Shown here: in pieces, positions 1 to 34,576 of the stretch
Position numbering within the stretch: the stretch's first letter is position 1
How the letters are laid out: the number at the start of each line of letters is the position of its first letter
From: a virus
Strand: one strand, 5' to 3'
Length of the DNA stretch: 34,576 bases
Virus record (IMG/VR): IMGVR_UViG_3300048818_000045
Location: 1-34,576 of that record
Program-made: the position numbers and the translations under genes
The notes under the pieces: generated by a model
What the model was told of the DNA's origin: nothing
Database searches by the model: none
The model's input: only the letters and a program-made list of their open reading frames with translations

Positions 1-39
1 GGTTGCGATTGATTCACCGACGACTCATGGAAGATTTTC

Positions 40-116
40 GCGGTGGTGGGGGAGATGGAGTCCCCGCCTGCCTGTCACGCAGGAGATCGCGGGTTCAAGG
101 CCCGTCCACCGCGCCA
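40..116 (+). tRNA. tRNA-Asp (GTC)
   Basis: A full cloverleaf can be folded. The acceptor strands are GCGGTGG (40-46) and CCACCGC (106-112), with discriminator G113 and encoded CCA. The anticodon stem is CCTGC/GCAGG around loop CTGTCAC, with anticodon GTC at 74-76 and the normal T at position 33. The T-loop is TTCAAGG. It is the first of ten same-strand tRNA genes. Confidence 0.93.
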
Positions 117-117
117 T

Positions 118-192
118 GGGGCTGTCTTCTAGCGGACAGGATCGCTGGTTCTCATCCAGCAGACGGGAGTTCAATTCTCCCCGGCCCCGCCA
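118..192 (+). tRNA. tRNA-Glu (CTC)
   Basis: It lies one base after the previous tRNA. Acceptor strands GGGGCTG and CGGCCCC pair at 118-124 and 182-188, with G73 and encoded CCA. The anticodon stem GCTGG/CCAGC closes loop TTCTCAT, giving anticodon CTC for GAG with a normal T33. The T-loop is TTCAATT. Confidence 0.9.
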
Positions 193-201
193 AGTTTTTA
201 T

Positions 202-275
202 GGCGCTGTCGTCTAAAGGAAGGATGATGCCCTTTCAAGGCTTCGATGCGGTTTCGAGATCCGCCAGCGCTACCA
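202..275 (+). tRNA. tRNA-Glu (TTC)
   Basis: Acceptor strands GGCGCTG (202-208) and CAGCGCT (265-271) pair, followed by A272 and encoded CCA. Loop CTTTCAA gives anticodon TTC for GAA, with T33 present. The anticodon stem has only three strong pairs (GCC/GGC) next to the loop. Together with the preceding tRNA both Glu codons are covered. Confidence 0.85.
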
Positions 276-283
276 AAGTTTTA

Positions 284-312
284 ATCACATTATACTGGTC
301 CGGTGGTACAAT
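284..312 (+). promoter_or_regulatory. Possible leaderless promoter of the HNH gene
   Basis: A -35-like ATCACA (284-289, 4 of 6 matches) and a -10 TACAAT (307-312, 5 of 6) are separated by 17 nt. The ATG at 319 lies 6 nt after the -10 box, about where transcription would begin. No ribosome binding site is seen. Confidence 0.4.
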
Positions 313-318
313 GGACAC

Positions 319-759
319 ATGTCGAAGTCTAGGGCCAGGAGCGTAGCCCGTAAAGTATGGATCGAAAGGCATGGTAATCCCGTCTGCAAGGAATGCTCGG
401 CCAGCCCCGCCGACGTGCATCATGTGGATGGGAACTACTACAACAATGAGGACAGCAATCATAAGCCACTTTGTAGGAAATGCCATATAGCCTATGAGAA
501 CAGCATTAGGTGCTGGGTTAACAACGGCGAACGGGCCGAGCGGATACTAAGGGCGGATTTCTCTAATTGGATCAACCTAGGGTGGTCCCCAGGGAGGAAG
601 AAAAAAGAGGCCAAAAAGCCGAAAGTCTTCAAATACCATGAGCACGGGAAGGAAAGGTACAGACGCGGTTGCAGATGCCCAGAGTGCTTTAAGGCATACA
701 GAGAATATCATCGCGTGAAGCAGAACGTCTGGTACAAGAAGCATTTTAAGAGCGCGTAA
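319..759 (+). CDS. Freestanding HNH endonuclease inside the tRNA array
   Basis: The 146-residue protein has an HNH core at about residues 20-58: Cys-x2-Cys (CKEC), a His-His-x-Asp-Gly-Asn motif, a central Asn cluster and Leu-Cys-x2-Cys-His. The CxxC pairs should hold a structural zinc and the His/Asn residues a metal-dependent nicking or cutting site. A second Cys cluster (CRCPEC, near residue 118) precedes a basic C-terminus. Such genes are usually homing endonucleases that spread into phage genomes, and the position between tRNA-Glu and tRNA-Lys fits. The last 10 nt (750-759) also encode the 5' acceptor strand of tRNA-Lys. No Shine-Dalgarno sequence precedes the ATG; a TACAAT box lies exactly 6 nt upstream, which suggests a leaderless transcript. 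The target site is unknown. Confidence 0.88.
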   Translation: MSKSRARSVARKVWIERHGNPVCKECSASPADVHHVDGNYYNNEDSNHKPLCRKCHIAYENSIRCWVNNGERAERILRADFSNWINLGWSPGRKKKEAKKPKVFKYHEHGKERYRRGCRCPECFKAYREYHRVKQNVWYKKHFKSA

Positions 760-825
760 CTCAATCGGCAGAGTATCCGGCCCTTACCCGGAAAGTTGTG
801 GGATCGTTGCCCACCGCGCTCACCA
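750..825 (+). tRNA. tRNA-Lys (CTT), with C33 and an unusual T-loop
   Basis: Acceptor GAGCGCG (750-756) pairs with CGCGCTC (815-821), followed by A73 and encoded CCA. D-stem ACTC/GAGT and anticodon stem TCCGG/CCGGA are intact. The anticodon loop is CCCTTAC, so the anticodon is CTT and position 33 (base 782) is C instead of T. The T-loop ATCGTTG lacks the usual TTC start and the conserved A58. The 5' end overlaps the HNH gene stop. It may be folded or modified unusually, or be decaying. Confidence 0.8.
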
Positions 826-834
826 AGGTTTTAT

Positions 835-909
835 TCCTCGCTAACTCAATGACAGAGTGCCGCGCCGTTAACGCGGAAGTTCCAGGTTTGAGTCCTGGGC
901 GGGGAGCCA
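835..909 (+). tRNA. tRNA-Asn (GTT), with C33
   Basis: Acceptor TCCTCGC (835-841) pairs with GCGGGGA (899-905), with G73 and encoded CCA. Anticodon stem CCGCG/CGCGG closes loop CCGTTAA, so the anticodon GTT is at 867-869 and position 33 (base 866) is C. The T-loop is a standard TTTGAGT. The fold is otherwise normal. Confidence 0.87.
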
Positions 910-915
910 TATTTT

Positions 916-1007
916 GCTGGCGTCGTCTAACGGTAGGACCCCTGGCTTATACCCAGGTAGCTCTAGATTGGAGCGCAATGCACGTTCGATTCGTGCCGCC
1001 AGTACCA
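916..1007 (+). tRNA. Class II tRNA with UAU anticodon (identity unclear)
   Basis: The 92-nt gene has acceptor GCTGGCG/CGCCAGT (916-922 with 997-1003), A73 and encoded CCA. The anticodon stem CCTGG/CCAGG closes loop CTTATAC with anticodon TAT (948-950). The T-arm is GCACG-TTCGATT-CGTGC. A 22-nt variable region (958-979) contains a 4-bp stem GCTC/GAGC. Long variable arms are normal for Leu, Ser and Tyr tRNAs, whereas UAU reads the Ile codon AUA. A73 fits Leu or Tyr better than Ser. The amino acid cannot be assigned by eye. Confidence 0.82.
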
Positions 1008-1008
1008 T

Positions 1009-1085
1009 GCCGGGTAACTCCGCTGGTCGCGGAGACTTTTCTTACAAAAAAGCACAGTGGAGTTCGATCCTCCGACTCGGCACCA
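1009..1085 (+). tRNA. tRNA-Val (TAC)
   Basis: Acceptor GCCGGGT (1009-1015) pairs with ACTCGGC (1075-1081), with A73 and encoded CCA. D-stem CTCC/GGAG is perfect. Anticodon stem CTTTT/AAAAG closes loop CTTACAA, giving anticodon TAC with normal T33. The T-loop is TTCGATC. Confidence 0.9.
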
Positions 1086-1090
1086 TTTTT

Positions 1091-1167
1091 GAGGGCGTAA
1101 CCTTAAGAGGCAGAGGCCCGGTCCTTTAAACCGGTTAGTGAGACTTCGAGCGTCTCCGCCCTCACCA
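1091..1167 (+). tRNA. tRNA-Lys (TTT), with C33
   Basis: Acceptor GAGGGCG (1091-1097) pairs with CGCCCTC (1157-1163), with A73 and encoded CCA. Anticodon stem CCGGT/ACCGG closes loop CCTTTAA, so the anticodon is TTT (1125-1127) and position 33 (base 1124) is C. The T-arm GAGAC-TTCGAGC-GTCTC is perfect, so the C33 is not part of a generally decayed gene. Confidence 0.9.
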
Positions 1168-1173
1168 TTCTTT

Positions 1174-1248
1174 GCTCCCGTCGTCCAACGGACAGGATGA
1201 TTCGGTCCTAACGAATTGATGTGGGTTCAAATCCCACCGGGAGCCCCA
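1174..1248 (+). tRNA. tRNA-Arg (CCT)
   Basis: Acceptor GCTCCCG (1174-1180) pairs with CGGGAGC (1238-1244), followed by C73 and encoded CCA. Anticodon stem ATTCG/CGAAT closes loop GTCCTAA, with anticodon CCT for AGG and normal T33. The T-arm is GTGGG-TTCAAAT-CCCAC. It abuts the next tRNA with no spacer. Confidence 0.92.
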
Positions 1249-1325
1249 AGGGCGCGTCGTCCAACAGGAAAGGATTCGGCTCCTCTAAAGCCGGAATGGC
1301 AGTTCAACCCTGCCCGCGCCTTCCA
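1249..1325 (+). tRNA. tRNA-Arg (TCT), with C33
   Basis: Acceptor AGGCGCG (1249-1255) pairs with CGCGCCT (1315-1321), followed by T73 and encoded CCA. Anticodon stem CGGCT/AGCCG closes loop CCTCTAA, so the anticodon is TCT (1284-1286) and position 33 (base 1283) is C. The T-arm GGCAG-TTCAACC-CTGCC is perfect. It is the last tRNA of the array. Confidence 0.88.
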
Positions 1326-1331
1326 CTACGC

Positions 1332-1361
1332 TTGACAATGCATTTAAATCCGTGCTTAAAT
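1332..1361 (+). promoter_or_regulatory. Candidate sigma70-type promoter after the tRNA array
   Basis: A perfect -35 TTGACA (1332-1337) is followed, after 18 nt, by TTAAAT (1356-1361, 4 of 6). It would drive the rightward small genes. The stretch 1326-1617 holds no other feature that can be supported. Confidence 0.5.
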
Positions 1362-1617
1362 TCTAATCAATGTTCCACATGGGAAGTTTGACTGCTACGG
1401 GCGGCTGCGAAACCTCCCGCCCGACAGCACTAAACTATTCCCCACTTCCCTTCCAGATTCAGGCATTCCCCAGCGATACGACCGCAACCTAACTGCGTCT
1501 CGTGGCTGGGATTAGGCGTAGGATTCGCCAAACATCACACCTGTGTCTACTCGCTACCGATTCCACTCAACCTCATCTGGCTTGGCCGAAGTCCTGGCGC
1601 GCTTAGAGGATTCCGTT

Positions 1618-2037
1618 ATGGTCGCAGTGGCGTTTCTGGCCCATCCAGGCGAGATGAAACAGATGCCTGCGGGAAAGGTTCGCGTCATCGTCGCTAGTGG
1701 AGATTGGTCCTGGCGCGGCAGTTCGTTACGCGTCAAGAAAATTACGGAACTTCCGCCTCCAGCAGATAGCCGCAGCCCCCACGTATTCGTTCCCAACTAC
1801 CGCAACACCTGCGCGCCGGTAGATGCCCTACGAACGGTCGGCAACGGGGAAGTGAATGCAGATTACTCCTCAGCCTGCCAATCTAAGCAAATCGCCACGC
1901 GGTCTACGGTTCAATTCTCCAAAATCCCGCATACCGAACTACATAAGCGTCGGGTTGCGCGGGAGCGGGTAAAAGCGGACCGGCTGCGGCCATTGGTCGA
2001 TGATGTGGTCACCACGGAAGTTGTTACGTACTACTGA
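1618..2037 (+). CDS. Hypothetical protein
   Basis: This is an unrecognised protein of about 139 residues with a basic, charged C-terminal third and no obvious motif. The frame is open from a GTG at 1543, but that GTG has no ribosome binding site. The ATG at 1618 has GAGGA at 1606-1610 with 7 nt spacing, so the shorter form is preferred. It follows the TTGACA promoter candidate and opens a rightward cluster of small genes with overlapping ends. It could be an early host-interaction protein, but nothing in the sequence shows this. Confidence 0.45.
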   Translation: MVAVAFLAHPGEMKQMPAGKVRVIVASGDWSWRGSSLRVKKITELPPPADSRSPHVFVPNYRNTCAPVDALRTVGNGEVNADYSSACQSKQIATRSTVQFSKIPHTELHKRRVARERVKADRLRPLVDDVVTTEVVTYY

Positions 2038-2326
2038 TTTTGTGGTAAAGTGGTTAGTATGGTACGAGTTACGAAGATTTAATCGGTTCAAGAGGAACAA
2101 GGAACGCTTCGATACGTTACTGCACGAGTGGGCAGTCAAAACCAAAATGCCTGTACCTAGTCCAGCCTATACCGTCTGCGAATCGCGCGACTATCCAGGG
2201 CACTGGCACGTGGAGGCGATAGAATCAGACGGCGCTGTCCGTGTGGCCGTATTCTCTGGGCCGCGTGCTGCATGGATGGCTGGCGAGTACGCGGATTGGA
2301 AGAACAGAACGCTCCAATGTTCCTAA
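2000..2326 (+). CDS. Hypothetical protein
   Basis: The frame encodes up to 108 residues of unknown function. The middle is rich in Arg, Lys and aromatic residues (about 18-50), followed by a Trp-containing segment (residues 70-100) that looks like a compact fold. The ATG at 2000 overlaps the upstream gene by 38 nt. An in-frame GTG at 2042, just after the upstream stop, is an alternative, and neither has a clear ribosome binding site. The stop lies within the start region of the next gene, as expected of a tightly packed operon. Confidence 0.45.
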   Translation: MMWSPRKLLRTTDFVVKWLVWYELRRFNRFKRNKERFDTLLHEWAVKTKMPVPSPAYTVCESRDYPGHWHVEAIESDGAVRVAVFSGPRAAWMAGEYADWKNRTLQCS

Positions 2327-2532
2327 TAGACTCCATTTCGGCTGCGAACGGCGAACGGCTTGTGCGTAAGCGGCGCGCTTGCCGAAAGTGCCACAAAGTG
2401 AACGTGGTGTTCGCTGGTAACCAGCAACGCTGCGAGAAATGCCGATTGCATTCTCGTAACGCGACCGATATCGAGCGATGCATCGCCATGATGCGGTTAG
2501 AGCGCGCAGCAGACAACCGTCTTGCTGGCTGA
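2317..2532 (+). CDS. Small zinc-ribbon protein
   Basis: A basic protein of about 71 residues with two CxxC knuckles, CRKC and CEKC, 17 residues apart, the typical spacing of a four-cysteine zinc ribbon. Its role is unknown; phage miniproteins of this type often bind nucleic acid or host proteins. The frame extends upstream to an ATG at 2272, but the ATG at 2317 overlaps the previous gene by only 10 nt and follows GGAAG, with a rather long 14-nt spacing. The start is therefore uncertain. Confidence 0.55.
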   Translation: MFLIDSISAANGERLVRKRRACRKCHKVNVVFAGNQQRCEKCRLHSRNATDIERCIAMMRLERAADNRLAG

Positions 2533-2637
2533 GTGGCTGTATTTGTTTGTACGTGGTGGACGAGTGGTTATCGTGGCGTTTTCTGAAATGTTCCGCATCT
2601 GTTAGAAAACAAAATCAGTTACACGGTAAATAGCGAA

Positions 2638-3105
2638 ATGCTTCAAAAACCACTTTCATTGCAAACTGTTGAAAATACGCCTCAAAAAAGTGGTGGGCGT
2701 AAATTGGCCGCAAATTCAGGCTACGCGCGCATCCCGCTTCGGGTCGCAATCGACCAGCGATTAGAGGACCTTGACGTGCGTTTGTACGCCATTCTGTCGT
2801 GGTCCGAACGGTTAGGTGTTGCGCATATTGGTGAACGCCTGATGGCCGAAATGTGTCTGGCGCAACGTGACGACGTGCGCGCGAGTCTCGGGCGGTTGGT
2901 CGAGTGCGGGCACGTAGCGCTGTGTCGGGGCACGAGGCGCGGACAAAGGCACTCCTACCGGTTGACCGACAAGATATTCCGCAAGCCAACACCGGCCATC
3001 CACGAGGAGTCGCAAGGGCTATTCTGCGCGTGCTGCCAGAAGCCTATTCATGGCGCAATTTGCGATAACTGCCAAACATTCCAGCAACTCGCGGATGCGA
3101 TATGA
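2638..3105 (+). CDS. Winged-helix protein with C-terminal zinc ribbon (replication-initiator-like)
   Basis: Residues 30-115 look like the winged helix-turn-helix found in phage replication organisers and related regulators: an Arg-Ile-Pro strand, a helix with LDVRLYAIL, a recognition-helix region around residues 80-92, and a basic wing (RGTRRGQRH). Residues 128-145 carry CACC and CDNC, a zinc ribbon. It most likely binds DNA, either at the replication origin or as a regulator; sequence alone cannot separate these. No replicative helicase or polymerase is nearby. The stop overlaps the next start as ATGA, so the two are translationally coupled. Confidence 0.68.
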   Translation: MLQKPLSLQTVENTPQKSGGRKLAANSGYARIPLRVAIDQRLEDLDVRLYAILSWSERLGVAHIGERLMAEMCLAQRDDVRASLGRLVECGHVALCRGTRRGQRHSYRLTDKIFRKPTPAIHEESQGLFCACCQKPIHGAICDNCQTFQQLADAI

Positions 3106-3245
3106 ACCCTCTCGACCAGTGGCGTCCTTCGCCGGATGAGAAATGCGGCAACTGCGGTCGGGGCATATGGCACAAGCACGGCAGCGTACTGATTCGCGGA
3201 TTATGCTGGTTGTGTCGCGGCAAAGCCAACAGACTCAAGGTATAA
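3102..3245 (+). CDS. 47-residue zinc-ribbon miniprotein
   Basis: This short gene starts at an ATG overlapping the preceding stop (ATGA) and ends with TAA at 3245. The product has CGNC at residues 15-18 and CWLC at 35-38 with basic residues between them, a four-cysteine zinc-binding miniprotein. The coupling to the upstream winged-helix gene and the conserved cysteine geometry argue that it is real despite its size. Its function is unknown. Confidence 0.55.
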   Translation: MNPLDQWRPSPDEKCGNCGRGIWHKHGSVLIRGLCWLCRGKANRLKV

Positions 3246-3246
3246 T
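3241..3246 (+). promoter_or_regulatory. Perfect -10 box 6 nt before an ATG
   Basis: TATAAT lies exactly 6 nt upstream of the ATG at 3253, which has no ribosome binding site, so transcription would start at or next to the start codon. The region 17-18 nt upstream matches the -35 consensus poorly. It also overlaps the end of the preceding miniprotein gene. Confidence 0.4.
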
Positions 3247-3252
3247 CTCGCC

Positions 3253-3438
3253 ATGGGCGTTCCCCTTCTCAAACACGAACACAATCGCGACAAGTTGGCA
3301 GTCTTCGCGCGTATGAAGCCTATGACCACCACGGGGATGAAGTTCTGCCCCGGATGTGGTCGTAGGATCTCGTCGAATAAGAAAACGTGCGCCGCGTGTC
3401 AATCGAATCAACCCCAGGGGTCGCATCAGACCCAGTAG
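3253..3438 (+). CDS. 61-residue zinc-ribbon miniprotein
   Basis: The C-terminal half contains CPGC and CAAC separated by about 11 residues of basic sequence, a small zinc ribbon of the kind found at the ends of many bacterial and phage regulators. Residues 1-25 are basic and unremarkable. There is no Shine-Dalgarno sequence; TATAAT at 3241-3246 would make the message leaderless. In-frame internal ATGs at 3313 and 3322 are alternatives. It sits directly before the methyltransferase genes. Its function is unknown. Confidence 0.5.
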   Translation: MGVPLLKHEHNRDKLAVFARMKPMTTTGMKFCPGCGRRISSNKKTCAACQSNQPQGSHQTQ

Positions 3439-3460
3439 TTAATTCCACCCTATAAAACAC

Positions 3461-4762
3461 ATGGCACTTGAAATCGAGATGTGGCCAACGGACAAGCCGA
3501 TTGACTACGCACGTAATGCCCGCAAGATCACAGAGAAGGCTGTCGATAAAGTCGCCGCGTCCATTAAGGAGTTCGGCTTCCGTCAGCCCGTGGTCGTAGA
3601 TAAAGAAGGCGTTATCTGTATTGGGCATGTGCGCCGACGCTCTGCAAAAAAGCTAGGACTAACAGAGATACCCGTTCACGTCGCCTCGGATCTAACTCCA
3701 GGACAGATCAAAGCCTTGAGAATTATGGACAATAGGAGCAGCGACGAAGTGCAGTTTGACTTCGAGCTACTCGGTCCCGAATTGCTAGACCTCAAGTCAC
3801 TCAACATCGACCTCGCGCTAACTGGCTTCGATATGCCGGAGCTCGACCGTATCATGAACGTGGGTGGTGCGACCGAGGGTGAGGACGAAGTACCGGAGCC
3901 GCCAGCCAATCCGGTATCGCGGTTAGGTGACATGTGGTTGCTCGATAGCGCAGCGAAGGGCGGTACCGGCGAAACGCTTCAGCACCGTGTGTTGTGTGGC
4001 GACAGCACGAAGGCGGAAGATGTCAGCGTGCTGCTGGGCGGCGTGCCTGCTCCGTTTCTGATGTGCATCGACCAACCATACGGTGATTCATACGATCCGG
4101 AGTGGCGTCTCGACGCTGGCGTGAATAAGCCGTGGCAAACGCGCGCTGAAGGCAAAGTAAAGAACGACGACCGTGTGGATTGGTCCGCTGCTTACGCGCT
4201 ATTCCCCGGCGACGTTATCTACGCGTGGCACGCTGGCATCCACGCAGGGGAAGTGGCCGTTGGCCTTCATTCACAAGGGTTTCATATCCGCGCGCAAATC
4301 ATCTGGGCAAAGCCCAGTTTAGTCATTGGGCGTGGCCATTACCACTGGCAGCATGAGCCTTGCTGGATGGCGGTCCGTAAAGGAAAAACTTCCCATTGGT
4401 CGGGCGACCGCAAACAGTCCACTTTATGGCAAGTAGAGAATATGCATCGGACGCAAGGTAATGTGGATGACGGGAAAACGTCGCACTCAACCCAAAAACC
4501 CGTAGAGTTGTACAGGCGTCCAATCCTAAACCATACCAAAGCGAGCGATGCGGTCGAGGATTGCTTTTTAGGATCAGGTACGTGCCTCGTGGCTTGCGAA
4601 TTGACGGAACGCGTCTGCTACGGATGCGAGATCGAACCAAACTACGTTGATATGGCCGTAATTAGGTGGCAGAATTTAACGAAGCGCGCCGCCGTACTGC
4701 ACGGGGACGGGCGCACATTCGCCGAAGTAGAATGCGAGAGGGCGCAAAAGGCTGCCGCGTGA
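3461..4762 (+). CDS. ParB-domain DNA methyltransferase (N4/N6 type)
   Basis: The 433-residue protein fuses a ParB/sulfiredoxin-like N-terminus (about residues 10-110, with a GHVRRR motif matching the family's GHxR) to a DNA_methylase_N4/N6 domain. The latter has motif IV at residues 204-207 and, near the C-terminus, a FLGSGT motif I with a CYGCEIEP segment for S-adenosylmethionine binding, the permuted order of beta-class enzymes. Motif IV reads Asp-Gln-Pro-Tyr rather than Asp-Pro-Pro-Tyr, a change at a conserved proline that could affect activity. Such enzymes modify phage DNA, commonly against host restriction. The stop overlaps the GTG start of the second methyltransferase. Confidence 0.88.
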   Translation: MALEIEMWPTDKPIDYARNARKITEKAVDKVAASIKEFGFRQPVVVDKEGVICIGHVRRRSAKKLGLTEIPVHVASDLTPGQIKALRIMDNRSSDEVQFDFELLGPELLDLKSLNIDLALTGFDMPELDRIMNVGGATEGEDEVPEPPANPVSRLGDMWLLDSAAKGGTGETLQHRVLCGDSTKAEDVSVLLGGVPAPFLMCIDQPYGDSYDPEWRLDAGVNKPWQTRAEGKVKNDDRVDWSAAYALFPGDVIYAWHAGIHAGEVAVGLHSQGFHIRAQIIWAKPSLVIGRGHYHWQHEPCWMAVRKGKTSHWSGDRKQSTLWQVENMHRTQGNVDDGKTSHSTQKPVELYRRPILNHTKASDAVEDCFLGSGTCLVACELTERVCYGCEIEPNYVDMAVIRWQNLTKRAAVLHGDGRTFAEVECERAQKAAA

Positions 4763-5700
4763 AAGCGCCATACGCGGTTATGTGTGGGGATTGCCGCGAC
4801 CTACCCACGGTGCGCCGCTTGATGGATGGTGAGAAGGCGCAGGTGGTGATTACCAGCCCGCCATACGCTGCGCAGCGTGAGTACGATAAATCCAGCGGCT
4901 TCGAGCCAATACCGCCTGATAAATACATCGAGTGGTATAAAGCGGTCGCGGATAATGTCGCAGCAGTCCTCGCGCCAGATGGCAGTTACTTCCTGAATAT
5001 AAAAGAGCACGCGCAGGACGGCCAGCGTCATCTGTATGTGAAGAAACTCGTCATCGCGCACGTTGAGCAATGGGGTTGGCGATTCGTCGATGAGTTCTGC
5101 TGGCGTAATACGGCGAACGGTGTCCCGGGCGGGTGGCCCAACCGGATGAAAAATGCGTGGGAGCCCGTATTCCATTTCTGCCGTCAGTCAACGATTAAGT
5201 TCAGGCCGACTGCTGTTGGTGATGAATCGGACGAGGTCGTGAAGTACGCAGCCAGCAATCCGAAGGCGCGAAGCGGTTCTGGACTCTTGGGTGTCGGCGC
5301 GTCGAAAGAAAAAGGCGTGGCGCGCCATAGTAATGTGGTGGAGGTTAAATCCGAGTCCGCCCAAGGGACACACTCTGCTCCTTACCCGGTTGGGTTAGCA
5401 AAGTTCTTCATCCAAGCGTTCAGTGACCCTGGCGATTTGATTTTCGACCCTTTTGGAGGATCTGCATCAACGCTAGTGGCGGCGCTGCTCACTGGTCGTC
5501 GTGGACGGATGACGGAATTGTCGCCTACGTATTGCGACGTGGCGGTATCGAGACTTCTTAAGCAAGACGCCAAACTATCCCCGCGTCTCGCCAACAGCGG
5601 CGCTTCGTTTAACGAAGCACGCGTTGGCCGCATGATGGAACAGGAAGACGCCTTCAAGGAAGACGTGATGGAACGGTTGGAAGCGCGAGCTGCGCAATAA
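4759..5700 (+). CDS. DNA methyltransferase (beta-class, TSPPY motif)
   Basis: A methyltransferase with motif IV Thr-Ser-Pro-Pro-Tyr at residues 32-36 and motif I DPFGGSAS at about residue 230, again the permuted beta order. TSPPY is most typical of N4-cytosine methyltransferases, though N6-adenine activity cannot be excluded. The GTG at 4759 overlaps the previous stop (GTGA) and follows AAGG with good spacing; an in-frame ATG at 4666 would overlap the upstream gene by 97 nt and add a basic, low-complexity tail, so it is less likely. Transcription converges with the leftward operon beyond 5700. No restriction endonuclease gene is adjacent, which suggests orphan, protective methylation. Confidence 0.88.
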   Translation: MKAPYAVMCGDCRDLPTVRRLMDGEKAQVVITSPPYAAQREYDKSSGFEPIPPDKYIEWYKAVADNVAAVLAPDGSYFLNIKEHAQDGQRHLYVKKLVIAHVEQWGWRFVDEFCWRNTANGVPGGWPNRMKNAWEPVFHFCRQSTIKFRPTAVGDESDEVVKYAASNPKARSGSGLLGVGASKEKGVARHSNVVEVKSESAQGTHSAPYPVGLAKFFIQAFSDPGDLIFDPFGGSASTLVAALLTGRRGRMTELSPTYCDVAVSRLLKQDAKLSPRLANSGASFNEARVGRMMEQEDAFKEDVMERLEARAAQ

Positions 5701-5729
5701 AAGAAAGCCGCCAACTTTCGCCAGCGGCT
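5694..5729 (-). terminator. Rho-independent terminator of the leftward operon
   Basis: Read leftward, the stem AGCCGC/GCGGCT (6 bp, 5729-5724 with 5711-5706, 12-nt loop) is followed by a T-rich run (TTCTTTTATT) at 5705-5696. It lies 15 nt beyond the stop codon of the DUF3489 gene. The rightward strand has no T-run after the stem, so it terminates mainly leftward transcription. Confidence 0.7.
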
Positions 5730-5744
5730 CGTGGACGCGAAATA

Positions 5745-6413
5745 CTACGCCGCGATGAAGTACCGCCGCGGTTCCTTGGACTCCTTATCCTTCGTGGTCT
5801 CGATGTGCAACCCTAGCTTCTTGCCGAGTGTCGCCGAAATGAAAGCTCGCGTGGTGTGCGGCTGCCAATCTGTCTTGGCTTGGATCTCCGGCACGCTGGC
5901 TCCGTTTTTTCGTTTCAGCATCCCAATGACTAACTCCATCTTGCTGCCGACGCGGGGCGTGTGCTCCGTAGGCGTGTCCACGCGTGGGGGATGCGTGGGC
6001 TTGCGTGGGGCCTTCGCTTCCCTTGGCGCTTTCTTGGCGCGTGCGGCCTTGGGTGTGGGTATGGACTCAGTATCCGTCTTGACCGGCTCCGGCGCAACGT
6101 CGGGCAACGTAGGCGCGGCGTTGGCCGTTTCTTCGACTTCTGCGGTCGTGTTACCCAGCCGGCGGATAGCGTTCCAGAGCCGAGCGATTGCGGTCACCCG
6201 GTTCTCAAACTTCTTGACCGGCTTCAAGTTCAGCGGCGGGCCGCCGGCCATATCGTTCCAGATGTCCACGAAGCGGGTTAGCGACCAGTCTTTGCTGGCC
6301 AATTCGAATTGCTTGGCGTTGGTGAATACGACCAGGCCGGTGATATCCTGGGCGTTGGCATCAAAGCATTCAAAGGCTTCGACTGCGTTGCTGTCGTCGA
6401 TTACGAAGTACAT
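5745..6413 (-). CDS. DUF3489-domain protein
   Basis: The 222-residue protein has three parts: an N-terminal region (1-85) that may be a separate fold, a Pro/Ala/Lys-rich linker (about 86-150), and a C-terminal domain (about 155-222) with the WQPHT motif and a following AxxxKKLGL helix, which matches DUF3489, a winged-helix-like family common in phages and alphaproteobacteria. The family's role is not established; DNA binding is likely from the fold. The ATG is preceded by AGGAGA at good spacing. It overlaps the gene upstream of it by 13 nt and is last in a leftward operon that ends in a terminator. Confidence 0.75.
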   Translation of the reverse strand: MYFVIDDSNAVEAFECFDANAQDITGLVVFTNAKQFELASKDWSLTRFVDIWNDMAGGPPLNLKPVKKFENRVTAIARLWNAIRRLGNTTAEVEETANAAPTLPDVAPEPVKTDTESIPTPKAARAKKAPREAKAPRKPTHPPRVDTPTEHTPRVGSKMELVIGMLKRKNGASVPEIQAKTDWQPHTTRAFISATLGKKLGLHIETTKDKESKEPRRYFIAA

Positions 6414-6706
6414 GGTTTCTCCTGTATTACGTTTAGAAGTCGGGATTCTTGGGTAACGAATTGGTCGCGGGCGGCTTCGTACGTCATCCCGCCAGCGCGA
6501 AGGTTGCGAATTTGCGTGAGCCGGTCAACCGGTAGGACTTCCCGCCGCAGGCGTTGGGCGCTCCGGATACGGACTTCGCGGAGGGTTCCGACGTTGACTC
6601 CGTACCAGCCACCGTACGGGCTTACGCGAGTGATACGGACGTCGGCCAGCTTGCCACTGACTTTGGCGACGTAGGTCTTTCCGATTTGGACTTCAGCTTT
6701 GGTCAT
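6401..6706 (-). CDS. Conserved phage hypothetical protein
   Basis: A 101-residue protein. The first 50 residues contain KTYVAKVSGKL, a VRI strand and a GGWYGVN segment followed by RIRSAQRLR. This pattern recurs in small phage proteins and suggests an SH3-like beta barrel. The tail has a conventional helix. Function is unknown. It is the middle gene of a leftward operon and overlaps the DUF3489 start by 13 nt, implying coupled translation. Its start lies 1 nt after the stop of the upstream gene. Confidence 0.68.
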   Translation of the reverse strand: MTKAEVQIGKTYVAKVSGKLADVRITRVSPYGGWYGVNVGTLREVRIRSAQRLRREVLPVDRLTQIRNLRAGGMTYEAARDQFVTQESRLLNVIQEKPCTS

Positions 6707-6707
6707 G

Positions 6708-6983
6708 TTATTTCAAGTCTCCAATCCAAGCGAGTTTGCCGGTGCTGGCGGCGTCCCTCTGTGTGCGGCCAGTCCAGCGAATCCGCCAAGCGCCCATCGT
6801 GGCTCCGCCTGCTGCCTTGTCGAGCCAGTTGATTCCTTGGTCTCCAGTCAAGCGGATGAGGGCCGCGCAGTGCTTCTGCGCGACCTCAAGTATGGTGCGC
6901 CGACACCGGTTCGAGCAGTACATCAGCAAGTAACGCGTGTCGCCGTTCTCTATGGCGAGTTCGTAAAGGGTTTGGGTTGCCAT
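6708..6983 (-). CDS. Hypothetical protein, first gene of leftward operon
   Basis: An unrecognised 91-residue protein. The segment YCSNRCRRTILE near residue 25 has two cysteines that might bind metal together with C39. The gene is supported by a strong ribosome binding site (AAGGAGA upstream of the ATG at 6983) and by tight spacing to the next leftward gene. The 141-nt gap to the rightward terminase gene must contain divergent control. On the leftward strand TTGCAC with a TTAAGT box 16 nt later is the best promoter match, but it is weak. Confidence 0.6.
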   Translation of the reverse strand: MATQTLYELAIENGDTRYLLMYCSNRCRRTILEVAQKHCAALIRLTGDQGINWLDKAAGGATMGAWRIRWTGRTQRDAASTGKLAWIGDLK

Positions 6984-7124
6984 CCGTGCGTTTCTCCTTA
7001 CATGATCAACTTAACTTCGATCCGTTTGATGTGCAAGAGGAATCTGCTGCTACTTCGCCTCAGTTTCGCTTATTTCTTCAGCGTGCTGCGATCCGGCGAG
7101 CCAATGCACGTTTCGGTCCACTAA

Positions 7125-7553
7125 ATGGGACGCCCCGCATACAAAGCGACAGATAAGCAACGTGCGGAAGTCGTGCTGCGCGTAACGCGGGGCGAGACAC
7201 ATCAGCAGATATCGGAATCGCTGAACATCGACAAGCACACCCTGCACAAGTACTTTAAGCCGGAGTTGGTCGATGCAGGTAGGCGGCTGAATCAGTTAAT
7301 CGGTGGTACGCTGGCGGCCAAGGCATTATCTGGCGATGTGACGTCTTGTATTTTCTGGCTTAAGTGCAAGGCTGGCTTCCGCGAGAAGGGCAGCGAATAC
7401 TCACAGCAGCAGGGCGGGCGTGTCACATACGGTTGGTCTGACGATGTGGACGCTGCCGCTACCCAACAGGCGAAGACCAAGCCATCCAAGCCGACGGAAC
7501 AGCAGCAGACCGAACCGGTCGTGGATGCGCCAGTAGGGATGCGACCAAACTGA
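7125..7553 (+). CDS. Terminase small subunit
   Basis: The 142-residue protein has a helix-turn-helix at about residues 10-40 (a GETHQQISESLNID turn), then a helical segment with AAKALSGDVTSCIFWLKCKAGFRE, which is the familiar oligomerisation and length-control region of phage small terminases. The C-terminal 45 residues are Gln/Thr/Pro-rich and probably disordered. It recognises viral DNA and regulates the large subunit. It lies immediately before terL, with 1 nt between stop and start. No clear ribosome binding site precedes the ATG, yet the start fits the family well. Confidence 0.82.
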   Translation: MGRPAYKATDKQRAEVVLRVTRGETHQQISESLNIDKHTLHKYFKPELVDAGRRLNQLIGGTLAAKALSGDVTSCIFWLKCKAGFREKGSEYSQQQGGRVTYGWSDDVDAAATQQAKTKPSKPTEQQQTEPVVDAPVGMRPN

Positions 7554-7554
7554 T

Positions 7555-9753
7555 ATGCGACCCGGTACAGAGTCAGACAACCTCGCGACGAATCCAGCGG
7601 TCATCAGCAACGCGCTAGGGACGTTTCGTCGCATCAAATATAATCCGCTCCCATCGCAGAATCGGTTTCATGGTTCACTCGCGAAGTTTCGCGGATTTTC
7701 TGGAAGTATCGGATCAGGTAAGTCAGCGGCGCTCGTACAGGAATCAATTAAGTTGGCGTTATGCAATGCGGGCTTGCTTGGCGTAGTCCTCGCGCCCACA
7801 TTTCCAGTCCTGCGCGACAGTACAGAGCGCTCTTTCTTCGACGTGCTGGAACGTAACGAGATTCCGTACGAACACCAGAAATCGGAGAACCTCGTAACGC
7901 TAACGGAGCCCGGAAGCGAAATTCTCTTCCGCTCAGCAAATGAATTTGAACGCCTACGTGGTACCAACATCGCGTGGTTTGCATTTGATGAGTTGACGTA
8001 CTGCGAAAAGGAATCATGGCTGCGAATGATGGGTCGGTTACGGCACCCGCTCGCAACCAAGCTGTCCGGCATCGCTGCATGGACACCTAACGGATTCGAT
8101 TGGGTCTACGATATGTTCGTTGGTCCGAATAAGGGCGAAGATTACGAGGCGGTACTGGCCACACCGCGCGAAAACGTATTCCTGCCATCCGACTTCTACG
8201 ATACGCTGGCGCGTTCCTACGACACCCAATTCGCAGCACAGGAACTTGAAGGCCAATACCTCAACATCTTCGCGGGCCGCTGCTACCACGCATTCGACCG
8301 CGAAGTGCATTTGAAAAACTCCATCTCCTACGGCTTCGACACCGGCTATCCGCTGTGTTGGGCGATGGACTTCAACGTCAACCCGATGGCAAGCGTGCTA
8401 CTTCAGTTCATCGACCATACGACGGCAGCCGACCGTTACGCGGGAATCAAAGTACAGCGCGCGCATGTGCTTGATGAGATTTGGATTCAGAATGCCACGA
8501 CGTTGCAGGCGTGCGAGGAGTTCGGTAACCGCACGCGCAAGATTGCGGAGTCGATGCACGGCGGATTGCAAGTGTACGTCTATGGCGATGCCTCTGGCGG
8601 CGCACGGCAGACGGCAGGTAGCGGCGCTCCGTCCGATTGGCAAACCGTGCGCGAATGGTTCAATCGTCATCCCGAGTACAAGGTAAGCTTCAAATACAAG
8701 AAGGCCAATCCGTTCCAAAAGGACCGCGTTGCGGCGGTTAACGGCGCACTACGGTCGTCCACTGGCCTTATCAATATGTACGTGGATGCGAAGTGTAAGC
8801 ATCTGATTGAGGACCTGGAAAAGGTTTCGTGGAAGCCAGGCACGGCAATGATCGACAAAGACAAAGACAAGATGCTGAGTCATATGTGTGTTACCGGCGA
8901 TACGAAAGTTTTCACCGTGCAGGGGCTTAAGCCGATCGGCGAGTTGGTTGGCGCGACCGGGTATGTTTACGGTTGGAGCCACAAGTTAAAGCGAACCTCC
9001 GTTGCGCGTTACGACGTTGCCGCCCAGACATTCGCGGACGCAGAAGTCTGGCGCGTGCAGTTGGATGATGGCTCCCATATCGACTGCACGATAAACCACA
9101 AGTTTTTAAGGCGCGATGGCTCCTACGCAATGCTTTCGGATCTTAGCGTAGGCGACTCACTGATGCCGATGTATTGGCGCGTCATGGAAAACGGGTACCT
9201 TAAAGTACGCAAAATGGAGTCTCCATCATTTCGTGATTGGGAGTGGGCGCATCGGTTGGTTGGAATGGATATCAAGGGCAAGAAGTCAAACCATCGCAAC
9301 CATTGGGACCACGATAATAAAGACAAGCAGGACAATCATCCAGACAATCTGATATTTAGAACAGCAAGCGAGCACATAGCGCACCACATGCAAGAACCGG
9401 ATGCCAATAAGCGCGGATTGCCAAATACGCGCAAAACTCCAATGAGTGACGAGGAACGCGCAGCACGCAGTGAACGTAGGAGCGCCGCTAATGTGGCTAT
9501 GTGGGCAGACCCTGTACGGCGTGCCGCTATCTCTGTCGCAATTCGCCAAAGCAAGCAGCGCCAACCGAACAACCATAAAATAACCGGAATTGAGCCGCTT
9601 GGAAGAGCGCCTGTCTATTGCCTGCATACCTCACTTGGAAACTTCGCCACGGACTCGCTCATTATCGGTAATTCGGATGCGCTTGGATACGCGATTGAGG
9701 CAGAGATGGGCTTACGCACGGCGGGCGGTTACAGCGCGCGGCAATTGATATAA
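7555..9753 (+). CDS. terL: Terminase large subunit containing an intein
   Basis: The packaging motor. Walker A GSIGSGKS is at residues 50-57, Walker B ending in Asp145-Glu146, the RNase H-like nuclease starts at the DFNVNP strand (Asp272), with Asp345 in YGDASGG and the last acidic residue Asp708 in SDALGY. Residues 445-706 are an intein inserted directly before SDALGY; removing it leaves about 470 residues, the normal TerL length. The mature protein packages DNA into the prohead and cuts it. Splicing is therefore needed to rejoin Asp708 with the rest of the nuclease site. The reading frame is intact throughout. Confidence 0.95.
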   Translation: MRPGTESDNLATNPAVISNALGTFRRIKYNPLPSQNRFHGSLAKFRGFSGSIGSGKSAALVQESIKLALCNAGLLGVVLAPTFPVLRDSTERSFFDVLERNEIPYEHQKSENLVTLTEPGSEILFRSANEFERLRGTNIAWFAFDELTYCEKESWLRMMGRLRHPLATKLSGIAAWTPNGFDWVYDMFVGPNKGEDYEAVLATPRENVFLPSDFYDTLARSYDTQFAAQELEGQYLNIFAGRCYHAFDREVHLKNSISYGFDTGYPLCWAMDFNVNPMASVLLQFIDHTTAADRYAGIKVQRAHVLDEIWIQNATTLQACEEFGNRTRKIAESMHGGLQVYVYGDASGGARQTAGSGAPSDWQTVREWFNRHPEYKVSFKYKKANPFQKDRVAAVNGALRSSTGLINMYVDAKCKHLIEDLEKVSWKPGTAMIDKDKDKMLSHMCVTGDTKVFTVQGLKPIGELVGATGYVYGWSHKLKRTSVARYDVAAQTFADAEVWRVQLDDGSHIDCTINHKFLRRDGSYAMLSDLSVGDSLMPMYWRVMENGYLKVRKMESPSFRDWEWAHRLVGMDIKGKKSNHRNHWDHDNKDKQDNHPDNLIFRTASEHIAHHMQEPDANKRGLPNTRKTPMSDEERAARSERRSAANVAMWADPVRRAAISVAIRQSKQRQPNNHKITGIEPLGRAPVYCLHTSLGNFATDSLIIGNSDALGYAIEAEMGLRTAGGYSARQLI
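8887..9672 (+). mobile_element. TerL intein with HNH homing endonuclease domain
   Basis: The 262-residue intein begins with Cys (CVTGDTKV, block A of the Hint fold), has a block-B-like segment ending IDCTINHKF, and ends in a C-terminal splice block LHTSLGNFATDSLIIGN followed by Ser, the usual +1 nucleophile. Gly rather than His precedes the terminal Asn. Between the splicing halves lies an HNH nuclease segment (WDHDNKDKQDNHPDNL and a later HIAHH). A region with AARSERRSAANVAMWADP resembles the NUMOD3 DNA-binding motif of homing nucleases. The insertion point interrupts the TerL nuclease active site, a typical intein target. Confidence 0.9.
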
Positions 9754-9798
9754 TGGCGGATATGGCATCGACAGCGGCAGCAAATACGGATTGCGTAA

Positions 9799-10209
9799 AT
9801 GACTCCGAATGAGTACGAATGGCAGCATTGCAAGGGCCGTGATGCGGACGGCGATACGTTCAATACCGCCGTGCTGGTTCACGGAACCGGCAAGATTCTT
9901 TCCAGGATTTCCATTCCGCGCGCCGATGAGTATTACTATCGCGCCTATTTCTACGTTCCGAAATCGGTATTCGATGCAGCGGACGAGGGGTTCGACTTCA
10001 TTAGTCTCGATAGCGCCAAGACGTTCGTAGAGGGTATCGTTAGCGCCTGGAACCAAGACGATGCAACGAAGATAGTTAATGTAGGCCGCAAGAATGATAA
10101 TCCGCATCGACCCGCCGATCCCCCTAAACACGCCGCGAGGTCCGGCCTACGCCCATTTCTTGATCGACTACGGAACAGAGCACGACTTGCTCTGGCAAGT
10201 CTTCGTTAA
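9799..10209 (+). CDS. Conserved phage hypothetical protein (head module)
   Basis: A 136-residue protein that follows terL. Residues 1-90 read as a compact globular domain with alternating strands (VLVHGTGKILSRISIPRA, then YYRAYFYVPK), a pattern seen in small proteins beside terminase genes in other phages. The last 36 residues are basic and overlap the next gene by 116 nt in a different frame, which is a large overlap for this genome. No ribosome binding site is evident. Function is unknown. Confidence 0.6.
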   Translation: MTPNEYEWQHCKGRDADGDTFNTAVLVHGTGKILSRISIPRADEYYYRAYFYVPKSVFDAADEGFDFISLDSAKTFVEGIVSAWNQDDATKIVNVGRKNDNPHRPADPPKHAARSGLRPFLDRLRNRARLALASLR

Positions 10210-10375
10210 GGAAACTGGCGAATCCTGGTGCATTCCAAATCGTGAGGTACGGCTTGAGGCGAACTGGAGTTTAGGCGTACGCGCGGAACAGAAGCATACA
10301 GCCGTGCCGGTCTGGTATCCGCGAGAATGCACGGCGCTGACGTGGAAAGAAGCGGCAGTAGAAACGATTCACTAA
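10094..10375 (+). CDS. Conserved phage hypothetical protein (head module)
   Basis: A 93-residue protein with RIDPPIPLNTPRG near its start, then AHFLIDYGTEHDLLW and a TGESWCIPN segment. This signature occurs in small phage proteins located between terminase and portal genes; their function is unknown to me. It overlaps the previous gene by 116 nt and ends 11 nt before the next start. No ribosome binding site is visible, so translation may depend on the upstream gene. Confidence 0.68.
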   Translation: MIIRIDPPIPLNTPRGPAYAHFLIDYGTEHDLLWQVFVKETGESWCIPNREVRLEANWSLGVRAEQKHTAVPVWYPRECTALTWKEAAVETIH

Positions 10376-10386
10376 AAAGGAACAAT

Positions 10387-10716
10387 ATGAATTCTATTTA
10401 TGGCATAGCAGACCAACATGCTGCTAATCTTAGCGGAAACATCGGCCTGGAGAATCAGGCCATGGCGCGCGCGCCGCAAGTCGCCACGCATTTGGAAGTG
10501 CTCGCGAAAGAGTTGGGCGCTTTGGACGATTCTATTCTGCGCCTATCTAACAAGATTGCGCCAATCCTATCCGTCGTACCTCCAAACGGTACGGCCGTTG
10601 GGTTGTCGCCGAACGCTCCGACAGCGCCGCTGGCCAGTCGCATAGCGGAAATCAGTCGGACGATTGCGAGCCACACACTGGCCATCCAATCGCTTATCGA
10701 CCGCGTGGAGGTGTAA
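10387..10716 (+). CDS. Hypothetical protein, partly coiled-coil
   Basis: A protein of 109 residues from the ATG at 10387, which follows AAAAAGGA with good spacing; an ORF start at 10327 is in frame but has no ribosome binding site. Residues 25-60 and 80-105 carry hydrophobic heptad-like patterns with few prolines, as in a helical hairpin or coiled coil. The middle is a Pro/Asn-rich turn. It sits two genes before the portal. Function is unknown. Confidence 0.62.
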   Translation: MNSIYGIADQHAANLSGNIGLENQAMARAPQVATHLEVLAKELGALDDSILRLSNKIAPILSVVPPNGTAVGLSPNAPTAPLASRIAEISRTIASHTLAIQSLIDRVEV

Positions 10717-10717
10717 C

Positions 10718-11056
10718 TTGGCAGCATACAACGCAACTGTAACATTTGGCGCGAGCGTCACAAGCGTAGTGACCGCGCTAGGACTTCCAGTCGATACATT
10801 CCTTCGCCGCCTCATCATCGAGCCGCTACGGGCCAACACGCATGCATCGTGGGTGGGTCTGATTACTCCTAACGCGGCGGCGTTAACCACGTCTGGCGTG
10901 AACAAGGTTCAGGAAATGGGCATCCCCACAGCCGGGGTAGCACTTGACCGATTCGTAGACGCCGCATCCGGGTCGGACCACAACATTGACCCAGGCGTTT
11001 ACGCTGTTGCCGGAACCGCTGGCGAAGGTTGCACGATTTCTGCTTTGACCATCTAA
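10718..11056 (+). CDS. Possible small virion protein, TTG start
   Basis: The product (about 112 residues) is Ala/Thr/Val-rich with short beta-like segments and no cysteine motif except near the end, which fits a small virion or decoration protein, but no family is recognised. The start is decided by GGAGG at 10707-10711, 6 nt before a TTG at 10718. An in-frame ATG at 10664 would overlap the previous gene by 53 nt and give a basic, unrelated-looking tail. The stop is 1 nt before the portal ATG. Confidence 0.6.
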   Translation: MAAYNATVTFGASVTSVVTALGLPVDTFLRRLIIEPLRANTHASWVGLITPNAAALTTSGVNKVQEMGIPTAGVALDRFVDAASGSDHNIDPGVYAVAGTAGEGCTISALTI

Positions 11057-11057
11057 A

Positions 11058-12713
11058 ATGGCCGCTCCCGCCTTAGTCCCCGCATCTACGTATCAAGTCC
11101 CGAGCCGCAAGGATGACAGCATCCGCGTCCCCGTGACAAAGCTCGACGTGCAAAGCGCCGAGCATATGCTCTATGCGGATGCGTGGACTTCCATCGATCT
11201 AATTCAAGCCTCCGGCGTGCGGATGAAAAATCAGGCCGAGCGATTCCTGATTAAGCGACCGAAGGAATTGTTTGACGTTTACCAGGAGCGCATCCGGCGC
11301 TTCACGCATGAGCCGATATTGGGCGTAGCGGTCGGCTGGTACATCTCGGCCATGTTCCGCAAAGACCCGACCATTCAGCAACCGAAAGGCGGCGGGACGG
11401 CAAGCGGCACTTGGTATGACGCGTTCCTTCAAAACTGCGATGGCGCGAATACGACGTTCATCGACGTGTGGCGCGAAATCTTCAAGCAGTTGTGCTTGAA
11501 TCGCACCTGCTACGTGCTGGTGGATCTTCCGAATACAGATAACCCCGGCGTCATTCCGATTAGCAGAGCGGACGAACAGGCGCAGGGTCTCGATAAGCCA
11601 CTGCTCACTGTGTACGATGCACGGCAGGTGATTAACTTCAGCGCCGATACGCGCGGAAATCTGGACTGGATCGTAATAAAGACGGAGCGCAAAGACCAGG
11701 AATTTCTTGGTGAGACGAAAGACGTAACGACGTGGTATTACTTCGACCGCCAGGAATACCGCGTGTATGAGCGTAAAGCTACGCACGGCACGACGTTGGA
11801 CCAAACTTATGTAATCTACAACAGCAGCGGTGACCGCATCGATAACAACTCTCCGATGGCCACGTTAATCGACCGTGGTCCGCATTCGCTGTCGAAGTTC
11901 AATCGCGTTCCCGTGCGGCGCATCGAAGTGCCCGACGCTCTGTGGTTAGGCAACCGTGCGTACATGCAGATGATGACGCACATCAACAAAGAGAACGAGT
12001 ACGACTGGGCGTTGACGATGAGTTGCCTCGCGCAACTGCTGGTTATCGGGCAGCAGGATCTTACCAACCTCACAATCACAGAGGCCGGCTTCCTGCATTT
12101 GCCGGATGCCGCCGCGCATATCGAGTGGCTTGAGCCAAAAGGCACGTCGTTCGAGGCGATGCAGAAGCGCATCGACAACTTACGCCAGGAAATCTTCCGC
12201 GTCCTATATCTCCAGGCGCAGGGCAAGGATTCCAGCGCAACTGCTGCCGGTGCGTCAGGCTATTCCAAAGAAGTAGACATGATTCCCGCATCCGACGCGC
12301 TGAACGGATTCGGTAAAGTCGTGCGCCAGGGCATGCAGAACGTGCTTGATGACGTATCGATGGCGCGCGATGGTATCGATACACTCAAGTGGGACGTGAA
12401 CGGATTTCGGTTTGAGGTCAAGCCCGCAACGATCTCAATCGCCTTGTGTGATGAATATCTGAGTCTGCAAATCCCCTCCGTCACCGCCGAGAAGGAAGTC
12501 CAGAAGCGAACAGTGCGCGATGTTCTCGACGGCTACAACCAAGATGTGATCGACAAGGCGTGCAAAGAAGTGGATGCGGCCCCGTCGCAGCAGGAGCTTA
12601 AGGAGCAGCAGGCGCAAACGCAAGCCTCAATGTACGGGCAGGCTTTCGATAAGGCCGACAATCGGGCTACGGCGAAGGATGAACTTGGGCAGTTGAGTAC
12701 GGCGAGTATTTGA
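11058..12713 (+). CDS. Portal protein (DUF4055-like)
   Basis: The 551-residue protein resembles DUF4055 portal proteins: an N-terminal helix-rich region with a conserved FxVYQERIRRF-like segment (residues 70-85), a long alpha/beta middle, and a Gln-rich C-terminal tail (about 510-535). The sequence around 300-360 (NENEYDWALTMSC-like helix and LGxxQ) fits the portal clip and stem. The portal forms the dodecameric ring where DNA enters and the tail attaches. Order (terminase, small genes, portal, scaffold, coat) supports the call. Confidence 0.8.
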   Translation: MAAPALVPASTYQVPSRKDDSIRVPVTKLDVQSAEHMLYADAWTSIDLIQASGVRMKNQAERFLIKRPKELFDVYQERIRRFTHEPILGVAVGWYISAMFRKDPTIQQPKGGGTASGTWYDAFLQNCDGANTTFIDVWREIFKQLCLNRTCYVLVDLPNTDNPGVIPISRADEQAQGLDKPLLTVYDARQVINFSADTRGNLDWIVIKTERKDQEFLGETKDVTTWYYFDRQEYRVYERKATHGTTLDQTYVIYNSSGDRIDNNSPMATLIDRGPHSLSKFNRVPVRRIEVPDALWLGNRAYMQMMTHINKENEYDWALTMSCLAQLLVIGQQDLTNLTITEAGFLHLPDAAAHIEWLEPKGTSFEAMQKRIDNLRQEIFRVLYLQAQGKDSSATAAGASGYSKEVDMIPASDALNGFGKVVRQGMQNVLDDVSMARDGIDTLKWDVNGFRFEVKPATISIALCDEYLSLQIPSVTAEKEVQKRTVRDVLDGYNQDVIDKACKEVDAAPSQQELKEQQAQTQASMYGQAFDKADNRATAKDELGQLSTASI

Positions 12714-12738
12714 CGCCCATCCGCGAATGTGATAAGTT
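12710..12738 (+). promoter_or_regulatory. Candidate promoter of the zinc-knuckle gene
   Basis: TTGACG (12710-12715, 5 of 6) and TAAGTT (12733-12738, 3 of 6) are separated by 17 nt. The ATG at 12746 lies 7 nt after the -10 box and has no ribosome binding site, so the message may be leaderless. The weak -10 makes this tentative. Confidence 0.3.
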
Positions 12739-12745
12739 GTAGTTT

Positions 12746-13042
12746 ATGGCAAAGATGAATGACGTAATTGCGGAGACAAGACCTCAACCGGGAACTCCCG
12801 CAGAGATCGCCTCCGAGCAAAAAGCATTATCGGATCGGCTGAAGCAATTAGCGGAACAGTTGGCCGCTGGTAAGGACTCCGAATTGGAGAAGTTATCCAA
12901 GGCGGTCGGGGAGTTCAACCGCATCTTCAACGAGTCCTACTCGCTTCAGCTCGGCGTAAAACCTAAGGCTGCGCGCAAATGTTCGCTGTGCCACCAGCCG
13001 GGCCATCGCGCTAGGCAATGCACGGGAATAGCGACGGCGTAA
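12746..13042 (+). CDS. Coiled-coil protein with a CCHC zinc knuckle
   Basis: A 98-residue protein. Residues 20-65 are a charged helix with heptad character. The C-terminus carries CSLCHQPGHRARQC, an exact C-x2-C-x4-H-x4-C zinc knuckle of the type found in retroviral nucleocapsid and some nucleic-acid-binding proteins, flanked by basic residues (KPKAARK). RNA or single-stranded DNA binding is the natural inference, not proven. It lies between portal and an HTH gene and lacks a ribosome binding site; a weak promoter precedes it. Confidence 0.65.
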   Translation: MAKMNDVIAETRPQPGTPAEIASEQKALSDRLKQLAEQLAAGKDSELEKLSKAVGEFNRIFNESYSLQLGVKPKAARKCSLCHQPGHRARQCTGIATA

Positions 13043-13315
13043 ATGCTAGATCTACCTGGTGGTGGAATACCGCGTCATGGTTACAGCGGCCTAATTGCCC
13101 TTTGCGGGCAGTCGCAAGAGGTAATGAGTAAGTATTGCGGGGTAATCGGAAATGCCAGATTGTACATCTTGTGGGCCTGCCGTGAATACACCCAAGCGAA
13201 ACTGGCGCGGCACTTGGGATTCTCCACTTCCTACCTAAACGACGTGATTAAGGGCAAGCGCGCGATTACGGAGGCGTTTGTGCAGCGGGTTATTGAACGC
13301 GGGGAAATGAAGTAA
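13043..13315 (+). CDS. XRE-like helix-turn-helix protein
   Basis: A 90-residue protein whose C-terminal half (from about residue 39) has the pattern of a Cro/CI-type HTH: a Tyr-Thr-Gln-x-Lys-Leu-Ala helix, a turn, and FSTSYLNDVIKGKRAIT as recognition helix and loop. The N-terminal 38 residues are glycine-rich and may not be translated; an in-frame ATG at 13124 is possible but its GAGG is only 2 nt away. It may act as a small transcription regulator, here within a head-gene cluster. The TAA overlaps the next ATG (TAATG). Confidence 0.6.
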   Translation: MLDLPGGGIPRHGYSGLIALCGQSQEVMSKYCGVIGNARLYILWACREYTQAKLARHLGFSTSYLNDVIKGKRAITEAFVQRVIERGEMK

Positions 13316-13626
13316 TGTTCAAAATAGTCCGAGTCCAACTCGCACAAAGCGGAACGCTCCAGAAGCTCGATACGCCCATTGCTCTCGTGGCGTGCGATGA
13401 GCGTGATTGTGGCGCGTACATCTCGCTTCAGTTTCCGTTCGCCAACGCACGCGAAGGCCACGTCCAGCTACTACCAGCGCTGGCGCAGAACGGATGGCTG
13501 ATTGACCTAGACATGCATCGATGCCCAGGCCACGCGAAAGAATTATTGGCCGCGCAGAATCTTGTGCAGATCGCCAAATCCATACCGCACATTATCGACG
13601 TGAATCCAGATAGGAAGGTCCAGTAA
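13315..13626 (+). CDS. Hypothetical protein
   Basis: A 103-residue protein whose ATG overlaps the upstream stop (TAATG) and whose stop overlaps the next ATG in the same way, so three consecutive genes are translationally linked. It has three cysteines and two histidines (CDERDC near 27, HRCPGH near 68-73) that might bind metal. No family is recognised. Confidence 0.55.
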   Translation: MFKIVRVQLAQSGTLQKLDTPIALVACDERDCGAYISLQFPFANAREGHVQLLPALAQNGWLIDLDMHRCPGHAKELLAAQNLVQIAKSIPHIIDVNPDRKVQ

Positions 13627-13787
13627 TGGCAACCGTGGAGATGTACGGATTCGTAGACCAGTACGGCGTTACAATGCCAGCGCCGGGGTTTGAACACCTT
13701 ATCGGCGAACCGCCTCCGCACCGATGGGTAATCGGCAGCAATGGATTGCCTGTGTACACGGAACTGCCGGAAGATACAAATGAGTAA
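13626..13787 (+). CDS. 53-residue hypothetical protein
   Basis: A short gene starting at the ATG that overlaps the preceding TAA and ending at TAA 13787, just inside the next gene's start. The product is acidic, with a Pro-rich middle (IGEPPPHRW) and no motif I recognise. Its existence rests on the overlap chain on both sides. Function is unknown. Confidence 0.45.
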   Translation: MATVEMYGFVDQYGVTMPAPGFEHLIGEPPPHRWVIGSNGLPVYTELPEDTNE

Positions 13788-16089
13788 CGGAGCAGCATTG
13801 TCTGAATCGCTAGGATGTATTAGTCGTGACCTTCGAGAAGTGCAATCTCCGTCTATTAACGCAAACATGGAATCTAGACGGGTAAGCGCGGAGGTAGCCG
13901 CTTTCCTAGTCGAGGTTGCCAAGCATAAGCCGCAGGACGACAACGCGCTGCGATGCTACGAGTGGGCGTTCCAGTTGGACCCTGCGTCCGGCGTGGCCGT
14001 GAACGCCATAGGTCGATGCCTGTTGCTCAAAGGCAAACATTACGAAGCCGCTGACGCATTTACTATCGCGTGCGCCTTATTGCCAGCATCACCGGAGCCG
14101 TTGGTCAATCTGGCTGCTGCGAATATTGCGTACGGTGATTACACTCATGCTGAGTGGGCTTGTTCTAAAGCGGTTAAACTAAACAAGCAGTTCCCCGCCG
14201 CATACTCGCATTGGGCTGCTGCGCTAGAACGCCAAGAAAAGTGGGATGCGGCTGAGGATATCATCCGCATGGGCTTACTTGCCTGCTCCGATGACCACGA
14301 CTTACTGTATGCGCAGGCGATGTACCTGCTGAAGTCCGCCAGCACGCCAGCGGAATGGAAGCGCGCGTGGGAATGTTACGAGCATCGGCCCGCGCATGTA
14401 CAGTTAGTAGAACGCCTCGACAACATCCAGGAGTGGAAAGGCGAGTCACTGAAAGGCCACAATCTACTAGTTTGTGCGGAGCAGGGATTGGGCGACCAAA
14501 TCATGTTCGCGCGGTATATTCCAGCGCTGGCGTTGGCTGCGGACAAAGTTCACGCGCATGTCAGGCCAGAACTAGTTAGGCTGTTCGTGAATAGCTTTGC
14601 ATCTGATGGCAACACAGCAAAAGATCTTTCGCCGCGAGTTCACATCACTACAACCGAATCAGAACTACCCGCCGATATCGACCGCTGGGTAGCGATGGGA
14701 AGTTTGCCTGCCTATTTCGAGCACATCCCGAACCCGCATCCCTCATACGAAAATCCAGTATACAGACAACTACGATTGCGCTTAAACGAGCGCTATCTCG
14801 CCGGCGAAAGAAGGCCCATCAACGACGGCGTCTATCGCGTTGGCCTGTGCTGGCGCGGCAACCCGGCGCACTATCAAGATCCGATGCGGTCAGTGAGTTT
14901 CGATGCATGGCGTCCGCTATTAGAACTTCCTGAATGCCGGTTCTTCTCGCTACAACAAGACGATACGGAATCGGGTCTAGTCAATCTGTGCGCTAATTCG
15001 GTAGACATGCAAGAGACAGCGGACGAGATCGACGCGCTCGATCTGGTAATAACCGTTGATACGGCGATTGCACATTTAGCCGGCGCGCTAGGCGTTCCGT
15101 TCGTGCTTATACAACCGACTACATACAGCGATTGGCGCTGGCATCGCGCATGGTATGCGACGCATCTCGGAGTTGCGCGGAGTGTTACGCGGTTTCCAAT
15201 CGAAAGCCTTGACGACTTTAACGTAAAGCAGCAATCGGCCATAGCCAAACAGGCGTACGATAACCACGAAGTGCCTGTGGCGAACGAAGACGTTATCGAA
15301 ATCCCATTCACGTCCGTATCCGACTGCCGCTACGGTCGCATGAAGTACTATCCGACCGACAAATGGCTAGGCCGCAGCCTTGAAACGTATGGCGAGTGGA
15401 GCGAATCCGAAGTTGACCTATTCCGCGCGCTTGTGAAACCCGGCGACCACGTAGCGGATATTGGCGCGAACATCGGTAGCCATACCATCGCACTAAGTGC
15501 CATTGTTGGGGCGGAAGGCATGGTCCACGCGTTTGAGCCGTTCCCGGCCACGTATAAGGTCCTGCTCGACAACATAACGTCGTGCTTGGCGCTTGGTGAC
15601 GTGCTACTAGATGTGCGCAACTGCGCGCTAGGCGAACGCGAGGAAATCATCCGCTGCGGCAAGCCCGACCCGCGCAACCCCGGTGGGTACGAATTGAAGG
15701 AAGGCGACGAAGCGGATATTCAGGTGCGTCGGTTGGACGACCTGGATATTGAGCGGCTGGACTTCGCGAAGATCGACGTTGAGGGGTTCGAAATGCAAGT
15801 ACTCAACGGCGGCGAAGAAACCATAGCGCGATGCCGACCGATCCTGTACGTAGAGGCCGACCGTCCCGGAGCGTACTCCGCTATCTCGCATTGGATGATG
15901 GAGCACGGTTACCGCGTGCATCTGCACAAGCCGCCGCTGTTCAACCCGCAGAACTTCAACGGGTACCCTACGAACGTATGGGGCAATATCGTTAGCTTAA
16001 TGCTGCTTGGCATTCCGTGCGAGAAGTACCCCGAGGTGGACGGAATTAAGAATCTGGAGCGGGTACGACTGAAGAAGGTTGGGATATGA
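13780..16089 (+). CDS. TPR - glycosyltransferase - FkbM methyltransferase fusion
   Basis: A 769-residue protein from the ATG at 13780, which has GGAAG just upstream and overlaps the previous gene by 8 nt. Residues about 30-210 form TPR-like helical repeats. Residues about 210-450 match the glycosyltransferase (GT9/TPR-linked) fold, with GLCWRGNP near 355 and the nucleotide-sugar motif DTAIAHLAGALGVP at 427-440. Residues about 535-730 are an FkbM-type methyltransferase, with VADIGANIG at 558-566 and KIDVEGFE at 664-671. Such enzymes usually transfer and O-methylate sugars on surface polysaccharides. Here it may decorate the virion or alter the host surface. The stop overlaps the next start (ATGA). 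Confidence 0.85.
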   Translation: MSNGAALSESLGCISRDLREVQSPSINANMESRRVSAEVAAFLVEVAKHKPQDDNALRCYEWAFQLDPASGVAVNAIGRCLLLKGKHYEAADAFTIACALLPASPEPLVNLAAANIAYGDYTHAEWACSKAVKLNKQFPAAYSHWAAALERQEKWDAAEDIIRMGLLACSDDHDLLYAQAMYLLKSASTPAEWKRAWECYEHRPAHVQLVERLDNIQEWKGESLKGHNLLVCAEQGLGDQIMFARYIPALALAADKVHAHVRPELVRLFVNSFASDGNTAKDLSPRVHITTTESELPADIDRWVAMGSLPAYFEHIPNPHPSYENPVYRQLRLRLNERYLAGERRPINDGVYRVGLCWRGNPAHYQDPMRSVSFDAWRPLLELPECRFFSLQQDDTESGLVNLCANSVDMQETADEIDALDLVITVDTAIAHLAGALGVPFVLIQPTTYSDWRWHRAWYATHLGVARSVTRFPIESLDDFNVKQQSAIAKQAYDNHEVPVANEDVIEIPFTSVSDCRYGRMKYYPTDKWLGRSLETYGEWSESEVDLFRALVKPGDHVADIGANIGSHTIALSAIVGAEGMVHAFEPFPATYKVLLDNITSCLALGDVLLDVRNCALGEREEIIRCGKPDPRNPGGYELKEGDEADIQVRRLDDLDIERLDFAKIDVEGFEMQVLNGGEETIARCRPILYVEADRPGAYSAISHWMMEHGYRVHLHKPPLFNPQNFNGYPTNVWGNIVSLMLLGIPCEKYPEVDGIKNLERVRLKKVGI

Positions 16090-16235
16090 CGGTAGAAAAT
16101 CCAGCGTACATCCTGCTCGATATCTTGCGCCGCAGCGGGTGGGACGACAGCGAGATTGACCTAGCGTCCTTTGATGCCATGGCGCGATACTGCGAGAATC
16201 CCGTGCCGTATCCAGAGACTAAAGAGTCGGCATGA
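16086..16235 (+). CDS. 49-residue protein resembling a tail-tip (gpJ) segment
   Basis: This short gene begins at an ATG overlapping the fusion gene's TGA and ends at TGA 16235 inside the next start. Residues 5-38 (NPAYILLDILRR..., IDLASFDAMARYC) look like the motif NP-x-x-x-x-DLL...iD..SF...A.YC common in phage tail-tip host-specificity proteins. A free-standing 49-residue copy in a head operon is odd; it may be a relic or an independent small protein with similar local sequence. Similarity is by eye only. Confidence 0.45.
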   Translation: MTVENPAYILLDILRRSGWDDSEIDLASFDAMARYCENPVPYPETKESA

Positions 16236-16525
16236 TTTGTGGCCTACTTTACCGCGTAACCATGCGCTTAGCGCACCGCTTCAACTGGCACTACGCGCCG
16301 CCCGTGCATCCCGAAGGCGATACGGTGCTGTGGTGTAAGTGGTGCGGATTACGGCAGAAGACGGCGAGTGCGCCGGTGAACAGCATCCACGTACACGCGA
16401 TGGATAGCGCGGCGTTTAACGACGCATTGGGTCGCTGCTCAACAGGGGCTCTCGTGACGTCGCTCCGAAAAGAATTAGGCTCAGCCTACATAAAAAGAGC
16501 ATCCAATGAGCCGCTTCGATCCTGA
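16232..16525 (+). CDS. Conserved phage hypothetical with CxxC
   Basis: A 97-residue protein coupled to the previous gene by an ATGA overlap. Residues 10-42 contain RLAHRFNWHYAPP and a GDTVLWCKWCGLR segment, a recurrent pattern in small phage proteins with a single CxxC knuckle and nearby His residues that could complete a zinc site. The remainder is unremarkable. The start of the next gene overlaps its end by 20 nt. Function is unknown. Confidence 0.62.
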   Translation: MICGLLYRVTMRLAHRFNWHYAPPVHPEGDTVLWCKWCGLRQKTASAPVNSIHVHAMDSAAFNDALGRCSTGALVTSLRKELGSAYIKRASNEPLRS

Positions 16526-16838
16526 ATGGAAATTACTCCCGCACTATGCGCGCATGTACGTTGACAAGCACACGGGAATCATACTCGGCTCTATCGATAC
16601 TGGCGATGTGTTTTACGCGGCAGGCGGAGTGCCGCCGGATGCCATTTGGCATAGCCAGATCGATGATGTCGTAGCGGGCAAGACGATGAGGTCCCGCCAT
16701 GTTGGCGAAGACTCGGCAACCGATACGGTGGAACGATTTGTGCGGATGGCCGAAAATGGGACGCCTAACTGGTATGAATTTTACAGAGCCAAGGTCCTAG
16801 CGAGATTCGGAAAAAGGAGCGACAGTAATGGCAAGTAA
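16506..16838 (+). CDS. Hypothetical protein
   Basis: A 110-residue protein with an aromatic-rich N-terminal half and a charged C-terminal helix (SATDTVERFVRMAEN). No family recognised. A weak AAGAG sits 7 nt before the ATG. It overlaps the preceding gene by 20 nt and the following one by 11 nt, so it is part of the same transcription unit as the ferritin-like gene. Confidence 0.6.
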   Translation: MSRFDPEWKLLPHYARMYVDKHTGIILGSIDTGDVFYAAGGVPPDAIWHSQIDDVVAGKTMRSRHVGEDSATDTVERFVRMAENGTPNWYEFYRAKVLARFGKRSDSNGK

Positions 16839-17295
16839 AACAATCGATAACCTAATCACAGCAGCCCAGATGGAAGCATCGCTGGCCGGTCAGTATTCGC
16901 TCGACATGACCGTCCTGAAATACCAGGACGTGAAATGGGTCAGCAGGTTCATCAAGGGCATGTATAAAGATGCCGAATGCTGGCTGCGTGGCGATATCAT
17001 GGAGCGCCTGTGCCAGTTGGGTGCCAGCGTCAAGTATCAGGCGGACGCCGTGGTCTACAACGATAGCGTGGCCGCGATCCTCGACCTTGCTATCGGCAAC
17101 GAGACGGCGGTTGCGGAATTCGCGGAGACCGCCGGTGCGGCTGCGATGGACGAAGGCGACCGGCATACAGCGCATCTCTTCGATCATCTCCAGAAGCGCA
17201 CAGACCGTCACGTCGGCGAACTCAAGGCGCAGCGCGCGCTCGTTACCAAGTTGGACGAAGCGAATTACATCGGCTCCAGATTGTCCGATGGTTAA
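16828..17295 (+). CDS. Bacterioferritin-like (ferritin-fold) protein
   Basis: The 155-residue, nearly all-helical protein has the length and helix pattern of bacterioferritin (about 158 residues). A by-eye alignment to E. coli Bfr puts Glu16 on E18, Tyr23 on Y25, Glu50 on E51, Glu92 on E94 and His128 on H130, while H54 becomes Leu53 and E127 becomes Thr125. MERLCQLG (58-65) fits the ERILFLEG turn, and the last helix ends in NYIGSRL, like NYLQAQI in Bfr. Met52, the haem ligand, is Cys51. Ferritins store iron as oxide in 24-mer shells; the altered ferroxidase site may make it a structural or DNA-protection variant. It overlaps the previous gene by 11 nt. Confidence 0.55.
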   Translation: MASKTIDNLITAAQMEASLAGQYSLDMTVLKYQDVKWVSRFIKGMYKDAECWLRGDIMERLCQLGASVKYQADAVVYNDSVAAILDLAIGNETAVAEFAETAGAAAMDEGDRHTAHLFDHLQKRTDRHVGELKAQRALVTKLDEANYIGSRLSDG

Positions 17296-17337
17296 TCGGT
17301 AGCGTCTTTCTGTGTCCAGTTTAGCCAGAGCGCGCTC

Positions 17338-17565
17338 GTGGATGAGGTCCGCAATTACATCCAAGCCTTACTGGACCACGACGACACTGGCTGTGAAGCT
17401 TCCTGCACTGAATGCCGAGATGCGCAGCGTATCATCGAAATCGTCAGGGCGTTCATCTTTTACACGGAACTGCATCGAGTAATTCCAGACGCATCAGTTC
17501 CGGCTGTACAAGCGCTAACGGAATGTCAGTTTCTCTGGCAACAATCGCAAAAGTCTAAGCAGTAA
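17338..17565 (+). CDS. Small cysteine-containing protein
   Basis: A 75-residue protein starting at GTG 17338. Residues 13-26 hold HDDTGCEASCTEC, an acidic His/Cys cluster that could bind zinc, followed by a hydrophobic helix (IIEIVRAFIFY) and a basic tail. This pattern resembles short zinc-finger anti-sigma domains only superficially. No clear ribosome binding site is present. It lies between the ferritin-like and scaffold genes. Confidence 0.45.
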   Translation: MDEVRNYIQALLDHDDTGCEASCTECRDAQRIIEIVRAFIFYTELHRVIPDASVPAVQALTECQFLWQQSQKSKQ

Positions 17566-17575
17566 ATCAAACGGG

Positions 17576-17591
17576 CCGCGCCGTCTCGCGG
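17576..17591 (+). other. Stem-loop upstream of the scaffold gene
   Basis: CCGCG (17576-17580) pairs with CGCGG (17587-17591) over a 6-nt loop. It lies 20 nt before the ATG of the scaffold gene, just ahead of its AAAAAAGGA ribosome binding site. It lacks a T-run and could affect processing or translation rather than terminate. Confidence 0.3.
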
Positions 17592-17611
17592 GAGAACCAA
17601 AAAAGGACAGT

Positions 17612-18412
17612 ATGGATAAACAGGGACAAGCCGCCGCTGCGGGCGCTTCCGATACAAACAACGCAGGAGCAGGTACGGCAGATGCGCCGCCAGCATGGTT
17701 TGCTGCTGCACTGGCGACAGCACTCAACGATACAAGCACCAAGTTGGAACAGTCGATGGATAAGAAGATCAATGCCATCGACAAGCGGTTGAAGGCATTC
17801 TCAAAAACGCCGGAAGCGCAAACTGACGCCAATGGAACGGCAGTTGCCGCCGCTGAAGGCACAGACGCCGCGCACGCGGCTGACGCCGCAAACGGAGCGA
17901 ATGGCACCAACGGGACAGCCGCCGCTGGCGACAGCGACCCGAAGGCAAACGCCGCAGTCCTTCGCTTACAGCGTGAACTGTCAGCAGTGATGAGTAAAGT
18001 GACCGTGCTGGAGCAGGACAAGGAAACGCTGAAGAAAGACGGCATGGCGAAGGATCGAGCCATAGCGCTGAAGGATGCGATGGAAGGCGTTCCGTGGTTC
18101 AACGACACTACGCGGGATATCGTGTTCAAGACTCAACTGCCAGAGATGAAGCAGGACGACCGAGGCGCGTACTTCTTCGAGACCACGGACGGCAAGCCGT
18201 TCTTCGCTAAGGATTGGATTGAGAAGATCGCCACAGAAAATCCCAACTGGCTCAAGGCGGAAGGTCGCCGCGGCTCCGGCGCTACCAACGGCAATATCCT
18301 ATGGCAAAAGGGCGGAACGAACCTAGGGGATATCACGCAAGAAAACGTCAAAGACAGAGGTAAGCGAGACGCAATCGCCGCCGATATCGTTTCGGTCTTG
18401 ACAAACAGATAG
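17612..18412 (+). CDS. Putative scaffolding protein
   Basis: A 266-residue protein directly before the coat gene, as scaffolds usually are. The first 110 residues are Ala/Gly/Asn/Thr-rich and low in hydrophobics, residues 110-145 form a predicted coiled coil (LQRELSAVMSKVTVLEQDKETLKK), and the C-terminal half has a structured segment (WFNDTTRDIVFKTQLPE) and a charged end. This matches internal scaffolds that template the prohead and then leave. A strong AAAAAAGGA ribosome binding site precedes it. The coat promoter starts inside its last codons. Confidence 0.72.
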   Translation: MDKQGQAAAAGASDTNNAGAGTADAPPAWFAAALATALNDTSTKLEQSMDKKINAIDKRLKAFSKTPEAQTDANGTAVAAAEGTDAAHAADAANGANGTNGTAAAGDSDPKANAAVLRLQRELSAVMSKVTVLEQDKETLKKDGMAKDRAIALKDAMEGVPWFNDTTRDIVFKTQLPEMKQDDRGAYFFETTDGKPFFAKDWIEKIATENPNWLKAEGRRGSGATNGNILWQKGGTNLGDITQENVKDRGKRDAIAADIVSVLTNR

Positions 18413-18427
18413 AAGTGTGCGTACTAT
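18398..18427 (+). promoter_or_regulatory. Major capsid gene promoter candidate
   Basis: A perfect TTGACA (18398-18403) and TACTAT (18422-18427, 4 of 6) are separated by 18 nt. The transcript would begin near 18434, giving a leader of about 114 nt before the coat ATG. The -35 box sits in the final codons of the scaffold gene. Confidence 0.55.
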
Positions 18428-18440
18428 TTACTTAAGCCTG

Positions 18441-18503
18441 CCGTGGGGTTAATCACGGGGTATTTCCTGCAAAAGTAGTCCAACGGCCCAGCGTTTCTCT
18501 GGG
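18441..18503 (+). other. Coat-gene leader with two stem-loops
   Basis: Two hairpins lie in the predicted leader: CCGTG/CACGG (18441-18445 with 18454-18458) and CCCAG/CTGGG (18487-18491 with 18499-18503, 7-nt loop). Highly expressed coat mRNAs often carry stabilising 5' structures; this is an inference. Confidence 0.35.
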
Positions 18504-18547
18504 GGGTCGGCAAAAACCACAAAATCAGATTCTCTTAGGAGACTTGC

Positions 18548-19489
18548 ATGCTAACTTCGCAAAACGTCGCGGAAGCGATTGTTAAGCTGGTAGCCGCCGA
18601 AGCCCTTGCTCCGATTGTGGGTAACTTAGTCCTCGGTGGACTGGTTAACCGCGATTACGAACGCACGCTGGCCCAGGCCGGGGATACCGTTAACATCGCC
18701 ATTCCGCCTATTATGGCGGCAAACGTCATTGGTGAGGGCGGCACGGTTACCAACCAGCAGCCAAATCTTGGCAACGCCCAGATCGTGCTTAACACGCACG
18801 TTGAATCGACCTTCTCGATTCCCGACGTAACCAAGGCCATCGCCGTACCAGATTTGCTGCAAACGTATGTCCAACCGGCGATTATCGCGATTGCCGAGAA
18901 GATCGAAACGGACATCCTTTCGCTGTACTCCAACTTCACGGCCAACACCCCAGTCGGCTCCGCATCGTCCATCACCGAATCGTTTATCGACTCGGCTGAG
19001 ACGGCTTTGTTTACCGCGAAGGTTCCCACGAACCAGCCCAAGTTTTTGCTGGTGAGCGCCGGTACCTTTTCCGCGATGCGCCAGATTTCGCGCTTCACCG
19101 AATTCCAGACGATGGGTTTTGCGGCTGGCGGTCCTGGCGGAACTAACGGTATCGAGACCGCTAACATGGCCGGTGCTGGTTCGATGGGCGCAAACGGGAA
19201 AATCAAGGACTTCCTTGTATTCCGTTCGCAGTTTGTGCAGAAGCCTTCGACCACCACCTACAACATTGCGTTTGCCCGCGACGCCATCGGCTTGGCAATT
19301 CGCTCTCTCGCGCAGCCGATTCCCGGCACTGGCGCGGTCGCAGCGTATACCGAAATGGGTAACTTCGGGCTTCGCATCATCATGAGCTACGCGCCCAATT
19401 CGCTCGCGCAACAGTTCACCGTCGATTGCCTGTATGGTGTTGCGGTCATTCGTAACAACTTCGGCATCCAAGTTCAGAGCAATAACTAA
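18548..19489 (+). CDS. Major capsid protein (P22-coat-like, HK97 fold)
   Basis: The 313-residue protein has a GDTVNIAIPP strand near residue 45, a VESTFSIPD segment and the AIAEKIETDIL spine helix around 118-128, all seen in P22 coat-like capsid proteins of the HK97 fold. It is preceded by TTAGGAGACTTGC, a strong ribosome binding site, its own promoter candidate and a scaffold gene. It should form the icosahedral shell. Length is below P22 gp5 (430), so the large insertion domain of P22 coat is probably absent. Confidence 0.88.
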   Translation: MLTSQNVAEAIVKLVAAEALAPIVGNLVLGGLVNRDYERTLAQAGDTVNIAIPPIMAANVIGEGGTVTNQQPNLGNAQIVLNTHVESTFSIPDVTKAIAVPDLLQTYVQPAIIAIAEKIETDILSLYSNFTANTPVGSASSITESFIDSAETALFTAKVPTNQPKFLLVSAGTFSAMRQISRFTEFQTMGFAAGGPGGTNGIETANMAGAGSMGANGKIKDFLVFRSQFVQKPSTTTYNIAFARDAIGLAIRSLAQPIPGTGAVAAYTEMGNFGLRIIMSYAPNSLAQQFTVDCLYGVAVIRNNFGIQVQSNN

Positions 19490-19520
19490 TCGCAACCGGG
19501 AGAAATAGGAAAAAACAACC

Positions 19521-19988
19521 ATGGCAATTCTACAGATGGAAGAAACGGTTAACCCGGCGACGATGACAAAGAACCAAGCATACTGGTTCGCTATCAAACA
19601 GAAGACCACGGAACTGAAGAAGTTCGCGTGGGATTCAGCCACGGACGAAGAGCGAAAAGAGAATCGCGTTAACGACGCGGTTTTCGTCACATCCGAAGAG
19701 TTAACGGATCGCGGCATTACGCCGGGCAGTGTGTGTGACATGTCGTGTCACGACGCGGCTAAGCGCATCGTCGAAAAGACGCATCGGCAATCGACGCCGG
19801 AAGAAATCGCTGGCTTCAAACGCGCCCAACAGGAGCGCGGTCGGCGGTTGCGCGAAGACGACCAGCGGATCGCGGAAGCGGCCGGCAAGGTCAGTTACAC
19901 GCAGTTTGCGCCAGAGACTATCGCGGTTCTGGCAGGCCTTGCCCAGCCCAAGGGCAGGGCGCAACAGGCACAAGGAGGAAATAACTAA
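19521..19988 (+). CDS. Hypothetical protein downstream of capsid
   Basis: A 155-residue charged protein, mostly helical (QAYWFAIKQKTTELKKFAWDS; ERGRRLREDDQRIAEAAGK), with one C-x3-C pair near 72-76. It has an AGGA ribosome binding site and its stop overlaps the next ATG. Position after the coat gene suggests a capsid or connector accessory role, but no family is recognised. Confidence 0.62.
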   Translation: MAILQMEETVNPATMTKNQAYWFAIKQKTTELKKFAWDSATDEERKENRVNDAVFVTSEELTDRGITPGSVCDMSCHDAAKRIVEKTHRQSTPEEIAGFKRAQQERGRRLREDDQRIAEAAGKVSYTQFAPETIAVLAGLAQPKGRAQQAQGGNN

Positions 19989-20374
19989 TGGCCGTTCCCA
20001 CCGATATCACCACAGGCGTACAGACCGTCACTGCGACGGGTGCTGTCGCGCCCACCACCGGGCTTGCGATTTCCGGCTACACCGGAGACGTAACGCTTTG
20101 CCTCGAAGTGACTAACCTCTCGCAGGTTTCCGGTACCGCATCGGCCCGTATCCAGTTCGAAGACAGCACCAACGGTTTTACCGCCGCTACCGCGCTGTGG
20201 GTCTTCGACGTACCGACCGGGACCGTCTATCAGGCATCCACTCGCGTATCGAAGCGCAAGTACGAACTACCGAACAACCAGTTCGGCGTATCGAGCGCAG
20301 TGATTCGCGTCAACGTTACCGCGCTGGCCGGCACTACGCCCAGCCTGTCGCTGCACGCTTGGCTCGAATCGTAA
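19988..20374 (+). CDS. Putative head decoration or virion protein
   Basis: A 128-residue protein rich in Thr, Val, Ala and Ser, with many short beta-strand patterns and no cysteine pair. This composition and the place two genes after the coat gene fit a beta-sandwich capsid decoration or fibre protein. It has a strong ribosome binding site (AAGGAGG upstream of ATG at 19988) and is coupled to the preceding gene through TAATG. A GC-rich hairpin follows. No named family is recognised. Confidence 0.55.
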   Translation: MAVPTDITTGVQTVTATGAVAPTTGLAISGYTGDVTLCLEVTNLSQVSGTASARIQFEDSTNGFTAATALWVFDVPTGTVYQASTRVSKRKYELPNNQFGVSSAVIRVNVTALAGTTPSLSLHAWLES

Positions 20375-20392
20375 CAAGCGCTGCGTGATTTC

Positions 20393-20416
20393 GGGCCGCG
20401 TTTATTAGCGCGGCCC
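20393..20416 (+). other. GC-rich stem-loop between head genes
   Basis: A perfect 8-bp stem GGGCCGCG/CGCGGCCC closes an 8-nt T/A-rich loop. It has no T-run directly after it, so it resembles a partial or processing terminator between the decoration and following gene. The 77-nt gap holds nothing else besides the next gene's AAGGAGA ribosome binding site. Confidence 0.5.
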
Positions 20417-20451
20417 AGTGCTTCCAGGTATTTTGACCAAGGAGAATCACT

Positions 20452-20907
20452 GTGGAAACCATCGAAACCAGGACCGACGAACAGCCAGTCAAGACAGTAA
20501 CTACCCGCCACGAATCAGCGGTTGAATTCCTGCTGCGATGGGTGCGCGACAAGCAAGCCGACAATCAGTGGGCCGATCAGGCACAACATCACCTGAACGG
20601 CATTTTCGACGTGCGCTCGAAAGCGGTCGCCGAAGACTATCACGGAAAATTCGGGGAAGAGGGCGTCTATGTCGCCTCGCTTCCGCGCCAGGGGCAGTCC
20701 GGCCCAAGTGGTAAGGTAACGCTGGAGACCCACGAAGCCGCCGCTCATATGGTAGTCGAAGGTTCGCACCGGCTCGCGACCGGCGAAGAGGTTGAAGTAG
20801 CCAAGCGAGAGCGCGATATCAACCGGGATGCACTCGCTGCCGAGTTGAAGGAATCTTTCAAAGGCACGCCAGGTAACCCCGGCGTCGTAGGTGAGGTAAG
20901 GAGATAA
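20452..20907 (+). CDS. Hypothetical protein
   Basis: The product has 151 residues, charged, with few hydrophobic segments and a Gly-rich patch (QGQSGPSGK). The GTG start at 20452 is chosen because AAGGAGA lies 8 nt upstream; no ATG with comparable context exists. It is followed after 4 nt by another gene with its own strong ribosome binding site. It is probably a head accessory or connector component, with no recognised family. Confidence 0.58.
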   Translation: METIETRTDEQPVKTVTTRHESAVEFLLRWVRDKQADNQWADQAQHHLNGIFDVRSKAVAEDYHGKFGEEGVYVASLPRQGQSGPSGKVTLETHEAAAHMVVEGSHRLATGEEVEVAKRERDINRDALAAELKESFKGTPGNPGVVGEVRR

Positions 20908-20911
20908 CTTC

Positions 20912-21118
20912 ATGGCCGCATCCGTCAGTGGGTCAAAGACTTGCAGTACCACGCTATCGCCAAGCCTAACGGCAAGCACTCTTACTACGTTGCTGGCTAT
21001 CGCTCCAGAGAACATGACACTGAAGCAAGTACATCAACTCAATGATGCGCTATTGCGAGTGAAGGGCGGCGGTGAAATGTTGGACGGCATCACTACAATC
21101 GGCTCGCTGCTCTCCTAG
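20912..21118 (+). CDS. 68-residue hypothetical protein
   Basis: A Thr/Ser/Leu-rich small protein. AAGGAG sits 8 nt upstream of the ATG at 20912. The stop at 21118 overlaps the stop of the leftward J-domain gene by 4 nt, so the two genes converge. No domain is recognised. Confidence 0.5.
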   Translation: MAASVSGSKTCSTTLSPSLTASTLTTLLAIAPENMTLKQVHQLNDALLRVKGGGEMLDGITTIGSLLS

Positions 21119-21591
21119 AACGCGCGCTTAAAGCGTTCCTTCGCCTTATTGAGAAGTTGCATCGATTCGGTATCGCCTCCGTGGTCCGGGTGATACCGCA
21201 ACGCGGCAGCGCGAAAACCAGATTGAAAGATGGCGTTAATAATATCCTCCGGACTGTCCGATTTGTTAAAGCAGGGTGCATTGTCCGGAATAGGCATAGT
21301 GCTAGGCGGAGCACGTTTTTCAAGTTTGGAAATCTTCGACAGTGCATCAGATAGGTGCTGGCTCAAAAAGGCTACTTGGCTTACGGCACCAGCGAACTCG
21401 CGTTGCACTTCTACGACCTTGGCGCGAAGTCGAACAATAGCATCGTCCTTCACTGCGATCTGCGCCGCGTGTATCCGCAGCCCCTCGGCAACGCCAGCAG
21501 CGCGCGTTTCCCTGAGCAGCAGATCCATCGCGTTTGCGTTAGGCGCGTTGTTCATCTGGAACAGAAACGGGCTTCCGATGCTTTCAGCCAT
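21115..21591 (-). CDS. J-domain (DnaJ-like) protein, leftward
   Basis: The 158-residue protein has a coiled coil at about residues 40-92 and a C-terminal part of a J-domain: RYHPDHGGD with the diagnostic His-Pro-Asp at 134-136, preceded by a basic helix and followed by a MQLLNKAKERFKRAF helix. J-domain proteins stimulate Hsp70 (DnaK) ATPase and recruit it to substrates; a head-gene location suggests help with capsid or portal folding. It is unusual that the gene lies on the opposite strand between structural genes. No ribosome binding site is present; TATTAT lies 6 nt upstream of ATG. Confidence 0.75.
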   Translation of the reverse strand: MAESIGSPFLFQMNNAPNANAMDLLLRETRAAGVAEGLRIHAAQIAVKDDAIVRLRAKVVEVQREFAGAVSQVAFLSQHLSDALSKISKLEKRAPPSTMPIPDNAPCFNKSDSPEDIINAIFQSGFRAAALRYHPDHGGDTESMQLLNKAKERFKRAF

Positions 21592-21596
21592 GGCTT

Positions 21597-21603
21597 TATA
21601 ATA
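21597..21603. promoter_or_regulatory. Bidirectional -10-like box between divergent genes
   Basis: The 14-nt gap 21592-21605 between divergent starts contains TATAAT on the plus strand (21597-21602) and TATTAT on the minus strand (21603-21598). The minus ATG is 6 nt from its box; the plus ATG is only 3 nt away. Neither gene has a ribosome binding site. No -35 match is convincing. Confidence 0.35.
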
Positions 21604-21605
21604 TC

Positions 21606-22634
21606 ATGCTGTTTAACGATTACGACCCGGTATGCGGCTTAGACCTTCAGGTGATCGACCCTGAAGTATTAGCCGTGGCTGCGGTCGAAAACATCGTAGT
21701 AGATGGTCCCGCATCCATTACCCGCGAGACCGTTGAATCGTGCGGCCACGACATCATGGCGCGATTCCAGAACTTCAGCGGATACTTGCTTTCTCCGGGA
21801 GTGAACCTTAACCATCAAGCAGCCGTAATGAACATTCTCACGACGGCCATTTCGCGTCCGCGCATGAGGTTAAATCAGGTGGTTGTGATGGAGCCAGATC
21901 CATCGCTGTGCATGATGCATCGGTGGGTTAAGTTCCGCGTCCTGAAAGAGATTTATGCGGCAGCGTTTCGCCGCTTCAATAAATCAGCGGATCGCTATCA
22001 GGCGAAACGGGATGCATGGGACGAAGAGGCTACGAAATGCTGGCGTCGGATTGAATCTCAAGGCGTGAGTGTTGTCCTGATTCCGCTTCCGGTTCCAGGT
22101 GCCGTACGTGAGTTCAATGTCGGCACGTTCACGCAGTCGAATGTGAGTATGGGCGGAAGTGGCTCTGCCGATCCAGGTGCCCAGCAGTATATCGTTGCGA
22201 TTACATGGACAGGTTCGCAACCATACGGGCAAGGCTACCAGAACCCATTGACGAAGAACAACAGCGAGAGCGGATGGTCCGCAATCATTTCCGTCAACAG
22301 CACAGTCGGGCAAGTCATCTCCGTAAGCATCGCCAATCTCACCCCGCCGAACAACGCCAGCTTCCCTGCTATTGGAACGGCTGCTGGCCTCTACACTGTA
22401 ATGTCGGCCACTGGGTGGAATATCTACGTGGGACAATCTCCGGTAGGACTAGGTGCTGCGCCAACCGGGCAGCCGAGTATCAACACGCTGTGGTTGCAGA
22501 ATTCCACGCCGATTCCGATTGGAACCACGAGCTTTACCCTACCGAATGCGCCGATTGGGAATACGTATCCGTTACAGCCCGGACAGACTCCCGATTTCGC
22601 GTTCTCGTGTATGAATGTCCTCCAGCGGGCGTAG
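21606..22634 (+). CDS. Putative head-tail connector with C-terminal extension
   Basis: A 342-residue protein. The N-terminal half has a Tyr/Asp-rich start, an IDPEVLAVAAVENIVVDG segment, a DIMARFQNF helix and a C-terminal region of that half ending PLPVPGAVREF; this combination occurs in head-tail connector-like phage proteins. Residues about 195-340 are beta-rich, Gly/Ser/Asn-rich and look like a separate fibre or Ig-like domain. It precedes a secreted protein and a MuF-like protein. No Shine-Dalgarno sequence precedes the ATG at 21606, so the true start may differ. Confidence 0.6.
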   Translation: MLFNDYDPVCGLDLQVIDPEVLAVAAVENIVVDGPASITRETVESCGHDIMARFQNFSGYLLSPGVNLNHQAAVMNILTTAISRPRMRLNQVVVMEPDPSLCMMHRWVKFRVLKEIYAAAFRRFNKSADRYQAKRDAWDEEATKCWRRIESQGVSVVLIPLPVPGAVREFNVGTFTQSNVSMGGSGSADPGAQQYIVAITWTGSQPYGQGYQNPLTKNNSESGWSAIISVNSTVGQVISVSIANLTPPNNASFPAIGTAAGLYTVMSATGWNIYVGQSPVGLGAAPTGQPSINTLWLQNSTPIPIGTTSFTLPNAPIGNTYPLQPGQTPDFAFSCMNVLQRA

Positions 22635-22646
22635 AAGGAGTTATGG

Positions 22647-23351
22647 ATGCGTAAAACGATCGCTCTGCTATTCGCGCTTGCCGCGTGTTTGGCAGCACAA
22701 GAAACGGTAGACCACAGGAATGCGCAGCAAACGTTTCCAGTGCGCGTTAGCCAGAGCACTCCGGGCACATGCACGCCTTACGAGTGGTATACCAATACCA
22801 CGAATAACCTGACGTATCCATGCACCGCTCCGAACGTTTGGGGTAACCCATTTGGTGCAAGTAATGTCGTCACTCAACTGACCGCCCCAACGTCCTCGAT
22901 CAGCACAGCAGAGACAGCGATCCTAGCCTACAGCGTTCCAGCCAACGCGCTTAACGTCGGGACGACCTACGGAATCCACTTCAGCGCCACTGTGAACGAT
23001 GCCTCGACGCCATCCGGCACGCTGACCTATAACGTTCGGTTTGGAACCACGACTCCGCCGTCAGGCAACATCGTGGCCACGCTACCGATCACGCTAAGTA
23101 CGACCGTATCGAGCCTGAGCGCCACGCTTGGCGTCGATTGCTACGTGACCGTGATAACTACCGGCTCCAGCGGCACCGCCGGCGGGTGGTGCAACGGCTA
23201 CGGCGCTGGCGGCGGATACTCCAACGTCACGACTTCCAATGTCACGATAGACACCACGCAGATTCAAAACCTTCAAGTAACTGGCGTTCTTAGTGCTGGT
23301 GGTCCAACGACGACCGTGTACGCTGGGTACGCGGCGCTAGTGAAGCAATAA
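22647..23351 (+). CDS. Secreted or lipoprotein-like beta-rich protein
   Basis: A 234-residue protein with a classic signal peptide: MRK, a hydrophobic core (IALLFALAA), then Cys14 in LAAC, which is a lipobox, and a following LAAQ. It could be a lipoprotein or a Sec-secreted protein. The rest is Thr/Ser/Asn/Gly-rich with repeated beta patterns, like an Ig-like fibre or virion-surface domain. AAGGAG is present upstream. Signal peptides are unusual on phage structural proteins; it may act at the host envelope, for example in superinfection exclusion. Confidence 0.7.
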   Translation: MRKTIALLFALAACLAAQETVDHRNAQQTFPVRVSQSTPGTCTPYEWYTNTTNNLTYPCTAPNVWGNPFGASNVVTQLTAPTSSISTAETAILAYSVPANALNVGTTYGIHFSATVNDASTPSGTLTYNVRFGTTTPPSGNIVATLPITLSTTVSSLSATLGVDCYVTVITTGSSGTAGGWCNGYGAGGGYSNVTTSNVTIDTTQIQNLQVTGVLSAGGPTTTVYAGYAALVKQ

Positions 23352-23356
23352 CCCGA

Positions 23357-24199
23357 ATGCCGCTAGACGAAATCAACGGGCGATACGGCAAGTACTTGGA
23401 CTCCATGACGCTTGCGTTCCAGAATCATCTTAAGGACATCATCGCCAAAGCGCAGGCGAAGGTAATCAGTAAACTCCAGCGAGACCTCAAGATAACGGAT
23501 GGCGTCCTCGATTCAGTCCCGAGTAACCTGCGGCTCTTGCGGCAGTTCGACGATATCTTCGCGCAGGCGATGGACGACGCTGGCTATCAGCAGTTAATCG
23601 AGGCGTTCGTCTCGCGATTCCCCGGTCAACTGCGATTCATGCAGGAGATTATCTCAGATCTAAATGACTCCATCAAGCGTAAGTTGATTCCAGAGAAGGT
23701 AACGGCGGCGACTAGGGATATCCTCAATAGCTTCCAGGTGAACGCAACGCAAGTATTGGAATCACTAGTCACGCGAGCCGCGCAAATCACGATGAATCGA
23801 ACGCTGTTCGCCGTGGCTGGGATGGAGTTCGGGGATCTGGTGTCGCACATCGCGAAGACGTTCGATAGGTCGTTGGCGGAAAGCACAACACTCGCCAATA
23901 CAAGCATGTCTACATTTATGCGCGTAGCCATCAAGGGGCAATTCGAGGCGGCGCAGAAGGGACAGGATGAGCCGTTGCGCTACGAATATTCTGGTCCAGT
24001 CGATCTGTTAATTAGACCGTTCTGCGCCGAGATGATGAGGGAATCAAAATCAGGCAAGTCCTGGACCATGGATGAGATTCAGCAGATGGACAACGGGACC
24101 GGCCTCCCGGTTGCTACGACAAATGGCGGCTGGAATTGTCGTCATCTTTGGAATATATCCATCGATGCACTGCAATCGTCCGAACAGCAGGCGGCATAA
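23357..24199 (+). CDS. MuF-like minor head protein
   Basis: A 280-residue mostly helical protein whose C-terminus has the MuF/SPP1 gp7 signature: a Tyr-x-Gly-Pro-Val-Asp segment, RPFC, a Met-Asp-Glu-Ile-x-x-Met-Asp-Asn-Gly stretch and GGWNCRHLWN. These proteins sit at the portal and take part in head assembly or DNA injection. Its position after connector-type genes and before tail completion is somewhat later than in SPP1, but within the head-to-tail junction. Start ATG has no strong ribosome binding site. Confidence 0.82.
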   Translation: MPLDEINGRYGKYLDSMTLAFQNHLKDIIAKAQAKVISKLQRDLKITDGVLDSVPSNLRLLRQFDDIFAQAMDDAGYQQLIEAFVSRFPGQLRFMQEIISDLNDSIKRKLIPEKVTAATRDILNSFQVNATQVLESLVTRAAQITMNRTLFAVAGMEFGDLVSHIAKTFDRSLAESTTLANTSMSTFMRVAIKGQFEAAQKGQDEPLRYEYSGPVDLLIRPFCAEMMRESKSGKSWTMDEIQQMDNGTGLPVATTNGGWNCRHLWNISIDALQSSEQQAA

Positions 24200-24202
24200 A
24201 AA

Positions 24203-24388
24203 ATGAAGATCCCGGAAAAAACGCTCGCGCCGATTGAAGAGACGGGACGCGCATTTCAGCGATGGCTTGAAGTTAATTCGAACGCTACCGACGTCCGCAA
24301 GTTGCAGGCTCATGCCCTAATTGTTATGGCAAGGCGGAAGCCACAATTCGGCGTACACGTGAATCTACGGGAACTCCTCAATGGCTGA
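24203..24388 (+). CDS. 61-residue hypothetical protein
   Basis: A basic, mostly helical small protein (residues 10-40 amphipathic). It starts 4 nt after the MuF-like gene's stop and overlaps the tail-completion gene by 8 nt, so it belongs to the same transcription unit. The ribosome binding site is weak. No family is recognised. Confidence 0.5.
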   Translation: MKIPEKTLAPIEETGRAFQRWLEVNSNATDVRKLQAHALIVMARRKPQFGVHVNLRELLNG

Positions 24389-25145
24389 CGCAACATTCAC
24401 CGGTCCTGGTGGTCAATCTGCATCCGCTGTCGTACGTCGGCTAATCGTTGCGGCGCAGCCTACCGCTGGCGATTGCCTCCTGGCCGGCCAGATTGGCAGG
24501 TCGCAAATCCGCAGGCGCACGCTGGCAGGAGAAAGCGCAGATGGTGGCAGTTTTGCTCCGTACTCCGAAAAAGGGCCCTATTACCTCTACGTCAACAAAG
24601 ATGCTGTAGGCTCACGGGGCGCTGCTGCGCTTAAAGCCCGCGCTACGGCGTCCAAGGGGCGCTGGAGCAAGTTGGGACTCGGCAGGCAAGCTATCGGCCT
24701 ATCCGGGAGATCAATCGCACGTGGGGCGATTTATGGCGCTTCCCGTACTCCGCTGGGTATCAGGTTCGATTCGTATGCGGCAGCCAAAGCCGCGCACGGC
24801 GGCGACACGGTAAATCTGTACGGCATGGAACAGCACCCGCACCTCTTGGATGGTCTTATCGTTAAGGCAGGAAGCGCCACGTCGGACCCCACGCAGGAAA
24901 TGCAGGACGTGGGCTTTTCGATGAATGAGGCGTCGATGCTGAATGCGGTCACTGCGTATAACGAGCCATGTGCTGAGTTTATGATCGGAGTATACGACGA
25001 GCGTGCCGCGCGTGGCCGCGGCCACAACGAAGGTACGCGCACCCTACCACGTCGCCATTGGCTTGGTCTGAATGACGTGGATATGCTGATTATGAAGGGG
25101 ACGATAGTAAAGCGCCAGCAATCGCGGATTATGGGTCGGACATGA
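24381..25145 (+). CDS. Virion morphogenesis / tail-completion protein (gpS-like)
   Basis: A 254-residue protein. The region IRRRTLAGESADGGSFAPYS matches the conserved IRxRT.G..DG..F.PYS pattern of tail-completion proteins (Phage_tail_S/virion morphogenesis), and a PRRHWLGLND segment near the C-terminus matches the family's RxFLGL motif. These proteins join or stabilise the tail at the head. Length is greater than the usual 150, due to an insertion between these two motifs. The stop overlaps the next start (ATGA). Confidence 0.75.
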   Translation: MADATFTGPGGQSASAVVRRLIVAAQPTAGDCLLAGQIGRSQIRRRTLAGESADGGSFAPYSEKGPYYLYVNKDAVGSRGAAALKARATASKGRWSKLGLGRQAIGLSGRSIARGAIYGASRTPLGIRFDSYAAAKAAHGGDTVNLYGMEQHPHLLDGLIVKAGSATSDPTQEMQDVGFSMNEASMLNAVTAYNEPCAEFMIGVYDERAARGRGHNEGTRTLPRRHWLGLNDVDMLIMKGTIVKRQQSRIMGRT

Positions 25146-25294
25146 CCGCCGTCGAATCCACCACCGAACTAATGGAGCGCGAATTACTCGCGGCAGGATG
25201 GAAACGTCGCCGCGCTCCGCTTTGGGAAACGCCGTGGGGTGGGTGGTACTTCGGTCCATACGGCGCATGGAAGGTAATGGGGCAAGTTGGTTAA
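25142..25294 (+). CDS. 50-residue hypothetical protein
   Basis: A short gene with ATGA overlap to the preceding stop. The product is Trp- and Gly-rich (WETPWGGWYFGPYGAWK) and probably a small beta fold. Nothing else is recognisable. Its stop is followed by one base before the next ATG. Confidence 0.45.
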   Translation: MTAVESTTELMERELLAAGWKRRRAPLWETPWGGWYFGPYGAWKVMGQVG

Positions 25295-25295
25295 T

Positions 25296-25454
25296 ATGTA
25301 CCGCTGCCCGCATTGCCACGGCCAACTTCAGCAACTAGGTACCGCGAGTAACGGCGTGTGGACTCCAGAGAATCTTTGGCGCTGTCAAGAATGCAAATAC
25401 GGCGCTAATCGATTCGAGATTCAGGATGGCGCTCCAGTGAAGGCGGACGTATAA
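25296..25454 (+). CDS. 52-residue zinc-ribbon protein
   Basis: A small protein with CPHC at residues 4-7 and CQEC at 30-33, the classic two-knuckle zinc ribbon. It ends 1 nt before the next gene's ATG. It probably binds zinc and may be structural or nucleic-acid-binding. It lies in the tail-completion region, an unusual place for such a protein. Confidence 0.5.
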   Translation: MYRCPHCHGQLQQLGTASNGVWTPENLWRCQECKYGANRFEIQDGAPVKADV

Positions 25455-25455
25455 A

Positions 25456-26046
25456 ATGCCAAAGATTGGGTTCGTGGTTCGCACGGACGTAGGCCTTCGC
25501 CTCGCTGGCGTCCAAGCGGCAGGCAATGGCTTCAACGGCAACTTCATTGCCGCGATGTCCACTTACGGACTCGACCCTAGTATTATCGGTTGGCCGTCTG
25601 CTGGCATCGATTTTCCAACGAGCGCGATAGATATTCCTCCGGCGAAACCGTACAACTTCTTCTATGGCGACGTGAACCCGGATCTAATGGAAGAGTCCAC
25701 CGCGTTCACGTACCCAATGATGAGCGTGGACGTGGCTACCAGTTCACACGCGCCGGGAAGTCAGTCCTACGTAAAGGGCGCTACTTTCGCCGGTCCAGTA
25801 GTTGCCGTGATTCGGTTTCATCTTTCATGGAAGTCTGAAGATGTACCGCGAAACTTGGCCGCATGGGGTGATGCTGTCGAGGATGCGATGTTCGGGACGA
25901 TAACCAATCCGAATTACCAAGCCTGGACATTCAATAATGTGTTCGGAGGCCCGCTCATGCTAACGCGAGGGCCAATCACTGGCGACGGCGAAGGACTGCG
26001 GCGCAGTTACTTGTTTCAGGGAACGTGGGATATGGTTGTGGCGTAA
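25456..26046 (+). CDS. Putative tail terminator protein
   Basis: A 196-residue protein directly between tail completion and tail tube genes. Features are a VVAVIRFHLSWKSEDVPRNLAAWGDAVEDAMF segment and a C-terminal strand pattern (RGPITGDGEGLRRSYLFQGTWDM) like those in tail terminator (gpU-like) proteins, which cap the tail tube. Assignment rests on position and this weak resemblance. It begins 1 nt after the zinc-ribbon gene. Confidence 0.5.
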   Translation: MPKIGFVVRTDVGLRLAGVQAAGNGFNGNFIAAMSTYGLDPSIIGWPSAGIDFPTSAIDIPPAKPYNFFYGDVNPDLMEESTAFTYPMMSVDVATSSHAPGSQSYVKGATFAGPVVAVIRFHLSWKSEDVPRNLAAWGDAVEDAMFGTITNPNYQAWTFNNVFGGPLMLTRGPITGDGEGLRRSYLFQGTWDMVVA

Positions 26047-26059
26047 AAGGAGAATCACA

Positions 26060-26416
26060 ATGGCACTGTATCGACAAATAGGCGGCGAGTTTCAAATCCT
26101 CGACACGCAAATCCAAGGCGACCGCGTAGGGCAGACATTCGATATCGACCCAGCGATAGCGAAAAAGGCCATCATCGAAGGCGCTTCCATGTTGCCGGAA
26201 GAAACCGCCGCGCAAATCATCACCGAGGAAGACTGGAAGCAGCACGACACTGCGGCGAAGTTGGCGAGAGCCAAGCCTGACTTCCAGGACAAACTGCGCG
26301 CGGCGCGTATCGCGCACCATGAACTCAGGATTAAACTGAGTTCTCCTACCCCACAAGAGCCGGTCGCTGCACCGTCAATCGACGCGACCATAACCGAACA
26401 ACAGAAGGAGATTTAA
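26060..26416 (+). CDS. Hypothetical tail-region protein
   Basis: A 118-residue charged protein with a largely helical C-terminal half and no recognised motif. The ATG at 26060 follows AAGGAGA, a strong ribosome binding site; an in-frame ATG at 26036 would overlap the previous gene and has none. It precedes the tail-tube gene by 2 nt. Confidence 0.6.
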   Translation: MALYRQIGGEFQILDTQIQGDRVGQTFDIDPAIAKKAIIEGASMLPEETAAQIITEEDWKQHDTAAKLARAKPDFQDKLRAARIAHHELRIKLSSPTPQEPVAAPSIDATITEQQKEI

Positions 26417-26418
26417 CC

Positions 26419-27507
26419 ATGCCGAATTTCAACACCCCACGCACCGAACGCCTCTTCGTGCAACTCCAGTCTGGCGGTTTGGGTATCGTCAATAATACTG
26501 CCGGTGTATGGACTGCCACTGGAGCGCAATTGCTCCGAGTTAACGATGGCAGTTCGTCGGCCAATGCGAATATCCCACTCACTCCGCAGGATTGGAAGAC
26601 CGGCACTCGGTCGAATCTTCCGGGTATCGTAGGGCGCAAGTCCGCCTCCTGGTCGCTGAATAACATCCCCATCGTACCGAGCGGAACGGCTGGAACACCG
26701 CCAGATGTGGACGTGCTCTTGCAAAGTGTGTTCTGGAACCCGCCTGCCATCGCCGCTGGCGTAAGCGCCACATATACGTTTGCGGACAGCCCAGCACTTC
26801 CGTTTACGATCCTAAAGTTCGCGCACAACGTGCCTACGTTAACGGAAAAAGTCATCGTAGGAGCCAACACCGAACAGGCTTCGTTTACATTCAATCAGAA
26901 TACGTTCGAGGGGTCATTCTCCGGTACGGGTTTTTACTCGCTGGATAACGACAACTTCGCAAACGAAGACACGATTGGAACGGCTGGCCTGACGGCATTC
27001 CCGTTAGAGCCTGGAAGCCCGACGATCCACGGCGCGATTATCCCTGGATTTCTCGGCCAAGTGGCGTATGCAACTGGGACGACCCTACCTGTATTCGGAA
27101 CCAATCCACTAAACCCGACTACCGCGCCGATTATCGGTATGAGCACGACCATCCGCACCGGGAATCTACTGTACAACGACGGCGTATACTTCGGCTATCC
27201 GATTCTGCAAGGCGGCGGCGCGCGCATGGTCGATGTAGCGCTGGACTTCATGGATACGGACTCCGCAAGTCTTATAGCACTGAAGAACATGGCGAAGACC
27301 AAGACCGTAGTGAACCTTGGCATTCAAATCAGCAGCACGGCGGCTGGCGCGGCGGGTTATACCGTTTCGTTCGTCTTCATGCAGGTTCAGTTGAACATCC
27401 CCGACATGAAAGACGATACGGCGCGTATCCGTACATCATTCGCGGCTTCCCCAGCGCACGCTACGTCGGTCGCTTCCGTCAACGACTGCTTTGTCGTCTT
27501 CGCGTAA
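26419..27507 (+). CDS. Major tail tube protein
   Basis: A 362-residue protein, rich in Asn, Thr, Gly and short beta segments, directly upstream of the G/GT chaperones and tape measure, the standard place of the tail-tube gene. It should form stacked rings around the tape measure. It is longer than the minimal tube fold (about 200), leaving room for an extra domain. An AGGAG ribosome binding site precedes the ATG. Confidence 0.7.
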   Translation: MPNFNTPRTERLFVQLQSGGLGIVNNTAGVWTATGAQLLRVNDGSSSANANIPLTPQDWKTGTRSNLPGIVGRKSASWSLNNIPIVPSGTAGTPPDVDVLLQSVFWNPPAIAAGVSATYTFADSPALPFTILKFAHNVPTLTEKVIVGANTEQASFTFNQNTFEGSFSGTGFYSLDNDNFANEDTIGTAGLTAFPLEPGSPTIHGAIIPGFLGQVAYATGTTLPVFGTNPLNPTTAPIIGMSTTIRTGNLLYNDGVYFGYPILQGGGARMVDVALDFMDTDSASLIALKNMAKTKTVVNLGIQISSTAAGAAGYTVSFVFMQVQLNIPDMKDDTARIRTSFAASPAHATSVASVNDCFVVFA

Positions 27508-27512
27508 ATATT

Positions 27513-28163
27513 ATGAACTACCGCACAACCGTTACCGTACAATCAAAGATCGCTACAGACGTTTCCTACGTCATCCGTAGGTTGTCCGCTCCTGCCCGAT
27601 TCGATATCGAGATGGAGAATCTTCCAATCTTGCAGCGTCAGCAGGAATGCCGCGCCATGTATCCCCCGGTCACCAACGAGGAGAGCAAGCTTTACTCGAA
27701 CTTGAATCTCGCAAATCAAGCGCTGAAGAGAATTCCGGCGGACGATACAGAATCGGTAGATCGATTGATAGTAGAAGCGGCTGAGATACAGCGCGCGTTA
27801 GGCGCGGTCGTACCCCAGGACGTGGCGAAGGCCCGTGCGCCGCTTGACGTGGAATTGCAAAGACTGGTGAACAAGGAAAAGCCAGCTTATGTCAATGCCG
27901 CGCTTATTTCCGTATCCGGTATTGAATTCGATGGAGTTCAGGCTACGGCGGAATCCTTCATAAAGAGCGCCCCTGGTGAACTATTCGATGAAGTGTACGG
28001 ATTCATCATGGAGCACGCTTCCTTGACGCAGGAAGAAGCAAAAAACTCGCTGTCGCTTACCAGTTCGGTAGAAGTGCCTCGGCAAGCGACCTCCAGTACC
28101 GCTGGCACTGCGGAAACTGTAGAGCCGAAGCCCTCCACATTAGCCACGGGCGCAACTGTCTGA
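27513..28163 (+). CDS. Tail assembly chaperone G-like protein
   Basis: A 216-residue mostly helical, charged protein just upstream of the tape measure, the usual place of the tail chaperone G. The 0-frame product ends at 28163. The slippery site A AAA AAC at 28040-28046 lies in codons 176-178, near the end of the helical part. Ribosomes that slip make the GT fusion. The pair chaperones the tape measure and recruits tail tube subunits. Confidence 0.78.
   Translation: MNYRTTVTVQSKIATDVSYVIRRLSAPARFDIEMENLPILQRQQECRAMYPPVTNEESKLYSNLNLANQALKRIPADDTESVDRLIVEAAEIQRALGAVVPQDVAKARAPLDVELQRLVNKEKPAYVNAALISVSGIEFDGVQATAESFIKSAPGELFDEVYGFIMEHASLTQEEAKNSLSLTSSVEVPRQATSSTAGTAETVEPKPSTLATGATV
28040..28046 (+). 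promoter_or_regulatory. Programmed -1 frameshift slippery site
   Basis: The heptamer A AAA AAC is in the correct phase for -1 slippage (codons GCA AAA AAC in frame 0). It is one of the best-studied efficient slippery sequences in bacteria and phages. A stem-loop starts 5 nt downstream. Confidence 0.85.
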
Positions 28164-28510
28164 AGTACTTCGCGCGTGACGTTGAGCCGCGTGCTGGTGA
28201 ACAGTGGATGCCAATGCACACTACGCAAACGCCTTCGCGTGTTACTGGGTCGCAGCGTGGCTATGTAGACCTGCCTTACTACATCAAGGAACTGGAAATC
28301 AACGAATGTCCAGCGTCTTACATCACAGAGAAGTCACGCAGACTCGTTAACATCGTGATGGGTATGAATAAGAGCCACGACCAAATCGGCGCAGTGGTGA
28401 ACCTGGATGACACACCCGGATTCATCGTGGACGCGGCGCGCGAAATTCATCGGCAGGGAATCCTGATTGAGAACGCCCGCATAGAAGCGGAGACCGCAGC
28501 GGCGAGATAA
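28046..28510 (+). CDS. T part of the GT chaperone, reached by -1 frameshift
   Basis: In the -1 frame the reading continues from 28046 to a stop at 28510 (about 154 residues), so the fusion is join(27513..28046, 28046..28510), about 332 residues. The section before the ATG at 28208 is clearly coding: it holds a CGNC knuckle and a second Cys in HGRNCLKYF, and the body (about residues 60-130) is helical and well formed. A start at 28208 alone would miss this region and has no ribosome binding site. The T part should bind the tape measure. Confidence 0.78.
   Translation, partial: LAVAYQFGRSASASDLQYRWHCGNCRAEALHISHGRNCLKYFARDVEPRAGEQWMPMHTTQTPSRVTGSQRGYVDLPYYIKELEINECPASYITEKSRRLVNIVMGMNKSHDQIGAVVNLDDTPGFIVDAAREIHRQGILIENARIEAETAAAR
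28052..28090 (+). promoter_or_regulatory. Stimulatory stem-loop after the slippery site
   Basis: GTCGCTT (28052-28058) pairs with AAGCGAC (28084-28090), 7 bp; after a mismatch CC/GG (28060-28061 with 28081-28082) adds two pairs. The 5-nt spacing from the heptamer is in the range used by -1 frameshift stimulators. Confidence 0.65.
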
Positions 28511-28511
28511 T

Positions 28512-31500
28512 ATGGGCGACTTCGGACCATTAGAACTAAAGATCCCCGTTTCCGTTCCGGGCATGGCTGAGTTTGAGAAACTCGGCAGCGTTACGGATTC
28601 GCAGACGGATAGGACTAAGCGCCTATCCGCCGCGCTACAGGACTATCTCGCCAAGCATCAGAATGTTATATCTGCGGGGAAGACTTACGCCGACCAGCAG
28701 GCTAAGATAGCGGATCTTTCCGAAAAGTACTGGGATCAGCAGACGCGCGCCATGATGCGCATGAACTCCGCGCACGAGGCGGCAATTAAAGAACAGGTCA
28801 AGCGAGAGGCTGACCTAGCCAAACAACGCGAGTCCGCCAATCAGGCTCAGGCCAATTCCATACAGAAATGGATTACCAGCCCAATGGCTGCCGCTGGCGA
28901 TGCGGCTAAAAACTTCGCTCTTCGTTTCGGCGAGGCGGGCATACAGGCCGTTGGGGCGGGCATAGGCGTTGCCGCTCTCGGCGCGGCTATCTTCAAGTTA
29001 ACCAGCGAAGTATCTCAATACGCTAGGGAGCAGTCCAATTTAGCAGCCAGCACCGGCATGAGTGTGGCTGAGGTACAGAAGTTTTCGCGCATGGCAGAAA
29101 TCGCTGGCGTACCGGTAACCGGTTTGATGCGCGCTGTTCGCCAGATGTCGCAAGCAATGGCAGAAGGCGGCGAGGAGGGAAAGAAACAGCAAAAGGCTTT
29201 GCGTGAATTAGGCGTTGACTACCAGAAATTCGGAGATGACGTAGGTGCGCTGTTTGAGGAGACCGCCCGTAAACTACAGGCAATGCCCCAGGGCGGAGAA
29301 AAAAACTGGATTGCTCAAACCCTTGGATTTGGAGGACGCGGAGGCGCTGGCTCTATAATGCCAGTGATAAATCAGTTCGCGGAACTGGAACAGCATATCC
29401 ACGGCGTTATGACCGACGCCGACATACAGCGCGCTACATTGTATGCGCAGAAGGTCAGCGAGCTTGGGCAGTGGGTTGACCAACTTAAGCAAAAGTTGGC
29501 AATGCCATTTATTCTCGATATCACGTTTCGCGATGGACCCGCGCTTGGGCTGTTGCGTAAGTTAGGGTTTGGTTACCCAACAAGCGGCATTCCGACTAAC
29601 GATCCGCATGCCATCGGATATACAGGTGGTGGATCTAAGGGTTCCGGTGGATATCCCGATTACTTAGTGTCAGACAGTGCCGCTAACGATACTATTGAAA
29701 TTCCTGTAACGAAAAGCAATGCCGAGTTGCGTGCTGCCGCGCTAGCCGCATCGGCAACGGCAACGCAGGCACGCATCAAGCAGTTGCTTGCAACGGAAGC
29801 GCAGCGCGGTGGCCGGGATAGCCAGATCGGACAACTCCAGGCGCATCTTTCGACCATACCCTCATATGAATCATTAAGTGCGGATGCTGTGCGCCGGGAC
29901 GTAAGCAAGGATGTGCAAGACAGACAGCAGACCGAGGCTAAGATTCGTGGCATTCAGGCGGCTGTAAAGGCCGAAGAGAAATTGGCGGAAGCCCGTAAGC
30001 AAGCCACTGCGTGGACCGAACGTGCTAAAGAGGCCGAAGACAAGGCCGGGAACCGCACACCGCTTGAGCGCCGGATGGGAGAGTATACCGCAATAGAAGA
30101 CCAACGCAAAGCGCGGATGGCAGAACTTCAGAAAACATTTCCGGGTGGTGTCCCTGCTGATTTACAGCAAAGCGCCACGAATGCGGCGTTGATGGAACAG
30201 GCAGGAAGCATCAAGAAATACAACGAAGCAATCGCAAAGGCGACCGATGAAATAAATAAACTGTACAGCAAGATGCAGTTCGATGTCACGGAGGAAGCCA
30301 AGCAGGGGCTAACTAAAAACCTGAAAGACTTCTCCATCGACCATCCATTGATAAGCCGCATGCTTGAAGACGCTACTCCGACTGCTCCGTACATTCCCGG
30401 AATGGATACCCAGGATCGTATTAAGCGGTTACAGATAGCCAGCGGCGCGCAACTGAAGTTCGCCCAAATGCGAACAGCTACCGAAGGTGGCAGAATCGGC
30501 CTGTCGCAGTCGATGGATGACGAGGAAGCCAAGAAGGTATACGACTTTCAGAAGCAATACAACGATACCGTACTTGAAGGCCAGAATCGACAACGCGCAA
30601 ACGAGAAAGCGCTGGAGGAGTTACAGGACCGCCGTTACTCGAACGCCATCAAGTATGAAGAGCAGATGGCGGATTTGCGGCTCAAGCAGGAGCAGGAATT
30701 CGCCAGCAAGGGCGTCGAGTTATTTCACGCACTGACAACAGGTCACGGTGCATCGTTCGTTCGTGGACAGGCCGTCCACATGGGCGATACTGTGATGAGC
30801 AACTTCCTACAGCAATACGTTGCCCCCACCGCGTTAAAGATGATTCCGCAGGCAGGCGAAGGATTCCTTGGCAACCTGCTTAAAGGTACGCCGTTCGCGA
30901 TGGGTAGGGATGACCCGGCGATGGCGGCCAAGGACAACGCGGAGAAGATAAAGGAAAACAGCGACAAGACAGCGTTCAATACCAGTTCGATGGATCAACT
31001 GAATGCCCAAATCGCCACGATGGTTAGCCTGTTCGGCGGTACGCCGTCCAACGTGCCGACCGATGCAAGCGCCAACCTTAGCCCGCTCAGTACAGCGCTA
31101 GGCGGTCCCGCAACGCTGGCCGGAGCCGTCATAGGGACGCTAGGACTAGGCAGCGCGGGCCTCAGTGGCACAGCGGGCGCGCTAGGGGCCACAGCGTCGA
31201 ATCTGACGGGTGGGCCAACCAGCATGATTGGCTCGATACTGAAGTCGGTGGGACTGGGCGGTTCTCCGTCCACTGGCGCGTCCGGTTCTTCCGCGCTTAG
31301 CGCCATCGCAGGATTGTTCGTCGGTGGCCCGTCCGGTACGGTCCAAGCCGGCGCACAGGCGCAGACGGACGCCATAATCAACGGCATCGTGACAAATCCG
31401 CTTGGGTCGCCCGTAGCAATGCCGGGGATGCCTGATCTGTCCAGCAGTCCATACGGGCTGTCGTGGCCCGGAACAGACATCGATGGGGGCTGGGGCGCAC

Positions 31501-32336
31501 AGGCGCTGCCGGGGATGCCTGACATATCCGGCAGCAGCCCATGGAATGCAAATAACATGGGGCCGGCATCATCTCCTAGTGGCGTTGCAGCAGCCGCTGG
31601 ACTTACCGCATCGGCGTCTAGCGGTATGTCAAAAACATCCGGGGAATTCGCTAGCGGCGTAAAGGACCCAATTGGCGTGCTGTTTGGCCAGGGCGGTACC
31701 TACTCGCCCAATACCGCGCAGACAGCTGGCGCGATTGTAGGATTAGCTGGTGCTGGATTCGGCGCGTTCAAGGGTATCTCAGAAATGACCAAAGGCGGCG
31801 CGCAGAACATCGCTGGGGGACTCGGGACCACGCTAATGTCCGTAGCGCCATTGACTGGTCCAGCAGCACCTTTCGTGATGGCTGCTGGCCTGTTATCCTC
31901 AGTCGTATCGGCGGCCTTCGGTGACCCGCGCGCCAATCGCGCAAAGTCGATTGCGAACAAGTTGGAGTATTCACAATTCATGGCCCCCGAGGCGCTGAAT
32001 GTCACAATGGACACGACCGGGAACTTTGCGGACTACGGCAACAATGGGCAGGCGCGCGGGTCCGATTTAAGTCCGTGGCCTATCGTCCAACAGCCGTACT
32101 ACGATCCGTCGAACCATACGTGGGTACCGGGCAGAATCCTTTCGCAATTCGGGGGACCTTCTGGCATCACGTCAACTCCTGCTCCGACCGTGAATATCGC
32201 GGCGCTGGATTCGCAGAGTTTCCACGATGCCATGACGCGCAACTCGGACATGCTGGAAGACGTCATGACGCACGTGGCGAGCAAGGCTAGCGGGCCGTTT
32301 CTGGGGACGTTGAGGAATCAGTTGGGAAGCGCGTAA
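28512..32336 (+). CDS. Tape measure protein
   Basis: The 1274-residue protein is the longest in the window and follows the chaperones, as tape measures do. It has a charged coiled-coil N-terminus (about 30-125), a hydrophobic segment (141-161, GIQAVGAGIGVAALG), further coiled coils (about 420-600), and Ala/Gly/Ser-rich stretches with more hydrophobic runs (about 840-960 and 1060-1140). It sets tail length and helps deliver DNA across the host envelope. At about 1.5 angstrom per residue the tail would be roughly 190 nm. The stop of the T gene is 1 nt upstream. Confidence 0.9.
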   Translation: MGDFGPLELKIPVSVPGMAEFEKLGSVTDSQTDRTKRLSAALQDYLAKHQNVISAGKTYADQQAKIADLSEKYWDQQTRAMMRMNSAHEAAIKEQVKREADLAKQRESANQAQANSIQKWITSPMAAAGDAAKNFALRFGEAGIQAVGAGIGVAALGAAIFKLTSEVSQYAREQSNLAASTGMSVAEVQKFSRMAEIAGVPVTGLMRAVRQMSQAMAEGGEEGKKQQKALRELGVDYQKFGDDVGALFEETARKLQAMPQGGEKNWIAQTLGFGGRGGAGSIMPVINQFAELEQHIHGVMTDADIQRATLYAQKVSELGQWVDQLKQKLAMPFILDITFRDGPALGLLRKLGFGYPTSGIPTNDPHAIGYTGGGSKGSGGYPDYLVSDSAANDTIEIPVTKSNAELRAAALAASATATQARIKQLLATEAQRGGRDSQIGQLQAHLSTIPSYESLSADAVRRDVSKDVQDRQQTEAKIRGIQAAVKAEEKLAEARKQATAWTERAKEAEDKAGNRTPLERRMGEYTAIEDQRKARMAELQKTFPGGVPADLQQSATNAALMEQAGSIKKYNEAIAKATDEINKLYSKMQFDVTEEAKQGLTKNLKDFSIDHPLISRMLEDATPTAPYIPGMDTQDRIKRLQIASGAQLKFAQMRTATEGGRIGLSQSMDDEEAKKVYDFQKQYNDTVLEGQNRQRANEKALEELQDRRYSNAIKYEEQMADLRLKQEQEFASKGVELFHALTTGHGASFVRGQAVHMGDTVMSNFLQQYVAPTALKMIPQAGEGFLGNLLKGTPFAMGRDDPAMAAKDNAEKIKENSDKTAFNTSSMDQLNAQIATMVSLFGGTPSNVPTDASANLSPLSTALGGPATLAGAVIGTLGLGSAGLSGTAGALGATASNLTGGPTSMIGSILKSVGLGGSPSTGASGSSALSAIAGLFVGGPSGTVQAGAQAQTDAIINGIVTNPLGSPVAMPGMPDLSSSPYGLSWPGTDIDGGWGAQALPGMPDISGSSPWNANNMGPASSPSGVAAAAGLTASASSGMSKTSGEFASGVKDPIGVLFGQGGTYSPNTAQTAGAIVGLAGAGFGAFKGISEMTKGGAQNIAGGLGTTLMSVAPLTGPAAPFVMAAGLLSSVVSAAFGDPRANRAKSIANKLEYSQFMAPEALNVTMDTTGNFADYGNNGQARGSDLSPWPIVQQPYYDPSNHTWVPGRILSQFGGPSGITSTPAPTVNIAALDSQSFHDAMTRNSDMLEDVMTHVASKASGPFLGTLRNQLGSA

Positions 32337-32355
32337 CTTCTACGGCTGGACGCTG

Positions 32356-32401
32356 GTCATTAAAGCGGATGCCTAGTCGTTTCGCTATCCGCTTCAATGA
32401 C
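32356..32401. terminator. Hairpin between convergent genes, possible terminator
   Basis: GTCAT (32356-32360) pairs with ATGAC (32397-32401), then a 2x2 internal loop, then AAGCGGAT (32363-32370) with ATCCGCTT (32387-32394), 8 bp, with a 16-nt loop. It lies between the tape-measure stop and the end of a leftward gene. The flanking T-runs are poor, so its strength is unclear. The rest of 32337-32471 shows nothing. Confidence 0.45.
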
Positions 32402-32471
32402 TTTGACGTTCCCCCGCTACGTACTTGATGGCAACCCTTATTGTTGTGATGCTTCCTTGTTTTCACGGCTC

Positions 32472-32879
32472 TTAGTACGTCGCCGCAGGGTAAGGCAGCT
32501 TTACGGTCTTTGTTACCTCCATCTGCCCCATGACAGCCGTGACCGAGATAGAATTGATGGTCACTCCGGGCACGTCGGCCAACATCCACGGCATCAGGGA
32601 AACGCGGTTGCCGTCCACGACCGTGGTGTATGGTATCGACGCAGTAGCTGTTCCGGCGTGACCATCCAGCGAAAACGATACGGTTGCCTTGTACGAATCG
32701 ACTATCACGTCCGGGCTGGACGAGAAGAGGACCAATACGCCAGCGGTACCGGTACAGAACTTGCCGTCCTGAAGTTGCGATAGCGGCGGCGTGCAGCCGA
32801 CCGGGAAGTATTGAAAGTTGACCTCGGCAGCGAATGCCGGGGCGATTAACAGCAGTGCGGAAAGCAGCAAACGTTTCAT
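32472..32879 (-). CDS. Secreted beta-rich protein, leftward
   Basis: A 135-residue protein with a signal peptide (MKRLLLSALLLIAPAFAA, AxA-type cleavage near residues 17-18). The mature part is a beta-rich domain of about 115 residues with two cysteines that may form a disulphide (C29 and C42), reminiscent of an Ig-like fold. AAGGAGATAACC precedes the ATG, an excellent ribosome binding site. As a small exported phage protein in a tail cluster it may block superinfection or alter host surface receptors; this is inference. Confidence 0.7.
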   Translation of the reverse strand: MKRLLLSALLLIAPAFAAEVNFQYFPVGCTPPLSQLQDGKFCTGTAGVLVLFSSSPDVIVDSYKATVSFSLDGHAGTATASIPYTTVVDGNRVSLMPWMLADVPGVTINSISVTAVMGQMEVTKTVKLPYPAATY

Positions 32880-32957
32880 GGTTATCTCCTTTGATTTTAG
32901 ATGTTGAGCCTCACGTTCTCAACCTGTGCGCGTTCCGGCTGCAAACCGTTCGCGCCG

Positions 32958-32999
32958 CGCTACTGTGTGCCCGGAGGGCATGACGTGCCGAGAGGCACA
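32958..32999. other. Two small hairpins between leftward genes
   Basis: TGCCC/GGGCA with a 3-nt loop is followed by GTGCC-GAGA-GGCAC with a GNRA tetraloop. They lie in the 129-nt gap 32880-33008 between leftward genes. No T-run follows on either strand. They could be RNA structure elements with no known role. Confidence 0.3.
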
Positions 33000-33008
33000 T
33001 CAGAGGAT

Positions 33009-33368
33009 TTAAAAACTGTAGTCGTAGTACTTTTCGCGAACGCCGATAAGTAATCCGCGCCCACCCCTGTCTCTGAATCCGCGCTTGGTCTTGCGAAACA
33101 CCGTAACAGGAGTATTTGGATTCGGGGCGTACTCATAATGCTGCGATTCGCACATACCGTTCTTGTCTATCCTTGTGGCGCTGTCCTCTTGTACGTGGAT
33201 TTGGCATGGCGTAACCTTCGTGATTGTTCCTGGACGGCGGTCGGTCCACGAAAGCATCGTTACGCCGACGCCGACAGTGGGCTTGATTGGTTCGCCGTCC
33301 TTAGCTACAACCGTGCGGCTGTACATGTGATTCGTCAAACTTCCTGTTTCCGTACCGGCTTTCATCAT
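33009..33368 (-). CDS. Conserved phage hypothetical protein
   Basis: A 119-residue protein. GTETGSLTNHMYSR at the N-terminus, a WTDRRPGTI strand, VQEDSATRIDKNGMCESQ and the C-terminal KRGFRDRGGRGLLIGVREKYYDYSF form a recognisable family of small phage- and plasmid-encoded proteins of unknown role. AAGGAGA lies upstream of the two adjacent ATGs. It is the first gene of a leftward pair; transcription probably starts in the 33369-33498 gap, where no clear promoter was seen. Confidence 0.75.
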   Translation of the reverse strand: MMKAGTETGSLTNHMYSRTVVAKDGEPIKPTVGVGVTMLSWTDRRPGTITKVTPCQIHVQEDSATRIDKNGMCESQHYEYAPNPNTPVTVFRKTKRGFRDRGGRGLLIGVREKYYDYSF

Positions 33369-33498
33369 CTTCTTTTCTCCTTGCCCGTTTGCAGCGGGTA
33401 ATTACAATATCGCACGGTTGTGATCGTAACGCAAGAGGCGGAATGAAGATAGTAGCGAAGGATTAGCGAAACGTGATGATTACAAAAGGAATAAAGTC

Positions 33499-33744
33499 AT
33501 GGGCACGGTAATGGAAATGCCGAAAAGGACGTACGTTGCCAAGTTGCATGAGGTGCAATCGGAGACCGGTGTATTTAAGACAGCGGGGACGCTGGATGGA
33601 TTTATCGACCTCGCCGTACCTCGCGGTGGCACGTATCAGTTAAACCTGAGCGAGGCGCGCGGTTTAATTGCGGCGCTGAGCGGAACAATCGCCGACGTGG
33701 AAGCCAACTGTATGTACGAGCGGGATAGCCTACTGGTGAAGTAA
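33499..33744 (+). CDS. Conserved phage hypothetical protein
   Basis: An 81-residue protein. The segment IDLAVPRGGTYQLNLSEARGLIAALSGTIADVEANC has the pattern of small phage proteins that carry an EA-x-x-LI-x-x-L helix. Function is unknown. AAAGGA is present upstream at good spacing. It lies between a leftward pair and a rightward tail gene, with a 95-nt gap downstream. Confidence 0.62.
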   Translation: MGTVMEMPKRTYVAKLHEVQSETGVFKTAGTLDGFIDLAVPRGGTYQLNLSEARGLIAALSGTIADVEANCMYERDSLLVK

Positions 33745-33792
33745 TAGTTGGAAAGTTGGGGGCGGCCCGAAAGGCAGGTTTGCTGAAGACTT

Positions 33793-33812
33793 GGCTTCGG
33801 ACAAGGGAAGCC
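33793..33812 (+). other. Small stem-loop before the tail-tip gene
   Basis: GGCTTC (33793-33798) pairs with GAAGCC (33807-33812), 6 bp with an 8-nt loop, in the 95-nt gap between the two rightward genes. No T-run follows. Confidence 0.3.
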
Positions 33813-33839
33813 GCGTTCGTCTTGAAATAACTTCTCACC

Positions 33840-34576
33840 ATGGCAGGCATCCTACCTCTTATCCGGGGCACCGCAACCGCCCTCTACCCTCTCACGCGCA
33901 ACGTTCTGTACAACTCCGGCGTGAATATAGCTTGGGCTGCGTCCGAGCAGCGGTACCGAAAGATCCCGCCGCTGACAACGCTTCAGTTCGTCTATAACAA
34001 TCTCACGAAGGCCGACAAAAACACCCTAACGACGTTCTTTGAGACGCAGAAGGGAATGTTCGACCCGTCCTGGTTCCTCGTGCTCGGGCTGGCTGATACG
34101 GGAACGATAAGCGCAGCATCGCACAACCTGACCATCGCGCATCGCAAGTTTCTTGGATCGATGGTCGTTGGTCAGTCAGTCTACGTCGCTGGTGCTGGCG
34201 TGGCTGGTGCTCCACTCATCACCACAATCAGCGGCTACACTTCACCCACGCAGGTAACGCTGACCGCTGCGGCTTCCACTGGCGTCAGCGGGGCTGATAC
34301 GCGGTGGGGCACGTACTACGGCAACATGGCGCTGACGGCGGATTCGTTCGAGGCTACGGAAACGCTGAGTACCACGTACACCGTAAAGTTCAACGCGCGG
34401 CAGACGCAGAATCCAGGCATCGCCACCCCGAGCATCGGTGCGAACTACCCCACGCTTTCCGTGGGGTTGACGGCGCAACGTCCGTACACGCAGGCGCGGC
34501 GCTTCTACACAATGATCGCCGACCAGCCATCAGGCCCACGGTACGCCTTCGAGTACTATGACGCCGGATTCGCCAA
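33840..34576 (+). CDS. Distal tail / tail-tip protein, cut by window end
   Basis: The frame is open from the ATG at 33840 to the window edge (about 245 residues visible). A segment near residue 45-75 (IPPLTTLQFVYNNLTKADKNTL, then FFETQKGMFDPSWF) matches the LxFxxLsxaDxxtLxxFFexxkG pattern of distal tail and minor tail proteins. A Thr/Val/Ala-rich stretch follows (about 95-150). It lies past the tape measure, where tail-tip genes begin. No convincing ribosome binding site is seen. The end is outside the window. Confidence 0.7.
   Translation, partial: MAGILPLIRGTATALYPLTRNVLYNSGVNIAWAASEQRYRKIPPLTTLQFVYNNLTKADKNTLTTFFETQKGMFDPSWFLVLGLADTGTISAASHNLTIAHRKFLGSMVVGQSVYVAGAGVAGAPLITTISGYTSPTQVTLTAAASTGVSGADTRWGTYYGNMALTADSFEATETLSTTYTVKFNARQTQNPGIATPSIGANYPTLSVGLTAQRPYTQARRFYTMIADQPSGPRYAFEYYDAGFA

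Follow-up and report, generated by a model that had tools for sequence, protein, structure and literature searches.

A divergent bacterioferritin-type protein with altered ferroxidase ligands, encoded in an accessory island of a phage head module

Introduction

Bacterioferritin (Bfr) genes are already known from viruses, where they have been described as iron-oxidising auxiliary genes, and one of them, carried by a vOTU from Vrana Lake sediment, is reported to be under purifying selection (PMC10904782). Dps-like proteins are known from phages too (PMC6669764, PMC8008677). Among cellular Bfrs there are natural subunits that lack a working centre: Bfr2 of M. gryphiswaldense carries changes at E18, H54 and H131 and assembles into 24-mers together with a catalytic partner (PMC6529640). 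The four-fold pore of Bfr is associated with the motif NYLQ (PMC12120770). A further system that bears on the present locus is the encapsulin with ferritin-like cargo, in which the gene for an HK97-fold protein lies near that for a ferritin-like protein (PMC8346489).

Here we describe a ferritin-like gene located among the head genes of a phage (IMG/VR record IMGVR_UViG_3300048818_000045). The whole stretch of DNA analysed, positions 1 to 34,576 of that record, is referred to below as the window.

Identification of a remote bacterioferritin relative

The ferritin-like gene occupies positions 16828..17295 (+) and encodes a protein of 155 residues, which we describe as a bacterioferritin-type protein with a degenerate ferroxidase centre on the combined evidence of PF00210, a Bfr profile, the AF2 fold and dN/dS. 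The ORF has an ATG start and an AAGGAG ribosome site; this site is shared without change by the single relative found, a sister copy (93% identical) in a 68.5-kb contig (L003/G001). Its start lies 11 nt inside the end of an upstream 110-aa ORF (16506..16838, +).

Against Pfam-A, the window protein matched PF00210 (Ferritin) with E=7e-6 and 26.5 bits, and the sister copy scored 29.2 bits (gathering cut-off 24.5). Because the PF00210 match spans residues 56-136 only, a custom Bfr profile was made from nine Bfr or ferritin-like proteins, with the window protein left out. This profile scored the window protein at 36 bits over residues 1-148, whereas 2,000 shuffled versions of the protein reached 13.4 bits at most; among all ORFs in the loci that were fetched, it matched ferritin-family proteins only. 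A profile-profile comparison aligned 149 columns with a probability of 93%. On these sequence comparisons the ORF is a genuine, if remote and very divergent, relative of bacterioferritin, and the Bfr-like homology proposed in an earlier, sequence-only reading of the window was borne out. Two other candidates were discarded: an NCBIfam aminotransferase match (E=0.003), which fell far under its cut-off, and an antisense ORF (16852-17364), which is closed in the sister contig.

The NCBIfam model of the Bfr family (TIGR00754) gave no match to the window protein at E<=1. The protein is filed under the ferritin-like superfamily, outside the Bfr family, because its di-iron centre, haem ligand and family-model score, when tested, all departed from those of that family. 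Close relatives were sought by tblastn of phages and plasmids, in two scans of viral contigs and in 396 Acidobacteriota genomes; these searches returned the sister contig only, and the best match seen in the acidobacterial genome KBS 96 was its ordinary Bfr, at 26% identity.

Predicted structure

When AF2 was given just the two phage sequences, which are nearly identical, it produced a helical model of low confidence (pLDDT 48.7), the top PDB match of which was a Bfr at E 0.07, a value that is not significant alone. For a second run, four viral-contig Bfrs obtained by motif scans were added to the alignment. The resulting model reached a pLDDT of 80.1 and matched Bfr chains at a TM of about 0.8 and a Z of about 18 over 144 residues, a result with some circularity, Bfr sequences having guided the modelling. 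This model was least certain around E50 (pLDDT 58). A four-helix Bfr-type fold with a C-terminal segment is thus supported as a prediction, and the structure prediction and fold search that had been proposed as a check returned a four-helix bundle with Bfr as the top matches. Several predicted phage proteins in BFVD that carry prohead protease or Dps annotations (A0A6J7WIS1, A0A6J7XDU5 and others, about 290-679 aa) also match the ferritin-like model by fold, and may possibly represent ferritin-like domains fused to head proteins.

The sequence-only reading had also offered a Dps-type, DNA-protecting protein as an alternative. The presence of Dps-like proteins in other phages, noted above, lends this some weight; however, the best sequence and fold matches are to Bfr and not to Dps, the ligands described below occupy the intra-subunit positions of Bfr, and the Bfr C-terminal NY motif is present. 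We therefore do not favour a Dps-type protein and regard it as very improbable.

Ferroxidase ligands and haem site

Ligands were mapped using alignment to the Bfr profile together with MAFFT, with E. coli Bfr numbering as the reference; a global pairwise alignment with E. coli Bfr proved unreliable, and the profile alignment was used in its place. Both procedures reproduced an assignment made earlier by eye. Four of the six ferroxidase ligands are kept (E18 as E16, E51 as E50, E94 as E92 and H130 as H128), and two are lost, with H54 replaced by L53 and E127 by T125. The helix B region (about residues 36-63) contains no histidine, and therefore a register shift cannot restore H54. At the E127 position a local shift is possible, with D126 one residue from T125.

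Outside the di-iron centre, the Bfr haem ligand M52 is replaced by C51, and Bfr Tyr25 is kept as Y23. The C-terminus, ANYIGSRLSDG, is predicted to be helical and aligns with the NYLQ segment of Bfr, the motif itself reading NYIG (residues 146-149). The residues named as critical for Bfr assembly (PMC6529640) are retained only in part: D56 is replaced by G55 and Y45 is changed, as judged by alignment. Histidines are frequent in helix D (H113, H116, H120 and H128; residues 113-128, window 17164-17211), and they are the same in both phages.

This pattern bears on two alternative explanations. The gene could be an active iron-storage and detoxifying auxiliary metabolic gene, the product of which forms a cage that oxidises and stores iron via a modified centre and so guards the infected cell against Fenton chemistry. 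The four retained ligands and Y23 are consistent with such a role, as are the strong purifying selection reported below and the published purifying selection on the lake-sediment viral bfr gene (PMC10904782). Yet a histidine ligand and the bridging glutamate are both gone, helix B holds no histidine, the haem ligand is lost, and the combined changes E18Q, H54A and H131M drastically cut iron oxidation in M. gryphiswaldense (PMC6529640); active storage is, in our judgement, unlikely. Alternatively, only the fold may have been retained, in a protein whose role is structural or in binding and does not involve metal. The ligand and replaced positions are identical in both phages, and the persistence of four ligand positions unchanged in the pair (two sequences, and so a weak sample) argues against this explanation, even though the altered ligands, the lost haem methionine and the lack of a close cellular relative in the 396 Acidobacteriota genomes, or of one in phages or plasmids, would all fit it. 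We consider it rather unlikely.

Selection between the two phage copies

Comparison of the ferritin-like gene with its sister copy gave a dN of 0.041 and a dS of 0.603 (dN/dS 0.07), with 41 of the 56 differences at third positions. This ratio is close to those of the structural genes of the same phage pair, which were 0.034 for the portal, 0.019 for the coat and 0.057 for the tape-measure-like protein. The low dN/dS, together with ligand changes common to both phages, therefore places the gene under selection despite the altered centre; as estimated from this pair of copies, that selection is purifying and maintains the ferritin-like protein.

Head module and accessory island

Terminase, portal, coat and tape-measure-like genes form a module on one strand, which is also that of the ferritin-like gene. 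The portal protein is encoded at 11058..12713 (+; phrog_145, E=5e-35) and the major coat protein, which is P22-type (HK97-fold), at 18548..19489 (+; PF11651, 50.3 bits; phrog_283, E=6e-28). Directly before the coat gene is an ORF (17612..18412, +) with no family match, which from its position is a putative scaffold protein; homologues of this ORF lie directly before the coat gene in L004, L013 and L027.

The region between the portal and putative scaffold genes (12714..17611, +), delimited from portal-to-coat distances, constitutes an accessory island. It contains three small ORFs (12746..13626, +; one zinc-knuckle-like but below cut-off, one HTH and one unassigned), a 782-aa fusion of TPR, GT9-like and FkbM methyltransferase domains (13741..16089, +; Pfam, NCBIfam), a 97-aa ORF (16232..16525, +), the overlapping 110-aa ORF described above and the ferritin-like gene. 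The 97-aa and 110-aa ORFs are present in the sister contig, as is the fusion, the sister copy of which is 82.5% identical. A possible role for the fusion is sugar modification of the virion or host surface.

Relatives of the coat protein were drawn from viral contigs and genomes; portal and coat were both present in 22 of the viral loci and 74 of the genome loci. The portal-to-coat distance was 439-1074 bp in 94 of these 96 relatives, the exceptions being L013 (1.9 kb) and L093 (2.6 kb), compared with 5.8 kb in the window and 7.4 kb in the sister contig. The extra DNA consists of the small ORFs, the TPR/GT9-like/FkbM fusion and the ferritin-like gene. PF00210 had no match in 30 other viral records with coat relatives, many of which are fragments. 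The simplest reading is that an accessory island was inserted at a site usually holding the scaffold gene alone. The base composition of the island showed no clear difference from the rest of the window, and scans for promoters, terminators and repeats revealed nothing above chance marking its ends.

Two further features of the window were observed outside the island. In the terminase large subunit (gene at 7555-9753), an intein-like insertion that includes an HNH endonuclease region lies at about residues 440-705; the terminase ORF of the sister contig is much shorter, and the insertion seems to be absent there. A fusion of a ParB-like nuclease and a DNA methyltransferase is encoded at 3461-4762, with a second methyltransferase ORF downstream.

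The ferritin-like ORF ends 1,253 nt before the start of the coat gene, in line with an earlier estimate of about 1.3 kb, and this proximity had led to the suggestion of an encapsulin-like pairing of coat and cargo. Such a pairing is unsupported because the coat is P22-type and there is no room for the island in 94 of the 96 relatives. Classical (family 1) encapsulins are recognised by a stand-alone shell, and their cargo by a C-terminal loading peptide. The locus instead has a tailed-phage module, in which the P22-type coat gene is accompanied by those for terminase, portal and a tape-measure-like protein, with the ferritin-like gene in an island that most relatives lack; the C-terminus of the ferritin-like protein is the predicted helical segment, aligned with NYLQ, that is described above. 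The nearness of the two genes looks incidental, and the case warns against taking proximity to an HK97-fold coat gene for an encapsulin-like system. A second candidate pairing, in which a ferritin-like gene lies about 5 kb before the coat gene in L096 and L077, was rejected: that gene lies away from the head genes and on the opposite strand, and the arrangement is found in two syntenic genomes only.

Even in an ordinary phage head, the protein could be packaged as a ferritin-like head accessory or cargo, in or on the virion, and produced with the head genes. Its gene lies within the head module and on the same strand, similarity to the ferritin-like model is seen in the predicted structures of certain phage proteins annotated 'prohead protease', and a ferritin-like protein was detected by mass spectrometry of phage Sajous1, for which the authors suggest a tail role (PMC10892097). 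Set against this, almost none of the relatives with this type of coat have the gene, and between the two phages the coat is 99.7% identical whereas the ferritin-like protein differs by 7%. In addition, the locus encodes no encapsulin-type shell, and the C-terminus appears to be of Bfr type rather than a separate cargo tail. Packaging is accordingly quite unlikely, and it is improbable that the virion carries a ferritin-family protein, made inside the head operon, that delivers or holds metal with the genome.

Host assignment

The host is likely to be acidobacterial, an assignment made at phylum level only, because, of the 80 genome loci that best match the coat, 79 come from genomes titled as Acidobacteria or allied taxa; the remaining locus is titled Nevskia soli. 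The phage is probably one of soil or water Acidobacteria. A full Bfr (TIGR00754) was found in 34 of 119 Acidobacteriota genomes (about 30%), and therefore a Bfr partner exists in some hosts. No Bfd ferredoxin gene was found in either phage record.

Over 160 relatives of the coat were present in genomes. In L096 and L077, two acidobacterial genomes, the same terminase-portal-coat-tail cluster occupies the same chromosomal place and is about 85% identical along with its flanking genes; this cluster may represent a prophage maintained by vertical descent or a cluster akin to a gene-transfer agent.

Proposed role

The explanation that we prefer, and hold tentatively, is that the gene specifies an accessory, centre-deficient Bfr-type subunit, expressed late, that alters host iron handling, perhaps via co-assembly with the host Bfr. 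Under this explanation a diverged four-helix subunit of Bfr type would be carried as an accessory (moron-type) gene in the portal-scaffold island, its transcription would probably be late and with the head genes, and its site of action would most likely be the infected cell. The protein is probably not a normal ferroxidase because the site-A histidine and the bridging glutamate (and the haem methionine) are lost. E50, E92 and H128 remain together, and could allow weak metal binding. By analogy with Bfr2 of M. gryphiswaldense, the subunit might instead co-assemble with host bacterioferritin and change iron storage or release late in infection; in an alternative form of this explanation, it would build a cage able to bind metal but not to oxidise it. 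Cage formation and co-assembly are both uncertain because of the D56 to G55 replacement and the change at Y45. Also against the preferred explanation, a full Bfr occurs in only about 30% of the sampled Acidobacteriota genomes, neither phage record has a Bfd gene, and the comparison draws on a single sister sequence.

Comparison with known systems

The window protein resembles Bfr (TIGR00754; E. coli 1bcf, B. viridis 4am2) in its full-length homology, its predicted four-helix fold with a C-terminal segment, the residues E16, E50, E92, H128 and Y23, and a partial NYLQ motif. It differs from Bfr in its low identity (about 20%), in the replacement of H54, E127 and M52 by leucine, threonine and cysteine, and in the lack of an NCBIfam Bfr match. 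Encapsulins with ferritin-like cargo (PMC8346489) likewise have an HK97-fold protein gene near a ferritin-like gene, but here the coat is P22-type and accompanied by portal and terminase, and the ferritin-like gene beside it is not conserved.

Another parallel is found in the hetero-oligomeric, non-catalytic Bfr subunits (M. gryphiswaldense Bfr2, PMC6529640; S. oneidensis hetero-Bfr, PMC12120770; PDB 9h1u, 9iig), which have also lost ferroxidase ligands while selection keeps the subunit. The ligands lost are not the same ones, however, and the phage gene has no adjoining gene for a catalytic partner; furthermore, M. gryphiswaldense Bfr2 retains haem binding, whereas the phage protein is without the haem methionine. 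The Vrana Lake bfr (PMC10904782) is similar in that it too is a viral-contig Bfr gene subject to purifying selection, but was reported as Thermoproteota-derived and assumed to be iron-oxidising, while for the window gene no close cellular source was found and the centre is altered. Viral Bfr genes and Dps-like phage proteins are thus not new in themselves; what sets the present case apart is the loss of canonical ligands under continued selection, in a gene that has no close cellular source among those searched and that resides in an island between portal and scaffold. A Bfr fold that selection has kept while the canonical centre was lost suggests, for some viral ferritins, a different mode of action from that of iron-oxidising auxiliary genes, for example the alteration of host Bfr cages.
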